A stretch of 64,000 nt of DNA from Erythrobacter sp. SD-21 (lineage in GTDB: Bacteria > Pseudomonadota > Alphaproteobacteria > Sphingomonadales > Sphingomonadaceae). Below the pieces are notes generated by a model. The model searched no databases. It had not been told where the DNA came from and saw nothing but the letters and a program-made list of their open reading frames with translations. A program made the position numbers and the translations under genes. The stretch covers positions 558,001 through 622,000 of the forward strand of contig NZ_ABCG01000001.1 of assembly GCF_000181515.1 (NCBI RefSeq). The letters are read 5' to 3'. Shown piece by piece: positions 1 to 64,000 of the stretch (within the stretch, counting starts at the first letter, position 1; each line of letters starts with the position of its first letter).

Positions 1-276
1 CTGGCCGGGCTTGGCGGATTGTATGGTGCGTGGAGGATGTTCTCGCTTCGCCGCGCAAGTCCCAGCGCCTTCGAAGCCGGTAAGCGCTGGGCGAAGATCG
101 CCATGGGAGCTGCGGTCGTCAACTGGTGGGGACTGTTCCAGGGGGTGGCGGTCGCCGGATATCAATTGTGGCAGATGCCGCTCGGCCAAGGTCCGTTCGA
201 CGGGTCATGGGTATACGGCGGAATGGCAATGATGACGCTGATCTATCTCAGCATCTACGAGCGCGGGGCGGACTAA
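1..276 (+). CDS. Hypothetical small membrane protein, 5' end outside window
   Basis: The reading frame is open from the first base of the window, so the true start probably lies upstream; a TTG at 19 is the first possible start inside. The visible product has an arginine-rich segment, then two hydrophobic stretches (around IAMGAAVVNWWGLFQGVAVA and YGGMAMMTLIYLSIY), which suggest two membrane spans, and ends ERGAD. I do not recognise the family. It converges on recN: its TAA (274-276) overlaps the recN stop codon, giving a 4-base tail-to-tail overlap (273-276). Coding status rests on host-like composition and the tidy convergent end. Function unknown. Confidence 0.55.
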   Translation: MAGLGGLYGAWRMFSLRRASPSAFEAGKRWAKIAMGAAVVNWWGLFQGVAVAGYQLWQMPLGQGPFDGSWVYGGMAMMTLIYLSIYERGAD

Positions 277-1937
277 ACCCCCTCCAGCAACCTGTCCGCC
301 TGCGCCCGCGCTTCGGGCGTGACTTCCGCGCCGCTCAGCATGCGCGCGATTTCTTCCTGGCGTCCGGCCTCGTCCAGCAACGCCACACTAGTGCGCGTCA
401 CCGTGCCATCGCTGCTCTTGGCGATTATGTAATGCGTACGGCCCCGCGCGGCGACTTGCGGGCTGTGGGTGACGGCGAGCAGCTGCCCGTCTGCCGCCAG
501 CCGCGCGAGGCGTTCGCCGATGGCGCTCGCCACCGCGCCGCCCACGCCGCGGTCGATCTCGTCGAAGATGACCGTCGCCGCCCCGCCCTGTTCCGCAAGC
601 GCGACTTTCAGCGCGAGGATGAAACGCGACAATTCACCGCCGCTGGCGATCTTATTGAGCGGAGCGAAGTCCGCGCCCGGATTGGTCGCGATGAGGAATT
701 CCACGCTGTCCATGCCTTGCGGGCCCCAGCGTTCTTCGGGCAGATCCGCCACCGCCGTGTGGAACCGCGCAGCGTCGAGCTTGAGCGGCGCCAGTTCGCG
801 CGCCACCGCTTCGTCGAGCCGCATGGCTGAAGCGACGCGGGTTGCGTGAAGCGCCTCGGCCTCGGCGCGGTAACGATTGCCCGCTTCCTCGGCCGCCGCT
901 TCGAGCGCGTCGAGTTCCGCCTCGCCGCCCTCGATCGAATCGAGCTGGCCACGCATGGCGCGCATGACTTCGGGCAGTTCGTCGACCTCGCAGCGGTGCT
1001 TGCGAGCCAGCGCGCGCAGTTCGAACAGGCGGGTCTCGGCGGCTTCCAGCGCGGCCGGATCATGCTCCAGCGCACCGGCAGCGGCTTCCAGCTTTTCCTC
1101 CGCCTCGCCCGCCTCGATCACGGCGCGATCGAGCGCGGCCAGAGCTTCGGCCAGCAGCGGATGTTCGGGCGCAATCCGGTCCAGCTTGCGCGCCGCGACC
1201 CGCAGCGAGGCTAGCGGAGAATCCGAACCTTCCCACAGATGCCGCAGTTCCTCGAGATCGCCAGACAGACGCTCCCCCTTCTGCATGTCGGCGCGCGTTT
1301 CGGCGAGGCGCGCTTCCTCGCCGGCCTGCGGTTCGAGCGCGGTCAGTTCCGCGAGATGCGCCAGCAACAGGTCCTGGTCGAGTTTGGCTTGCTCCAGCGC
1401 GTCGCGCGCTTCGGCCAGCCGGTCCTCGGTGGCGCGCCACTTCGTCCACGCCTGCTCCACCTTGGCGGTTCCGGCCCCGGCGAAGCGGTCCAGCAAAGCG
1501 CGATGGCCACGCGGGTTCACGAGGCCGCGATCATCGTGCTGGCCGTGGAGTTCGACCAGCGCACCGGCAATCTCGCGCAACAGCGCCACGCCGACGGGCT
1601 GATCGTTGATAAAGGCCTTGCTGCCCCCGTCCGCCTTCAGCTGGCGGCGGATGATGAGCGGTTCGCCCTCCTCGATCTCGATATCGGCATCGTCAAGCGC
1701 GGTGGCGATGGCGTCGGGCAGAGCGGCGAATTCGAAACTGGCGGAAACGCTGGCCTTGGGCTCGCCCGCACGGACAAGACCGCTGTCGGCGCGATTGCCC
1801 AGCACGAGGCCCAGCGAATCGAGCAGGATCGACTTACCCGCCCCCGTCTCGCCTGTCAGCACGCCCAGCCCGCGCCCGAAATCGAGATCGAGCGCTTCGA
1901 TCAGCACGATGTTGCGGATGGCGAGGCGGGTCAGCAT
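273..1937 (-). CDS. recN: DNA repair protein RecN
   Basis: SMC-like ATPase of recombinational double-strand break repair. The 554-residue product has the N-terminal half of an ABC-type head with Walker A GETGAGKS at residues 29-36, a long Glu/Ala/Leu-rich coiled-coil middle region, and the C-terminal half head with the signature ASGGELSR and a Walker B segment VIFDEIDRGVGG. Length is normal for RecN. The ATG at 1937 gives the usual start MLTRLAIRNI. In many alphaproteobacteria recN directly follows bamD; here bamD (5471-6271) is on the same strand but separated by four other genes. The gene ends in a 4-base convergent overlap with the membrane protein at 1-276. Confidence 0.97.
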   Translation of the reverse strand: MLTRLAIRNIVLIEALDLDFGRGLGVLTGETGAGKSILLDSLGLVLGNRADSGLVRAGEPKASVSASFEFAALPDAIATALDDADIEIEEGEPLIIRRQLKADGGSKAFINDQPVGVALLREIAGALVELHGQHDDRGLVNPRGHRALLDRFAGAGTAKVEQAWTKWRATEDRLAEARDALEQAKLDQDLLLAHLAELTALEPQAGEEARLAETRADMQKGERLSGDLEELRHLWEGSDSPLASLRVAARKLDRIAPEHPLLAEALAALDRAVIEAGEAEEKLEAAAGALEHDPAALEAAETRLFELRALARKHRCEVDELPEVMRAMRGQLDSIEGGEAELDALEAAAEEAGNRYRAEAEALHATRVASAMRLDEAVARELAPLKLDAARFHTAVADLPEERWGPQGMDSVEFLIATNPGADFAPLNKIASGGELSRFILALKVALAEQGGAATVIFDEIDRGVGGAVASAIGERLARLAADGQLLAVTHSPQVAARGRTHYIIAKSSDGTVTRTSVALLDEAGRQEEIARMLSGAEVTPEARAQADRLLEGV

Positions 1938-2015
1938 TTCAAACGGGATTAGCGTGCCCCCGCGGCTGCGTCACGGGGGAACGCGCATTTGCGAACAGGA
2001 AAGCAACCCTTGTGC

Positions 2016-2750
2016 TCAGCCGGCCCGCTCGGGTAAGTCAAAGAAATCGACCTCGCCGGTTTCGAGGCTGTAGTAGGCCCCTACAACCCACAAGTCGCCT
2101 TTTTGTTGTGGCTCGAGCATGATGGGATCGGTCTGCTCGCGAAGCTGCTTCACGACGCGACGGACGTTGGCACGCACGGAGTTGTCGAGCAAGTCGCCGT
2201 TCTCGCTCCTTGCCTGCAGCACCGCCGGAATAATCGGTTCGATCATAGGTCCGATGGAGCCCGGGAAAGTGGCGTTATCGGTCACGACCTCGGTAGCAGC
2301 TTTCACTGCGCCGCAGCTTTCATGGCCCATCACGACGACCAGAGGCGTCTTGAGCACTGCAACAGCATATTCGATCGATCCAAGCGCGACAGTATCGACG
2401 GTGTTTCCGGCGTTGCGGATGATGAAAAGTTCCCCCAATCCGCGCCCGAACAACAGTTCGGGGGGGACCCTGCTATCCGAGCACGTGACATAGGCCGCGA
2501 AAGGGGATTGCCCCAATGCGAGGTCCAGTCGCCGCTGTGCACTGGTCAGCACGCTGGTCTGTTCGCCGCGCAAGAAGGCGTCATTCCCCTGCCGCAGAAG
2601 ATCGAGAGCTTGTGAAGGGTTGAGTTCCGATGCCGGGGGCGCGGGCATCATTCCCCCGCCCGGCCGCTCCTGCGCAGCGTTTGCACTCCCGGCCAGACCC
2701 GCCAGGCCCATTGCCGTCGCACCACCGATTAGTTGTCTTCTCGTAGTCAA
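2016..2750 (-). CDS. Beta-class carbonic anhydrase with Tat signal
   Basis: Predicted to interconvert CO2 and bicarbonate with a zinc centre. Beta-class ligands are visible: C90 and the D92/R94 dyad in CSDSRVPPE, then H143 and C146 in GHESCGAVKAA. The N-terminus MTTRRQLIGG followed by a hydrophobic Ala/Gly stretch and a likely cleavage site near residue 25 is a twin-arginine signal, so the enzyme is probably exported folded to the periplasm; many beta-class enzymes are cytoplasmic. Its ATG overlaps the stop of the TerC-family gene by 4 bases (2747-2750), so it is the last gene of a nhaA-TerC-carbonic anhydrase operon. The shared theme would be pH and ion balance (inference). Confidence 0.92.
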   Translation of the reverse strand: MTTRRQLIGGATAMGLAGLAGSANAAQERPGGGMMPAPPASELNPSQALDLLRQGNDAFLRGEQTSVLTSAQRRLDLALGQSPFAAYVTCSDSRVPPELLFGRGLGELFIIRNAGNTVDTVALGSIEYAVAVLKTPLVVVMGHESCGAVKAATEVVTDNATFPGSIGPMIEPIIPAVLQARSENGDLLDNSVRANVRRVVKQLREQTDPIMLEPQQKGDLWVVGAYYSLETGEVDFFDLPERAG

Positions 2751-3784
2751 TTTAACTCTCCTTTCGGTTCAAGATCTCCATGGTTTGGATTTGGATCCGC
2801 CGGCCATTCAGGCTCGGGTTCGAAGCGCGTCTTCCAGAGCGAATAGAGGATGCCAGCCAAGATCAGGCCAAACGTCACGCCGAGGCTTATCCAGGCGGGC
2901 ATCTTGCCCCCGCCGAGCAGGAAGTCGGTGACGAATATCTTGCTTCCGATGAACACCAGCACGGCGGCCAGCGCATACTTCAGGTATTGGAAGCGGTGCA
3001 CCATCGCCGCGAGCGCGAAATAGAGCGCGCGCAGGCCGAGGATGGCGAAGATGTTCGAAGTATAGACAATGAAGGTGTCGGTGGTGATCGCGAAGATCGC
3101 CGGCACGCTGTCGAGCGCGAAGACGAGGTCGGCGAGGTTAATCACCACCAGCGCCAGGAAAAGCGGGGTCGCCGCCGTCACCAGCTTGCCGGTCTTGCTG
3201 TCGGGCACCTTCACGAAAAAACGCTGTGCGTGGAGTTTCCTGGTCACGCGCATATGCGTGCTGATCCAGCGGATGACGGGGTTCTTGCCGACGTCCATCG
3301 GCTCGTCCCCGGCGAAGAACATCTTGATGCCGGTGACGATCAGGAAAGCGGCGAAGATATAGAGGACCCAGTAGGCCTCTGCCAGCAGCGCCGCCCCGCC
3401 CGCGATCATCAAGCCGCGCAGGACAATCACCGCCATGATGCCCCACAGCAGGGCGCGATACTGGTATTTGGGCGGGATGGCGAAATAGGTGAAGATCAGG
3501 CTGATCACGAAGACATTGTCGATCGACAGCGCCTTTTCGATGAAGAAGCCGGTGTAATACTCCATCCCCGCGGTCGCGCCGCGCTCGAACCACACCCAGG
3601 CGCCGAACAGCAGCGCGACGCCGATGTAGAAGGCGGAAAGCTTTAGACTCTCGCCTATCCCGAGTTCCTTGTCCTCCTTGTGCAGGACACCAAGGTCGAA
3701 GGCGGTAAGGACGGTGACAATGGCGAGAAAGGCACCCCAGAACCACACGGGGGTGCCGAGCCAGTCGGTAAAAAGGAAATCCAT
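2747..3784 (-). CDS. TerC/Alx family integral membrane protein
   Basis: Polytopic membrane protein of 345 residues with about eight or nine hydrophobic spans. Family hallmarks are the acidic membrane motifs around SIDNVFV (D89) and LADLVFALDSVPAIFA (D219, D225). TerC/Alx proteins are linked to metal (notably manganese) export and, for Alx, to alkaline induction; the role here is inferred from family. The C-terminus is charged and proline-rich. Its ATG shares one base with the nhaA stop (TGATG at 3782-3786), indicating translational coupling, and its own stop overlaps the carbonic anhydrase start. Alx in E. coli sits behind a pH/Mn-responsive leader, but here there is no separate leader because the gene is fused to nhaA. 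Confidence 0.93.
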   Translation of the reverse strand: MDFLFTDWLGTPVWFWGAFLAIVTVLTAFDLGVLHKEDKELGIGESLKLSAFYIGVALLFGAWVWFERGATAGMEYYTGFFIEKALSIDNVFVISLIFTYFAIPPKYQYRALLWGIMAVIVLRGLMIAGGAALLAEAYWVLYIFAAFLIVTGIKMFFAGDEPMDVGKNPVIRWISTHMRVTRKLHAQRFFVKVPDSKTGKLVTAATPLFLALVVINLADLVFALDSVPAIFAITTDTFIVYTSNIFAILGLRALYFALAAMVHRFQYLKYALAAVLVFIGSKIFVTDFLLGGGKMPAWISLGVTFGLILAGILYSLWKTRFEPEPEWPADPNPNHGDLEPKGELN

Positions 3785-4974
3785 CAGTCTAGGCTTTCAG
3801 CGGCCGCTTCGCGCGGAAGCGAGCGGTTGAGGAGGAGATATCCGGCGACGGCTGCGACCGTCGATCCGGCGAGCACGCCGATTTTCACCGCGTCGATCTG
3901 GGCGGGGTCGGCGAAGGCGAGATTGCCGATGAACAGGCTCATGGTGAAGCCGATGGCCGCGAGCAGGCTCATCGCGTGAAGCTGCGCCCAGCTGACGCTG
4001 GGTGGCAGCGAGGCGAGGCCCAGCTTCACGGCGATAAAGGCGAAGCCGAAGATGCCGATCTGCTTGCCGATGAGCAGGCCAAGCGCAATGCCGAGCGGGA
4101 GCGGCTCGACCAGTGCGGCAGGCGACAGACCGAACAGGGTAACGCCGGCGTTGGCGAAGCCGAAGATCGGGATGACGAGGAAGGCGACCCAGGGATGAAG
4201 CGCGTGCTCCATCGTCTCGAGCGGGCCATGGTCGCTCTTGGCGTCCAGCGGCACGGCCATCGCGGCGGCTACACCGGCGAGCGTCGCGTGGACGCCTGAC
4301 TTCAGCACAAAAGCCCACATCAGGATCGCCAGCAGGACATAGGGAATGGTCGATTGAACCCGCGCCTTGCCCACGGCCAGCATGACCACGAAGACGATGC
4401 CCGCTGCGCCCAGCATGCCGGTGTCGAGTTCGCCCGAATAGAACAGGGCGATGATCGCGATGGCACCAATGTCATCGATCACGGCGATGGCCAGCAAGAG
4501 CGCCTTCAACGCCACCGGCACGCGCGGGCCGAGCAGCGAGAGGATGCCGAGAGCAAAGGCGATGTCGGTCGCAGCCGGGATCGCCCAGCCGTTTATCGTG
4601 TCCGGCGATCCGGCGTTAAGTGTAAGGAAGATGAGCGCCGGGATAGCCATGCCACCGATAGCAGCGATCAGCGGGAGGGAGGCCTTGTCCCAGCTGGACA
4701 GCTGGCCTTCCAGCACCTCGCGCTTTACCTCCAGCCCGACGAGGAAGAAGAACACCGCCATCAAGCCGTCGTTGATCCAAAGCAGCAGCGGCTTGTCGAT
4801 CACGAAGCTGCCGATGCCGACCACCACGCCGGTATCGAGCAAGTCCTGGTATCCCGCCAGCAGCGGCGAATTTGCGACCGCAAGCGCCAGCATCGCGGCA
4901 AAGATGAGGACGATACCGCCGGCGGATTCCTTCTGCAGGAAGTCCTTCAGCAGCGGGGTAATGGCCTGGACCAC
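3784..4974 (-). CDS. nhaA: Na+/H+ antiporter NhaA
   Basis: Electrogenic sodium/proton antiporter of the inner membrane, 396 residues, as usual for the family. Residues equivalent to the E. coli ion-binding site are present: T136-D137 in AATDIAFALG, the D167-D168 pair in VIDDIGAIA, and a lysine in LIGKQIGIFGF (K304). About twelve hydrophobic spans can be traced. It is the first gene of a three-gene operon with the TerC-like protein and carbonic anhydrase. An 88-base gap containing a GC-rich hairpin separates it from the upstream DUF465 gene on the same strand. Expected role: Na+ export and pH homeostasis under saline or alkaline conditions. Confidence 0.96.
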   Translation of the reverse strand: MVQAITPLLKDFLQKESAGGIVLIFAAMLALAVANSPLLAGYQDLLDTGVVVGIGSFVIDKPLLLWINDGLMAVFFFLVGLEVKREVLEGQLSSWDKASLPLIAAIGGMAIPALIFLTLNAGSPDTINGWAIPAATDIAFALGILSLLGPRVPVALKALLLAIAVIDDIGAIAIIALFYSGELDTGMLGAAGIVFVVMLAVGKARVQSTIPYVLLAILMWAFVLKSGVHATLAGVAAAMAVPLDAKSDHGPLETMEHALHPWVAFLVIPIFGFANAGVTLFGLSPAALVEPLPLGIALGLLIGKQIGIFGFAFIAVKLGLASLPPSVSWAQLHAMSLLAAIGFTMSLFIGNLAFADPAQIDAVKIGVLAGSTVAAVAGYLLLNRSLPREAAAESLD

Positions 4975-5012
4975 GGTTTTCTCCGGTGTCTGTCTGGGAA
5001 ATGCGGGCAGCC

Positions 5013-5046
5013 GCCGTCGGCGCGATGGAGAAACGCCGGCGACGGC
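5013..5046 (-). terminator. GC-rich hairpin in nhaA leader
   Basis: Arms GCCGTCG (5013-5019) and CGACGGC (5040-5046) are perfectly complementary, with possible extra pairing inside. The hairpin lies between the stop of the DUF465 gene (5063) and the nhaA start (4974). No strong U-run follows on the minus strand, so it may be a terminator for the DUF465 gene, an attenuator for nhaA, or only a chance GC-rich fold. Confidence 0.35.
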
Positions 5047-5062
5047 CCCCTATGGCCTGCCG

Positions 5063-5236
5063 TCAGGCAGGGTTCGGGCGCGCGACGAGGCGATGCAGCG
5101 CCTGCTTGGCGCGCAGCTTCATCGTCTTGAGGCGGGAGATTTCAAAGTGGTCGGGCATGCGCTTGTGCAATTCCACGCGCAGGCGCTCATCGATCCGCTG
5201 GTGGATCTGGGTCAGTCTGAATGTGCGGGCCTTCAT
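5063..5236 (-). CDS. Small DUF465 (YdcH-like) protein
   Basis: A 57-residue basic protein beginning MKARTFRLTQIHQRIDERLR and containing the RMPDHFEISRLKTMKLRAK core typical of DUF465/YdcH proteins, which are common in sphingomonads and of unknown function. The ATG at 5236 was chosen because a good ribosome binding site (GGAGA, 7 bases upstream) precedes it and because family members start here; the frame stays open further upstream but that part is proline/arginine-rich low-complexity sequence. It lies between bamD and the nhaA operon on the same strand. Mostly helical and probably cytoplasmic. Confidence 0.85.
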   Translation of the reverse strand: MKARTFRLTQIHQRIDERLRVELHKRMPDHFEISRLKTMKLRAKQALHRLVARPNPA

Positions 5237-5406
5237 GTTCGGTCTCCGTGATCGAGATGAATTCGATCGGACACCCGATGGGCCGTCAGGCTGGGAAGGA
5301 GGGGGAAAAGGGCCTACCAGCACGCATCGGTTGTCCGATGCGGTCCGACATCACGTGGGCTGGAAAAGCGCACGCCAGAGGGGCCCGGTCCGCATGAGAT
5401 AAATGC

Positions 5407-5423
5407 ACCGGAAGCGATCCGGT
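5407..5423 (-). terminator. Possible bamD terminator hairpin
   Basis: ACCGGA (5407-5412) and TCCGGT (5418-5423) form a 6-bp stem with a 5-base loop, about 50 bases past the bamD stop. On the minus strand it is followed by GCATTTATCTC, only weakly U-rich. The rest of 5237-5470 holds nothing further I can identify apart from an A/T-rich near-palindrome at about 5441-5456. Confidence 0.3.
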
Positions 5424-5470
5424 TTCAAGACCGGACGACTAAATTTTCGAAAAATTCTGCCCGAAGACGA

Positions 5471-6271
5471 TCAGCTAGCGGAAACACCCTCGGCATGATC
5501 GTCTATCAGCTCGTAAGCTTTTTCGTACCATTCGTTGCCGGGATAGTTCGCCCCGAGAACGGCGGCGTATTTCACCGCTTCGGGCTTGATACCCAGCGCC
5601 AGGCTGCTTTCCACGAGGCGATAGAGCGCTTCGGGAGCATGGCTGGTGGTCTGGTAGGTCTCGACGACATTCTGGAACCGGATCTGGGCAGCGATCCATT
5701 TGCCGGACCTCTGGTAATAGCGTCCGATCTCCATTTCCTTGCCCGCAAGGTGATCCTCGACCAGATCGATCTTGAGGCGCGCGTCGGCTGCGTATTGCGA
5801 TTGCGGAAAACGGCGATTCACTTCACGCAGCGCGGTAAGTGCCTGCTCGGTCACCTTCTGGTCTCGCTGGACGTCGCTGATCTGCTCGTAATAGCTGAGC
5901 GCGATCAGGTAATAGGCATAGGGCGCATCCTTGTTGCCAGGGTGGATCGACAGGAAACGCTGCGCCGATGATGTCGTTTTGTTGTAATCGCCGGCGACGT
6001 AATAGCTGAAGGCGCTCATCAACTGCGCGCGGCGCGCCCACGGCGAATAGGGGTGCTGACGCTCGACCTCGTCAAAAAGTGCAGCGGCCAGCTGCGGACG
6101 ACCGCGATCGAGTTCCTGCTTCGCCTGCGAATACAGCGTCTCGACGTCACGCGCGACATATGCCGTATCTTCGGGCCGGTTCGATCCCCCACCGCAGGCG
6201 GCGGTAAAGGCGGTTGCGGCGGCAAGGGCGCCGAGAGCGAAAATACGGCTGGTGCGCGATTTGGTCTTCAT
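5471..6271 (-). CDS. bamD: Outer membrane assembly lipoprotein BamD
   Basis: Essential lipoprotein of the BAM complex, which inserts beta-barrel proteins into the outer membrane. The 266-residue product begins with a basic n-region and hydrophobic Ala-rich segment ending TAAC at C26, a somewhat atypical lipobox (Thr rather than Leu at -3), so lipidation at C26 is predicted. TPR-like helical repeats follow, with motifs such as LYSQAKQELDRGRPQLAAALFDEVERQHP (given here only as the segment around residues 46-75) and PYAYYLIALSYYEQI. Length fits BamD. The recN gene that commonly follows bamD lies four genes downstream here. Confidence 0.95.
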   Translation of the reverse strand: MKTKSRTSRIFALGALAAATAFTAACGGGSNRPEDTAYVARDVETLYSQAKQELDRGRPQLAAALFDEVERQHPYSPWARRAQLMSAFSYYVAGDYNKTTSSAQRFLSIHPGNKDAPYAYYLIALSYYEQISDVQRDQKVTEQALTALREVNRRFPQSQYAADARLKIDLVEDHLAGKEMEIGRYYQRSGKWIAAQIRFQNVVETYQTTSHAPEALYRLVESSLALGIKPEAVKYAAVLGANYPGNEWYEKAYELIDDHAEGVSAS

Positions 6272-6340
6272 AAGACGGAGCCTATAGCCAGCACCCCGCT
6301 GAACGCCAAGTGAAGTTACGGCAGATTTCCCCGCGCGCGC

Positions 6341-7489
6341 CTAGGCCTCCGAAAATCCCTCGGGCGCGTCCCAAAGGAGATGGCGTGTTTCCAGCATGAC
6401 CAGATTGTTGCTGCGCACGATTTCACCGCGGGTCTTGTAGCCAAGAAGTTGCTCGGCACCGACATCGGGATTGTGCGTGAGCACGCGCAACTCTTCCGAG
6501 GTGAAATCCGACAGACCGCGCGCGCGCTCGATGCCCTTGCTATCGTAGATGTGCAGGACGTCTCCGCGCGTGAAATCACCGTCTATCGAAACCACATCGG
6601 CGCGGCGGATCGGTCGGTCGCCCGCGGCCAAGGCGTCGGCAACCGCTTCGGAGACCACGAGACTTCCTGCCATTTGCAATCGGTTCGCGATCCAGCTGTC
6701 CCACCCCGAAAGCGGGTTGGGATGCGGCAGGATCTTGGTCGCCCGGCGACTACCCTCGAGAACGGTCGAAAGGGGTCGGTCCACCTCGCCCTGTGCGATC
6801 CAGGTTGTGACGCCGGCCTCCTGCGCCATGTTGGCTGCCTGAAGCTTCGTTTCCATACCGCCCGTGCCGAGCGTGCTCTTACCCTTCGTCGCATCCATGT
6901 AAGGGCCGACATCGGTCACCTCGGGGATAAACTGTGCACCCTCCTCATCGGGGTTGCGATCATAAAGCCCGTCGACACCGGTCAGAATGATAAAATCGGT
7001 TGCACCAACCATCTGTGCCACTTTGGCTGCGAGACGGTCGTTATCGCCCACACGGATTTCCTCGGTGGTTATCGTGTCGTTCTCATTCACAATCGGCATC
7101 ACATCCGCTTCCAGCAAGCGGTGAACGGTGTTGCGGGTATTGAGGAAGCGGCGGTGATCTTCGAAGTCGCCCAGCGTCAGCAGGACCTGCGCGATCTCAA
7201 AACCGAACTCGTGCCCTACCTGCTTGTAGGCATTCAGCAGCAGCGGCATCCCGCAGGCGGCAGCCGCCTGTTTGTCGGAAATGCCTGCGCTTTCAGGTGT
7301 TTCACCAATGATGCGCAAGCCGAGCGCTACCGAGCCGGACGAACAGAGGATAACGTCGTTACCTTCGGCACGAAGGTTTGCCACGTCCTCCAGCAAGCGC
7401 TGCAGGAAACCATAACGGGGGGTCAGCAGTTCCTGATTTGCAAGAAGCGCCGAGCCAATCTTGACAACAATGTTGCGTTTCTGGGTCAT
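6341..7489 (-). CDS. proB: Glutamate 5-kinase ProB
   Basis: First step of proline synthesis: ATP-dependent phosphorylation of glutamate to gamma-glutamyl phosphate. The 382-residue protein has an N-terminal amino-acid kinase domain (NIVVKIGSALL, CSSGSVALG, VNENDTIT, LTGVDGLYDRNP) and a C-terminal PUA domain from about residue 290, as in the long E. coli-type enzyme. It is transcribed away from proC and proA. No good Shine-Dalgarno sequence lies near the ATG at 7489; the bases just upstream are A/T-rich. A plausible sigma70 promoter is marked at 7528-7556. Confidence 0.97.
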   Translation of the reverse strand: MTQKRNIVVKIGSALLANQELLTPRYGFLQRLLEDVANLRAEGNDVILCSSGSVALGLRIIGETPESAGISDKQAAAACGMPLLLNAYKQVGHEFGFEIAQVLLTLGDFEDHRRFLNTRNTVHRLLEADVMPIVNENDTITTEEIRVGDNDRLAAKVAQMVGATDFIILTGVDGLYDRNPDEEGAQFIPEVTDVGPYMDATKGKSTLGTGGMETKLQAANMAQEAGVTTWIAQGEVDRPLSTVLEGSRRATKILPHPNPLSGWDSWIANRLQMAGSLVVSEAVADALAAGDRPIRRADVVSIDGDFTRGDVLHIYDSKGIERARGLSDFTSEELRVLTHNPDVGAEQLLGYKTRGEIVRSNNLVMLETRHLLWDAPEGFSEA

Positions 7490-7699
7490 ATATTAAAAAT
7501 GTATCTACCTTGAAATTTCTGCGATCCAATATAGATAGGTATGGTGCAGTGCACAACCGGATTTTAAGAAATATCGAATGCGAAAGTTTAGCCAAGTAAT
7601 AAAATTCGAATAGCTCAAGACTTAAGCATTTCCTATTTCAATTGAGAACTAATTCAAGAATTACATAGAGCGCCTTGAGCGCGGAAACGGCATTCTAAA
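7490..7699. promoter_or_regulatory. A/T-rich divergent proB/proC control region
   Basis: About 210 bases, much richer in A/T than the flanking genes, separating divergent proB and proC. On the minus strand a sigma70-like promoter for proB can be read: -35 TTGTGC (7556-7551), 17-base spacer, -10 TATATT (7533-7528). A perfect 11-base palindrome GTGCAGTGCAC (7544-7554) overlaps the -35 and spacer, a typical operator position. No equally clear promoter is seen for proC. Confidence 0.4.
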
Positions 7700-8485
7700 A
7701 TCGTAAATTCTATTCTTATTGTCGGCTGCGGAAAAATGGGCTCCGCATTACTTTCCCAGTGGGTCCGTGGTCCCGAGGCTATCACCGTGGTCGATCCCAT
7801 GGCCAGCGACTTGCCTGAGAAAGTCACCTTGATGCGCGATGGTTCCGAAATCGCAGGCCATAGCTTCGACTGCATCGTTGCCGCGGTAAAGCCACAGATG
7901 TTCGACGACGTGATGCCGAGCTACTCCGACAACTTGGCCGACGACGGCTATATCATCTCAATCGCTGCTGGCTATTCAGCCGCACGCCTCTCGCAACTCA
8001 TGGGCGGCAAGCCCGTCGTGCGCGTCATGCCGAACCTTCCCGCCGCCGTAGGCCGCGGTGTCAGCGGCATCGTCGCCGGACCGCATGCAACCGACGCGCA
8101 TATGACCCATGCAGTGGAATTCATGGAGCGCGCTGGCAAGGTCGTCACGGTCGATAGCGAGGAAAAGCTCGACCGTGTGACAGCCGTCGCAGGATCGGGC
8201 CCCGGCTATGTCTTCGAGATCGCCCGTGCCTATGCCGAAGCGGCCATGGCGCAAGGGTTCAGCGAGGAAGAGGCGCGCGAAATGGTGCTCGGGACCATCG
8301 GCGGCGCCATCGCCATGGCCAGCGAGCCGGGTGCCCCCAGCCTCGAAGAACTTCGCAATTCCGTGACGAGCAAGGGCGGCACAACCGCTGCCGGCCTCAA
8401 CGCACTGAATGGCGACAATGGCCTTACCGACCGCATGCATGCTACACTGCAGGCCTGCTACGACCGGGCGGTAGAGCTGCGCTGA
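7700..8485 (+). CDS. proC: Pyrroline-5-carboxylate reductase ProC (start codon uncertain)
   Basis: NAD(P)H-dependent reduction of pyrroline-5-carboxylate to proline. The Rossmann motif [12 protein letters not shown] opens the protein, followed by [20 protein letters not shown] and the C-terminal signature [20 protein letters not shown], with the conserved [11 protein letters not shown] segment. The first in-frame ATG (7736) falls inside the Rossmann loop and would delete the first beta strand. The frame is open back to 7679 but contains no ATG, GTG or TTG; the first residue of E. coli ProC aligns with an ATC codon at 7700, and an ATT lies at 7712. I give 7700 as the best-aligned start. Followed 43 bases later by proA. 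Confidence 0.85.
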
Positions 8486-8528
8486 AACCACAGCGCCTCC
8501 CACCCGTATTCAAATTCAGAGAGACACT

Positions 8529-9794
8529 ATGACCGACCAAGCCCTAGACCCGCAGATCCACATCACCACGCTGGGCCAGAACGCCCGCAAGGCCGCGCAA
8601 AGCCTGCTTTCCGCCAGCACCGATGCCAAGAACACGGCTCTGCGCGAAGCCGCGAAGGCCCTGCGTGACGCGACTCCCGAATTGCTCGAAGCGAACGCGG
8701 AAGACGTGAAGAGCGTCGAAGGCAAGAAGCCCGACAGCTTCATCGACCGCCTGCGTCTTACCGAGGACCGCATCGAGGGCATGGCGGGCGCGCTCGAGGA
8801 AATCGCCGAACTGCCCGACCCCGTCGGCCGCAGCCTTGCGACCTTCGACCGCCCCAACGGCCTCAAGATCGAACGCGTCGCCGTGCCCATCGGCGTGATC
8901 GGCATGATCTACGAAAGCCGCCCGAATGTTGGCGCGGACGCCAGCGCGCTGTGCCTCAAGAGCGGTAACGCCGTGATCCTTCGCGGCGGCAGCGAAAGCC
9001 GCCATTCGACCCGCGTGATCGTGGAATGCATGCGCACCGGGTTAGCCGCAGCCGGCCTGCCCGAAGACGCCGTCCAGACCGTCGGCACGACCGACCGCGC
9101 TGCCGTTGCCGCCCTGCTCAAGGCCGACGAATATGTCGACCTCGTCATCCCGCGCGGCGGCCGTGGGCTCGTCGAACTGGTGCGCGACCAGGCAAGCGTC
9201 CCCACCCTCCTCCACCTCGACGGCAATTGTCACAGCTACGTCCACGAGGCGGCCGATCTCGACAAGGCGGCCGAAGTCATCCGCAACGCCAAGCTGCGCC
9301 GCACCGGCGTCTGCGGCGCAACGGAGAGCATCGTAGTGGACCGCGCGGTGGCCGAGGACTTCGTCCCCCGCCTCACCGCGATCATGGGCGGCGATTGCGA
9401 ACTGCGCGGCGACGAGGAAGCCGTCGCTATCGACAACTCGATCAAAGCTGCGACCGAGGCCGACTGGAACACCGAGTATCTCGACCCCATCGCCTCCGTG
9501 AAGGTGGTCGACGGTCTCGATCAGGCGATCGACTGGGTGAGCGAGCATTCCAGCCACCACACCGATGCGATCATGACCGAGGACGACGACGCCGCCCGCC
9601 GCTTCATGACCAGCATCAACAGCGCCATCGTCATGCGCAACGCCAGCACCCAATTTGCCGACGGCGGCGAGTTCGGCATGGGCGCGGAAATCGGCATTGC
9701 CACCGGCAAGATGCACGCCCGCGGCCCTGTCGGCCTCGAACAGCTGTGCAGCTTCAAATACCTCGTGCACGGCAACGGCCAGACCAGGCCCTGA
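8529..9794 (+). CDS. proA: Gamma-glutamyl phosphate reductase ProA
   Basis: NADPH-dependent reduction of gamma-glutamyl phosphate to glutamate semialdehyde, the second proline step. The 421-residue protein is an aldehyde dehydrogenase-fold enzyme with the catalytic cysteine C262 in [11 protein letters not shown], the segment [19 protein letters not shown] and the C-terminal [23 protein letters not shown] purine-rich ribosome binding site (GAGAGACACT) lies just before the ATG. It is downstream of proC on the same strand and probably co-transcribed, so proB/proC/proA form a complete pathway in 3.5 kb. Confidence 0.97.
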
Positions 9795-9799
9795 GCTAA

Positions 9800-9817
9800 G
9801 CATCAAGACCGGGCCGA
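9800..9817. repeat. 18-bp dispersed repeat copy 1
   Basis: The sequence GCATCAAGACCGGGCCGA occurs here after proA and again, identically and in the same orientation, at 50706-50723 in the structured region upstream of the S9 peptidase gene. Both are intergenic and next to hairpins, which suggests a dispersed extragenic element rather than chance. Confidence 0.45.
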
Positions 9818-9839
9818 CGTAGGCCCGGCGAAGCGGAGC

Positions 9840-9859
9840 TGACCCGCAGGGGCGGGTCA
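9840..9859 (+). terminator. Hairpin downstream of proA
   Basis: TGACCCGC (9840-9847) and GCGGGTCA (9852-9859) form a perfect 8-bp stem with loop AGGG, 45 bases after the proA stop. No U-run follows, so it may be a processing or stabilising hairpin, or a factor-dependent terminator. The rest of 9795-9976 is GC-rich and carries no gene I can support. Confidence 0.4.
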
Positions 9860-9976
9860 ACGGCGACCGCCCGTCCGCAGCGGGTGCGGAAACAAAGAGC
9901 GCGTCTCCTATTCCGCTTTCCTACCGCAAGAGGGTCGGGGCATTGTCCCGGCCCTTTTCGCATGGGGAGAGCCCGC

Positions 9977-10837
9977 ATGACCCGCCGTACCGACAACCGC
10001 GAAACCCGCCTGCCCGTCCCGGACGCTATCGAGCAAGGGGGCGAGCTGCCCGCCTTCACCCCCGTCCCGCGCCAGACCAAGCGCCACGATGGCTGGACCG
10101 AGGACCGCCAGCGCCGCTTCATCGAGGCGCTCGCCGATACCGGCAGCGTCAAGGCCGCCGCCCGCGCCGTCAACATGAGCGCGGAGGGCGCCTACTACCT
10201 GCGCCGCCAGAAGGGCGCGGAAAGCTTCCGCAAGGCCTGGGCCGCCGCGCTCGATCTCGGCGTGCAGCGGATCGAGGACGTGGCCATGGAACGCGCGCTG
10301 AACGGCGTGGATGTGCCCGTCTATTCCTACGGCCAGCTCGTCGGCACGCGCACCGCCTATAACGACCGCCTGCTGATGTTCATGCTGAGAAACCGCGCGC
10401 CCGAGCGGTTTGCCGATGGCCGCGCAAAAGGCCTGGACGCGATCGGCACGATGGAACTGGAGCGCAAGAAGAAGCAATGGCGCAAGGAATGGGAGGCGGA
10501 GCGAAACAGCGTATCGGTCGCCGACATCCGCGCCAGCATCGACCGCAAGGTGGAGGCCATGCGCCAGCAGATCCTCGAACGCGAACGCCGCGAAAGCCCA
10601 CGCGTGAAGCGCCTGCGCGAGGAACTGGAGCAAGCCATGGAAGCCGACCGCGCCGCAGGCTATTGCCCCGAACGCGACCCGGACCACGAACTCTACGATC
10701 CGCACCACGGCACACGCGGGCGCTTGGGGCCGAGCTTACCCCTGCTTGTGGCGGATCGGGGTGAGAGCGAGGTGGAGGGGGACAGCGCGGAAGAGAACCC
10801 GCGCTGGCGGTCGATCAAGGATGAGGGGTGGGAGTGA
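9977..10837 (+). CDS. Uncharacterised protein with terminase-small-subunit-like HTH region
   Basis: A 286-residue protein. The ATG at 9977 was chosen because GGGAGA lies 6 bases upstream. Residues about 37-90 (DGWTEDRQRRFIEALADTG, then SVKAAARAVNMSAEGAYYLR) look like a homeodomain-type helix-turn-helix similar to those of phage terminase small subunits and related DNA-binding proteins. The second half is strongly charged and predicted helical (KKKQWRKEWEAERN and ERERRESPRVKRLREELEQ), possibly coiled coil. Base composition matches the host, unlike the low-GC restriction gene that follows. No other phage genes lie nearby. DNA binding is an inference; function unknown. Confidence 0.75.
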   Translation: MTRRTDNRETRLPVPDAIEQGGELPAFTPVPRQTKRHDGWTEDRQRRFIEALADTGSVKAAARAVNMSAEGAYYLRRQKGAESFRKAWAAALDLGVQRIEDVAMERALNGVDVPVYSYGQLVGTRTAYNDRLLMFMLRNRAPERFADGRAKGLDAIGTMELERKKKQWRKEWEAERNSVSVADIRASIDRKVEAMRQQILERERRESPRVKRLREELEQAMEADRAAGYCPERDPDHELYDPHHGTRGRLGPSLPLLVADRGESEVEGDSAEENPRWRSIKDEGWE

Positions 10838-10841
10838 CCTG

Positions 10842-10861
10842 ACAAGCTTTCCGCTTGTTTT
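10842..10861 (+). terminator. Small intrinsic terminator between HTH gene and restriction gene
   Basis: ACAAGC (10842-10847) and GCTTGT (10853-10858) pair around a 5-base loop and run into TTTT. It sits 5 bases after the HTH-gene stop and 29 bases before the ATG of the restriction-modification gene, so read-through from upstream should be limited. Confidence 0.5.
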
Positions 10862-10889
10862 GGCATCAAATTTCTCCATACGAGAAACT

Positions 10890-13745
10890 ATGCCAGCACC
10901 AAAAATCATAAAAGAACTATGCGCCCGATTTGAGCTTCACAGAGAAGCGTACAAGGCGAGTACATACAATGAAACGCAAGTTCGCCGAGAATTTATCGAT
11001 CCATTCTTGAAGGCGCTAGGTTGGGATATCGACAATGAACAAGGGTATGCTGAGGCGTACAAAGATGTCGTTCACGAGGATGCACTTAAAATAGGGGGTA
11101 ACACGAAGGCCCCAGATTATGGGTTTCGTATAGGAGGGACTCGAAAGTTTTTTCTTGAGGCAAAAAAGCCTGCCATTAATCTGAAGGAAGATATCAGCCC
11201 CGCTTTTCAACTTCGCCGCTATGCTTGGAGTGCGAAGCTTCCACTTTCGATCCTAACTGATTTTGAAGAATTCGCGGTCTATGATTGTCGGATTAAGCCT
11301 GAGAGTGCAGATAAAGCCAGTATGGCTCGCATCAAATATTATACATTTGATGATTATGTGGAGAAGTGGGATGAAATTGCCGGGATATTTTCCCGAGATG
11401 CGGTACTCAAAGGCTCATTCGATAAATACGCTACGGATAATCGAAGGAAACGCGGCACTGCCGAAGTAGATGATGCATTTCTTGAGGAGATCGAAGGTTG
11501 GCGTGCAATCCTTGCGCGCAATATCGCGCTGCGCAATCGCAACCTTAACGTAAGAGAGCTCAATAGTGCTGTTCAAAAAACCATAGACCGAATAGTTTTT
11601 TTGAGAATAGCCGAAGATAGAGGCATAGAGAACTACGGACAACTTCAGTCTATATCTGAAAGGAAAGATATATACTCAAGTCTTGCCGAACTTTTTCGCA
11701 AAGCAGACGATCGATACAATTCGGGCCTTTTTCATTTTTTCAAGACGGATGGTTCGAGCGAGACTTTAGATAATTTTACGCTTGAACTAAGTCTCGATGA
11801 CAAAGCCTTGAGGCCAATACTTCGCAGTCTTTACTATCCTAGAAGCCCCTACGAATTTTCTGTCTTACCTGCCGACATTCTTGGGCAGGTCTATGAGCGT
11901 TTTTTAGGGAAAGTGATTAGGCTGGCCGGCTCTCGAGCGGTAATTGAAGAAAAGCCAGAGGTTAAAAAAGCTGGCGGCGTATATTACACGCCTGCATACA
12001 TCGTGTCTCACATCGTCGCGACTGCGCTTGGACCTCTCCTTGAGGGGAAAACACCTGCCCAAGCATCTGGTGACGATAAGCGCACAAAAGCCCAAGATCC
12101 AATTCGCGTGATTGATCCCGCCTGCGGTTCAGGCTCGTTCCTAATTGTGGCTTACCAATATCTCTTGGACTGGTACCGCAGCAAATACATTTCAGATGAC
12201 CCGCTAAAGTACACAGGGGGCAAAGATCCGAAACTGGTACAGGTCGCTCAGGGTGACTGGCGATTGACGATCGCAGAACGCAGGCGAATACTCCTCACCC
12301 ACATATATGGTGTCGATATTGATGCGCAAGCCGTTGAAGTCACTAAGCTATCCCTTCTTCTGAAAGTCCTAGAAGGGGAAAATGCTGACGCGATCGCGCG
12401 CCAAATGGACTTTTTCAACATAAGGGTTCTCCCGGACCTCGGGAGCAATATAAAGTGCGGAAATTCCTTAATTGAAAACGATATATACTCGCAAATTTCT
12501 TTTGAGTTGTCAGACGAGGAAGAAGAGAAAATAAACCCTTTCGACTGGCAAGGGTTTCTACGCGCAGCTACTGACAAGAATGGTTTCGACGCGATCATCG
12601 GCAACCCCCCATACGTCCTCCTTCAAGATGCCAATCGACAAAGAACTCTAGAAAGCTATTATGATAGCCACTATACCGTCGCCAGTTTTAAGCGAGATCT
12701 TTACCATCTCTTTATAGAACGCGCTTCGCAATTACTATCCAGAAGAGGTATTTTATCCTTTATCGTCCCTTCTAATTTTCTGACGAACAACTACGCTACA
12801 GCCCTAAGAAAACTGATGTTAGAAAACCAGCAGCTCGAGACGGTAACGAACTTAAAAGGACGCGTTTTCCAGAGTGCGAGTGTCGACACTTGTATCTTTG
12901 TTCTTCGAAGGGGTGGAGAAAGCAAAGATCTCAATTTCTTTGAAGCTTCGGCATCTGAATCCGGGCTCAAAAGTCCGCGCATCACGAAAATACCCTATTC
13001 AAGAATATTGGCGGATGAAGCACATCTAATTGTGCCCGCTTCGGATGCTGATGATACCGTTTTATTAAAAATGGCGAAAGTTGGTCGACCCCTTGGCCAG
13101 CAAGCATATGTGAATTTCGGGAAGCAGTTGAGGGATAGGAAAAAGTTTCCCAGTGATGTCCGCGAAATTGACGAACCCACGCCTCCGCCGGGATATGCTC
13201 TTTGCTATACCGGTAAGGATGTTGAGCCATACCTCGCGCGATGGTCTGGTTTAGCATGCAAAAAAAGTCGAACAGCCAAGCGTGGCGGGTGTTGGGATGA
13301 TTCGAAACACTCCGGAAATCCAAAACTTGTCTGCAGGCAGGTAGGAAAGCACCCTGTTTTCGGATTGGACTTAAACGGCTATCAATGCCTCAACACCATT
13401 TTTATGGTTAATCCATTCGAAGAATCCGACCCTTACTATCTACTCGCGGTCCTGAATTCATCTGCGATAAGATTTTATTGGAATAAGAAATTTAGCGACG
13501 GCCGCGATACATTTCCCAAGATTAAGGGCACCTACCTCAAAGAATTGCCGGTGGTACCGTACGACGAACGTTCAACATCGCACACCAATCTTGTAAAGTG
13601 GTGCCATCAAATTGTCACAAGCTACGAAAAATTGAATAAAGCACGCATGGCAACTCAAAAAATTCGTCTTCGACAAAAAATTGATGGGTTACAAAAATCA
13701 ATCGATGACTGCGTTTTAGAAATCTATGGCGTCACGATTGAGTAG
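10890..13745 (+). CDS. Type IIG (Eco57I-like) restriction-modification enzyme
   Basis: Single-chain endonuclease plus N6-adenine DNA methyltransferase, 951 residues. Order of parts: an N-terminal PD-(D/E)xK nuclease (D76 in APDYGFR, E90-x-K92 in FFLEAKKP); a helical linker; methyltransferase motif X (GVYYTP, 363-368), motif I (DPACGSGSF, 409-417) and the catalytic NPPY motif (572-575); then a C-terminal TaqI-like target-recognition region. The ATG at 10890 was preferred over an upstream frame extension that runs into the previous gene in another frame; GAGA lies just upstream. The gene is conspicuously A/T-rich with codon use unlike its neighbours, indicating horizontal acquisition. There is no separate specificity or methylase gene beside it. 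Recognition site unknown. Confidence 0.93.
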   Translation: MPAPKIIKELCARFELHREAYKASTYNETQVRREFIDPFLKALGWDIDNEQGYAEAYKDVVHEDALKIGGNTKAPDYGFRIGGTRKFFLEAKKPAINLKEDISPAFQLRRYAWSAKLPLSILTDFEEFAVYDCRIKPESADKASMARIKYYTFDDYVEKWDEIAGIFSRDAVLKGSFDKYATDNRRKRGTAEVDDAFLEEIEGWRAILARNIALRNRNLNVRELNSAVQKTIDRIVFLRIAEDRGIENYGQLQSISERKDIYSSLAELFRKADDRYNSGLFHFFKTDGSSETLDNFTLELSLDDKALRPILRSLYYPRSPYEFSVLPADILGQVYERFLGKVIRLAGSRAVIEEKPEVKKAGGVYYTPAYIVSHIVATALGPLLEGKTPAQASGDDKRTKAQDPIRVIDPACGSGSFLIVAYQYLLDWYRSKYISDDPLKYTGGKDPKLVQVAQGDWRLTIAERRRILLTHIYGVDIDAQAVEVTKLSLLLKVLEGENADAIARQMDFFNIRVLPDLGSNIKCGNSLIENDIYSQISFELSDEEEEKINPFDWQGFLRAATDKNGFDAIIGNPPYVLLQDANRQRTLESYYDSHYTVASFKRDLYHLFIERASQLLSRRGILSFIVPSNFLTNNYATALRKLMLENQQLETVTNLKGRVFQSASVDTCIFVLRRGGESKDLNFFEASASESGLKSPRITKIPYSRILADEAHLIVPASDADDTVLLKMAKVGRPLGQQAYVNFGKQLRDRKKFPSDVREIDEPTPPPGYALCYTGKDVEPYLARWSGLACKKSRTAKRGGCWDDSKHSGNPKLVCRQVGKHPVFGLDLNGYQCLNTIFMVNPFEESDPYYLLAVLNSSAIRFYWNKKFSDGRDTFPKIKGTYLKELPVVPYDERSTSHTNLVKWCHQIVTSYEKLNKARMATQKIRLRQKIDGLQKSIDDCVLEIYGVTIE

Positions 13746-13919
13746 TCGAAGGACATCGACACCAAATTTCGGATCTCGCATTCATTAGGGTTTCAGATAT
13801 CTCATATTGCGCGTCATTACTCCGCATAATGTCCGTCCGCTTGTCGGGGGTGAGGCCTTGTTTAGAATCCTCACATAGTCCTTCTGCCAAGACTTTCGAC
13901 CAACTTCGCTTTGATCGGG

Positions 13920-13939
13920 GCAGGCCGCCGTTGGCCTGC
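13920..13939 (-). terminator. Hairpin downstream of lepA
   Basis: GCAGGCC (13920-13926) and GGCCTGC (13933-13939) form a 7-bp stem with a 6-base loop about 45 bases past the lepA stop. No U-run is visible. The remaining sequence between the restriction gene and lepA (13746-13983) returns from A/T-rich to host composition and holds no gene I can support, so the right border of the acquired segment probably lies here. Confidence 0.35.
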
Positions 13940-13983
13940 GGCCAGCTACGCTTCCGGGCGCTCGCGCATCCTTCGGATGAGGG

Positions 13984-15801
<1,818 letters not shown>

Positions 15802-15856
15802 TGCGCTGCGCCTTTAGCCGCGCTGCAACGCCCTGTCAGCAGCAAAGCGTTCGCAA

Positions 15857-18073
15857 TCAGCCGTCCTGCGGTCCGCCACCCTGTTTCGGGGCGTTCGTGG
15901 AGAGCTTGAACTGCGCAAAACTGCCCGGGGCGGTCTGGGGTGCCTGGCTGTATTTGCCCGGCGGAAGCGCCGTGAGCGGCGCTCCGGCGGCGGCAAGCGC
16001 ATAGGGGTTAACACGGTGGCGGGTGCACAGCCCCCCTGCCCCGTCGTCGACCAGTTCCTGCTCGAACTCCACGCCCTGCGTATCGTCCATCGAACGGCGC
16101 ACGGTGCAGACGGCGAGCTGGCCTTGTCCGAAGTCGAGCACGAACTGGGTGCCGACGGGCACGTCTTCCAGCCCCTGGATCATGGCGCCCGAGCGCGACA
16201 TGTTGCGCAAGGTTACGTCGTAATAATGGTCTTCGTGGATCAGGCCGATCTTGCGGAAAACGGTGCGGCGGCTGGCCCGCTGGCTGCCCGCATCGGTCGG
16301 CTCGAGCGTCCATTCGCCCTGCGCGATTTCCTCGAGCAGAACCTTCTGGTTGACCGCTTCGGAAAATACGAAGCCCTGCACATGGCTGACGCCGATCTTT
16401 TTCAGTTCGGCCATGAGGTCCATGGCGTGCACGCCGGTGGCGATTGTTTCCATGCCCATCGCACCCGCTAGCGCGACGACGGCGCGGACGAGTTCCATGT
16501 CGCCCAGGTCGTTGCCCATGACGGGCTCGAAGAAATTGGCGCTGATCTTCAGCGCGTTGAACGGCGCGCGGCGCAGGTAGCTGAGCGAGGAAAGGCCGGT
16601 GCCGAACTGGTCGAGTGTCAAACGCACGCCCAGTTTGAACAGCGCACCGAGCGCGGCATCCACCTTGCTCGCATCGCCGAGCAGCACCGATTCCGCCAAT
16701 TCGAGATCGAGGCGCGCCGGATCGAGACCGGTCTCGTCGAGGATCCTGGCGACCATGTCGATAAAGCCGTTCGCTTCGAACTGGATCGGCGAAATGTTGA
16801 TCGAAAGGCGCAGGCTTTCGGGCCACTCGCGCGCTTCTTCGCAAGCCTTGCGCAGCGCCCATTCCCCGATCGGGATGATCAGGCGGCTGCCCTCGGCGAC
16901 GGGGATGAAGGTTTCCTGGCTGACCCGGCCGCGGTCCTCATCTTCCCAGCAGTACTGCGCTTCGAGAGCGACCACCTTGTTGCTGCCGAGTTCGACGCAG
17001 GGCTGGTATTCGAGCGTGAAATTGCCCGCTTCGATGGCTTCGGCAAGATCGTCTTCCATGCGCTTGCGCAGGTTTGCCTCATGCTCGAGATCGGCGGCGT
17101 AGAAGCGGAACTGGCCGCGCCCGCCGTTCTTCGAGGCGTAGAGCGCAAGATCGGCAGCGCGGGTGAGTTCGTCGCGCTCGACACCGTCGTAAGGCGCAAT
17201 GGCGATACCGACCGAACAGCCGATGGTGCAGCGGCCTTCCTCGACCGAATAGGGCTGCGAGAGCATCTGGATGATCTTCTTGGCGATCTCGCCCAGCTCG
17301 CCGCGATCGTCCATGTCGGGGATCAGGATCTGGAACTCGTCGCCGCCGAGGCGACCGATCTCGCCGCGGCCCGATATGACCTGGTTCAGGCGCTCGGCCA
17401 CCTGCTGCAGCAGCTGATCGCCCGCTGCGTGGCCCAGCGTATCGTTGACCTGCTTGAAGCGGTCGAGATCGAGCATCAGCAGCGCAGCGGCGCGCTTGGC
17501 GCTGCGGAAGGTCTGCAGCGTGGAATCGATCCGGTGCTCCATCCGGTGGCGGTTGGCGAGACCGGTTAGCGAATCGAACTTGGCGAGGCGGCTCGCCTCT
17601 TCCTCGCTGCGGAATTCCTCGGTGATGTCGGTGGCGGTGCCGCGGAAGCCTACGAATTCGTCGTTATTGTCGTAGAGCGGGCGCCCCGACATGCGCAGGA
17701 CAAGGTCCGCTTGCGGATCGCCGGTCTCCACTGTCAGGCCGGCAAAGCTCTTGCGGGTGCCGAGCTTCAGGCCGAGCGAGCGGGCTTCGCCGTCGCCGGG
17801 TACGGGCTCGAGAATGTGCTGGAGCGGCTGGTCGAAGGCCTTGTTGGCCTTGCGTCCGAGACGCTGGAAGATGGCCGGGCTGAGATAGGAGAGCACGCCG
17901 CGGGCATCGGTCGCCCAGAAACAGGCGACGCCGGAATTTTCCAGCTGTTCGACAATGGCCAGCTTGTCCGATCCGGAGAATTCCGGTGCAGGCGGGATAT
18001 ACCGACCATCCTGTTCGGAAGTCTCGGTGCCCTTTCGGCCTTTGAAGAAATCGGTGAAGGGCATCGCCCCCAT
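15857..18073 (-). CDS. PAS-GGDEF-EAL(degenerate)-PilZ cyclic-di-GMP protein
   Basis: 738 residues, no clear membrane span. Domains: PAS-like sensor (about 40-155), GGDEF (165-325) with intact RLGGDEF at 241-247, EAL-like (335-585), PilZ-like (598-672), and a tail. The I-site RxxD is absent (RGEI at 236-239). The EAL domain has lost key residues: E-A-Q-Y-C-W (371-376) instead of EALxRW, LDQFGTG (Q489) instead of LDDFGTG, and ATGVH (T546) instead of AEGxE, so phosphodiesterase activity is unlikely although substrate binding is possible. PilZ features RxxxR (RASRR) and NxSxSG (NMSRSG) are present, so it may bind c-di-GMP. Expected activity: diguanylate cyclase with c-di-GMP-sensing domains. It is 114 bases downstream of a paralogue with an intact EAL domain. 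Confidence 0.93.
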   Translation of the reverse strand: MGAMPFTDFFKGRKGTETSEQDGRYIPPAPEFSGSDKLAIVEQLENSGVACFWATDARGVLSYLSPAIFQRLGRKANKAFDQPLQHILEPVPGDGEARSLGLKLGTRKSFAGLTVETGDPQADLVLRMSGRPLYDNNDEFVGFRGTATDITEEFRSEEEASRLAKFDSLTGLANRHRMEHRIDSTLQTFRSAKRAAALLMLDLDRFKQVNDTLGHAAGDQLLQQVAERLNQVISGRGEIGRLGGDEFQILIPDMDDRGELGEIAKKIIQMLSQPYSVEEGRCTIGCSVGIAIAPYDGVERDELTRAADLALYASKNGGRGQFRFYAADLEHEANLRKRMEDDLAEAIEAGNFTLEYQPCVELGSNKVVALEAQYCWEDEDRGRVSQETFIPVAEGSRLIIPIGEWALRKACEEAREWPESLRLSINISPIQFEANGFIDMVARILDETGLDPARLDLELAESVLLGDASKVDAALGALFKLGVRLTLDQFGTGLSSLSYLRRAPFNALKISANFFEPVMGNDLGDMELVRAVVALAGAMGMETIATGVHAMDLMAELKKIGVSHVQGFVFSEAVNQKVLLEEIAQGEWTLEPTDAGSQRASRRTVFRKIGLIHEDHYYDVTLRNMSRSGAMIQGLEDVPVGTQFVLDFGQGQLAVCTVRRSMDDTQGVEFEQELVDDGAGGLCTRHRVNPYALAAAGAPLTALPPGKYSQAPQTAPGSFAQFKLSTNAPKQGGGPQDG

Positions 18074-18187
18074 GTGCTTTCAACCTCGTCGAAGCCCTGT
18101 TTGGTTCATTCGGCCTAGCGAGAATTGGTTAGTATAAAGCTAACAGCGCCCTGATACGGCACGCGAAATCGGCATGACGATGGCGTG

Positions 18188-20383
18188 TCAGATCTCGATT
18201 TCAGCGAAGCGCGGCACGCTCAGTATCCGGCCCGACCGGTCGCCGGCGAGCATGCCGTAAGCGTCCTTTGGCAGGGCCGCGAGAGGCCGGCCAGCCGCTT
18301 CGATCTCGTAGGGCGAGACCCGGTGGCGCGTGCAGAGGCCGTCCGCCCCGTCGCTGATGAGTGGCGTTTCGAATTCCAACCCCAGGACGTGCTTGTGCGA
18401 GCGGCGGACCGTGGCAACCGCCAACTGCCCATCCCCGAGATCGACCACGAAATCGGTGCCGACCGGCACGTTGCCCAGGCCCTCGACGCGCGCGCCCGAC
18501 TTGGAGATGTTGCGCAGGACGACGGTGTAGCGATGATCGTCATGGATGACGCCGATCTTGCGCAGCACCGTGCGGCGTTCGGCGCGGTACTTCTCGGGTC
18601 CGCGCGGTTCGTAGACCAGTTCGCCCTTTTCAAGCCGTTCGAGCGCATCGTCATGCGTGATCGGCCGCGAGAAAATGTAGCCCTGGATGTGGCTTGCACC
18701 GCGCTTGATGACGAGCTCAAGCTCATCCTTCGTCTCGGTGCCTTCGGCGACGGTTTCCATCTTGAGCGCGCGCGCAAGGCTGACGATCGCGCTGATGATG
18801 GCCGAATTGTTGTTGCCCTCCTCCGTCGATCCGCGAACGAAGCTCTGATCGATCTTGATCTTGTCGAACGGGGCATGGCGCAAGTAGCTCATGGACGAAT
18901 AGCCCGTCCCGAAATCGTCCAGCGCCAGCCGGACGCCGATATCCTTCAGCGCGTGGAAAATCTCGAGGGTGCGCTCCTCGTCGCCCGCGAAAACGCTTTC
19001 GGTGATCTCCAGCTCGAGCCGGTCGGGTGCAAGGCCCGATGCGTGCAGCGCCCGCTGGACGATCTGGACGAAATCGGCATTGGCGAACTGGGTCGGCGAT
19101 ACGTTGACGGCAACCCGCAATTCCACCGGCCATTGCTGCGCCTGCTCACAGACCTTGCGCAGCGCCCATTCGCCGATCTCGGAGATCATCCCGATATCCT
19201 CGGCGCAGGAAATGAAGAGGTCCGGCGGTACGAAGCCGCGTTCGGGATGATCCCAGCGGATCAGCGCCTCGAAGCCGGAAAGCTTGTAGTCCTTCGCCTT
19301 GATTATGGGCTGGTAATGCATGGCCAGCTCGCCCTTGTGCAGGGCGTCGCGCAGGTCTTCTTCCAGCATCCGGCGGAATTTCGCGCCTTCCTTGAGATCG
19401 CTGGAATAGAACCGATACTGGCCCCTGCCCCCGCCCTTGGCAGCATAGAGCGCAAGGTCGGCGGCCTTTATCAGCTCTTCCGCGTCGAGCCCGTCATAAG
19501 GGGCAATCGCGATGCCCAGCGATACACCGATGATCGCCCGCGAACCGTTGATCGAATAGGGCTGCGCGATCATCTGGATCACGCGCGCAGCAAGGTCGCC
19601 GAGATCGCCGCGGTCGTCGACATCGGGAAGCATGATGAGGAACTCGTCTCCGCCCAGGCGCCCGATCTCTCCGAGGTGGCCGCAAATCTGGCCGAGGCGT
19701 GCGGCGACCTGCTTCAGCAGCTCGTCACCAGCCGGATGGCCGAGAGTATCGTTGACCTGCTTGAAGCGGTCGAGGTCCAGCATCATGAGAGCGCAGACGC
19801 GCTTGTCGTTGCGGAAATGCTTGAGCCTGGAATCGAGCTTCTTGTGCATCCGGTGCCGGTTTGCGAGGCCCGTCAGCGAATCGTATTGCGAGAGACGTTC
19901 GGCATCGCGCTGGGTCTCGCGCTGGGCGGTCACATCCTTGGCGCTACCGCGGTATCCGCAAAACTTGTTGTGGCGATCGAAATGCGGCTTGCCGGCGAAT
20001 TCGAGATAGCGATCTTCGCCGCGGATCGCCATTTTTACACGCAGGCCCGAAATCGAGTTACGGGCGCTCAGATAATAGGCGAGCGGGCGGACTTCGCGCT
20101 CCGCATCTTCTTCGCGGTCACCCTTGTCGACATGGAACAGGTCGGTCAGCTGTGCGCCGTAGATCTCGTCCGCGCTCGTGCCAAGCAGTTCGATGGCTGA
20201 CTGCGAAAGGTAGATCAGCCTTCCGTGGACATCGGTAGCCCAGAACCAGCCGAGCCCCGCCTTTTCGAAACTGTCGAGCAGTTCCACGCGGCGCGCGTGG
20301 TCGTTCAGCGCGATCGGCACGCACTGCGTTTCGTCCCCTCCGGACCTCGCGGCTTTTGCAGTTCTCGAAAAGAAACCTGCCAT
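18188..20383 (-). CDS. PAS-GGDEF-EAL-PilZ cyclic-di-GMP protein, both catalytic motifs intact
   Basis: 731 residues from the ATG at 20383, chosen because it gives the same domain layout as its paralogue and has a G-rich site just upstream; the frame is open further upstream but looks non-coding. Domains: PAS-like (about 30-155), GGDEF (167-325; RLGGDEF at 242-248), EAL (335-590) and PilZ (599-675). The EAL domain keeps the catalytic set: EALIRW (372-377), ELEITES, LDDFGTG (D489, D490), K510 and AEGTE (E547). No RxxD inhibitory site precedes GGDEF. PilZ motifs RAERR and NISKSG are present. It could both make and break c-di-GMP and also sense it; net activity cannot be told from sequence. Divergent from the ferredoxin reductase gene. 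Confidence 0.94.
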   Translation of the reverse strand: MAGFFSRTAKAARSGGDETQCVPIALNDHARRVELLDSFEKAGLGWFWATDVHGRLIYLSQSAIELLGTSADEIYGAQLTDLFHVDKGDREEDAEREVRPLAYYLSARNSISGLRVKMAIRGEDRYLEFAGKPHFDRHNKFCGYRGSAKDVTAQRETQRDAERLSQYDSLTGLANRHRMHKKLDSRLKHFRNDKRVCALMMLDLDRFKQVNDTLGHPAGDELLKQVAARLGQICGHLGEIGRLGGDEFLIMLPDVDDRGDLGDLAARVIQMIAQPYSINGSRAIIGVSLGIAIAPYDGLDAEELIKAADLALYAAKGGGRGQYRFYSSDLKEGAKFRRMLEEDLRDALHKGELAMHYQPIIKAKDYKLSGFEALIRWDHPERGFVPPDLFISCAEDIGMISEIGEWALRKVCEQAQQWPVELRVAVNVSPTQFANADFVQIVQRALHASGLAPDRLELEITESVFAGDEERTLEIFHALKDIGVRLALDDFGTGYSSMSYLRHAPFDKIKIDQSFVRGSTEEGNNNSAIISAIVSLARALKMETVAEGTETKDELELVIKRGASHIQGYIFSRPITHDDALERLEKGELVYEPRGPEKYRAERRTVLRKIGVIHDDHRYTVVLRNISKSGARVEGLGNVPVGTDFVVDLGDGQLAVATVRRSHKHVLGLEFETPLISDGADGLCTRHRVSPYEIEAAGRPLAALPKDAYGMLAGDRSGRILSVPRFAEIEI

Positions 20384-20568
20384 TCGACCCCCGGCTACTA
20401 ACCCTTTGGCACGGCATGAAGAGACGCCGTACGACCTCGTATCTAGGGAGTATTCCTTAATATTTGCATAACCATTGCATTGGCGCAGGCGTGCGGGTTC
20501 GAGGCAGCGCTTGCCACCCGTGACAAGGCGCGGCAAAGTGCCCGCAAGTCGCTGGGAGACGATCGCTA

Positions 20569-21876
20569 ATGCGCCATATCGCCATCGTGGGTTCGGGTCC
20601 GGCCGGGTATTACACGGCTGAAGCGGCGGGCAAGCAATGGGGCGAGGATGTGCGGGTCGATGTCTTCGACAGCCTGCCGGTTCCCTATGGCCTCATCCGC
20701 ACCGGCGTCGCGCCCGATCACCAGTCGATCAAGAAGGTCGCCATGCGGTATGAGAAGACCGCGCTGACCGACAACGTCCGCTTCGTCGGCAATGTGAACG
20801 TGGGCACGGACGTTTCCATCGGCGAACTGCAGGACCTCTACGACGCGGTCATCCTCGCGACCGGCGCGCCGCACGATCGCACGCTCGGCCTCGATGGCGA
20901 GGATCTGGGCAATGTCTTCGGTAGCGCCGCCTTCGTGGGCTGGTACAACGGCCATCCGCAGTTTGCAGAGCTCGATCCCGACCTTTCGGGACGACACGCG
21001 GTCGTCATCGGCATGGGCAATGTCGCGCTGGACGTGGCGCGCATCCTGTCCAAGACCGACAGCGAGTTCGAAGGCTCGGACATCGTCCTCCACGCGCTCG
21101 AAGCGCTCGCGTCATCGAAGCTCGAGACGATCACCATCCTCGGACGGCGCGGCCCTCACCAGATCATGATGACACCCAAGGAACTGGGCGAGCTCATGCA
21201 CCTCAAACGCGCAAGCCCCTTCGTGGCCGAGGCCGACCTCCCACCCGAAGGAGACGACGCGATCCTCGAGCCGGGCTTGCGGAAATCGGTCACGCTCCTG
21301 CGCGAATTCGCCGCCATTCCGCAGAGTATCCGTGGCGAAACACCGATCACCATCGAGTTCGACTTTTACGCCAATCCGACAGCCATCACCGGCTCTGCAA
21401 ATAAAGTCACAGGCGTCGAGGTCGAGCGCACCACTATCGAGAAGGGCCGCGCCGTCGGCACGGGCGATTCCTACATCGTTCCCGCCGATCTGGTCGTGAC
21501 CTGCATCGGTTACCGCTCCTCACCCATCGAAGGCGTGCCTTTTGACGAGCGCGCCGGTCACTTCGCCAATGACGAGGGGCGCATCCTTCCCGGCCTCTAT
21601 TGCGTCGGCTGGGCCAAGCGTGGCCCCACCGGGACCATCGGCACCAACCGCCCCGACGGCTATGGCGTCATCGAACTCGTCGCCCAAGACATCGGCATGG
21701 GCGCTCGCAAGCGCGGCCGCGACGGTTTCGACGCGCTGGCCGAGGAGCGCGGCCTCGACATCGTCACCTTCCGCGACTGGCAGCGGATCGAGGAAGCCGA
21801 GAACGCGGCTGCCCGAGACGGATCCCCGCGCGAGAAATTCGTCGATATCGACAGCATGATTGCCGCGCTAAGGTAG
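20569..21876 (+). CDS. FprA-type ferredoxin--NADP+ reductase (adrenodoxin reductase family)
   Basis: FAD- and NADP-dependent flavoenzyme of 435 residues that passes electrons between NADPH and a ferredoxin. FAD-binding VGSGPAGYYTAE lies at the N-terminus, followed by PYGLIRTGVAPDHQ and an NADP Rossmann motif IGMGNVALDVARIL; GWAKRGPTGTIGTNRPDG is a conserved C-terminal stretch of this family. Length and motif order resemble mitochondrial adrenodoxin reductase and mycobacterial FprA rather than plant-type FNR. It shares a 185-base divergent region with the GGDEF/EAL gene and is followed 68 bases later by the PHA synthase gene. Confidence 0.9.
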   Translation: MRHIAIVGSGPAGYYTAEAAGKQWGEDVRVDVFDSLPVPYGLIRTGVAPDHQSIKKVAMRYEKTALTDNVRFVGNVNVGTDVSIGELQDLYDAVILATGAPHDRTLGLDGEDLGNVFGSAAFVGWYNGHPQFAELDPDLSGRHAVVIGMGNVALDVARILSKTDSEFEGSDIVLHALEALASSKLETITILGRRGPHQIMMTPKELGELMHLKRASPFVAEADLPPEGDDAILEPGLRKSVTLLREFAAIPQSIRGETPITIEFDFYANPTAITGSANKVTGVEVERTTIEKGRAVGTGDSYIVPADLVVTCIGYRSSPIEGVPFDERAGHFANDEGRILPGLYCVGWAKRGPTGTIGTNRPDGYGVIELVAQDIGMGARKRGRDGFDALAEERGLDIVTFRDWQRIEEAENAAARDGSPREKFVDIDSMIAALR

Positions 21877-21944
21877 CCATCCGGAACGGCAGGGTCGCAC
21901 CACTCGTTCAGCTTGAAACGCCAAGAAAGAGGACAGACCCGCCC

Positions 21945-23633
21945 ATGCCCAAGCTCGAAGACGAAGCTGTCCAGCACACCAGCGCCCTCGGCCCGCTCAT
22001 CGGCCTCACGCGCGAGGATATTTTCGGCGCGGTGGCCGTCATGCTGCGCGAAACGGCTTCCGATCCGCAGCGCTTGATGAAGCATAGCCAGACGATGGGC
22101 GAGGACATGCTCAAGATCATGACCGGCAAGAGCGAGCTTGCGCCCGACAAGAAGGACCGCCGTTTCCAGGACCCGGCGTGGCAATACAACCCCTTCATGC
22201 GCGCGGGCATGCAGTATTACCTCGCAGTGCAGAAGGGTGCCTCGCGCTGGCTCGAAGACCTCGAACTGGACGAACTGGAACGCGACCGCGCGCGCTTCAT
22301 CTCGAACATTATCATCGACAGTCTTGCGCCCACCAACACCTTGATCGGCAATCCGTCGGCGCAGAAAATGGCGATTACGAGCGGCGGCCTCTCCCTCGTG
22401 AAGGGCCTCAAGAACGCCTATGACGACATGGTCCACAACAAGGGTATGGTCAGCCAGGTCGACAAGAAGCCCTTCAAGCTTGGCGAGAATATCGCGACAT
22501 CAAAGGGCGATGTGGTCCTGCGCACCGGAATGATGGAGCTGGTGCATTACGCGCCGACGACGGACGAGGTCTACGAGATCCCGCAGCTCACCATCCCGCC
22601 GCAAATCAATAAGATGTATATCAACGACCTCTCGCCCGAGAAGTCGGTGGTCAAATACCAAGTCGACAACGGCATCCAGACCTTCGTCATCAGCTGGAAA
22701 AACCCGACCGCCGACCAGGGCGACTGGGACATGGCCGATTATGTCAATTCCTGCCGCGAGGCGATGGAGGCCGTGTCGAAGATTACCGGCAGCAAGAAGA
22801 TCAATGTCTCGGCTGGCTGTTCGGGCGGGCAGACGGCGGCCATGCTCGCCAGCAAGCTTGCATCAGACAAGGATGATATCCTCGGCAGCCTGACGCTGAT
22901 GGTTTGCGTGCTCCATCCCAAGCAGAACGACATCGAGGCAGGATCGCTTGTCAGCGAAAACGGCCTTGCTCTCGCCCGTCGCCGCGCTTCCAAAAAGAGT
23001 GTCATCAAGGGTGACGACTTGTCGCGCGGCTTTGCGTGGCTGCGCCCCAACGATCTGATCTGGAACTACGTCATCAACAACTACCTGCTCGGGCAGGACC
23101 CGCCGGCCTTCGACGTGCTGTTCTGGAACGCCGATGCGACGAACCTTTCGGGAGCGCTGATGGGCGACTTCCTGACCGTGTTCGAAACGCTCGCTTTCAC
23201 CAAGCAGGGCGAAGTCGAGATGGTCGATCACAAGATCGACCTCTCCAAGGTCACCAGCGACCTGTTCATCCTTGGGGGCGTTACCGATCATATCACCCCG
23301 TGGAAGGCCACCTATCGGTCCACCCGCCTCTTCGGTTCGAAGGACATTACCTACGTCCTGTCGCATTCCGGGCACATGCAGGCGATTTTGAACCCTCCCG
23401 GTAACCCCAAGGCAAGGTACTATATCCAGAAGGATGCGAAGAAGAAGCTGCCCGAAACGGCGGACAAGTGGTTGGAAGGTACCGAAGAGGTCGCCGGTTC
23501 GTGGTGGCCCTACTGGATGAACTGGCTGCAGACCCGCGCCGGCGAGAAGAAGAAGGCTCCGGCGAAAACGGGGAACAAGGAGTTCAAGCCACTGGACCCC
23601 GCCCCCGGCCTATACGTTATGGAAGCCTGCTAG
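21945..23633 (+). CDS. phaC: Class I-like polyhydroxyalkanoate synthase PhaC
   Basis: Polymerises 3-hydroxyacyl-CoA into PHA storage granules. 562 residues from the ATG at 21945 (AGAGGA lies upstream). An alpha/beta-hydrolase core carries the predicted catalytic triad C292 (SAGCSGG), D448 (GGVTDHITPW) and H477 (SHSGHMQAIL). LRPNDLIWNYVINNYLLG and FWNADATNL are characteristic of PHA synthases. The lipase-like box reads A-G-C-S-G-G, with Ala where many synthases have Gly. The downstream phaZ-type depolymerase on the same strand, only 18 bases away, supports a PHA storage and mobilisation module. Substrate chain length cannot be decided from sequence. Confidence 0.93.
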   Translation: MPKLEDEAVQHTSALGPLIGLTREDIFGAVAVMLRETASDPQRLMKHSQTMGEDMLKIMTGKSELAPDKKDRRFQDPAWQYNPFMRAGMQYYLAVQKGASRWLEDLELDELERDRARFISNIIIDSLAPTNTLIGNPSAQKMAITSGGLSLVKGLKNAYDDMVHNKGMVSQVDKKPFKLGENIATSKGDVVLRTGMMELVHYAPTTDEVYEIPQLTIPPQINKMYINDLSPEKSVVKYQVDNGIQTFVISWKNPTADQGDWDMADYVNSCREAMEAVSKITGSKKINVSAGCSGGQTAAMLASKLASDKDDILGSLTLMVCVLHPKQNDIEAGSLVSENGLALARRRASKKSVIKGDDLSRGFAWLRPNDLIWNYVINNYLLGQDPPAFDVLFWNADATNLSGALMGDFLTVFETLAFTKQGEVEMVDHKIDLSKVTSDLFILGGVTDHITPWKATYRSTRLFGSKDITYVLSHSGHMQAILNPPGNPKARYYIQKDAKKKLPETADKWLEGTEEVAGSWWPYWMNWLQTRAGEKKKAPAKTGNKEFKPLDPAPGLYVMEAC

Positions 23634-23651
23634 GTTGAAAAAGGATTGCGT

Positions 23652-24524
23652 GTGACCGCTTCGAAGGACGAACCCCAAAAAGATCTCGGGACCGCCACTG
23701 TCGAGATGATCGAGGCAGGCGGTCGCACCTTGCGGGTGGCGCACTGGCGCCTGGACAAGCCTTCGGACCACGCGCCGATCCTGTTCTTCAACGGCATCGG
23801 CGCCAATATCGAAGCTGTCGCCCCGCTGGCAGAGCGCCTGACCGAGCGCGCCTTCATCATCTTCGACATGCCGGGCACGGGCGAAAGCCCCGACCCGACC
23901 GTACCCTACAACCCCTTCACCATGAGCTGGACGGCGACGCAGATCCTCGACCAGCTCGGCGTCGACGAGGTCGATGTCATGGGGGTCAGCTGGGGCGGCG
24001 CAATGGCGCAGCATTTCGCGCTTCAGCATCCGGGCCGCACGCGGCGACTGGTGCTGGTGGCGACGACCGCCGGCATGCTGATGGTGCCGGGAAATCCGGC
24101 CGCGCTATCCAAGATGGCAAACCCGCGCCGCTACGTCGATTCCAAGTTCATGAACGAGCATTTCATGATGCTCTACGGCGGCATGACCAAGCGGCCGGGC
24201 AGCAAGGAAGACCATATTGGTCGCCTCAAGCCGCCCTCCCCGCGCGGCTATCTCTACCAGCTTGTCGCCATGCTTGGCTGGACCAGCCTTCCCGGCCTAC
24301 CCTTCATGAACAAGGAAGTGCTGATTATGATGGGCGACGAGGACCAGATCGTGCCGCTGGTGAACGGCAAGATCCTCAACACTATGATCCGCAATTCGCG
24401 GCTAGAAGTGTTCAAGGGCGGCGGTCACCTGTTCCTGCTTACCCATGCCGACGAAAGCGTCGCGAGCATCCGTTTTTTCCTCGACGCGCCCTCGACCGAA
24501 GCGGAGAGCCGCCGCGCCGCATAA
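23652..24524 (+). CDS. phaZ: Intracellular PHA depolymerase-like alpha/beta hydrolase
   Basis: A 290-residue alpha/beta hydrolase resembling the intracellular medium-chain PHA depolymerase of pseudomonads. The nucleophile is S113 in MGVSWGGAMAQHFALQHP; an acid residue lies in MMGDEDQIVPL and the histidine in GGGHLFLLTH. The GTG at 23652 was chosen because AAGGA sits 6 bases upstream; a TTG two codons earlier has no spacing from that site. It directly follows phaC, so the pair would build and consume PHA. An alternative reading is a general esterase, but context favours depolymerase. Confidence 0.88.
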   Translation: MTASKDEPQKDLGTATVEMIEAGGRTLRVAHWRLDKPSDHAPILFFNGIGANIEAVAPLAERLTERAFIIFDMPGTGESPDPTVPYNPFTMSWTATQILDQLGVDEVDVMGVSWGGAMAQHFALQHPGRTRRLVLVATTAGMLMVPGNPAALSKMANPRRYVDSKFMNEHFMMLYGGMTKRPGSKEDHIGRLKPPSPRGYLYQLVAMLGWTSLPGLPFMNKEVLIMMGDEDQIVPLVNGKILNTMIRNSRLEVFKGGGHLFLLTHADESVASIRFFLDAPSTEAESRRAA

Positions 24525-24600
24525 CCGGGTGGCCTGACGGCCCCTTGCCAGACCAGTTGCAATGTGGAACCTTCCCTCGCGAGAGAGAGGAGCCACACTC

Positions 24601-26352
24601 ATGCCAGCATTCGACCTGATCATCCGCGGCGGGACCATCGTCGACGGAACCGGAGAGGCGCGCTTCACCGGCGATGTCGCAGTTAAGGACGGCCTGATCG
24701 CGCAGGTCGGCGAGGTGTCGGGCGACGCGGCGGAGGAGATTGACGCATCGGGTATGCTGGTCACCCCCGGCTTCGTCGACATTCACACGCATTACGACGG
24801 GCAGGCGACCTGGGACCAGGAAATGGCCCCCAGCAGCTGGCACGGTGTGACCACCGTCGTGATGGGCAATTGCGGCGTCGGCTTCGCGCCGGCCAAGCCC
24901 GACAAGCACGAATGGCTGATCGGCCTGATGGAGGGCGTCGAGGATATTCCCGGCACCGCGCTCGCCGAAGGCATGAGTTGGGACTGGGAGACCTTCCCCG
25001 AATATCTCGACGCACTCGAAAAATTTCCGCGCACGGTCGATGTCGGCACCCATGTTCCGCACGGCTCGGTCCGCGCCTACGTCCTCGGCGATCGCGAGCG
25101 TCCCGGCGCGGTTCCGACCGAGGATGATATCGCGCAGATGGCGACGATCGTCGAAGAAGGCGTGCGCGCCGGTGCTTTGGGCTTCTCCACCTCGCGCACC
25201 GTTCTCCACCGCGATGTCGACGGCGAGGTCGTCCCCGGCACCACGGCGACCAAGGAAGAGCTGATCGAGATCGGCCGCGCCATGGGCCGCGCGGGCCACG
25301 GCGTTTTCGAAATGGCCAGCGACATGATGCGCGAGTGGGACGAGTTCGGCTGGATGGGCGCGCTGAGCCGCGAAACCGGCCTGCCCTGCACCTATGCCGC
25401 GCTGCAATCGATCGCCAAGGAAATGCCGCTCGACGAGCAAATTTCCTCCATGCGCGCAGAGAACGACAACGGCGCGAACATCGTCGCCCAAATCGCCTTG
25501 CGCGGAAACGGCATCGTCATGGCCTGGCGCGGCACCGTCCACCCCTTCCGCCTGAAGCCGAGCTGGAAAGAGATCCAGGACTTGCCGTGGGAGGAGCAGA
25601 AGGCGAAGCTGTTCGATCCCGAGTTCAAGGCGAAGATGCTGGCCGAGCAGCACGATTTTTCCGAAGTCAATCAGGACATCATCGGCCTGATCATGGTGGT
25701 CTGCGGCGGCTGGAACATGCAGTTCGAAATGGACCCCGATTTCAATTACGAGCCGACCGCTGCCGAGAGCATCCTCGAACGCGCCAAGGCGGCGGGCAAG
25801 TCGGGCGACGAGTACGCCTACGACCTGCTTTGTAGCGACGATGGCAAGGGCTTTATCTACCTGCCGATCCTCAACTACGCCGACGGCAATCTCGATTTCC
25901 TCCATGAGTTGCAGAACGCCGACGACACGGTGAATTCACTGTCCGACGGCGGCGCGCATTGCGGCACGATCTGCGACGCGGCCTCGCCCACCTTCATGCT
26001 GCAACACTGGGTGCGCGATCGCTCGCGCGGCACCATCAGCCTGGAGAACGCGATCAAGCGGCAATGCGCTGACACCGCGCGGCTCTACGGGCTGGAGGAC
26101 CGCGGGGTGCTCGCCCCCGGCTATATCGCCGATATCAACGTGATCGACATGGAGCGCCTCAAGCTCGGCAAACCATGGCTCGCCTTCGACCTTCCGGCGG
26201 GCGGCAAACGCCTGTTGCAAAAGGCGGAAGGCTATGTCGCCACGATCAAGAACGGCGTGGTGACCTTCCGCGAAGGAGAATGGACCGGCGAGACGCCCGG
26301 CGGCCTGATCCGCGGCCCGCAACGCGCCGAACTGGCGGAGGCAGCCGAATGA
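24601..26352 (+). CDS. N-acyl-D-amino-acid deacylase-family amidohydrolase
   Basis: Metal-dependent amidohydrolase of 583 residues in the D-aminoacylase family. Visible metal-site elements are H62 and H64 ([10 protein letters not shown]), C91 ([10 protein letters not shown]), and the late aspartate segment LSDGGAHCG. The ATG at 24601 follows a strong purine-rich site (GAGAGAGGAGCC). Its stop overlaps the next gene by 4 bases (ATGA at 26349), so it is coupled to an MDR-type reductase. Family members remove acyl groups from D-amino acids or act on other cyclic or acylated amides; the true substrate here is unknown. No signal peptide is evident, so a cytoplasmic location is likely. Confidence 0.88.
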
Positions 26353-27359
26353 AGGCGATCCGCACCGGCACCACGCCCTCCACACTCGACGCGCTGGCAT
26401 GGGTCGACATCGAAGATCCTGCCGCGCCCGGACCGGGAGAAATCTCGGTGGAGCTGAAGGCTAGTTCGCTCAATTACCACGACTACGCCGTGGTGAAGGG
26501 CATGATCCCGACGACCGAGGGCCGCATCCCCATGTCGGACGGCGCGGGCGTGGTCACCGGGGTCGGCGACGGCGTGACCGAATTCGCCACCGGCGACCAC
26601 ATTATCAGCACCTTCTTTCCCGAGTGGTTGGACGGTGAGCCGCCACAGACCGCCTTCACCCGCGTACCGGGGGACGGGATCGACGGTTACGCACGACAGG
26701 CGATTACTGCGCCAACACACTGGTTCACCCGCGCGCCCAAGGGTTTCAGCCATATCGAGGCGGCAACGCTGACCTGCGCCGGGCTGACGGCATGGCGCGC
26801 GCTGTTCGTCGATTACGCGCTCAAGCCCGGTGACACCGTACTGGTGCAGGGCACGGGCGGCGTGTCGATTTTCGCCCTCCAATTCGCCAAGGCAGCCGGA
26901 GCGACGGTGATCGCGACCAGCTCTTCCGACGAGAAGCTGGAACAGGTGAAGGCACTCGGGGCGGATCACCTGATCAACTACAAGGAGGTCGAGGCCTGGG
27001 GGGCCAAGGCGCTCGAATTCACTGGCGGACGCGGGGTTGATTGCGTCGTCGAGATCGGCGGCGCCGGGACGCTCGACCAATCGATGCTGGCGACCCGCGT
27101 CGGCGGCCATGTGGCGCTGATCGGTGTGCTGGCGGGCATAGCGGGGCCGGTGCAGACCGCCCTGCTCTTCTCCAAGAACCTCACCGTGCAGGGCCTCACC
27201 GTCGGCAGCCGCGCGATGCAGCAGGACATGATCGCGGCCATCGAGGCCAATGGCATCAAGCCGCAGGTGAGCGATATCTTCGCGCTTGAGGACCTTGCCG
27301 ACGCTTTCCGCCACCAGGAAAGCGGCAGTCACTTCGGCAAGATCGGCATCGAGGTCTAG
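26349..27359 (+). CDS. Zinc-independent MDR quinone reductase-like oxidoreductase
   Basis: 336-residue medium-chain dehydrogenase/reductase. The GroES-like N-terminal half contains SSLNYHDYAVVKGMIP and MSDGAGVV, and the NAD(P)-binding half contains VLVQGTGGVSIFALQFAKAAGA. Cysteine/histidine ligands of zinc-dependent alcohol dehydrogenases are not evident, so it is closer to quinone oxidoreductases or enoyl reductases. The start codon overlaps the amidohydrolase stop (ATGA), so the two are translated together. It converges with a DUF2855 gene, overlapping by 4 bases (27356-27359). Substrate unknown. Confidence 0.9.
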   Translation: MKAIRTGTTPSTLDALAWVDIEDPAAPGPGEISVELKASSLNYHDYAVVKGMIPTTEGRIPMSDGAGVVTGVGDGVTEFATGDHIISTFFPEWLDGEPPQTAFTRVPGDGIDGYARQAITAPTHWFTRAPKGFSHIEAATLTCAGLTAWRALFVDYALKPGDTVLVQGTGGVSIFALQFAKAAGATVIATSSSDEKLEQVKALGADHLINYKEVEAWGAKALEFTGGRGVDCVVEIGGAGTLDQSMLATRVGGHVALIGVLAGIAGPVQTALLFSKNLTVQGLTVGSRAMQQDMIAAIEANGIKPQVSDIFALEDLADAFRHQESGSHFGKIGIEV

Positions 27360-28435
27360 GGCTCGATCACGATCCCCTTGGCGGGATCGACGCTGCCGCC
27401 GACCATTTTGACGAAAGTGTCGCGCGCGGCCTCGAGCCCGCTGCGGCGCTCGATCGCGATGGCCCCGCCGGCATCCTCGAGAAAACCGCGCCAGCTTTCG
27501 GCAACCATAGCGCCTGCCTTTTCGGACCCGTGTTCCTTGAACAGCGCCACCGCATGGTCGGGCGCGAAGAACAAGGTCGGAGTCGGTCCGGGCAGATCAC
27601 CGGCCCCGCCGATACCGCCGCCCCGCTCCTCGATATGCGTCGCGCCGACAAGGCAGGAGTATTTGAGATCGTCCCCGAGGTGGTGGTGCAATGCGCCGAG
27701 CAGCTTGGCGTTGCCCGCGAAGTCGACCGTTACGCTGGGCACTGCAGCCAGGTCTCCAACGGCGTCATAGGCGAGCACCTCGTCATAGAGCCCGCTGGCC
27801 TTCACGAACTCGACATTGCCTGGTGAGGTCAGACCGACCCGCTTCACATCCGGCGACCGCCGTTTGGCCACGCTAGCAAGGCCCATCGCGGTCTTGGACG
27901 AGGCGCTGGTCAGGATCACCTGGCTCGCCCCAAACCAGTTCTCGGCGCGCATGAAATACTCGATCAGGAAGCCCGTCCTGAACAGCGGACCGAAGAGCAT
28001 GCGCTCGCCCTCGCGATCGGGATCGTGTTCCGGGTCGACGGCAAGGCGAGAATACTGGTTGTAGATCGGGCTCATCGGCAGGCGATGCTCGGCCATGTCG
28101 ACGAAGCCGCCCGCGCTGACCTTGCCCGGCACGACATCGAGATGGCTCGCCATGGGCAGGTAGCCATAGACGCGCTCGCCCACGGTAAACTCGGGATGGT
28201 TGCTCTGGATTACCCGCGCGTGGCCCCACATGGGGACGATGCCCATGCCCTCGGGCGCGGGGAAGAAGTTCCAGTAGCCGAAGCCGTCGCCGACTACGGC
28301 GTAGGTCACATTGTTGGCAGTGACCGAGAAGCTTTCGATAGCAAGCCGCACCGCGCCCTCGGCCAGAGCGCCCTCGTCCAGTTCGACCACATCGGCCTTG
28401 GTCAAATCGGACTTATGGACATGAACCTGCTGCAT
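27356..28435 (-). CDS. DUF2855 family protein (MDR-related)
   Basis: A 359-residue DUF2855 protein. The family resembles medium-chain reductases: an N-terminal part with VTANNVTYAVVGDGFGYWNFFP, a central region (QVILTSASSKTAMGLA) that looks like a nucleotide-binding fold, and a conserved C-terminal part. No metal-binding motif is evident. The enzymatic role is undescribed. It converges on the MDR reductase gene with a 4-base overlap, placing two remotely related reductases tail to tail. A short hairpin-like sequence lies between its start and dnaN. Confidence 0.85.
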   Translation of the reverse strand: MQQVHVHKSDLTKADVVELDEGALAEGAVRLAIESFSVTANNVTYAVVGDGFGYWNFFPAPEGMGIVPMWGHARVIQSNHPEFTVGERVYGYLPMASHLDVVPGKVSAGGFVDMAEHRLPMSPIYNQYSRLAVDPEHDPDREGERMLFGPLFRTGFLIEYFMRAENWFGASQVILTSASSKTAMGLASVAKRRSPDVKRVGLTSPGNVEFVKASGLYDEVLAYDAVGDLAAVPSVTVDFAGNAKLLGALHHHLGDDLKYSCLVGATHIEERGGGIGGAGDLPGPTPTLFFAPDHAVALFKEHGSEKAGAMVAESWRGFLEDAGGAIAIERRSGLEAARDTFVKMVGGSVDPAKGIVIEP

Positions 28436-28495
28436 CGCGTCTCTCCCACTTTCGGGGAGGACGCTAGCGGCAGGTCATGACAAATGCGAGGGCTG

Positions 28496-29620
28496 TTACA
28501 CCCGCATCGGCATGAGGACGTAGAGCGCGGGGCTGTCGTCGTTCTTGCGGATCAGCGTGGGCGCGCCGGCGTCGGCGAGGTGGATTTCAACCTGGTCGCT
28601 GTCGATCTGGCTGAGGATGTCCTTAAGATAGCCGGCGTTGAAACCGATCTCGAAGCCGTCCGAGCCATATTCGGCCGCAAGCTCTTCCGAAGCCGTGCCG
28701 TTGTCGGGCGAGGTCACGGTGAGTGTCACGCGGTCCTTGTCGAGTCCCATCTTCACAGCGCGGGTCTTTTCCGTGGCGATGGTCGCCACGCGGTCGACAC
28801 CGGCGAAGAAGCTTTTCGGGTCGATCTTTAGGAGCTTGTCGTTGCCCGTCGGTATGACGCGCGAGTAATCGGGGAAAGTCCCGTCGATCAGCTTGCTGGT
28901 CAGCACCACGCCGCCCTCACCGCCGAGCGTGAAACGGATCTTGCTTGCCGACAGGTCGATCTGGACGTCGCCGTCCATCTTTTCGTCGAGCAGCTTGCGC
29001 AGTTCGGCCACGGCTTTGCGCGGCACGATCACGTCGGGCATGCCTTCCGCGCCTTCGGGGCGCGCAAGCGTGAAGCGCGCGAGGCGGTGGCCGTCGGTGG
29101 CCGCGGCCTTGAGGACCGGCTGATCCTCGTCCGAAACGTGCAGGAAGATGCCGTTAAGGTAGTAACGCGTTTCTTCAGTCGAGATCGCAAAGCGCGTGCG
29201 GTCGATCATCTCGGCCAGCGTCTTGGCAGGCAGCGAGAAGCTGGTCGGCAGGTCGCCTTCGACGATCATGGGGAAATCGTCGCGCGGCAGGGTCGGCAGT
29301 TTGAAGCGGCTGCGCCCGGCCTTCACGTCCATGCGGTTTTCCGCGGTTTCAAGGCTGACCTGGCTACCTTCGGGCAGCTTTCGGGCAATGTCGAACAGGA
29401 GGTGGGCCGAGACCGTGATCGCGCCGTCGCTTTCGACGCTGGCGGCTTCGATATGTTCGACCACTTGCAGATCGAGGTCGGTCGCCATGACGCGCAGGCC
29501 ATTGCCTTCCGCTTCGATCAGCACGTTCGAGAGGATCGGGATGGTGTTGCGGCGTTCGACCACGGACTGGACGTGGGAGAGACAGCGCAGCAGCGTCGCG
29601 CGTTCGATTGTGGCCTTCAT
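28496..29620 (-). CDS. dnaN: DNA polymerase III beta subunit (sliding clamp) DnaN
   Basis: Processivity clamp that encircles DNA and tethers polymerase III. 374 residues with three repeated clamp folds; recognisable segments include the N-terminal VVERRNTIPILSNVLIEA, the central FAISTEETRYYLNGIFL and the C-terminal YVLMPMRV. Length is typical. Unlike in many bacteria, dnaA and recF are not adjacent here: the upstream neighbour is fabG and the downstream one DUF2855. The ATG at 29620 follows a purine-rich site (AAAGAAGGACC). Confidence 0.98.
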   Translation of the reverse strand: MKATIERATLLRCLSHVQSVVERRNTIPILSNVLIEAEGNGLRVMATDLDLQVVEHIEAASVESDGAITVSAHLLFDIARKLPEGSQVSLETAENRMDVKAGRSRFKLPTLPRDDFPMIVEGDLPTSFSLPAKTLAEMIDRTRFAISTEETRYYLNGIFLHVSDEDQPVLKAAATDGHRLARFTLARPEGAEGMPDVIVPRKAVAELRKLLDEKMDGDVQIDLSASKIRFTLGGEGGVVLTSKLIDGTFPDYSRVIPTGNDKLLKIDPKSFFAGVDRVATIATEKTRAVKMGLDKDRVTLTVTSPDNGTASEELAAEYGSDGFEIGFNAGYLKDILSQIDSDQVEIHLADAGAPTLIRKNDDSPALYVLMPMRV

Positions 29621-29764
29621 GGTCCTTCTTTCGTCCCTTTTGGGCGCGGTGAAGGCCGGAATCGCTCCACCAGCGCCGGAATACGGATATTGACCTTAGC
29701 TATGCTGGCATGGCTCGCAAGCTTCGCGCGCTAACGAGCGGTTTTCCCTTGGGGATAAGTGGAT

Positions 29765-30517
29765 TTACCCCTGCATCGCCATACCGCCGTTCACGTGGAT
29801 GGTCTGCCCCGTGACATAAGCGGCTTCATCGCTGGCGAGGTAAGCCACGGCGGCGCCGATCTCGTCGCCCTCGCCCATGCGGCCCATTGGGATGCGGCTG
29901 TTGATGGCGGCCTTCTGGTCGTCGTTCAGTGCATCGGTCATCGCGGTGCGGATGAAGCCGGGGGCGACGCAGTTCACGGTGATGTTGCGGCTGGCGAGTT
30001 CCTGCGCGAGGCTTTTGCTCATGCCGGTCAGGCCCGCCTTGGCGGCGACGTAGTTCATCTGGCCGGGATTGCCGGTGTGGCCGACCACGCTGGTGATCGA
30101 GATGATCCGGCCACCCCTGGCCTTCATCATCGGGCGCGCGCTGGCGCGCATCAGGCGGAAGCTCGCTTCGAGGTTGATGCGGATTACCTCGTCCCATTCC
30201 TCGTCCTTCATCCGCATCGCGAGATTGTCGCGCGTGATGCCGGCGTTGTTGACGAGGATGTTCATGCTGCCCAGCGTGTCGACGGTGGCCGGGATCAGTT
30301 CCTCGACCTGCGTTGTGTCGGACAGGTTGCAGGTAATCTCGACATGGTCGCGGCCGGTGTCGGCGTTGAGCTGTTCGCGAAATGCCCGCAGCTTGTCCCC
30401 GTTCGAGCCGGACAGCGCGAGGCGCGCCCCTTGGCGAGCGAGCGCATAGGCGATGGACGATCCGATGCCGCCACTGGCACCGGTGACGAGGGCGGTCTTG
30501 CCTTCGAGGTTGAACAT
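29765..30517 (-). CDS. fabG: 3-oxoacyl-[acyl-carrier-protein] reductase FabG
   Basis: NADPH-dependent reduction of 3-oxoacyl-ACP in fatty acid synthesis. The 250-residue SDR enzyme has the cofactor motif TGASGGIG (12-19), NNAG (90-93) and the catalytic S143, Y156 and K160 (ITSVVGHTG and YVAAK). Its ATG shares one base with the fabD stop (TGATG), so the two are translationally coupled. The acpP and fabF genes that often follow are not present; the next gene downstream is dnaN. Confidence 0.97.
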   Translation of the reverse strand: MFNLEGKTALVTGASGGIGSSIAYALARQGARLALSGSNGDKLRAFREQLNADTGRDHVEITCNLSDTTQVEELIPATVDTLGSMNILVNNAGITRDNLAMRMKDEEWDEVIRINLEASFRLMRASARPMMKARGGRIISITSVVGHTGNPGQMNYVAAKAGLTGMSKSLAQELASRNITVNCVAPGFIRTAMTDALNDDQKAAINSRIPMGRMGEGDEIGAAVAYLASDEAAYVTGQTIHVNGGMAMQG

Positions 30518-31455
30518 CAGCCGTTCTCCTTCGCGAAATTTTCAAGGTCTTCCATGGTGACGAGGCTGACCGTGGTCGCCTCCTTTGCGATGCGGCCGAC
30601 CATCGGGCCGAGCACCTTGCCGCCCAACTCGACGAAACGCTCCACACCCGCCTCCTGCATGGCGAGCACGCTTTCGCGCCAGCGCACGCGGCCGGTAACT
30701 TGGTCGACCAATAGTGCCTGCTCTTCGGCCGGGTCGGTGACGCGGGCAGCGGTGACATTGGCAAAGAGAGGCACGGTGAAGCTGCCGGGCGCGGTATCGG
30801 CGAGCGCGATCTTCATGCGCTGGGCCGCCGGTTCCATCAGCGAGCAGTGGAACGGCGCGGAGACGGGCAGCTTGATGCCGCGCTTGATGCCGTGTTCCTT
30901 GGCCATCTCGATGGCGCGGTCGATGGCTTCGGCGTGGCCGGAAATCACGACCTGCGTGGGGTCGTTATCGTTGGCGACCTCGCACACCTGCCCTTCGGCC
31001 GCCGCTTCGGCAAGCGCGGTGGCCTTCTCGATATCGGCGCCGAGCAGCGCGGCCATTGCGCCGACGCCAATCGGCACGGCGTCCTGCATGGCGATGCCGC
31101 GCAGACGCAGCAGCTTGGCGGTCTCGGACAGGCCGAAGGCGCCGGCTGCACAAAGCGCCGAATATTCGCCGAGCGAGTGACCTGCGACACAAGTCGCCTT
31201 GTCGGCAAGCACAACGCCGAATTCCTTTTCGAGCACGCGCAGGGTGGCGATGGAATTCGCCATGATTGCGGGCTGCGCGTTGCTGGTGAGCGTGAGTTCG
31301 CTTTCCGGACCGTCCTTCATCAGCGCAGAAAGCTTCTGGTTCAGCGCGTCGTCGACTTCCTCGAACACCTCGCGAGCGTGCGCGCTGGCTTCGGCGAGCT
31401 CGACGCCCATGCCGACTTTCTGGCTCCCCTGACCGGGGAAGATGAATGCAGTCAT
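30517..31455 (-). CDS. fabD: Malonyl-CoA:ACP transacylase FabD
   Basis: Loads malonyl groups onto acyl carrier protein. 312 residues with FPGQGSQKVGMG at the N-terminus, the nucleophile S94 in the GHSLGEY box, and the catalytic histidine in VSAPFHCSLM. It is the first gene of the fabD-fabG pair. It lies 24 bases downstream of the S66 peptidase gene on the same strand, so it could be read from the ldcA promoter as well as its own. A ribosome binding site (AAGGAGAG) precedes the ATG. Confidence 0.97.
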   Translation of the reverse strand: MTAFIFPGQGSQKVGMGVELAEASAHAREVFEEVDDALNQKLSALMKDGPESELTLTSNAQPAIMANSIATLRVLEKEFGVVLADKATCVAGHSLGEYSALCAAGAFGLSETAKLLRLRGIAMQDAVPIGVGAMAALLGADIEKATALAEAAAEGQVCEVANDNDPTQVVISGHAEAIDRAIEMAKEHGIKRGIKLPVSAPFHCSLMEPAAQRMKIALADTAPGSFTVPLFANVTAARVTDPAEEQALLVDQVTGRVRWRESVLAMQEAGVERFVELGGKVLGPMVGRIAKEATTVSLVTMEDLENFAKENG

Positions 31456-31479
31456 GAATCTCTCCTTGTGCGGGGCCGC

Positions 31480-32331
31480 TTAGGCGCGTGCGCCGCAAGC
31501 CTCAAGGCCGAAGGGGACGATCCTGTTGTCAGAGGTGTGACCGATGGCAGCGCGCCCGAGGTATTCGATGCCGTAGCGTTCGCACCATCCGCGCACGATT
31601 TCTTCGGCGTTGGCACCGAAGGGGCGGTCGTTCTCGGGCACGGCGGTCACCTCGCCGAGCCGTATCCCGGCCACGCCCTGCATGTGCTCCACCAGATGGA
31701 ACATCAGCCGGTCGATGGCATATTCGTATTCGCCCACTTCCTCGATCAGCACCTCGTGCCCATCCAGAGAAGGCATGAACTGCGTGCCGACCAGCATCGC
31801 CAGCGTATAGAGATTGAACGCCGCTACTGGCCTGCCGGACAGGGAGGGTTCAAGTCCGGCATCCTCGCCCGCCATCCAGCAGAGGACGCGGCGGATCGCT
31901 TCTTCCCCGCCCTCACGCTTTACATCCACCGGCATTGGCGCGTGGATCGGTTTTCCAATCCCCGCGCGGTAGAGCGCGCCGAGGAGGAAACCCATGTCGG
32001 AGTAGCCGAGAAAAGCCTTCTCGCGCGCGGCGGGCTGGACCCGTCCGATGAAGTTCGCGGCAATGCGGTTGGAGCCGTATCCACCCTTGGCGAACCACAC
32101 GGCGTCGAAAGCGGCGTCGTTCGCGCATTCGAGCAAGGTGCCGAGCCGCACGGCGTCCGCCCCGGCGAAATGTCCGTCCTCGACGAAGCATTGCTCGTGG
32201 AAATGGAGCGCGATGTCCGGAAATTCCTCCGCCGCCAGCGCCAGAACGGCCTCGGCGTATTTGCGTTTGAGCGGTGTCGCGGGGGCGCAGATCGCCACTT
32301 TTCGGATCGGTCGGTGCACGGGTGCGACCAT
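31480..32331 (-). CDS. ldcA: Muramoyltetrapeptide L,D-carboxypeptidase (S66, LdcA-like)
   Basis: Cytoplasmic serine peptidase that removes the terminal D-Ala from recycled tetrapeptides. 283 residues, close to the family norm. The nucleophile S111 lies in FLGYSDMGFLLGAL; the acid residue is in LIEEVGEYEYAIDRL and the histidine in IGHTSDNRIVPFG near the C-terminus. It is divergent from an Mpl-like ligase with only about 40 bases between starts, which fits coordinated muropeptide recycling. No signal peptide is seen. Confidence 0.92.
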   Translation of the reverse strand: MVAPVHRPIRKVAICAPATPLKRKYAEAVLALAAEEFPDIALHFHEQCFVEDGHFAGADAVRLGTLLECANDAAFDAVWFAKGGYGSNRIAANFIGRVQPAAREKAFLGYSDMGFLLGALYRAGIGKPIHAPMPVDVKREGGEEAIRRVLCWMAGEDAGLEPSLSGRPVAAFNLYTLAMLVGTQFMPSLDGHEVLIEEVGEYEYAIDRLMFHLVEHMQGVAGIRLGEVTAVPENDRPFGANAEEIVRGWCERYGIEYLGRAAIGHTSDNRIVPFGLEACGARA

Positions 32332-32373
32332 GCCTGCTTGTCATTGCGCTTACAACTGCATAGCGAGGCCGCA

Positions 32374-33801
32374 ATGACCGACTTCCCCAGCCCTGATGAG
32401 CTTTTCGCGCGCCCTTTCTTCTTCGTCGGCATCGGCGGATCGGGAATGCTGCCGCTGGCGCAAATCCTCAAGGGCCGCGGCTGCGAAGTCGGCGGCTCCG
32501 ACCGCAGCTTCGACCAGGGGCGCACGCCGGAGAAATTCGCCGCGCTCGAACGGCAGGGTTTCCAGCTTCACCCGCAGGACGGCAGCGGCATCGTCTCGGG
32601 CGAGCAAATCGTGGTCGCCTCCGCCGCGATCGAAGACAGCGTGCCCGAGATAGACCGCGCCAACGAACTTGGTTGCCTGCGCCTGACCCGCGCCGAGCTC
32701 AACTCGATCCTCTTCAACACCAGCGGGGCGGGGATTGCCGTCGCCGGGACCAGCGGCAAGTCGACCGTTACGGGAATGCTGGGCTGGATTCTGGAAGCTA
32801 CTGGCCGTGCACCTACGATCATGAACGGCGCGGTGATGAAGAATTTCGTCTCGCCCGAACGCCCCTTTGCCAGCGCCGTGGTGGGCAGCCAGAGCATCTA
32901 TGCCAGCGAAGTCGACGAAAGCGATGGCTCCATCGCCCTCTATCGCCCCGCCGTCGGCGTGCTGCTCAACGTCAGCCTCGACCACAAGAGCATGGAGGAG
33001 TTGCGCCAGCTGTTCGGCGACTATCTCTCGCGCAGCCGCATCTCGGTGATCAACGCCGATGACGAGGAAGCGCTGGCACTGCTCCCGCAGGCGAAGGACG
33101 TGATCACCTTCGGGATCGAGCAGGACAAGGCGCAGATCAGCATCGTGCCGGGCAGCATTGCCGAAGGTCCGGTTCGGCAGGCGGCAATGGTGATCGACCG
33201 CCACGACAAGTCCGAACAAGCGCTGCGGCTCAACATGCCGGGCCGGCACAATCTTTCGAACGCGCTCGCGGCCATCGCGGGCGCAGCGGCGGCCGGCGTA
33301 CCCGTCGCCGCCTCGGTCGAGGCGCTCGCCGGTTTCGAAGGACTAGCCCGCCGCTTCGATATCGTGGGGACGAGCCACGCGGCCATTACCGTGATCGACG
33401 ATTTCGGCCATAACCCCGAGAAATGCGCGGCCACGCTCCGCACCCTGCGCGCCCATAGCGGCCGGGTGCTCGTCTTCTTCCAGCCGCACGGTTACGGCCC
33501 CTTGCGCCAGATGGGCGACGAGCTCGCGCAGGTCTTCGTCGATGAGCTGGCCGAGGACGACCGCGTGCTGATGTGCGACCCGGTCTATTTCGGCGGCACG
33601 GTCGATCGTAGCGAAGGGAGCGAACGGATCGTCCGATTGGTGGAGCAGGCGGGAGGGCGCGCCGAATATATCCCTACACGCAAGGCCATCGAGGATCGCC
33701 TCGTCAACCTCGCGAGTCCCGGGGACCGGATCGTGGTGATGGGCGCGCGAGACGACACGCTATCCGAATTCGCGCGCAAGGTCTTCGCCCGCCTGTCCTA
33801 G
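32374..33801 (+). CDS. mpl: Mpl-like Mur ligase (UDP-MurNAc tripeptide ligase family)
   Basis: 475-residue Mur ligase. Three domains can be followed: an N-terminal UDP-binding part (FFVGIGGSGMLPLAQIL), a central ATPase domain, and a C-terminal glutamate-ligase domain (IDDFGHNPEKCAATL, then RVLVFFQPHGYGPL). The ATP loop reads GTSGKST (125-131) rather than the usual GTHGKTT. The head-to-head pairing with ldcA suggests it reattaches murein tripeptide to UDP-MurNAc during recycling (Mpl role), although a MurC-like activity cannot be excluded from sequence. The ATG at 32374 was chosen; the longer upstream frame is antisense to ldcA. Confidence 0.85.
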   Translation: MTDFPSPDELFARPFFFVGIGGSGMLPLAQILKGRGCEVGGSDRSFDQGRTPEKFAALERQGFQLHPQDGSGIVSGEQIVVASAAIEDSVPEIDRANELGCLRLTRAELNSILFNTSGAGIAVAGTSGKSTVTGMLGWILEATGRAPTIMNGAVMKNFVSPERPFASAVVGSQSIYASEVDESDGSIALYRPAVGVLLNVSLDHKSMEELRQLFGDYLSRSRISVINADDEEALALLPQAKDVITFGIEQDKAQISIVPGSIAEGPVRQAAMVIDRHDKSEQALRLNMPGRHNLSNALAAIAGAAAAGVPVAASVEALAGFEGLARRFDIVGTSHAAITVIDDFGHNPEKCAATLRTLRAHSGRVLVFFQPHGYGPLRQMGDELAQVFVDELAEDDRVLMCDPVYFGGTVDRSEGSERIVRLVEQAGGRAEYIPTRKAIEDRLVNLASPGDRIVVMGARDDTLSEFARKVFARLS

Positions 33802-35507
33802 CGTATTTCGGCGGCCCCAGCCGGTTCGACGATTTCGACTTCACCATCCTTAGTCACGATGACGCTTCGGTTTCGCCCGGCGTGCTTTGCCGCATAAAGC
33901 GCGCGGTCCGCGTCAGCGAAGACTGCGTCTCGCGATCGGCCTTGCCCGAGGGAACCGCCAACGCTGATCGTTGCGTGCGGGATACCAAGGGGGTTCTCCC
34001 CGTTCCTGCGGTCGACGGCGAGGCGAAGGCGTTCGGCAGCCTTGCGGACGTCGAGCTCGTCCTCGCAGGCGAAAATGAGCGCGAATTCCTCTGCGCCCAG
34101 ACGCTAGATGGTGGAGCCTTCGACATTTTCGAAGCTGTTCCGCATGAGGCTCGCCATGTGCCGCAGCACCGTGTCCCCCACAATATGCCCCTCGCTGTCG
34201 TTGATCGCCTTGAAATGATCGACGTCCGCGACCAGCAGCGCCTGTCCGTTCTCGAGGCGCTTCACTGAGTCGAAGGCGCGCCGGTTGCCAAGGCCGGTCA
34301 ACGGATCGCTGAGCGCCATGCGGCCAAGCTTGACCGCGTTCACCCGCGCTCGGTCCCGCTCCACCCGCAGCACCATGAAGCGGTCCCCGACGGCTGCCGA
34401 ACTGCCCAGCACCAGCAGGAGCATGGCGGCGTAGAGGAAATCGTCGACATGATAAGAGGGCCGATACCACCCGAGCGAAATCGCCAGAGTAATGACACCG
34501 CCGATGATCATCCCGGAGAACGAGATCAGGAGGTACAGGGCCGCCCGGCTTTCGTTGAACAGGGCCACGGCGATCAGTCCCAGCACCCCGAGCGCCAGCG
34601 GCAGCACCGAGGCGAGGAAGGCGCTGTGCGAAACCAGGCGAAGCGGTTCTAGATCGATGATTGTCACGATCTTCAAAGCCGTCAGCGCTATTGTCAGGCG
34701 TTGCAGCCACTTGGGCACCGCGCCCTCTTCCAGCAGCGAAAGGATGAAGCCGACCGCCGCAGCTATCGCCAGCGCCAGCGTGAGCGTGTTGAGCTGGAAA
34801 CGCACGCCGAGCGGCGTGTTCGGGAACAGCTGGAAGATCAGCCCTGAATTGGAAACGACGAAACCCAGGAGGCCGAAGGTCATGGCCGCATGCCATATCA
34901 TGAAGCGGAAGCGCAGGGTGCGGAAGAACAGGAAATCGAAGATGATCGGCGCGATGAGCATTCCACAGATAAGGGCGTAGGTCAGCGAACGGAAGAAATG
35001 CTCCTTGCGAGCCTCCTCGCGCGTGACGAGGCGGGTGTCCCTGATCGTGGCGATCGTGCGCGGCCGCTCGAAGACGACGTCCACGACTTCGAGCGGGCTC
35101 TCCGATCTTGGAACCGGCACGCTGAACCGGGTCCGGGCGAACCACGCGCGGACCGCCATCTGCGGATCGACATCGACGAGCCTTTGCTGCCCGTCGGCAT
35201 AAATGAAGCGGACCAGCATGGACTGGTAGTTGGAAGGATCGGTTTGCCAGTAGAGGGAAGTCGAAGCAGTTGCGAACCCGCCGGGGACCTCTGCATGGGT
35301 GCGGACGAACCGATCGTTTCGTGCGAACCTACCTTCGGCGCAATCGAGTTCGCTCGCCCCCAGAGCGAGCGCCTCGGCCGAGCTGTCTGCTCCTCCGACG
35401 CAGGCCAGCGCGTCGAGGGCCAGGTCGCGGGCCTCCAGCGGCTGGGCGAGAAAGGCCCAGCCAACAGCGATTGCATACATTAAGCTTGCCAGTATGCGGC
35501 GGCTCAC
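33798..35507 (-). pseudogene. 7TM-GGDEF gene interrupted by an in-frame TAG
   Basis: A membrane-anchored diguanylate cyclase-like gene. From the GTG at 35507 (AGGGGGA just upstream) the frame encodes a signal-peptide-like start, an extracytoplasmic domain of about 180 residues, seven hydrophobic spans, and the first part of a GGDEF domain (LSDPLTGLGNRRAFD, then VADVDHFKAINDSEGH). The frame then meets TAG at 34104-34106. The same frame continues without another stop for 101 codons to 33798, beginning RLGAEEFALIF and including ATISVGG and DADRALYAAKHAGRNR, a normal GGDEF C-terminal half. So a single stop separates the two halves directly before the signature motif, itself altered to GAEEF. Recent nonsense mutation, read-through or sequencing error are all possible. 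It overlaps the mpl stop by 4 bases. Confidence 0.85.
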
Positions 35508-35623
35508 GGCTCCCCCTAAAACTCCCGCGTCCCCCAACGCAGAACAGGGGCCTTATCGCTCGAAATATTCGGTTTGAACAGGGTGTTGCCGCTCCGCGTC
35601 CCGAGAGGGGACGCAAGCCAGCT

Positions 35624-36580
35624 TCAATGCGCGCCCTTTCCGCGAAACAGCACCTTGTGGATGAGCATCGCGATGACGAACCCCAGTGCGAGACCGATGA
35701 GCGCCGATATGCCCGCATAGGTTACCCAGCCCGCCAGGCCGGACAAGGCACCGGTCGCATTCTGGACCGCGTATTCCGCGCCGTGAGCGATATCGTAGAA
35801 AAGGTCGAAGCCCAGTTCGTGCGTACCATGGACGACAATACCGCCCCCGACCCACAGCATGGCGATAGTCCCCACGAAGGATAGGGTCTTGAGCAACCAA
35901 GGCATGCCCTTCAGCAGTGCGCGCCCGATAGCCTGCGCTGTGGCCGAAGACTTTTTCGTCAGATGCAGTCCGACGTCGTCCATCTTCACGATTAGCGCGA
36001 CAGAGCCATAGACCACTACGGTCACGGCGATGGCGACCAGGGCAAGGGCCAGCCCGCGTTGCCAGAAGGTCTCGACAATTGTCTCGCTCGACAACTCGTT
36101 GAGCACGATCGCCATGATCTCAGCCGAAAGGATAAGATCGGTGCGGATGGCGCCCGCGACGCGCTGCTTCTCGAACGCCACGGGATCCTGGATCACGTCC
36201 TCGACCGTCTTGCCGTGCTTTTCGCCGCCCAGCTTTTCCATCACCTTTTCCGCGCCCTCATAGGAGAGGAAAGCCCCGCCCAGCATCAGGATCAGGATGA
36301 TTGCGCTGGGCAGGAATTCGCTGAGAAGCAGGGCGCCCGGCAGAAGAAAGATAAGCTTGTTCTTGAAACTGCCCTTAGTGATCGCCCAGATGATCGGAAG
36401 CTCGCGGGCCGGGGAAAGCCCGGTCACATAGCTCGGCGTTACGGCGGCATCGTCGATTATCACGCCCGCTGTCTTGGAACCGGCCCGTCCTGCTGCCGCG
36501 GCGACATCGTCTACAGAGGCGGCGGCGGTGCGGGCAATAATGGAAACGTCATCGAGCAGTGCTACGAGGCCGGTCGGCAT
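35624..36580 (-). CDS. DUF808 (YedI-like) inner membrane protein
   Basis: 318-residue membrane protein starting MPTGLVALLDDVSIIARTAA, the typical opening of DUF808/YedI proteins, followed by DVAAAAGRAGSKTAGVIIDDAAVTP-type sequence (residues 24-48) and about seven hydrophobic spans. The ATG at 36580 was chosen because it matches the family N-terminus and has AAGGGGAAAG upstream. Function of the family is unknown. It is divergent from rpsF with a gap of 218 bases, and a 116-base gap separates its stop from the start of the interrupted 7TM-GGDEF gene. Confidence 0.9.
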   Translation of the reverse strand: MPTGLVALLDDVSIIARTAAASVDDVAAAAGRAGSKTAGVIIDDAAVTPSYVTGLSPARELPIIWAITKGSFKNKLIFLLPGALLLSEFLPSAIILILMLGGAFLSYEGAEKVMEKLGGEKHGKTVEDVIQDPVAFEKQRVAGAIRTDLILSAEIMAIVLNELSSETIVETFWQRGLALALVAIAVTVVVYGSVALIVKMDDVGLHLTKKSSATAQAIGRALLKGMPWLLKTLSFVGTIAMLWVGGGIVVHGTHELGFDLFYDIAHGAEYAVQNATGALSGLAGWVTYAGISALIGLALGFVIAMLIHKVLFRGKGAH

Positions 36581-36798
36581 TTTGGTCTTTCCCCTTGGAT
36601 TACCGATGCAATGCGCCCCTGCCCCGCACATTCCGTCGCGGCAAGGGCCAAGATCGCTTGCATTATGCGCAAATCCCGCTATGTGCGCGCATCCCTTGCA
36701 TCCGGACCTGCCGGAACGGGGATACCCAAGAAAGCCGGAGGGGCCCCGCAATCCCGCGGACAAGCCAGCGATCGGCCAGACAGTGAAAGGACAAGAGC

Positions 36799-37164
36799 AT
36801 GGCTCTTTACGAGCATGTCTTCTTGGCGCGACAGGACCTGAGCCAGGCTCAGGTCGACCAGCTCGCCGCCACGGCGACCGAAATCGTCGAAGCTAACGAC
36901 GGGAAGGTCACCAAGACCGAGACCTGGGGTCTCAAGAACCTCGCCTACAAGATCGACCGTAACCGCAAGGCTCACTTCGTGATGCTCAACATCGAAGGCC
37001 CCGGTGCCGTCGTTGCCGAGCTCGAGCGCCAGACGCGCATCAACGAAGACGTCATCCGCTACATGACCATCCGTGTCGACGAACACGAAGAAGGCCCCAG
37101 CGTGATGATGCGCAAGAACGAGCGCGATTCGAAGAAGCGCAAGGACCGCGAGGAGCGTAACTGA
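36799..37164 (+). CDS. rpsF: 30S ribosomal protein S6
   Basis: Small-subunit ribosomal protein, 121 residues, with the conserved N-terminal [15 protein letters not shown] and central [20 protein letters not shown]. The C-terminal extension is basic and ends [10 protein letters not shown], with no terminal Glu-Glu. This matters because a RimK-family ligase, which adds glutamates to the C-terminal Glu of E. coli S6, is encoded at 40340-41245. First gene of rpsF-rpsR-rplI; AAAGGA lies 7 bases before the ATG. Its stop shares one base with the rpsR start. Confidence 0.98.
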
Positions 37165-37388
37165 TGGCACGTCCGTTTTTCCGCCGCCGCAAGACCTGCC
37201 CGTTCTCCGCGAAGAACGCGCCGGCTATCGATTACAAGGACGTTCGTCTGCTCCAGGGCTTCATGTCCGAGCGTGGCAAGATCGTCCCCAGCCGCATCAC
37301 CGCCGTCAGCGCGAAGAAGCAGCGTGAACTGGCCAAGGCCATCAAGCGCGCGCGCCACATCGGCCTGCTGCCCTACATCGTGAAGTAA
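37164..37388 (+). CDS. rpsR: 30S ribosomal protein S18
   Basis: Small-subunit ribosomal protein that pairs with S6. 74 residues with [38 protein letters not shown] and [20 protein letters not shown], all strongly conserved. The ATG shares one base with the rpsF stop (TGATG at 37162-37166), which ensures balanced production of the S6-S18 pair. Followed 12 bases later by rplI with AAGGAGAAGACCTC as its ribosome binding region. Confidence 0.98.
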
Positions 37389-37400
37389 GGAGAAGACCTC

Positions 37401-38039
37401 ATGGATATCATTCTCCTCCAGCGCATCGAAAAGCTCGGCACGATCGGTGACGTCGTCACCGTCAAGGACGGCTACGCTCGCAACTTCCTGCTCCCGCAGA
37501 AGAAGGCCCTGCGCGCCAACGAAGCCAACAAGAAGGTTTTCGAAGCCAACCGCGACCGTCTCGAGAAGGAAAACGCCGAACGTCGTACCGAAGCCGAAAA
37601 GTCCGGCGAAAAGGTCGACGGCGTCGAGATCATCCTGATCCGTGCCGCGTCGAACACGGGCCAGCTTTACGGTTCGGTCAACGTGCGCGACATCGTCAAC
37701 GGCCTCGCCGACAAGGGTCACGAGATCGACAAGAAGCAGATCATCATGGGCAACCCGATCAAGACGATCGGCATGCATGACGTGCGCGTCGACCTCCACC
37801 CGGAAGTCTCGGTCACGATCAAGGCCAATGTCGCCCGCTCGGACGACGAAGCCGAACTGCAGACGCAAGGCGTCGATGTTCTGGCCCAGATGTTCGAAGA
37901 AGAGCAGCGCGAGATCGAGGAAATGGCTGCGGCCAACACCACCGATCCCACGCTCGAGCCGGGTGAGATCCCCGCCGACATGCTCGAGGACGGCGCCGAC
38001 GCCGAAGCTTCGGACAGCGAAGAGAACGCCGAAGGCTGA
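37401..38039 (+). CDS. rplI: 50S ribosomal protein L9
   Basis: Large-subunit protein, 212 residues. The N-terminal domain [19 protein letters not shown], the long connecting helix and the C-terminal domain up to about residue 150 are normal; about 60 further residues form an acidic tail ([18 protein letters not shown], ending [11 protein letters not shown]). E. coli L9 has 149 residues, so the tail is an extension, common in alphaproteobacteria and of unknown role. Last gene of the S6-S18-L9 operon, ended by a strong intrinsic terminator at 38064-38096. Confidence 0.98.
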
Positions 38040-38063
38040 TCCTACGCGAGAAGCAAACAATCA

Positions 38064-38096
38064 GGGCGCGGCGGCTTCGGCTTCCGCGCCCTTTTT
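38064..38096 (+). terminator. Intrinsic terminator after rplI
   Basis: GGGCGCGG (38064-38071) pairs perfectly with CCGCGCCC (38084-38091); a run of five Ts follows. The loop CGGCTTCGGCTT can form a further small UUCG-type fold. It lies 25 bases after the rplI stop and is the clearest intrinsic terminator in the window. Confidence 0.92.
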
Positions 38097-38163
38097 GTAA
38101 CAAGCGGATTCCTGTGGCAGACGGGGTCACGAAAACGAAAAGAGCCAGGAGAAAAAGGCCCAT

Positions 38164-39603
38164 ATGGATTCGATCGAACAGATTCTCGACAAGCTTCAGT
38201 CCGTCTACGACGCCGCCGTCACACGGCTGCGGGACGATGTCATCGCCTTCGGCCGCGAGCGTGAGACGCCGCCCGCCGAACGCCGGAAGGATGGCAGCTA
38301 CGCCTATCCCGAACTGCGCGTCCTCTTCCGTGGGGGCGAGATGCCCGAAGGCGCCAGCCGTGCTTTCGGCCGCCTCAACACTCCGGGCCTCTATGCAACG
38401 ACCGTGACCAAGCCGAGCCTGTTCCGCGAATATCTGCGCGAGCAGATCGAGCTGATCGAAAGCAATTACGAGGTCGAGGTCGTAGTCGGCTCCTCGCGTC
38501 AGGAAATCCCCTTCCCCTATGTCCTCGACGGGCAGGCTGGCGCGGAGCTGGCCGGCATCGATCCCAACGAGATCGCGCGCCATTTCCCCTCCACCGACCT
38601 TGCGGACATCGGTGACGAACTGGCGGATGGCATCGAGCTCGACAATCCGAACGACCCCATCCCGCTGTCGCTGTTCGATGGCCTGCGCACCGATTTCAGC
38701 CTTGCGCGCCTCGCCCACTACACAGGCACCGATGTCCAGCACTTCCAGCGCTTTATCCTCTTCACCAACTACCACCGCTATGTCGACGAATTCGTCGACT
38801 GGGCCGGGGCGCAGCTGGGCAAGAACGGCTACACTGCGCTGGCCGGTGCCGGTGGGCTCCTGCTGACCGAGCAGACCGATAACGCGCGCGCGCAGCTGTC
38901 CGACACAGCGTGGCGCCGGCACCAGATGCCCGCCTATCACCTCGTCGGCGAAGGGCGTGGCGGGATAACGCTGGTCAACATTGGCGTGGGTCCGTCCAAC
39001 GCCAAGACCATCTGCGACCACCTCGCGGTGCTCCGTCCCGAAGCCTGGCTGATGATCGGCCACTGCGGCGGCCTTCGTCCCAGCCAGAAGATCGGCGACT
39101 ACGTGCTCGCGCATGCTTACCTGCGCGACGATCACGTGCTCGACCCGGTCCTCCCGCCCGAAATACCCCTCCCCGCCATTGCCGAGGTCCAACAGGCTCT
39201 CGCTGGCGCGGCCGAAGCGGTCTCGGGCGAACACGGCAGCGATTTGAAGAAGCGCATGCGCACCGGCACCGTCGTCACCACCGATGATCGCAACTGGGAA
39301 CTGCGCTACACCCAATCGGCCAAGCGCCTGTCCTTGAGCCGCGCGGTCGGCATCGACATGGAAAGCGCCACCATCGCCGCGCAAGGCTACCGCTTCCGCG
39401 TCCCTTACGGCACGCTGCTATGCGTCTCGGACAAGCCACTGCACGGCGAGATCAAGCTGCCGGGCCAGGCGAACAAGTTCTACGAGGAAGCCATCGCGGC
39501 CCACTTGCAGATCGGCGTGACGGCCTGCGACTTGCTGCGGCAGGAAGGCCCGAAGCTGCACAGTCGGAAGTTGCGGGCGTTCAACGAGCCGCCGTTTAGG
39601 TAG
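38164..39603 (+). CDS. amn: AMP nucleosidase
   Basis: Hydrolyses AMP to adenine and ribose 5-phosphate, adjusting the adenylate pool. 479 residues, matching bacterial Amn. The N-terminal regulatory domain is followed by a nucleoside phosphorylase-like catalytic domain with VNIGVGPSNAKTICDHLAVL, MIGHCGGLRPSQKIGDYV and GIDMESATIAAQGYRFRVP. The ATG is preceded by AGGAG and AAGG. It stands alone after the rplI terminator, with a convergent SIMPL-domain gene 8 bases beyond its stop. Confidence 0.95.
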   Translation: MDSIEQILDKLQSVYDAAVTRLRDDVIAFGRERETPPAERRKDGSYAYPELRVLFRGGEMPEGASRAFGRLNTPGLYATTVTKPSLFREYLREQIELIESNYEVEVVVGSSRQEIPFPYVLDGQAGAELAGIDPNEIARHFPSTDLADIGDELADGIELDNPNDPIPLSLFDGLRTDFSLARLAHYTGTDVQHFQRFILFTNYHRYVDEFVDWAGAQLGKNGYTALAGAGGLLLTEQTDNARAQLSDTAWRRHQMPAYHLVGEGRGGITLVNIGVGPSNAKTICDHLAVLRPEAWLMIGHCGGLRPSQKIGDYVLAHAYLRDDHVLDPVLPPEIPLPAIAEVQQALAGAAEAVSGEHGSDLKKRMRTGTVVTTDDRNWELRYTQSAKRLSLSRAVGIDMESATIAAQGYRFRVPYGTLLCVSDKPLHGEIKLPGQANKFYEEAIAAHLQIGVTACDLLRQEGPKLHSRKLRAFNEPPFR

Positions 39604-39611
39604 AAGGCGCC

Positions 39612-40339
39612 TTACTCAGGGACCAATGCGTACTCGATGCTATAAGTAGCATCGACTTCGATCTCACCGGGTTCGATGGGGACCTTCGGCCGTCTGATGC
39701 GACTGCCCGTTACGACGATAAAGCCGCCTCCCCCGTTGAAATCCACGCGACTATCGGAAACTAGCAAAGTCCTGAAGATCCTCATGCCAAGGGCTTTTGC
39801 AGTCGCCTCAGCCTGATCCCTACCCTCAGCTAGCGCTTTAGCTTCGGCTTCCCGAGTAGCCTTCCTTTTCGTCTCGTCAGTGAGGTCAAAGCTCGGCCCG
39901 TCAAGTGTGTTACCGCCCGCTTCGAAAAGACGAGTGATCATCTCTCCGGCCTCGTCGAGCTTGCGAGTGTAGACGGAAAAAGTGTTTGCCGCCCTCCATC
40001 CAATGACTTCATCGACTTCTTCGCTCTCCGAGTAGACTGGTTCGACCTCCAGATCTCTAGTTTGCACGTCGCTGGCAGGGATGCCGACAGCGCGAATTTC
40101 CTCGATTAGAGCCAGAGACTTTTCATTATTATCGAACAAAGCTTTTTCGGCCGTCTCTGCTGTCGTCGCCACACCTATGGATACGAGCAAAACCTCGGGT
40201 TTGTAGCGAACCAGACCTTCGCCCTTCACGCGGATTATTGTTTCATTTGGCAGTATTTCTGGTTGCGCGCGAGAGGTCTGCGCATGGAGCGGCTGGAAAG
40301 CGCCCAACAATAAAAGGCAAAACAGTAACAGCCCTTTCA

Positions 40340-40343
<4 letters not shown>
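39612..40343 (-). CDS. SIMPL-domain (DUF541) periplasmic protein
   Basis: 243-residue protein with a clear Sec signal peptide (hydrophobic [17 protein letters not shown], cleavage near residue 21). The mature part has the SIMPL/DUF541 pattern: [22 protein letters not shown] at the start and alternating strand/helix repeats, with [25 protein letters not shown] in the second half (residues about 164-188). Such proteins form oligomeric periplasmic assemblies of poorly known role, some linked to oxidative stress. It is the last gene of a coupled series; its start overlaps the rimK stop by 4 bases. Confidence 0.88.
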
Positions 40344-41241
<898 letters not shown>

Positions 41242-41245
<4 letters not shown>

Positions 41246-41703
41246 GGCTTGTGGCCTTTCTGGACCTTCTTTTCCGGCGTCTGCAGCCACGAATATCCCG
41301 AGTCCACTACAAATCGCCGACGCAGCGATGAGCGTCCGATGAGCATCGGGAATTTCATGTCGCTGCGGTCGGCAAGGCTGATCTCGGCGCGGAATTCCGT
41401 GTCGCCGATCCGCAGCGGCGTCTTGATGACGTAGCGGTACTGGGTCCCGCCGTTCGAGCTGGTGATACCGCGCACATCGACATGCACCGCCTCGCACACT
41501 TGGCGGACGTGCTGCTGTTCGAAATCGACGGCAAAACGGACCATTCGCTGTCCGTCCCGCTCGAATTCCTCAAGCACCGTGCCGTGCAGCGACGAGGTGC
41601 GTGCGCCTGTGTCGATCTTGGCGGGCATGGCGTGGAGGCCGATCTCGGGCAGGTGCACGAGCTCCCGCCAGCCGACGACGGGCAGTTCCTTGCGTCTGGT
41701 CAT
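41242..41703 (-). CDS. RimB-like retropepsin-type protease (PF05618 family)
   Basis: 153-residue protein with an aspartic-protease-like D-T-G-A motif in [15 protein letters not shown], the hallmark of the family first labelled ATP-dependent zinc protease and later seen as retropepsin-like. [21 protein letters not shown]-type sequence (residues about 119-139) is the conserved second half. In Pseudomonas a member named RimB is encoded beside rimK and affects its activity. Here the gene overlaps rimK and the YncE-like gene by 4 bases on each side, indicating tight coupling. No signal peptide. Confidence 0.88.
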
Positions 41704-42710
41704 TCGATAATCGCTATTCCGTCGCCACCGCCCTCGCCCGGCAGGCGTCGCAGCACGTCGCCGCTGGTGAAATCGACTTCAGCGATCGTGTTGGCCATGG
41801 TTTCGGCGACATAGATGCGCTCGCCATCGGGTGACCAGAGGATGGTCACCTGCGTTTTGGCTTCGGCTTCCTCGCGGCTCGACACCGCGATGGTGCGGGT
41901 CTTCGCGCCGGTCGCGAGGTCGATTACCGAGAGCGCGCCATCGGCGAGGTCCGACGTGACCGCGTAGTCTCCCTGCGGGCGGATCGCGATGCGCAACGGG
42001 AAATCGCCGACCGGCACGTCCTTGATCCTCTCGAGGCTTTGCGGATCGAGCGCATAGGCCATGTCGGAGCCCCGCGCCGAGACCCACAGGGTTTCGCCGT
42101 CGGGCGAGAGCGCTATGCCTTCGGGTTCTTCCCCGACCGCCGCAGACTGGGGCGAGCGGCGGGTGACGAGATCCACCCGCGTCACGGTCCGCGAGCCAAG
42201 GTCGGTCGTCCAGGCATGCATGGCATCGGGCGAGACCGCGATCATGTGGCTGCCGCGCTTGCCGGTCGCATATTCGTAGGTCCGCGTCTCGCCCAGCGGA
42301 TCGCGGATCACAAAGACGGACTGGCGGCCTTCCGCGGTGGAATAGAGATCGCCGTTGGCGTGCCAGACAATCCCGTGAGGCCGGGCGTTTTCGCCAAGCT
42401 CGATGCTTTTCACGCGCGCCAGCGTATCGGTCCGGAAGATGTCGACGCTGGTCCCGCCGTAGCAGGCCAGCGCGACGAACTTCCCGTCGGGCGAGGTCGC
42501 CAGCTCATGCGGATTGGCGCAACTGTCCACCCGCACCACTTCCTCGCCGCTTGCAAGATCGACCTTGGCGAGCGTGTTGCCGAACTTGCCCGCGACGAAG
42601 AGCGCACCGCTTACTTGCGGATCGCTCGCCGCCACCGGCGCCTGTTCGGAAATGGGCGCGCAGGCGGCGGCAAGCAAGGCCGGAACGAGGGCGAAGCGGG
42701 TTCTTACCAC
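41700..42710 (-). CDS. YncE-like beta-propeller lipoprotein
   Basis: 336 residues from the GTG at 42710. That start gives a good lipoprotein signal (VRTRFALVPALLAAAC), while starts further upstream would bury it. The mature protein consists of repeated 40-residue YVTN/NHL-like blades with SPDGKFVALACYGGTSV, VSPDAMHAWTTDLGSRTV, LSPDGETLWVSARGSD and WSPDGERIYVAETMAN, predicting a seven-bladed propeller in the periplasm. It overlaps the M2 peptidase stop by 7 bases and the RimB-like start by 4. Function unknown; binding or scaffold roles are usual. Confidence 0.87.
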   Translation of the reverse strand: MVRTRFALVPALLAAACAPISEQAPVAASDPQVSGALFVAGKFGNTLAKVDLASGEEVVRVDSCANPHELATSPDGKFVALACYGGTSVDIFRTDTLARVKSIELGENARPHGIVWHANGDLYSTAEGRQSVFVIRDPLGETRTYEYATGKRGSHMIAVSPDAMHAWTTDLGSRTVTRVDLVTRRSPQSAAVGEEPEGIALSPDGETLWVSARGSDMAYALDPQSLERIKDVPVGDFPLRIAIRPQGDYAVTSDLADGALSVIDLATGAKTRTIAVSSREEAEAKTQVTILWSPDGERIYVAETMANTIAEVDFTSGDVLRRLPGEGGGDGIAIIE

Positions 42711-44557
42711 CCTTGCGGCTTGCCTTCGTTCTGCTCGTCGAGCCACGCCTTGAGCGGCGCGAAATACTCGACCATCGCCTTGCCGCTCATCTGGCGTTCG
42801 CCGGTGAAGGCTTCCAGCGCATCGGGCCAGGGCTTACTGGCGCCCATTTCGAGCATGGCGTCGAGGTTCTTGCCGACTTCCTCGTTGCCGTAGAACGAAC
42901 AGCGGTGCAGCGGACCTTCCCAGCCGGCCTGGTCGCAGGCAGCCTTGTAGAACTGGAACTGCAGGATCCGCGCGAGGAAGTAGCGCGTGTAAGGGACATT
43001 GCCCGGGATGTGGTACTTCGCGCCGGCATCGAACTGGCTTTCGTCACGCGCGACCGGCGGGGTGATGCCCTGGTATTCGAGGCGCAGATCGTTCCACCCG
43101 GCGTTTAGGCTGTCCGCGGGGATATCGCCGTTGAACAGGCCCCAGCGATAACGGTCGACCATCAGGCCGAAGGGGAGGAAGGCGATCTTGTCCATCGCCT
43201 GGCGCAGCAGCAGGCCGATGTCCTTGTCGGCGCTGGGCACGTCGGCGGGATCGAGCATGTCGATCTGGACGAGGTACTCCGGCGTGATCGACAGCGCGAT
43301 CATGTCGCCGATGGCTTCGTGGAACCCGTCGTTCGCGCCGTTGAGATGGAGATAGTCCTGCTCGTTATAGGCGCGCTGGTAGTAATTGTGGCCCAGCTCG
43401 TGGTGGATCACGATGAAATCGTCCGCGTTGCGCTTGATGCACATCTTGATGCGCAGGTCGTCGACATTGTCTACGTCCCAGGCGCTGGCGTGGCAGACCA
43501 CTTCGCGATCGGCGGGCTTGGTGAACTGGCTACGCTCCCAGAAGGTTTCGGGCAGCGGTTCGAAGCCGAGCGAGGAGAAGAAGTCTTCGCCCACGCGGAC
43601 CATCCGGACCTCGTCATAGCCTTTCTCTTCGATAAGGTCGGTCAGATCGTATCCGAGATCGCCCGTCCCTTCGGGGGCGACCAGCGGATAGATATTGCCC
43701 CATTCCTGCGCCCACATATTGCCGAGCAGGTCGGCGCGGATCGGGCCGGTGGCGGGCTGGATCGCGTCGCCGTATTTCTCGTTGAGCTTGCTGCGGACAT
43801 AGGTGTGCAGCGCCATGTAGAGCGGCTTCACTTCTTGCCACATCCGCTCGGTCTCGGCGGCGAACTGGTCCGGGTCCATGTCGTAGTTGGAACGCCACAT
43901 CGCGCCCAGATCATCGAAGCCGAGTTCCTGCGCGCCTTCGTTGGCGATGGCTATCATGCGCTGGTAATCGGCGCGCATCGGGGCACCGACATTGTTGTGC
44001 CAGCTTTCCCACATCTCGGCCTTCTGGGCCGGGGTGAGGTCGAGAGCGCCCATCGCGGCCTCGATGTCGGACCCGTTGATTTCCTCACCGTCGAGCGTGC
44101 CACGACCTTGACCGTACGCAGCCCCCAGCTCGGTCGATATGCGCGCAAGTTCGGCGGCTGCTCCATCCCTGACCGGCGCGGGCATGACAATCCCGTTGCG
44201 AAGCATGTCGAGCTTGCGCGCAACTTCCGGATCGAGGCCCTCCACGCGCGCATATTCGGCCGCCTTGTTGGCGTAGGCAACCGACTTCTCGGTCGATTCA
44301 GCGCCGTATTTCGCCGCCAGCATATTGCTGTCGTGCACGATGTAGGTCGAATTCACCCACAGCACGCGGCCGTATTCCACCGAGAAATCGAACAGGTCCT
44401 TTTCGACCATCGCCACCCAGTCCGCCGCGCCCTGGGGCGTCATCGGATAGGGATCGGCGACCGCTGCGGTGGCTGCCGGGGCAGGTTCTGCATTGGCGGT
44501 GCTGCAGGCGGCGAGCGAAATGGCGAGCGCGGACAGCGCGACGGGTGCGAATTTCAT
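42704..44557 (-). CDS. M2-family peptidyl-dipeptidase (ACE-like) lipoprotein
   Basis: 617-residue zinc metallopeptidase related to angiotensin-converting enzyme. The signal peptide ends in the lipobox LAAC (C18). The zinc site is H386-E387-L388-G389-H390 with the third ligand E414 in GFHEAIGDM. The ATG at 44557 was chosen because the signal peptide starts there and GGAAAGG lies upstream, although the frame is open far upstream as an antisense artefact of GC-rich sequence. It would release dipeptides from peptides in the periplasm or at the outer membrane. Such enzymes are common in peptide-consuming marine Erythrobacteraceae. It leads the coupled YncE-RimB-RimK-SIMPL series. Confidence 0.95.
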   Translation of the reverse strand: MKFAPVALSALAISLAACSTANAEPAPAATAAVADPYPMTPQGAADWVAMVEKDLFDFSVEYGRVLWVNSTYIVHDSNMLAAKYGAESTEKSVAYANKAAEYARVEGLDPEVARKLDMLRNGIVMPAPVRDGAAAELARISTELGAAYGQGRGTLDGEEINGSDIEAAMGALDLTPAQKAEMWESWHNNVGAPMRADYQRMIAIANEGAQELGFDDLGAMWRSNYDMDPDQFAAETERMWQEVKPLYMALHTYVRSKLNEKYGDAIQPATGPIRADLLGNMWAQEWGNIYPLVAPEGTGDLGYDLTDLIEEKGYDEVRMVRVGEDFFSSLGFEPLPETFWERSQFTKPADREVVCHASAWDVDNVDDLRIKMCIKRNADDFIVIHHELGHNYYQRAYNEQDYLHLNGANDGFHEAIGDMIALSITPEYLVQIDMLDPADVPSADKDIGLLLRQAMDKIAFLPFGLMVDRYRWGLFNGDIPADSLNAGWNDLRLEYQGITPPVARDESQFDAGAKYHIPGNVPYTRYFLARILQFQFYKAACDQAGWEGPLHRCSFYGNEEVGKNLDAMLEMGASKPWPDALEAFTGERQMSGKAMVEYFAPLKAWLDEQNEGKPQGW

Positions 44558-44622
44558 AGGTGACCTTTCCCGAAAGGGTTGTTTTTCCATCGAGACACGA
44601 TTGCACCTCCACCGAGAGGGAA

Positions 44623-45144
44623 TCAAGCGTTGCCGCGCGTCATCCTCCGCACGACGATGCCCGAAAGCACGGCAAGGCTTGCAATGATCCACGCAGCGAT
44701 CTTGATCGGTTGCAGGAATGCGGCAAGCGCGGCGAGCGTATCGTTTCCGGCAAATTGCACGAGCTGGATGAACTGGGCGATGGTTTCCCCGTAATCGGTC
44801 ACCAGGAAGACCAGTCCCGAAACAAGGGCGACCCATCCCAAACGCCGCAGCCATGCAGGTGGCTGGGCGCGAAAGAACAAGCCCGCAAGGATGCAGCCCA
44901 AGCCATAGACGCCGATGAAAACAAAGTCCCCGATCATTCCCCATCGGGCATGGCCGAGCAGGCCGGCATCCTTCCAGGCCTGCTGGATGCGCCAGACTTC
45001 CACAGCTGTACCCGCCGCCTGGTGATCGAGGATTCCGCCCGGAACGTCCTTGATTGCGAGCGGTGCGTGCGGAATTCGCAGGAGCGCGAAGACAATCAGT
45101 CCTGCGAGCCACACGACCCACCAGTAGCGCACAAGGAGGTTCAC
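44623..45144 (-). CDS. Hypothetical four-span membrane protein
   Basis: 173 residues from the GTG at 45144, which overlaps the stop of the alpha/beta hydrolase (GTGA at 45141-45144); a TTG six codons earlier is the alternative. Hydrophobic segments: RYWWVVWLAGLIVFALL, IGDFVFIGVYGLGCILAGLFF, WVALVSGLVFLVTDYGE and IAAWIIASLAVLSGIVV, so about four membrane spans. I do not recognise the family. It is the third gene of a coupled group with the DsbA-like isomerase and the hydrolase. Confidence 0.75.
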   Translation of the reverse strand: MNLLVRYWWVVWLAGLIVFALLRIPHAPLAIKDVPGGILDHQAAGTAVEVWRIQQAWKDAGLLGHARWGMIGDFVFIGVYGLGCILAGLFFRAQPPAWLRRLGWVALVSGLVFLVTDYGETIAQFIQLVQFAGNDTLAALAAFLQPIKIAAWIIASLAVLSGIVVRRMTRGNA

Positions 45145-45896
45145 GCCGTACGTGCGAGCCAATCGGCCATCGTCTGGCCGAGGTCGGGCTTGGTGACGCT
45201 GCCCATATGTGTGCCGGGCACTTCGGCGTAGGTGGCGTCCGAAAGGAGCGCGGCCAGCTCCTCTGCCGAGCCGTTGTCACGGTCCTCGTTGCCACAGACG
45301 ACCAGCGTCGGCACGGTGACATCGGACAGCATAGCAAGGTCGAGATCGGGCATGGTGTCGAGCAGCAACCGCGCCGCAACCCGGTTCACGCCCTGCGATT
45401 TCAGGAACTGCATCGAGAAATAGGCCGGATCGCCGCGCGGGATCGCGTCGAACTCGTCGATCACGCGTTTGAAAAAAGCGCTGCGCTTGGCCCATTCGCC
45501 AAGCCCTGCCGTCCCCATGCCGCCGACGATCAGCCGCGCCGGTTCGAGCACCCCATGCGCCACCGCGTGAAGCGAAGTGCGCGCGCCAAGCGAGAAACCG
45601 CCGAGGTCGTAATCCTCCAGCGCGAGATGCTCGACCAGCGCCGCGACATCGCGCACCAGCACGTTCTGCGGATAAGCCGCAGGGTCCTCGGGCGCAGCAC
45701 TTTCGCCATGGACACGGAAATCGAGCATCAGGACCTCGAAGCCGCGCTCCGCCAGAAGCTGCGCGTGCCCCCACTTGATCCAGTTCATCTCCGCACTGGA
45801 GAAGAGGCCGTGCAAGAGCACCAGCGGCCTGCCCTCGCCCGACCTATGCAGCGCCAGCTTCGTGCCATCGAAGCTCTCGAAGATCTCCATTTTCAT
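45141..45896 (-). CDS. Alpha/beta fold hydrolase
   Basis: 251-residue hydrolase with the oxyanion segment VLLHGLFSSAEMNW, the nucleophile elbow GGFSLGARTSL (Ser), VVCGNEDRDNGSAEEL carrying the acid, and the histidine in VPGTHMGSVTKPDLG. Substrate cannot be predicted. The ATG at 45896 overlaps the stop of the DsbA-like isomerase (ATGA). Cytoplasmic, no signal peptide. Confidence 0.88.
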   Translation of the reverse strand: MKMEIFESFDGTKLALHRSGEGRPLVLLHGLFSSAEMNWIKWGHAQLLAERGFEVLMLDFRVHGESAAPEDPAAYPQNVLVRDVAALVEHLALEDYDLGGFSLGARTSLHAVAHGVLEPARLIVGGMGTAGLGEWAKRSAFFKRVIDEFDAIPRGDPAYFSMQFLKSQGVNRVAARLLLDTMPDLDLAMLSDVTVPTLVVCGNEDRDNGSAEELAALLSDATYAEVPGTHMGSVTKPDLGQTMADWLARTA

Positions 45897-46540
45897 CGCT
45901 TCGTCAGCCCCTGCTGTTCCATGCGCCATTGCACCATTTCGATGCGGTCCTGCCCGAAGAAGGGTTCGCCGTCGAAGACCAGAGTCGGAACGCCCCAATG
46001 GCCGTTGGCTTCAAGAGCGTCCTGATTGGCGGCGATCTCGGCATCAAGTCGCTCGGCGTCGCCCTCGACCTCGGCGATGATCTCCTCGACGCCTAGGCCC
46101 GCGGCTTCCAGAGCGTGGTCGAGGTGACCGCCCTCGTGCCAGCCCTCCTGCCCGCCCCAGATCATCCTTCCCGCTTCTACGGCGAAGACGAGCCCTGCCC
46201 CACGCCGGGCGGCGGCCTGACCCATGCGGGTAACGCGGCGGATGTAGGGCTGGTCCTCGGCGATCTCGCGCGTCGCCATGTCTTGGATGATCGGATCGGG
46301 CCGAGGCGCGCCGAAGGGGATGCCGTGGAACTGTGCCACGCGGATCATGTCGCGCATGGTGTAGCCCAGCCAATTCGGATGATTACGCTCAAAGAAATCG
46401 GGCTGGCGGATGGCCAGCGGATACACCGGTTTCAGCGCGATCTTGAGATCATAATCCTCGGTCATCGCGCGATAACGCCCGACGGAGAGATAGCTGTAGG
46501 GCGAACGGAAGCTGAAATAGAGATCTGCGGTCAGGGTCAT
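45893..46540 (-). CDS. DsbA-family 2-hydroxychromene-2-carboxylate isomerase-like protein
   Basis: 215-residue thioredoxin-fold protein of the kappa-class GST/HCCA isomerase group. It starts with DLYFSFRSPYSYLSVGRY, where the conserved Ser-Pro-Tyr replaces the CxxC of DsbA and binds glutathione. The C-terminal NGHWGVPTLVFDGEPFFGQDRIEM is typical. HCCA isomerases act in naphthalene and related aromatic degradation, but no other aromatic-degradation genes are nearby, so the substrate is open. It overlaps the alpha/beta hydrolase start by 4 bases. Confidence 0.88.
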   Translation of the reverse strand: MTLTADLYFSFRSPYSYLSVGRYRAMTEDYDLKIALKPVYPLAIRQPDFFERNHPNWLGYTMRDMIRVAQFHGIPFGAPRPDPIIQDMATREIAEDQPYIRRVTRMGQAAARRGAGLVFAVEAGRMIWGGQEGWHEGGHLDHALEAAGLGVEEIIAEVEGDAERLDAEIAANQDALEANGHWGVPTLVFDGEPFFGQDRIEMVQWRMEQQGLTKR

Positions 46541-46565
46541 GCCGCTTCTATACAGGCAAGCCTGC

Positions 46566-47159
46566 TCAGCGGAAGACGCAGCCTATTCCGGCCTGCAGCG
46601 CGGCGATGCCATCACCATCGGCAAAGCCGGTTACCGTGCCGTAATCCATCGTCTCGTACTGGAATTCGCCGTCGATCGTCGTCTCAAGCTCGCGCACCGG
46701 GCGCTCGGACTTGAGGTCGGAAAGCAAGGTCACGCCGGGTCGTACGCCGTCGCTGGTGGCGACGCCGTCCTTCGCCCCGGCTCCGCCGATCGGACTTTCC
46801 TGCAGATACCAACCGGCAAACCGGCCATCCATGAAGCCGAGTTGCAGCGGGCCGAACCGGCTGAATTCCATCGGACCCGCGCCGCAATCCTGGTTGGTCG
46901 AACGTTCGGGCGCATTGCCGAAAGCCTGTTGGAACGCCGCATCGACTTCCTCGCGCTGCGCGCCGAACTGGATACCCTGGCCCTGATAAGGCGACGCGCC
47001 ATTCGCATTTACGACTGCAGCCAAGTCGTCGTAGCGCGTGATCAAAGGGCTGTCCGGTCTGTCGCCGGATTGCTCCTCACCGCTCTGCGATTTCGCGTCG
47101 CGATCGCCCCCGCACGATACGAGGGCAATCGAACCGGCAAGAACCAGAAGGTGCCTCAT
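46566..47159 (-). CDS. Hypothetical lipoprotein
   Basis: 197 residues from the ATG at 47159, which overlaps the asd stop (ATGA at 47156-47159). The signal MRHLLVLAGSIALVSCGGD gives a good lipobox with C16. The mature protein is acidic and rich in Gly; visible landmarks are GIQFGAQREEVDAAFQQAFG and GPMEFSRFGPLQLGFMDGRF and a C-terminal cysteine. I do not recognise the family. Likely anchored to the outer membrane. Co-transcribed with asd, probably by adjacency rather than shared function. Confidence 0.8.
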   Translation of the reverse strand: MRHLLVLAGSIALVSCGGDRDAKSQSGEEQSGDRPDSPLITRYDDLAAVVNANGASPYQGQGIQFGAQREEVDAAFQQAFGNAPERSTNQDCGAGPMEFSRFGPLQLGFMDGRFAGWYLQESPIGGAGAKDGVATSDGVRPGVTLLSDLKSERPVRELETTIDGEFQYETMDYGTVTGFADGDGIAALQAGIGCVFR

Positions 47160-48181
47160 CCTTTTTTCAGACATTCGCGGCCGAGCAATTCGGCGATCTG
47201 CACCGCGTTGAGCGCCGCGCCCTTGCGAAGGTTGTCCGACACGCACCACAGAGCGATGCCGTTGTCGACCGTCGGATCGTCGCGCACGCGGCTGATGTAG
47301 GTGGCGCTGTCACCGGCGCTTTCGACCGGGGTCACGTATCCCTCGTCCTCGCGCTTGTCGATCAGCATGATGCCGGGCGCCTCGCGCAGGATTTCCTGTG
47401 CTTGTTCCGCCGACAGTTCGTTCTCGAACTCGATATTCACGCTTTCCGAATGGCCGACGAAGACCGGCACGCGCACGCAGGTTGCATTCAGCTTGATCTT
47501 GGGATCGAGGATCTTCTTGGTCTCGACCACCATCTTCCACTCTTCCTTGGTCGAGCCATCGTCCATGAAGACATCGATGTGCGGGATGACGTTGAAAGCG
47601 ATCTGCTTGGTGAACTTTTCCGGCACCACGGGATCGCCGACGAAGATCGCGCGGCTCTGCTGGAACAGCTCGTCCATGCCCGCCTTGCCCGCGCCGGAAA
47701 CCGATTGGTAGGTCGAGACGACAACACGCTTGATCGTCGCGGCATCGTGCAGCGGCTTCAAGGCCACCACCAGCTGCGCGGTCGAGCAGTTGGGATTAGC
47801 GATGATGTTGCGTTTCTTGTATTCGTGGATTGCCTCGGGGTTCACCTCCGGCACGATCAGCGGCACGTCGGGGTCCATGCGGTAGAGCGAGCTGTTGTCG
47901 ATCACCACGCAGCCGGCCGCCGCCGCCTTGGGCGCGTATTCCTTAGCCGGGCCGCTTCCGGCCGCAAACAGCGCAATATCCCAGCCGGACCAGTCGAAAT
48001 GCTCGATGTTCTTGCATTTGAGCATCTTGCCCGTGTCGCCGAATTCGACTTCGCTGCCGTGGCTGCGGCTGGATGCCACGGCTGCCACCTCGTCACAGGG
48101 AAACTCGCGCTCGGCGAGGACCTGCATTATTTCGCGCCCGACATTCCCGGTCGCGCCGACTACGGCAACACGATAACCCAA
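47156..48181 (-). CDS. asd: Aspartate-semialdehyde dehydrogenase, TTG start
   Basis: Converts aspartyl phosphate to aspartate semialdehyde for Lys/DAP, Thr and Met synthesis. 341 residues. NADP motif VVGATGNVGREIM at the N-terminus, catalytic C132 in NPNCSTAQL, and GAGKAGMDELFQQ and RVPVFVGHSESVNIEFE. No ATG or GTG precedes the Rossmann strand at a reasonable distance; the TTG at 48179-48181 has GGAGA 6 bases upstream and gives the standard N-terminus (M)GYRVAVVG. First gene of the long minus-strand run to 39612. Confidence 0.96.
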   Translation of the reverse strand: MGYRVAVVGATGNVGREIMQVLAEREFPCDEVAAVASSRSHGSEVEFGDTGKMLKCKNIEHFDWSGWDIALFAAGSGPAKEYAPKAAAAGCVVIDNSSLYRMDPDVPLIVPEVNPEAIHEYKKRNIIANPNCSTAQLVVALKPLHDAATIKRVVVSTYQSVSGAGKAGMDELFQQSRAIFVGDPVVPEKFTKQIAFNVIPHIDVFMDDGSTKEEWKMVVETKKILDPKIKLNATCVRVPVFVGHSESVNIEFENELSAEQAQEILREAPGIMLIDKREDEGYVTPVESAGDSATYISRVRDDPTVDNGIALWCVSDNLRKGAALNAVQIAELLGRECLKKG

Positions 48182-48222
48182 TGCACTTCTCCAATATGAA
48201 TTGCCGCCGAGATAGCGATTGG

Positions 48223-48262
48223 TTTCGCGCCCGCAAGCGCACATTCGATTGCGGGCGCGAAA
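48223..48262 (-). terminator. 14-bp hairpin after the S9 peptidase gene
   Basis: TTTCGCGCCCGCAA (48223-48236) pairs perfectly with TTGCGGGCGCGAAA (48249-48262) around a 12-base loop. It begins 3 bases after the S9 peptidase stop and lies upstream of asd on the same strand. No long U-run follows, but the strength and position suggest transcript termination or 3'-end protection. Confidence 0.6.
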
Positions 48263-48265
48263 GGT

Positions 48266-50515
48266 TCATTCCGGGGGCGTCACGCCATGATGCTCGAGGA
48301 AGCGGAACACCGTGTTGTAGCGGTGCGGGCTGATCTGCTCGCCGGAGACGCGGTGCGTGTAGCCGGGATACAGCATCATCTGAAACGGCACATTGGCCTC
48401 CTGCATCGCCGAGATCACCTCGGTCGCGTTTTCGAATACGACGTTGTCGTCCGCCATGCCGTGGATCAGCAGGAGCGGATCGGTGATTTTCGTGGCGTTC
48501 GGGATGGCGGACGCGGCCTCATAGGCCTCGGCATCGTCCTGCGGCGTGCCCATGTAGCGTTCAGTGTAATGAGTATCGTAGAGTTCCCACCGCGTGACCG
48601 GCGCGCCCGAGATGCCGGCGGCGTACAAGCCGGGATCGGCCTGCAACTGCTTGAGAGTCATGTAACCGCCGTAGGACCAGCCATCGATGGCAATCTTGTC
48701 CGGATCGACGAAATCGAGCGTCTTCAGGTACTCCGCACCCGCCTTCTGATCGCGCACCTCGACCCCGCCCATGGCGCGGTAGATCGGCTGCTCAAAGGCG
48801 ACGCCGCGGTTGGCGCTGCCACGATTGTCGAGCGCGAACCAGATATAGCCCTTGTCGACAATTGCCTGCCTGAGAGCGCCATTCCAGCCCTTGTTGACGA
48901 TCTGCGGGCCCGGACCGCTGTAGTGGTAGTAGTAGACCGGATATTTCTTCCCCGGCGCCATCTCGGGCGTGACCATTTCCCAATACAGCGGCGTGCCGTC
49001 TTCTGCGGGGATGGTGCCGTACTTGGTCGGGCGGTGGCTGGCGAGGAAGGGCGCGTAGGGGTGGTCTGCGTCCAGCGCGTTTTCCTCGATCCAGGCGAGC
49101 CGCTGGCCGGTGGCATCAGCGATATAACTTTGCGGCGGACGGTCGTCGTTGGAGCGGCTGATGAGCAGCGTCTGCCCCTTGCCGTCCATGCTCGCCGAGT
49201 GGGTGTAGCCAAGCTCGGTCAGGCGGGTGATTGCACCGGGATTAGCAAGGTCGACGGAATAGACGTGCTGCTCGAGCACACCATCCTTCGTGCCTTGGAA
49301 GAACACGCGCCCGGCCCGCTGGTCGACGCCGACCAGCTTGGTGACGACCCACTCGCCGCTGGTCAGCTGGGTCCAACCGGTCTTACCCGCTTCGTCGAGC
49401 AGGTAGAGGTGGCCATAGCCGTCACGCTCCGACCACCAGACGAGATTGCCATTATCCAGCCACTTGTAGTCGCTGCCGAGGTTGATCCAGTAGTCCTCGA
49501 CTGCCGCGTTTTCGGTGAACAGCACCTGGCTCTCACCCGTAGCGGAGTCGACACGCAGGATGTCCATCACCGTCTGCTCGCGGTTCTGGCGGGTCACGTA
49601 GAGATCGTTACCCGACCAGTCGACGCGGGCGAGGTAGATGTCGGGGTTGTCGCCGAGGTCAACCTTCACGCGGTTCTGGCCGTTAAGATCCATCACATAG
49701 AGTTCGACCACGGCGTTGTCGCTGCCCGCCACCGGATAGCGCTGGTCGAAGACCTTGGTCCCCGTCGCCCCGATTGCGGCGCGTGTCACGATGCCGACCC
49801 CGCTTTCATCGAAGCGCTCGACCGCGATGCGGCTCTCGTCCGGGCTCCACCAGTACCCGTCGATACGCGCCATTTCCTCCTGCGCGACGAATTCGGCCTC
49901 GCCCCAGCGAATGTCGGCGCCTTCCTTGGGCGTGATCGGCGCGGCCTCGCCCATCACCTCGCCGACCCACAGCTGGCGGTCGCGCACGAAGCTGATGTAG
50001 TTGCCATGCGGGCTCAGCGCGGGATTAAGCTCGCTTTCCTCGGTATCGGTGACCTGCACCACCTGCCCGTCGAGGCTGGCGAGGTAGAGGTCTCCATCCA
50101 GAGGGACGAGGATGGCCTTGCCGTTCGAGGTCCATTCGTAGCTGATTATCCCTAAAAGATTACCCACGCGCGCACGCTCACGCTGCATCTTCTCGTCCTC
50201 GGACAATTCGCGGCCCGAGCCCACCTTCTCGCTATCGACCAGCATCAACCACTCGCCCGTCTCGCGGTCGAAGGCCCAAAGGTCGTAGCGGGCCAGATCA
50301 TCCTCGCGGTTGCGCAACACGGTGAGATAACGGCCATCGGGCGAGAGCTTGGCCTGCCGCGGGCTCGGCCCGTCGAGGCTGGGCGAGGCAAAGACCCGCT
50401 CGAAGGTGAGGTCCATGGCGGCTTTCTCCTGCGCTGGGGAATGGTGGTCGGCATAGGCCGGGGCGCTGAGGCACGTGCCCAGTACGAGGGCGGCGGCGAG
50501 GTTGAGCGACTTCAT
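48266..50515 (-). CDS. S9B dipeptidyl peptidase IV-like peptidase
   Basis: 749-residue exported prolyl oligopeptidase-family enzyme. The ATG at 50515 (GGGAGAG upstream) starts a Sec signal peptide ending near SAPAYA. An N-terminal beta-propeller domain with many SPDGRYL-like and SPDESRIAV strands is followed by the catalytic alpha/beta hydrolase domain: S614 in GWSYGGYM, the aspartate in GMADDNVVF (about 689-690) and H721 in YPGYTHRVSG. It would remove X-Pro dipeptides in the periplasm, complementing the ACE-like enzyme encoded nearby on the same strand. The frame is open upstream of 50515, but that part lacks coding character. Confidence 0.95.
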   Translation of the reverse strand: MKSLNLAAALVLGTCLSAPAYADHHSPAQEKAAMDLTFERVFASPSLDGPSPRQAKLSPDGRYLTVLRNREDDLARYDLWAFDRETGEWLMLVDSEKVGSGRELSEDEKMQRERARVGNLLGIISYEWTSNGKAILVPLDGDLYLASLDGQVVQVTDTEESELNPALSPHGNYISFVRDRQLWVGEVMGEAAPITPKEGADIRWGEAEFVAQEEMARIDGYWWSPDESRIAVERFDESGVGIVTRAAIGATGTKVFDQRYPVAGSDNAVVELYVMDLNGQNRVKVDLGDNPDIYLARVDWSGNDLYVTRQNREQTVMDILRVDSATGESQVLFTENAAVEDYWINLGSDYKWLDNGNLVWWSERDGYGHLYLLDEAGKTGWTQLTSGEWVVTKLVGVDQRAGRVFFQGTKDGVLEQHVYSVDLANPGAITRLTELGYTHSASMDGKGQTLLISRSNDDRPPQSYIADATGQRLAWIEENALDADHPYAPFLASHRPTKYGTIPAEDGTPLYWEMVTPEMAPGKKYPVYYYHYSGPGPQIVNKGWNGALRQAIVDKGYIWFALDNRGSANRGVAFEQPIYRAMGGVEVRDQKAGAEYLKTLDFVDPDKIAIDGWSYGGYMTLKQLQADPGLYAAGISGAPVTRWELYDTHYTERYMGTPQDDAEAYEAASAIPNATKITDPLLLIHGMADDNVVFENATEVISAMQEANVPFQMMLYPGYTHRVSGEQISPHRYNTVFRFLEHHGVTPPE

Positions 50516-50661
50516 GTTCTCTCCCGGAATCAATCGCCAGGCGTCCTCGCAAGGGCGGAAGGCGAAAGCAAGCGCCACCACCGCAACACGGGTTTTTATG
50601 CTTAAATTCGAGTTAAGCGCGTCTCCTTAAATTCTCTTAAGGTGCGGCTGTCAGAAACTGT

Positions 50662-50793
50662 CCTTGTCACCGGGCGGCCACTTCCGGCTCACAGGCTTCC
50701 CGGCGGCATCAAGACCGGGCCGATTTCGGCTCATCATGATCCCCACGTGACAAGGGCGGCCTCTTCTGGGAGGTCGCCCTTATTTCTTGTGCG
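50662..50793 (+). ncRNA. Candidate structured RNA ending in a hairpin terminator
   Basis: Within the 413-base gap between the S9 peptidase and rplS genes, CCTTGTCAC (50662-50670) is perfectly complementary to GTGACAAGG (50747-50755), 76 bases apart, and would close a compact RNA. Inside are smaller stems (for example GCCGA/TCGGC near 50720). A hairpin GGGCGGCCTC/GAGGTCGCCC (50754-50779) follows directly with a T-rich tail TTATTTCTT, as in an intrinsic terminator on the plus strand, although no plus-strand protein gene lies upstream. This suggests a small RNA. I cannot match it to 6S, tmRNA or SRP RNA. Bases 50516-50661 hold the peptidase leader and nothing else I recognise. Confidence 0.35.
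50706..50723. repeat. 18-bp dispersed repeat copy 2
   Basis: Exact second copy of the 18-mer at 9800-9817, located inside the candidate structured RNA. Confidence 0.45.
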
Positions 50794-50838
50794 CATTGGG
50801 GCGGCCTCTTCAGGGAGGTCGCCCTTATTTCTTGTGCG
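50754..50838. repeat. Tandem duplicated 40-bp hairpin unit
   Basis: Two units, 50754-50793 and 50799-50838, match at 39 of 40 positions with a 5-base spacer. Each folds as GGGCGGCCTC - six-base loop - GAGGTCGCCC and continues TTATTTCTTGTGCG; the only difference is T versus A in the loop. On the plus strand both resemble intrinsic terminators. Confidence 0.85.
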
Positions 50839-50866
50839 ACGTGGAAAAGGCGATCGCGCAAACGAA

Positions 50867-50892
50867 AAGGGCGGCCCCGCAGGACCGCCCTT
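50867..50892 (-). terminator. Intrinsic terminator of rplS
   Basis: On the minus strand AAGGGCGG and CCGCCCTT form an 8-bp stem (50892-50885 with 50874-50867) with a 10-base loop, followed by TT and more Ts (complement of AAAA at 50865-50868). It lies 37 bases after the rplS stop. Confidence 0.8.
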
Positions 50893-50928
50893 CCCTTGTC
50901 TCTTGCGAGAAGCTTTACGCCCCAGAAA

Positions 50929-51297
50929 TCAGGACTTCGGCGCGTTGTCGCGGCGTTCCGCGATACGCGCGCGCTTGCCGGTGCGGCCGCGCAGGTAGTA
51001 AAGCTTCGCGCGACGCACGATACCGCGGCGGACCACGGTGATGCTGTCGACGATCGGCGAATACACCGGGAACACACGTTCCACGCCTTCACCGAACGAA
51101 AGCTTGCGGACGGTGAAGTTGCTGCCCATGCCGCGGTTCGAGCGGGCAATGACAACGCCTTCGAAATTCTGGACACGCTCGCGGGTGCCTTCGACAACCT
51201 TCACGCCGACGCGGACGGTGTCGCCTGCGCGAAATTCGGGAATGTCCTTGCCGAGGTTTTCGATAGCTTCGGCTTCGAGCTGCTGGATCAGGTTCAT
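50929..51297 (-). CDS. rplS: 50S ribosomal protein L19
   Basis: Large-subunit protein, 122 residues from the ATG at 51297: [60 protein letters not shown] and [18 protein letters not shown] are all diagnostic. The frame is open further upstream into trmD sequence but the L19 start is clear. It follows trmD by 13 bases and ends the ffh-rpsP-rimM-trmD-rplS gene set; an intrinsic terminator follows. Confidence 0.98.
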
Positions 51298-51310
51298 TGG
51301 CCTGGTCTTC

Positions 51311-52138
51311 CTACTTCTTTTGCCGCGCATCAGAGGCAGACTGGTCCCGATCGCCACTGTAGCGATCCCAAAGGTCCGGCCTGCGTAACCGTGTGTCTTC
51401 CTCGCTCCTTGCCTTGCGCCAAGCAGCGATCTTCGCATGATCCCCCGATCGCAGCACTTCAGGGATCGTGCGCCCTTCCCATTCCTGGGGTCGGGTGTAT
51501 TGCGGATATTCGATGAGCCCGTTCTCGTAGGACTCTTCGACTCCGCTATCGGGCGCGCCCATTACTCCGGGAAGCAGCCGAATGCAAGCGTCGAGTATGG
51601 CGATAGCCGCGGTCTCCCCGCCCGACAGGACGATATCGGCAAGACTGACCTGCTCGATCTCGGGGTAATGGTCGAAAATCCGCTCGTCGAAGCCCTCGAA
51701 CCGCCCGCACAGAATGGCGACGCCGGGGCCGGCCGCGATTTCTCGAATACGCGCCTGCGTGATGGGCTTCCCGCGCGGTGTCATGGCGAGGATGGGGAGC
51801 GGCGCAACACCTGCATCCGTTCGTGCTGAGCCTGTCGAAGTATGAACGGTTTCGCGCGCCGCCTGCACTTCGACAGGCTCAGTGCGAACGGAGTTTTGGT
51901 GGCTCGTAATCACATGATCGAGCGCCCGCCCCAGCACATCGGCCTTGAGCACCATGCCCGCTCCGCCGCCTGCCGGCGTGTCATCGACCGTACGATGCTT
52001 GTCCTGCGCGAAATCGCGGATCTGGACGGTCTCGCACGACCAGCCCCCCCGCTCGAGCGCCTTGCCCGCAAGCGACACGCCCAGCGGCCCAGGGAACATC
52101 TCGGGATAGAGGGTCAGGATAGTGGCGGCGAAGGTCAT
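51311..52138 (-). CDS. trmD: tRNA (guanine-N1)-methyltransferase TrmD with an in-frame repeat insert
   Basis: SPOUT methyltransferase making m1G37 in tRNAs. 275 residues, longer than the usual about 230-250. Family motifs: [54 protein letters not shown] and [20 protein letters not shown]. Residues about 81-111 (containing SVRTEPVEV and STGSARTD) are not part of the normal enzyme. They are encoded by the REP-like palindrome at 51817-51891, which was accepted in frame at a surface loop between the GGGAGMV region and [12 protein letters not shown]. The gene is probably functional since all catalytic motifs remain. Start ATG at 52138 overlaps the stop of the upstream small membrane protein. Confidence 0.95.
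51817..51891. repeat. REP-like palindrome inside trmD
   Basis: Left arm CCGTTCGTGCTGAGCCTGTC and on to 51841; right arm 51867-51891 is its near-perfect reverse complement (23 of 25 positions). The loop is 25 bases. The core GAGCCTGTCGAAG / CTTCGACAGGCTC is a widespread extragenic palindrome in sphingomonads and other proteobacteria (from memory). Here it lies inside a coding frame. Confidence 0.88.
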
Positions 52139-52458
52139 GCCTCACCGATCCGCTTTTTGATGGAGCGCCAGATTAGGAACAAGGGGATCGTAATTAGCAG
52201 ATAACCTACTGGCAGTATCAATCCGTAAAAAGTCAATGCAACGAAGTCAGCTCTGCCAGCGTTGAAATCGAGTGATCCCGTTCGAGGGAAAAGCATTATA
52301 GAAATAGCGAGTCCTAACGAAAGTAGCGGAACAACCGCGATCCAGAACCACCAGTTCTTAAGTCTTCCGTCCGCGCTCAACGACCTGACGACGAAGGAGC
52401 AGCTTCCTGCGAAAACAATCGCAATCGTAATGTCTAACACTGCGGTAAAATCGGTCAT
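52135..52458 (-). CDS. Hypothetical three-span membrane protein
   Basis: 107 residues from the ATG at 52458, which overlaps the nitrilase stop by 4 bases (ATGA); a TTG two codons upstream is less likely. Hydrophobic segments [38 protein letters not shown] and [20 protein letters not shown] point to three membrane spans; the C-terminus is basic ([10 protein letters not shown]). The DNA is noticeably less GC-rich than its neighbours. Function and family unknown. It lies between nitrilase and trmD with overlaps on both sides. Confidence 0.72.
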
Positions 52459-53405
52459 ACCCAATCGACCCCGCTCTTCGCTCGTGTATCAACCTTCAAC
52501 TCAAACACATCGGGTCGGGAATAGTGGCCGTCCGTGTCAAGGCTCGTTAGCCCCTGCCCGATCTCGTTGAGGTCGAGATCTGCATACAGCGTTTCCTCTC
52601 CCTCGCCCGCCTGAGCCATGATCCACGCATCGGGCGCGATGATCATCGAACCGCCGCGATTGAGCGCATCGCCCTCGATTGCTTCGATGAGCTCCTTCGC
52701 TGCCGCACCGGCACCGGCACGCTCCAGTCCGTCGAACAGATCGTCCTTTGCCTGCACCAGCCCCGCCGCGAGCACAAAGCAGCGACCCTCCATCGCATAA
52801 TGCCGCGAGGCGAGCGCGTATTCTTCGCGCACGGTGGGCCAGCAGGCGACGTGTACGCTTTCGCCAAGGTTGTGCATTGCCGCCCGCGCCAAGGGCATCC
52901 AGTGCTCCCAGCAGATCAGCGAGCCGACCTTGCCCCACTCCGCCTGGTGCACGCCCAGCGTCGAGCCGTCGCCGCGCATCCAGACAAGGCGCTCGCCATG
53001 GGTGGGCACTAGCTTGCGGTGGTCGAGCACGGGCAGGCCGGGCCGGAAGGTCATCTGGTTGTTGTAGAGGCTCGACCGCACCCGCTCATGAGCGCCGATG
53101 CTGATGACCGCGCCGCTCTCGTCGGCGAGCTCCTGCAAGGGCAGCAGCCGCTCGTCATTGGCCACCACGGCCTGTTCGAGCAGGATTCGGTGCAGCGCCT
53201 TGGTGCCGGGATGGTCCCACAAAGCCGCGCCGGGCGCCTCGTCGAGCCACAGCGGATAGCCGCCAAGAAACGTCTCGCCGAACGCGACCAGCTGCGCCCC
53301 GCCCTCCACCGCCTCACGCGCCAGGCGTACGGCCTTTTCGATCCCGTCGCCAATGGCGAGCGGAATGGGCGCGGCTTGGACGATGGCGACGTTCAGCGTG
53401 GTCAT
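52455..53405 (-). CDS. Nitrilase-family carbon-nitrogen hydrolase
   Basis: 316-residue hydrolase with the complete catalytic triad: E44 (AFGETFLGGYP), K131 (HRKLVPTHGERLVW) and C165 (SLICWEHWMPLARA). These sequences resemble true nitrilases (nitrile to carboxylic acid and ammonia) more than general amidases. Cytoplasmic, no signal peptide. It belongs to a block inserted between rimM and trmD and is coupled to the small membrane protein gene downstream. It is divergent from the thioredoxin-reductase-like gene with a 56-base gap. Confidence 0.92.
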   Translation of the reverse strand: MTTLNVAIVQAAPIPLAIGDGIEKAVRLAREAVEGGAQLVAFGETFLGGYPLWLDEAPGAALWDHPGTKALHRILLEQAVVANDERLLPLQELADESGAVISIGAHERVRSSLYNNQMTFRPGLPVLDHRKLVPTHGERLVWMRGDGSTLGVHQAEWGKVGSLICWEHWMPLARAAMHNLGESVHVACWPTVREEYALASRHYAMEGRCFVLAAGLVQAKDDLFDGLERAGAGAAAKELIEAIEGDALNRGGSMIIAPDAWIMAQAGEGEETLYADLDLNEIGQGLTSLDTDGHYSRPDVFELKVDTRAKSGVDWV

Positions 53406-53461
53406 GCATGGGCGGTTAGCGCGGGCGGCACCGTTTTGCCATCCCGCGCGTTAACCCCGGC

Positions 53462-54382
53462 ATGAGCGAACCAATCGACGACTGCATCATCATCGGCGCC
53501 GGGCCTGCGGGCTTGACGGCGGCGATCTATCTGGCGCGCTACCACCTCGACATCCGCCTGTTCGATTGCGGCACCAGCCGTGCGAGCTGGATCCCGACCA
53601 GCCGCAACCACGCCGGCTTTCCCGATGGCATCAATGGCGAGGAATTGCTCGACCGGATGCGCGATCAGGCGGCGAAATACGGCGCCATGCGCGAGCCCAA
53701 GCGAGTTACCGATCTCACCAAGCCGGACGAATGCTTCACCGTCACCTGCGACGACGAGAGCTATCGCGCGCGCACTGTCCTGCTCGCGACCGGCGTGGTC
53801 AACAACCGCCCCGAAGGCATCGACGAGCAGTTGCATGACGAGGCCCTCTCGCGCGGGCTCATCCGCTATTGCCCGGTCTGCGACGGGTACGAGGTGACCG
53901 ACAAAAAGGTCGCGGTGATCGGCACCGGCGACCACGGTACAGCCGAAGCGCAGTTCCTCCGCACCTATACCAGCGATATCACGCTGGTTTCCCCCGGCGG
54001 CGATCACGATCTGTCGGACACATGCAGCAAGGCATTGGATGAAGCGGGCATCAAGCGCGTCGCGGGCCCTTGCGGGGATTTCGCGGTGGAGAATGGCGCG
54101 ATCGTGTTCGACACAGCCGAAGGGCGCATGCGGTTCGATTCGATGTATCCCGCGCTCGGCTCGGTCGTGCGGTCGGGCTTGGCGCAGTCCTGCGGCGCCA
54201 AGGTAAGCGACCAAGACTGCGTGCTGGTGGACGATCATCTCGAAACGAGCGTGTCCGGCCTCTTCGCCGCGGGTGACGTGGTGCTCGGGCTGGATCAGAT
54301 CAGCCACGCCATGGGGCAGGCCGGCGTCGCCTCGACCGCAATCCGCAATTACCTGGCCGAAATAATGCCCTTAAGGCGTTAG
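53462..54382 (+). CDS. Thioredoxin reductase-like FAD/NAD(P) oxidoreductase
   Basis: 306-residue flavoprotein of the TrxB family. FAD motif [18 protein letters not shown] (12-17 core), redox pair C137-P-V-C140 in [13 protein letters not shown] motif [15 protein letters not shown] and the late FAD motif [11 protein letters not shown]. The substrate may be a thioredoxin or another disulphide partner; no thioredoxin gene is adjacent. It is the only plus-strand gene in the 50.9-57.7 kb region and so breaks the ffh-rpsP-rimM-trmD-rplS order. It converges on a lipoprotein gene with a 4-base overlap (54379-54382). Confidence 0.9.
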
Positions 54383-55113
54383 CCCGAACATTTGATGAAG
54401 ACGACGCCGTCGCCGGTTATCGTGGCCGACCCGATCTTGACCGGATCATAGGCTGCATCCGTTGCAGGACGCAGGATTGCGACCCCATCCGGACCGCGGC
54501 TTTCCATCGGCAGATCCGGCATCGGCTCGTCGAGGTCGAGGCGCGGATAATCGCCCAGGATCACGAGCGCATTGTCATCATGATCGGCGATATCAGCCTC
54601 CATCACGAGACCGCCCGACGTGCGACGGATGAAGAAATCGGGATTATCGCAATCGGCGGATACGCCTTTAGCTACCCACACGCCGGTAAGGTAGCTTGCG
54701 CTCAGTTTCTGTCCTCCTGCCCGGGAGGGATCGCGGTCACGTGCGGGTGGGGCGATGGAATCGATACGATTTGGCTCGATCGTGCCGCGGCCTTGCTGAC
54801 ACATGCTCATTTCCGCTCGATCTCCGGTGATCCGGACATAATCGCCCGGGCCGAATGCCTCTTCCCCAAGCGCAAGCGCCCAAGTGTCACCATCGGGAGT
54901 GCGAAGGATCGGGCATTCTACTCCGGCCTCGATACGGCCTTCGACGGTAATTTCACCCGTCGCGAGGTCGGGCCGATCAAGGCGGCCTTCCGCCCCGGCG
55001 TCCGTCTCGGCCGGCAGGTCGGAACCGCCTGGGTCGCGCTGGCCTTCGGATGAACCGCAAGCGGCGAGCCCTATAAACAACGGAAGTGCGAGTGATCTGA
55101 GAAGGTAGGTCAT
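54379..55113 (-). CDS. Hypothetical lipoprotein
   Basis: 244 residues with a lipoprotein signal ending LAAC (C19). The mature part begins with a flexible acidic linker ([20 protein letters not shown]) and then a segment ([38 protein letters not shown]) that looks like an OB-fold-type domain with cysteines. A second domain contains [21 protein letters not shown]. Function unknown; probably surface- or periplasm-facing. Located between rimM and the oxidoreductase. Confidence 0.78.
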
Positions 55114-55146
55114 GGCAGGCCAACGGGGTTCATTCGCCGCATGTTC

Positions 55147-55632
55147 CTATTCGGCGAAGTCTGCGTTTACCATAAGCTTCTCGCTATCCCACCCCGGCAC
55201 GGCCTGTCTCGTTAGCGGAACCATGAATTTCTTGCCGTCGGGCTTCTCTATTTCGACGATCTCGGTCGCGCCGAAATTCTCGACCGCGCAGACGCGGCCG
55301 ACCGCCTCGCCCGTGTCGGTGACGACAGGGAGGCCCAACAAATCGGAATAGTAGAATTCGCCCTCTTCCAGCGCGGGAAGCGCCTCGCGCGGGACGGTGA
55401 GGACGGTGCCACGCAGTTTCTCGGCGGCGGTGCGGTCCGCGACTTCGGCGAAGCGCGCAATGGCGCCGCCCTTGTTGTCGCTGCGGAGCTTGGATAGGGT
55501 CAGCGCCCCCTCGTTGAAGCTCTTGTGCGGTTTGAGGCCTTCCAGCCCTTCCCCGAACAACTTCAGACGGACTTCGCCCGCCACGCCATGCGCACCGGTG
55601 ACGGCTGCCAGCGTGACGGGTGTGTCCTGCAT
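55147..55632 (-). CDS. rimM: Ribosome maturation factor RimM
   Basis: 161-residue assembly factor for the 30S head. N-terminal RimM domain (VTLAAVTGAHGVAGEVRLKL) and C-terminal PRC-barrel (FYYSDLLGLPVVTDTGEAVG, then EIEKPDGKKFMVPLTRQAVP). It lies 8 bases after rpsP. The usual next gene, trmD, is displaced about 3 kb downstream by four intervening genes. Confidence 0.96.
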   Translation of the reverse strand: MQDTPVTLAAVTGAHGVAGEVRLKLFGEGLEGLKPHKSFNEGALTLSKLRSDNKGGAIARFAEVADRTAAEKLRGTVLTVPREALPALEEGEFYYSDLLGLPVVTDTGEAVGRVCAVENFGATEIVEIEKPDGKKFMVPLTRQAVPGWDSEKLMVNADFAE

Positions 55633-55640
55633 GGGCGCGA

Positions 55641-56111
55641 TTACTCGCCCTTGTCTTCGGTAGCTTCTTCGGCAGCAGCCTCTTCAGCCGGTGCTTCTTC
55701 AGCAGCTTCTTCGGCCGGAGCTTCGGCTTCAGCCTTGGCTTCTTCTTCAGCAGCTTTCGCAGCTTCAGCGGCTTCGGCTTCCTTGGCAGCCTTTTCTTCG
55801 GCGCGTTCCTTGGCGGCTTCGCCCGGCTCACCCTTCTTGGGGTTGTTCTTCGGCGCACGCTCAAGGATGCCGGCGGCGTCGAGGAAGCGGTGGACGCGGT
55901 CCGACGGCTGGGCGCCGACCGAGAGCCAGTGACGCGCACGGTCTTCGTCGAGCTTCACGCGCTCGCCCGAATCCTTCGGCATCATCGGGTTGTAGGTGCC
56001 GATCTGCTCGAGATACTTGCCGTCGCGCGAGCTGCGCGAGTCCGACACGACGATGCGGTAGTACGGACGCTTCTTCGCGCCACCGCGCGACAGACGAATT
56101 GCAACTGCCAT
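55641..56111 (-). CDS. rpsP: 30S ribosomal protein S16 with long Ala/Glu tail
   Basis: The first about 85 residues are a normal S16 ([49 protein letters not shown]). About 70 further residues form a low-complexity Ala/Glu/Lys tail ([20 protein letters not shown] and repeats of [10 protein letters not shown]), total 156 residues. Such tails occur in other alphaproteobacterial S16 proteins; this one is probably helical and solvent-exposed, role unknown. Located 39 bases downstream of ffh. Confidence 0.97.
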
Positions 56112-56150
56112 TTTACTTCACCTTTCGAATGTAAATATCGGTAATTTCGG

Positions 56151-57650
56151 TTATTTCTTGTTCAACATGTCACGCAGATCGGCGGGCAGCGTGTCGGGAT
56201 CGACCGAGGGGCCCTTGCCGCCTCCACCGAGTCCCGGAAGCCCTGCGCCCGGTCCGCCCGAAGAGCCGCCAAGTCCAGGCATGGCGGCACCCATGCCACC
56301 CTTTCCGAACAGCGCGCCGAGACCCTTGAGCCCGCCCATCTTCTTGATCTGCTTCATGGCTTTGGCCATTTCCTGGTGCATCTTGAGCACCTTGTTCACG
56401 TCCTGGACCTGCGTGCCCGAGCCGGCCGCCACTCGCTTCTTGCGCTTGGCGTTGAGCAGTTTGGGCAACTTGCGCTCCTTCGGTGTCATCGAGCCGATGA
56501 TCGCGTCCATATGGACGAGGACCTTGTCATCCATACCCGACTGCTGCATCGCCTGCTTGGCCTTCTTCATGCCCGGCATCATGCCGGCCAGCGCGCCGAG
56601 GCCGCCCATGTTCTGCATCTGGCGAAGCTGCATGCGCAGATCGTCGAGGTCGAATTCGCCCTTCGCCATCTTCTTGGCGAGCGCTTCGGCCTCTTCTTCC
56701 TTGATCGCCGTCGCGGCCTTCTCGACCAGCGACACGACATCGCCCATGCCTAGGATGCGGCCGGCAACACGGCTCGGATCGAAGGCTTCGATCGCGTCGA
56801 GCTTTTCGCCCGTACCGGCAAACTTGACCGGCTTGCCCGTGACGTAGCGCATCGACAGCGCCGCACCGCCCCGCGCATCGCCGTCCATGCGGGTCAGCAC
56901 CACACCGGTCAGCGGCACTTCGCCGGTGAAGCTCTGCGCGACGTTTACCGCATCCTGACCGGTAAGGCTGTCGACCACGAGGAGAACCTCGGTCGGTGCC
57001 GACACATTCGAGATGGCCTTCATTTCGGCCATAAGCGCTTCGTCGACGTGGAGACGGCCCGCCGTATCGAGCAGCAGCACGTCGGCAGCGGCCAGCTTGG
57101 CAGCTTCCATTGCGCGCCGCGCGATATCGACCGGCTGCTGGCCCGGCATGATCGGCAGCGTCGCGACATCGACCTGCTCGCCGAGAATCTTGAGCTGTTC
57201 CTGCGCTGCCGGACGGTTGACGTCGAGCGAGGCCATCATCGACTTCTTGCCGTGCTTTTCGCGCAGCAGCTTGCCGAGCTTGGCGGTCGTGGTCGTCTTA
57301 CCCGAACCCTGCAGGCCGACCATCATGATAACGACCGGCGGCTTGGCGTTGAGGTTCAGATCGCGCGGTTCGGCATCTTCGCCGTCGCCGCCGAGCATTT
57401 CGACGAGCTCGTCATTGACGATCTTGACGACCTGCTGGCCGGGCGTGACCGATTTGAGGACTTCCGAACCGATCGCCTTTTCGGTGACCGCATCGATGAA
57501 GCGTCGCACGACGGGCAGCGCGACATCGGCTTCGAGCAGCGCAATGCGCACTTCGCGCATGGCTTCGCGCACGTCGCCTTCGGACAGCGAGCCGCGGCCC
57601 TTTAGCTTGTCAAAGACATTCCCGAGCCGGTCGGACAGATTGTCGAACAT
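56151..57650 (-). CDS. ffh: Signal recognition particle protein Ffh
   Basis: SRP54 GTPase that targets inner-membrane proteins together with 4.5S RNA. 499 residues: N domain (1-100), G domain with GLQGSGKTTTTAKLG (about 112-125), DTAGRLHVDEALM, TRMDGDARGGAALS; then a methionine-rich M domain (QMQNMGGLGALAGMMPGMKK) and a Gly/Pro-rich C-terminal tail that is longer than in E. coli. First gene of the ffh-rpsP-rimM set. A short palindrome GGGGTCAGACCCC lies about 80 bases upstream of the start. Confidence 0.98.
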   Translation of the reverse strand: MFDNLSDRLGNVFDKLKGRGSLSEGDVREAMREVRIALLEADVALPVVRRFIDAVTEKAIGSEVLKSVTPGQQVVKIVNDELVEMLGGDGEDAEPRDLNLNAKPPVVIMMVGLQGSGKTTTTAKLGKLLREKHGKKSMMASLDVNRPAAQEQLKILGEQVDVATLPIMPGQQPVDIARRAMEAAKLAAADVLLLDTAGRLHVDEALMAEMKAISNVSAPTEVLLVVDSLTGQDAVNVAQSFTGEVPLTGVVLTRMDGDARGGAALSMRYVTGKPVKFAGTGEKLDAIEAFDPSRVAGRILGMGDVVSLVEKAATAIKEEEAEALAKKMAKGEFDLDDLRMQLRQMQNMGGLGALAGMMPGMKKAKQAMQQSGMDDKVLVHMDAIIGSMTPKERKLPKLLNAKRKKRVAAGSGTQVQDVNKVLKMHQEMAKAMKQIKKMGGLKGLGALFGKGGMGAAMPGLGGSSGGPGAGLPGLGGGGKGPSVDPDTLPADLRDMLNKK

Positions 57651-57731
57651 ACCTGTTCTACTCCTTCCGAACCGCCTTAGGTCCGAATAAACGCGAAAAA
57701 CGCCGGCGGACGAGAACTCGTCGGCCAGCGT

Positions 57732-57744
57732 GGGGTCAGACCCC
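57732..57744. repeat. 13-bp palindrome GGGGTC-A-GACCCC
   Basis: Perfect odd-length palindrome between ffh and the tRNA gene, both on the minus strand. It could be part of the ffh promoter region, an operator, or an end-processing signal for the tRNA transcript; nothing decides among these. The remaining bases of 57651-57827 show no gene. Confidence 0.35.
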
Positions 57745-57827
57745 TATGAAACCCAAACGTGTGCCCGGGTGTGGTGGAAGCAAGCCGCAGCCGTCGCCAC
57801 GACCTGCTACCATCAAATCCGGGAAAA

Positions 57828-57903
<76 letters not shown>

Positions 57904-58004
57904 GAGCCATTTTTCGCTGACGCATCCTGGGAGGTGCGTCACCCTTGCGGGAGGCGCCCAATATAAGGGGTCCTCCCGCAATGCAACAGCTATTTTAGGC
58001 TAGA

Positions 58005-58346
58005 TCAGCTTTCATCCGCGTTGTCGTCGTCGCCCTTGGACTTCGTCTCGACGCCGAGGTCGTCGTCGCCGCCAAGATCGACCTCGTTGTCGGGCGAATC
58101 GTCGTCTTCGTCGATGTCGATGTCCAGATCGTCATCGTCGTCGCCGGACAGGTCGGAATCGGCCTCGCCCTTCTTGTCCTTCTTCTCTACCTCGGCGAGG
58201 ATCGGCTGCTTGGACTTGAGCACGGGCTCGGGCGTCCACTCTTCACCGCATTCGATGCAGGTGACGGGATCTTCCTTGTTAAGATCGTAAAAGCGGGTGC
58301 CGCAGTTCGGGCAGGTCCGCTTGGTGCCCCATTCAGGTTTGACCAT
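58005..58346 (-). CDS. FYDLN-acid family zinc-ribbon protein (TIGR02300)
   Basis: 113-residue protein with a zinc ribbon (CPNCG near residue 12 and CIECG near residue 30) around the name-giving FYDLN motif, followed by a very acidic tail (SGDDDDDLDIDIDEDDD). The family is typical of alphaproteobacteria and has no assigned function. The acid tail and zinc ribbon suggest a nucleic-acid- or protein-binding accessory factor, but this is speculative. Single gene, divergent from aroA. Confidence 0.93.
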   Translation of the reverse strand: MVKPEWGTKRTCPNCGTRFYDLNKEDPVTCIECGEEWTPEPVLKSKQPILAEVEKKDKKGEADSDLSGDDDDDLDIDIDEDDDSPDNEVDLGGDDDLGVETKSKGDDDNADES

Positions 58347-58511
58347 GTGTAATCCTTGGATACTGGCCCCGCCGCGAGGACGAGACGAAAAATTCTTGGC
58401 TAAAGGTGGGCTCCATCGCCCTAAAGTAAAGGGGGAGGAACCTGCAGCGCGCGCGCCTTGCCAGAACCCGTGTGCGCTGTCAAAGCGCCGCGTTCATATG
58501 GATACGCTTTC

Positions 58512-59822
58512 GTGACCTCGCACCGCTTCTCGTATCAGGGCCCGCTGACCGGACGCATCCGCGTGCCGGGCGACAAGTCGATCAGCCACCGCGCGCTGAT
58601 GTTCGGTGCGCTGGCTGTGGGGCGCAGCCGTATCACGGGCCTGCTCGAGGGCGAGGATGTGCTTGCCACCGCCGCCGCCTTGCGCGCCATGGGTGCGGTG
58701 ATCGAAAAGGACGGCGAGGACTGGGTGGTCGACGGCGTGGGAGTCGGCACGCTGCTTCAGCCAGAACAAGCGCTCGACATGGGCAATTCGGGCACGTCGA
58801 CGCGGCTCCTCATGGGCCTCGTCGCCAGCCACGGCATTACCGCCGCCTTCACCGGCGATGCGAGCCTGTCCAGGCGCCCGATGGGCCGCGTGATCGATCC
58901 GCTTTCCACCATGGGCGCCAGCTTCACCCCCTCCCCCGGCGGCACGCTGCCGCTGGTGTTGGAAGGGATGCAGCCGGCCGTGCCGATCCGCTACCGCCTG
59001 CCCGTCGCGAGCGCGCAGGTAAAAAGCGCGGTGCTGCTTGCCGGTCTCAACACGCCCGGCACCACCACTGTGATCGAGCCCGTTCCCACCCGCGACCACA
59101 CCGAGCGAATGCTGCGCGGCTTCGGTGTCGAGGTGCAGGTCGAGGAGGCGGACGGCGAACGCGTCATCTCGCTTACTGGTACATGTGACCTCACGCCCTG
59201 CGATATCACCGTTCCGGGCGATCCTTCTTCTGCCGCGTTTTTCGCGGTCGCTGCGAGCGTGGTGCCGGGAAGCGATCTCGTGATCGAGAATGTCGGCCTC
59301 AACCCAACCCGCAACGGGATTTACCGCGTGCTCGAACAGATGGGCGCGCGCATCGGCTATCTTGACCAGCGCGAAGTAGGCGGCGAGCCGGTGGCGGACC
59401 TGCGCGTGCGCTACGCGCAGCTCAAGGGCATCGAGGTCGATCCCGACATCGCCTCCAGCATGATCGACGAGTTTCCCGTACTTTTTGTCGCCGCCGCGCT
59501 TGCCGAGGGCACGACCGTCACCAGCGGTCTCGAAGAATTGCGCGTCAAGGAAAGCGATCGCCTGTCGGCCATGGCCGCCGCCTTGCAACTTGCGGGCGGC
59601 ACGGTAGAGGAGCGCGACGACGGGCTGGTCATTCATGGCAGCGGCGGCAAGCCGCTTGCCGGTGGCGGCCCCATTACAACCCATCTCGACCACCGCATCG
59701 CCATGAGCATGGCGGTTGCGGGCCTGGCCAGCGAAAACGGCGTCAGCGTGGACAGCGCCGAGCCTATCGCGACCAGCTTCCCCAATTTCATCGCCTTGCT
59801 CGACAAGGCTGGAGCCCCATAA
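58512..59822 (+). CDS. aroA: 3-phosphoshikimate 1-carboxyvinyltransferase (EPSP synthase)
   Basis: Joins shikimate 3-phosphate and PEP in the shikimate pathway. 436 residues from the GTG at 58512; a TTG at 58458 would add 18 residues of doubtful coding character. The sequence follows the class II (CP4-like) pattern: VPGDKSISHRALMFGALA, ITGLLEGEDVL, FTGDASLSRRPMGRV, ASAQVKSAVLLAGLNTPG, LEELRVKESDRLSAMA and THLDHRIAMSMAV. At the site equivalent to CP4 Ala100 it has Gly (G94 in GNSGTSTR), as in class I enzymes. First gene of aroA-membrane protein-cmk. Confidence 0.96.
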   Translation: MTSHRFSYQGPLTGRIRVPGDKSISHRALMFGALAVGRSRITGLLEGEDVLATAAALRAMGAVIEKDGEDWVVDGVGVGTLLQPEQALDMGNSGTSTRLLMGLVASHGITAAFTGDASLSRRPMGRVIDPLSTMGASFTPSPGGTLPLVLEGMQPAVPIRYRLPVASAQVKSAVLLAGLNTPGTTTVIEPVPTRDHTERMLRGFGVEVQVEEADGERVISLTGTCDLTPCDITVPGDPSSAAFFAVAASVVPGSDLVIENVGLNPTRNGIYRVLEQMGARIGYLDQREVGGEPVADLRVRYAQLKGIEVDPDIASSMIDEFPVLFVAAALAEGTTVTSGLEELRVKESDRLSAMAAALQLAGGTVEERDDGLVIHGSGGKPLAGGGPITTHLDHRIAMSMAVAGLASENGVSVDSAEPIATSFPNFIALLDKAGAP

Positions 59823-60098
59823 ATGCCCGGAATTTCCTCCTTCGCCGCCGACCTCATCGGCTTTGCCGGCAGCTTCTGCATCGTCGCCGCCTTTGCCTAT
59901 TCGAACATGGCGAAGCAGCTTAACCTGCTCTTGTTCAACATGGTCAACTTCATCGGGGCAGCGCTGCTGACGGTGTCGCTGACCGTCAATTTCAACCTGC
60001 CAACCATGGTGCTGGAAATCGTCTGGATGGGTATCGCTCTGTTCGGCATCGCCAAGGCGCTGCGCAAACCGAAGGCGGCCGAGGTCGAAACCGTATGA
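59823..60098 (+). CDS. Small CBU_0592-like membrane protein
   Basis: 91 residues, starting directly after the aroA stop and overlapping the cmk start by 4 bases (ATGA at 60095-60098). Three hydrophobic segments: LIGFAGSFCIVAAFAYSN, NLLLFNMVNFIGAALLTVSL and MVLEIVWMGIALFGIAKAL. The pattern resembles the small CBU_0592-type membrane domain. Function unknown; tight coupling with aroA and cmk supports a real gene. Confidence 0.82.
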   Translation: MPGISSFAADLIGFAGSFCIVAAFAYSNMAKQLNLLLFNMVNFIGAALLTVSLTVNFNLPTMVLEIVWMGIALFGIAKALRKPKAAEVETV

Positions 60099-60718
60099 TC
60101 ATCGCCGTCGACGGACCGACCGCATCGGGCAAGGGCACGATTGCCAAGGCGCTGGCGGCGCATTTCGGTCTTCCGCATCTCGATACGGGCCTGCTCTATC
60201 GCGCAGTGGGCCGGCAGGTGTTCCTCGACGGCGGCAATCCGGACGACGGCGGCGACGCGCTGGTCGCTACCAGCTTTCCTGACAGTCTGCTGTACGATCC
60301 CCACCTACGGAACGAGGAAACAGGCGGCTTGGCGAGCCGCGTCTCCATCCACCCCGCCGTACGCCAGGCCTTGTTTGAGCGTCAGCGCAGCTTCGCAACG
60401 CAGGCCGGCGGTGCCGTGCTCGACGGGCGCGACATCGGCACGGTTATCGCGCCCGAGGCGCAAGCCAAGCTCTTCATCACCGCCAGCGTCGAGGCGCGCG
60501 CCCGGCGGCGTTTCCTCGAAATGCAGGACCGCGGTGTCGAAGTGACGCTGGAAGCCATCCAGGACGACCTCCGCGCCCGTGACGAGCGGGATCGCACCCG
60601 CGATGTCGCCCCGCTCGTTCCCGCTGGCGACGCCATGGTGATCGACACCAGCGCGCTCGGAAAGGACGAGGCGATTGCCGCCGCGATCGAGGCGGTCCGG
60701 CAGGCCATTCAGGAATAG
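60095..60718 (+). CDS. cmk: Cytidylate kinase
   Basis: Phosphorylates CMP and dCMP using ATP. 207 residues with the P-loop DGPTASGKGTIAKALA (G7-G14 region), LDTGLLYRAVGRQV, VLDGRDIGTVIAPEAQAKLFI and the lid RARDERDRTRDVAPLVPA. It lies between aroA and rpsA, a widely conserved order, although rpsA is separated here by 374 bases and has its own leader. Confidence 0.97.
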   Translation: MIIAVDGPTASGKGTIAKALAAHFGLPHLDTGLLYRAVGRQVFLDGGNPDDGGDALVATSFPDSLLYDPHLRNEETGGLASRVSIHPAVRQALFERQRSFATQAGGAVLDGRDIGTVIAPEAQAKLFITASVEARARRRFLEMQDRGVEVTLEAIQDDLRARDERDRTRDVAPLVPAGDAMVIDTSALGKDEAIAAAIEAVRQAIQE

Positions 60719-61092
60719 CCGCTTTCCTACAGGCGGCGCGCTGTGGCAGCCATGCGGTCATGAACCTCGCCACCCTCACCGACCCGCAGAATTCCGGCAA
60801 GTGCAGGCGCTCTGGCGGGCTCGACAGACTTTCTCCCAGGACCGTGTTCCATCCGTTCCATCCTGTAGGGTGCGAGGCCGTATTTTCCTTGCTTTCCCGC
60901 CCATTTCGGCCTAGGCGCGCGCCCGTTCACCAAATCCCCCGGATTCGATGGACCTTCGCGGCGGCATCCGGCCTCGCGGAGAACACGGCCCTCTTGCCCC
61001 GTACGGCCCGCGCAATGGTGTGCAGGCAGACGGAGAAAGACCCCGGTAAAACCGGTGGCCGGTAGCAAACGTAAGTTAGGACTACACAACTC
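60719..61092 (+). promoter_or_regulatory. cmk-rpsA intergenic region / rpsA leader
   Basis: 374 bases without a supportable gene. A weak hairpin (GCCGC near 60720 with GCGGC near 60733) follows cmk. Near the rpsA end are ACCGGT-type small palindromes (around 61044-61060) and TTAGGA about 11 bases before the ATG. Given its length it probably contains the rpsA promoter and a long leader that could carry S1 autoregulation, but I see no defined structure. Confidence 0.4.
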
Positions 61093-62796
61093 ATGGCAAC
61101 TTCAGCCAATCCGAGCCGCGACGATTTCGCGGCAATGCTCGACGAGCAGCTTGGCGGCGCCGATGATGGCGGCTTCGAAGGCCGCGTCGTCAAGGGCACC
61201 GTCACCTCCATCGAAAACGGCATGGCCCACATCGATGTCGGCCTGAAGAGCGAAGGCCGCGTCGACCTCAAGGAATTCATGCGCGGCGAAGACGAGCACG
61301 GCCTCGAAGTCGGCTCGGAAGTCGAAGTCTTCGTCGACCGCATCGAGAACGCCGACGGCGAAGCCATGCTGTCGCGCGACCGTGCACGCCGCGAAGCCGC
61401 ATGGGACAAGCTTGAAAGCGAATTCGGCGAAGGCAAGCGCGTCGAAGGCCGCATCTTCGGCCGCGTCAAGGGCGGCTTCACCGTCGACCTCGACGGCGCC
61501 GTGGCCTTCCTGCCCGGCAGCCAAGTCGACATCCGTCCCGTGCGCGACGTCACCCCGCTCATGGACATGGCCCAGCCCTTCCAGATCCTCAAGATGGACC
61601 GCCGCCGCGGTAACATCGTCGTCTCGCGTCGCGCGGTCCTCGAAGAGACCCGTGCAGAACAGCGCAGCGAACTGATCGACAAGCTGGCCGAAGGTCAGGT
61701 GATCGACGGCGTGGTCAAGAACATCACCGACTACGGCGCCTTCGTCGACCTCGGCGGTATCGACGGCCTGCTCCACGTCACCGACATGAGCTACAAGCGC
61801 GTCAACCACCCCAGCGAAATGATCGAGATCGGCCAGACCGTGACCGTCCAGATCATCCGCATCAACGAAGACACCCAGCGCATCAGCCTCGGCATGAAGC
61901 AGCTGGAATCGGATCCGTGGGATGGCGTTGCAGCCAAGTACCCGGTCGGCATGAAGCTGACGGGCACCGTCACCAACATCACCGAATACGGCGCATTCGT
62001 CGAAATCGAGCCGGGCATCGAAGGCCTGGTCCACGTTTCGGAAATGAGCTGGACCAAGAAGAACGTCCACCCGGGCAAGATCGTCTCGACCAGCCAAGAA
62101 GTCGAAGTCATGGTCCTCGAAGTGGACAGCGAGAAGCGCCGCATTTCGCTCGGCCTCAAGCAGGCCCAGCGCAATCCGTGGGAAGAATTCGCCGAAGCGC
62201 ACCCCGTTGGCGCCAAGGTTACCGGCGAAGTCAAGAACGCCACCGAATTCGGCCTGTTCATCGGCCTTCCGGGCGATGTCGACGGCATGGTTCACATGTC
62301 CGACATTGCATGGGGCATCTCGGGTGAAGACGCCCTCGCCCTGCACCGCAAGGGTGAAGAAGTCGAAGCCATCGTTCTCGATGTCGACATCGACAAGGAA
62401 CGCATCAGCCTCGGCATGAAGCAGCTCGAAAAGGGTGCTCCGACCGAAGCTGGCGCGCAGAGCGACGTTCGCAAGAACCAGGTCGTCACCGTCACCGTTC
62501 TCGAAGTCCGCGATGGCGGTCTCGAAGTCCAGGTCGGCGAAGATGGCGCAACCGGCTTCATCAAGCGTTCGGACCTCGGCCGCGATCGCGACGAACAGCG
62601 TTCGGATCGTTTCCAGCCGGGTGCCAAGGTTGACGCCATGGTCACCGGTTTCGACCGCTCGAAGAAGCCGACCTTCTCGATCAAGGCGCGTCAGATCGCC
62701 GAAGAGAAGGAAGCGGTTGCACAGTTCGGTTCGTCGGATTCGGGTGCCTCGCTCGGCGACATCCTCGGCGAAGCGCTGAAGAAGAAGGAAGACTAA
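61093..62796 (+). CDS. rpsA: 30S ribosomal protein S1
   Basis: 567-residue RNA-binding protein composed of six S1 repeats. The later repeats carry clear motifs: VIDGVVKNITDYGAFVDLGG, LTGTVTNITEYGAFVEIEPG, VTGEVKNATEFGLFIGLPGD. The N-terminus MATSANPSRDDFAAMLDEQL is the usual sphingomonad form. S1 helps mRNA binding to the 30S subunit. The codon choice (almost all C/G-ending) marks it as highly expressed. A hairpin terminator lies at 62824-62863. Confidence 0.98.
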   Translation: MATSANPSRDDFAAMLDEQLGGADDGGFEGRVVKGTVTSIENGMAHIDVGLKSEGRVDLKEFMRGEDEHGLEVGSEVEVFVDRIENADGEAMLSRDRARREAAWDKLESEFGEGKRVEGRIFGRVKGGFTVDLDGAVAFLPGSQVDIRPVRDVTPLMDMAQPFQILKMDRRRGNIVVSRRAVLEETRAEQRSELIDKLAEGQVIDGVVKNITDYGAFVDLGGIDGLLHVTDMSYKRVNHPSEMIEIGQTVTVQIIRINEDTQRISLGMKQLESDPWDGVAAKYPVGMKLTGTVTNITEYGAFVEIEPGIEGLVHVSEMSWTKKNVHPGKIVSTSQEVEVMVLEVDSEKRRISLGLKQAQRNPWEEFAEAHPVGAKVTGEVKNATEFGLFIGLPGDVDGMVHMSDIAWGISGEDALALHRKGEEVEAIVLDVDIDKERISLGMKQLEKGAPTEAGAQSDVRKNQVVTVTVLEVRDGGLEVQVGEDGATGFIKRSDLGRDRDEQRSDRFQPGAKVDAMVTGFDRSKKPTFSIKARQIAEEKEAVAQFGSSDSGASLGDILGEALKKKED

Positions 62797-62823
62797 GCTC
62801 TTCCCGCCTTCTTGAAGAAATTT

Positions 62824-62863
62824 GGAAAGGCCCGTCGCTCACACGGGGCGGGGGGGCCTTTCC
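62824..62863 (+). terminator. Terminator-like hairpin after rpsA
   Basis: GGAAAGGCCC (62824-62833) pairs perfectly with GGGCCTTTCC (62854-62863); loop 20 bases. It begins 28 bases after the rpsA stop. The 3' arm is T-rich but no free U-run follows. Confidence 0.65.
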
Positions 62864-62894
62864 TACATGGGGCAAGCGGGATAGGCTGTCCTAC

Positions 62895-63650
62895 ATGCTA
62901 GAGATTCACCAGTTCCCCTGCCTGTCCGACAATTACGGCTTTCTCCTCCACGATCCCGACAGCGGCGAAACCGCGGCGATCGACACGCCCGATAGCGCGG
63001 AATATCTGCGCCAGGCCGAGGCCAAGAGGTGGACGATCACGCAGATCTGGAACACGCACTGGCATCCCGACCATGCAGGCGGGAACAAGGCCATCGTCGA
63101 AGCGACCGGTGCAAAGGTGGTCGCGCCGCACGAGGTCGAGAAACTGAGCCCGATCGACGAGGTGGTCGGCAATGGCGACACGGTCTCTCTGGGGGAATGG
63201 AAGGCGCGCGTGATCGATGTCTCCGGCCACACCAACGGCCACATCGCCTACCACATTGCCGAAGCCGACACGGCCTTCGTCGGCGACAGCGTTTTTGCGC
63301 TCGGCTGCGGACGCATGTTCGAGGGCAAGCCCGAGCAATTCTGGCACAGCCTCGAACGCATCCGCCAACTGCCCGACAACACGCTGCTCTATTGCGCGCA
63401 TGAATACACGCAAGCGAACGCGAAGTTCGCGCTGCATGCCGACCCGGACAACGCCGAACTGCGCCTTTACGCCGGGAGGATCGAGGAAAAGCGCGCCAAG
63501 GACGAACCGACCGTGCCTACCCTCCTCTCGCGCGAGCTGGTCACCAACCCCTTCCTGCGCGCCGACGATGCTGATATCCGTGACCGCTGGGGCGGGACCA
63601 CTCCGGCCGAGACCTTTGCCGCGCTGCGTGCCGCCAAGGACAATTTTTGA
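62895..63650 (+). CDS. gloB: Hydroxyacylglutathione hydrolase (glyoxalase II)
   Basis: Hydrolyses S-lactoylglutathione in methylglyoxal detoxification. 251 residues. Metallo-beta-lactamase motif T54-H-W-H-P-D-H60, followed by VSGHTNGHIAYH, FVGDSVFALGCGRMFEG and YCAHEYTQANAKFA, all typical of glyoxalase II, with the C-terminal GloB domain ending GGTTPAETFAALRAAKDNF. It is followed after 4 bases by a quinone oxidoreductase gene on the same strand. Confidence 0.96.
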   Translation: MLEIHQFPCLSDNYGFLLHDPDSGETAAIDTPDSAEYLRQAEAKRWTITQIWNTHWHPDHAGGNKAIVEATGAKVVAPHEVEKLSPIDEVVGNGDTVSLGEWKARVIDVSGHTNGHIAYHIAEADTAFVGDSVFALGCGRMFEGKPEQFWHSLERIRQLPDNTLLYCAHEYTQANAKFALHADPDNAELRLYAGRIEEKRAKDEPTVPTLLSRELVTNPFLRADDADIRDRWGGTTPAETFAALRAAKDNF

Positions 63651-63654
63651 ACGC

Positions 63655-64000
63655 ATGAAGGCTCTCGTCGTCGAAGAACTGAGCCGCGACCTTTCGGGCT
63701 TGGGCTTGCGCGATGTCGATGCGCCGCGGCGCAGGACCGGCGAGTTGCTCGTCGCCGTGCGCGCTGCCTCGCTCAACTATCCCGACCTCCTGATGACGCG
63801 GGGCGACTACCAGTTCAAACCGGAGCTGCCTTTCGTCTCCGGACTGGAAATGGCAGGCGAAGTGATCGAGGCCGATCCCGGGTCCGGGTTCGAAGTCGGC
63901 GACAAGGTCATGGGCGGTGCCAAAACGGGTGCGTTCGCCCAGCAGATCGCACTTTCAACCACCGCCTTGCGCGCCATTCCCGAAGGCCTCGATTTCGCCC
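63655..64000 (+). CDS. NADPH:quinone oxidoreductase-like MDR protein, 3' end outside window
   Basis: The ATG at 63655 lies 4 bases after the gloB stop. The visible 115 codons read MKALVVEELSRDLSGLGLRD, AASLNYPDLLMTRGDYQFKP, PFVSGLEMAGEVIEADPG, then FAQQIALSTTALRAIPEGLDFA, the N-terminal GroES-like domain of zinc-independent quinone oxidoreductases. The nucleotide-binding half is cut off by the window end. Probably cotranscribed with gloB. Confidence 0.88.
   Translation, partial: MKALVVEELSRDLSGLGLRDVDAPRRRTGELLVAVRAASLNYPDLLMTRGDYQFKPELPFVSGLEMAGEVIEADPGSGFEVGDKVMGGAKTGAFAQQIALSTTALRAIPEGLDFA

Follow-up and report, generated by a model that had tools for sequence, protein, structure and literature searches.

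A probable young pseudogene of a 7TMR-DISM diguanylate cyclase in Erythrobacter sp. SD-21

A gene for a diguanylate cyclase with a 7TMR-DISM membrane sensor in Erythrobacter sp. SD-21 is probably a young pseudogene of a dispensable cyclase at an early stage of decay, judging from its sequence and from comparison with its genus. It lies in a window of 64,000 nucleotides (GCF_000181515.1, NZ_ABCG01000001.1, positions 558,001-622,000 of the forward strand), the whole stretch of DNA analysed here. Two changes four codons apart – an in-frame TAG and an alanine in the signature motif – each abolish the active site or disable it, so suppression of the stop should yield no cyclase. As biology this would be routine gene decay, another instance of a well-known kind. 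The loss of a signalling gene appears to have been caught very early, in a genus with the site empty in 35 of the 58 genomes examined. The case is instructive in that, given the second lesion, stop suppression becomes irrelevant to cyclase activity.

An interrupted frame with a second lesion

The cyclase frame, 570 codons long, occupies minus-strand positions 35507 to 33798. Translation confirmed a first-pass annotation of the window, which had described a single frame broken by a lone TAG at 34104-34106, with RLGAEEF directly after it. This TAG is codon 468; besides it and the terminal TAG, the whole frame contains neither another stop nor a frameshift. The gene starts with a GTG at 35507, with GGGGGAG just upstream (by eye), and its terminal TAG overlaps the stop of a convergent frame in which Mur-ligase domains occupy residues 526-968. 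The features considered below are as follows.

34104..35507, minus strand: open part of the cyclase gene, GTG start to TAG, 467 aa; N terminus resembling a signal peptide (by eye), with the 7TM sensor and the initial part of the GGDEF domain
34104..34106, minus strand: in-frame TAG, codon 468; a Tyr or Phe codon in 22/22 orthologues
33798..34103, minus strand: frame beyond the stop, with the remaining GGDEF domain and its own terminal TAG (translation and Pfam)
34083..34097, minus strand: GAEEF, altered signature motif; GGEEF in 22/22 orthologues
34380..34988, minus strand: 7TMR-DISM_7TM domain (PF07695; Pfam, E 4.6e-21)
33867..34313, minus strand: GGDEF domain (PF00990) with the stop read as X (Pfam, E 2.4e-25)
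35624..36763, minus strand: DUF808 protein, upstream neighbour; in the flank of 21/22 orthologues
30847..33801, plus strand: open frame with the convergent Mur-ligase gene, ending in TAG; adjoins 22/22 orthologues

Consistent with a 7TMR-DISM sensor, the PF07695 match scores 76.1 bits against a curated cut-off of 29. The PF00990 match splits at the TAG, covering profile positions 2-72 of 161 before it and 78-161 after it, and the stop therefore falls within the GGDEF domain. With X in place of the stop, a single match spans positions 2-161 of 161. The frame beyond the stop is more than a chance reading frame, because it aligns with 22 orthologues through the domain. An active cyclase should carry GG[DE]EF and have its whole domain in one open frame; the window gene has GAEEF, and the TAG at codon 468 divides the domain.

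GAEEF had already been singled out in the first-pass annotation as a departure from GG[DE]EF, and all 22 orthologues bear this out with GGEEF. These orthologues share 64 invariant columns, of which the window gene keeps 63: 46 of 46 before the stop and 17 of 18 after it, the exception being the alanine at the motif's second glycine. In a leave-one-out control, the orthologues themselves showed 0 to 3 departures, except for one (L149) with 8. As a count, the window's one departure is unexceptional, and to that extent it speaks against decay; its site alone is telling. The TAG stands three codons ahead of the motif, and the alanine change is found four codons past the TAG.

Published tests indicate that this change is disabling. 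In Vibrio fischeri CasA, a G410A substitution at the second glycine of GGEEF is reported to have behaved like a CasA deletion, with the c-di-GMP response lost (PMC8576532). For MifA and three others, the cellulose and motility effects are likewise reported to be drastically reduced by alanine at the second motif glycine (PMC11575326). Because the window gene carries the same change, a readthrough product is predicted to be inactive, and neither it nor the stopped product should make c-di-GMP.

The intact columns before the stop could also indicate that the truncated 7TM protein has been retained as a non-catalytic regulator whose output domain is cut short, its second part missing, which we consider quite improbable. 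For RgsP, a 7TMR-DISM protein, a cyclase-motif change is reported not to have significantly affected growth complementation, but RgsP without its GGDEF domain was impaired in stability or function (PMC6107284). A partial GGDEF domain would be unlikely to fold, and truncation is seen in 0 of the 22 orthologues. Conservation of the columns beyond the stop is nearly as good as before it, so the pattern may reflect only that little time has elapsed. It is very improbable that the locus keeps the truncated 7TM sensor as such a regulator, or that scant GAEEF protein made by readthrough acts towards other cyclases as a silent decoy that binds GTP or a partner.

Elsewhere in the window, positions 10001-14000 have a G+C content of 0.54 and 0.47 in 2-kb steps, compared with 0.57-0.68 in the remaining window. 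This low-G+C stretch falls within a long plus-strand frame (10746-13745) and is possibly acquired DNA, judging from its composition.

Orthologues and dispensability in the genus

We searched 60 genomes of the same genus, the window's own included, and found matches in 22 further genomes that span almost all of the query at 39-62% identity. Because the Mur ligase adjoins 22 of 22 and DUF808 21 of 22 (the sole exception being L141, with DUF808 not seen in its flank), we treat these matches as positional orthologues. Their frames were picked as the longest holding G.[DE]EF, with the second glycine left free, and the frame lengths match those of the listed open frames. Matches from a contig search (L050-L058) were rejected as orthologues; they are distant, at 31-42% identity. 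Outside the genus, a sample of 149 genomes of the family gave a best-scoring match with 36% identity.

All 22 orthologue frames have a single, terminal stop, and none is truncated. At the position of the window's TAG, 14 encode Tyr (TAT in 9, TAC in 5) and 8 encode Phe (TTC in 7, TTT in 1), and TAG is found in 0 of 22, so the stop is not conserved in relatives. The expectation that related cyclases carry an aromatic residue or other sense codon here thus held throughout the comparison within the genus. As would be expected of a pseudogene, intact orthologues – the 22 open frames – occupy the same place.

To place the gene among its neighbours, we compared the region bounded by the Mur-ligase and AMP nucleosidase genes in 55 other genomes and the window. 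The cyclase is present in 21 of these 56 regions (window included), and the other 35 gave no match at E < 1e-20. With G184 and G185 (L144 and L141) counted as carriers from the orthologue search, and G193 and G198 left out, 23 genomes have the gene and 35 do not have it at the site, among 58 of the 60. On this distribution the genus can dispense with the cyclase gene. A 56-tip tree of two flanking proteins, rooted at its midpoint, requires 7 changes in presence under parsimony. Among the 35 gene-less genomes, the Mur-ligase and DUF808 matches stand 19-118 bases apart in 24 and 636-666 bases apart in 11; the wider gaps, of ~640 bases, are found at loci L224, L232, L236, L239, L240, L245, L248, L250, L253, L259, and L264.

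One genome shows a distinct pattern at this site. G152 (L149 / L214) pairs with the window's genome on the Mpl and AMP nucleosidase tree, with identities of 95% for Mpl, 98% for AMP nucleosidase and 100% for S6; its DUF808, at 83%, falls below the 87% of G203. The G152 cyclase occupies the same site and is 39% identical to the window's, compared with 50-63% for nine other nearby genomes on that tree. This pattern suggests that the cyclase gene was replaced in place in one lineage.

The window's genome contains 19 PF00990 matches at E <= 0.001, that is, 18 besides the window gene, and the window gene is the only one of the 19 with an internal stop. No internal stop was found among the GGDEF matches listed from 21 genomes, a comparison that gives no base rate and in which the window's own broken match stands below those listed. 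Three of the genome's own matches (L012, L015, and L019) have unusual motifs (RGEEF, GGDEY, and an SGGNF stretch), and degenerate GGDEF members may already exist in this genome.

The genus can do without this gene, and the genome has 18 further GGDEF matches, so loss of the cyclase would be tolerated. The first-pass annotation had proposed that a real stop would alter c-di-GMP signalling. The same 18 matches and the gene's absence from this site in 35 of 58 genomes weaken the expected effect.

Decoding of the stop and age of the damage

Amber suppression, which the first-pass annotation had left as an option, or programmed readthrough would give some full-length protein; we consider either extremely improbable. 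A search for a tRNA that could decode TAG covered 43 tRNA matches in the genome (Rfam tRNA family, with ARAGORN on all 43 places) and found none with a CTA anticodon; the lone 'tag' anticodon belongs to a tRNA-Leu. Neither tRNA-Ile(gat) nor tRNA-Ala(tgc) is among the 43 matches, which implies that the assembly may miss a tRNA-bearing stretch. Release factor 1 (TIGR00019) is present, its score of 487.9 bits exceeding the cut-off of 423.25. TAG also serves as an ordinary terminator: it closes 16 of the 22 orthologues and, within the window, the Mur-ligase and AMP nucleosidase frames. Given this tRNA content, RF1, the ordinary use of TAG and the GAEEF that a full-length product would carry, we rejected amber suppression.

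Bacterial genes that are maintained apart from an in-frame stop are reported to be widespread, most of them assumed by the authors to be without functional recoding (PMC7918605), and Shigella dgcQ and dgcN with nonsense codons are reported to give bands matching full-length protein (PMC11327459). Against readthrough here, the 101 nt surrounding the stop show no better folding than shuffled sequences (z -0.16), a result on which we rejected a structured readthrough signal, and the TAG is absent from the orthologues. We also rejected an internal restart of the kind proposed for Shigella. Of the in-frame ATG, GTG, or TTG codons from codon 441 onward, those at 443, 447, 451, and 455 precede the TAG, and the sole one beyond it, at 551, lies far past the motif; rescue of that type is therefore unavailable.

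On the preferred reading, young decay, ribosomes would halt at the TAG through release factor 1. The product would be a 467-residue membrane protein with a partial GGDEF domain, probably unstable and devoid of cyclase activity, and any readthrough product would be inactive as well owing to GAEEF.

To estimate the age of the damage, we counted unique residues in the window gene and its closest orthologue (L129), with L132 and L130 as outgroups. The counts for window and L129 are 14 and 26 over residues 30-390, 3 and 3 over 391-467, and 4 and 4 over 469-550. After the stop, pN/pS – a coarse measure, with synonymous differences near saturation – is 0.37, 0.43, and 0.34 in pairs that include the window; pairs that exclude it give 0.34, 0.34, and 0.35. 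Apart from the motif alanine, these measures give no clear excess of change in the window frame; the damage is therefore either recent relative to the divergence of these species or, in the case of the TAG, a reading error. Both lesions are known from one genome of the species, so either may be unfixed or even spurious; the genome searches drew on one genome per species.

The missing excess of change fits a young pseudogene and a reading error alike. If the TAG were a base-calling or assembly error, the gene would be full length, would keep GAEEF and would probably be catalytically silent, a reading that we regard as unlikely. A single base separates the TAG from the Tyr codons found in 14 orthologues, and the remaining frame looks maintained. 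The freedom from further stops and frameshifts would also fit a functional gene in which one base is wrong. The genome, though, is rated 100% complete and 0.25% contaminated, in 19 contigs, and a stop interrupts only 1 of its 19 GGDEF matches. An error would also have to land by chance four codons from a motif-breaking change; because error leaves that second lesion unexplained, we consider it the less likely account. A recent nonsense mutation, among the origins that the first-pass annotation had listed, is best supported, with Tyr or Phe in the orthologues and no clear excess of change elsewhere.

Comparison with known cyclases

The window gene shares its domain order, length, and conserved columns with 7TMR-DISM cyclases (PF07695 plus PF00990), but its GGDEF domain is interrupted by a TAG and carries GAEEF where GG[DE]EF is usual. 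Engineered CasA and MifA mutants with GAEEF share its glycine-to-alanine change at the second motif position; these are laboratory-made and, unlike the window gene, have an otherwise intact frame (PMC8576532, PMC11575326). Shigella flexneri dgcE, dgcN, dgcQ, and dgcM resemble the window gene in that a nonsense codon interrupts a cyclase frame left open in relatives, though there the stop is reported to precede GGDEF and nearby starts can give an intact domain (PMC11327459). In the window gene, by contrast, the stop lies inside the GGDEF domain, no in-frame start stands between it and the motif, and the motif itself is altered.
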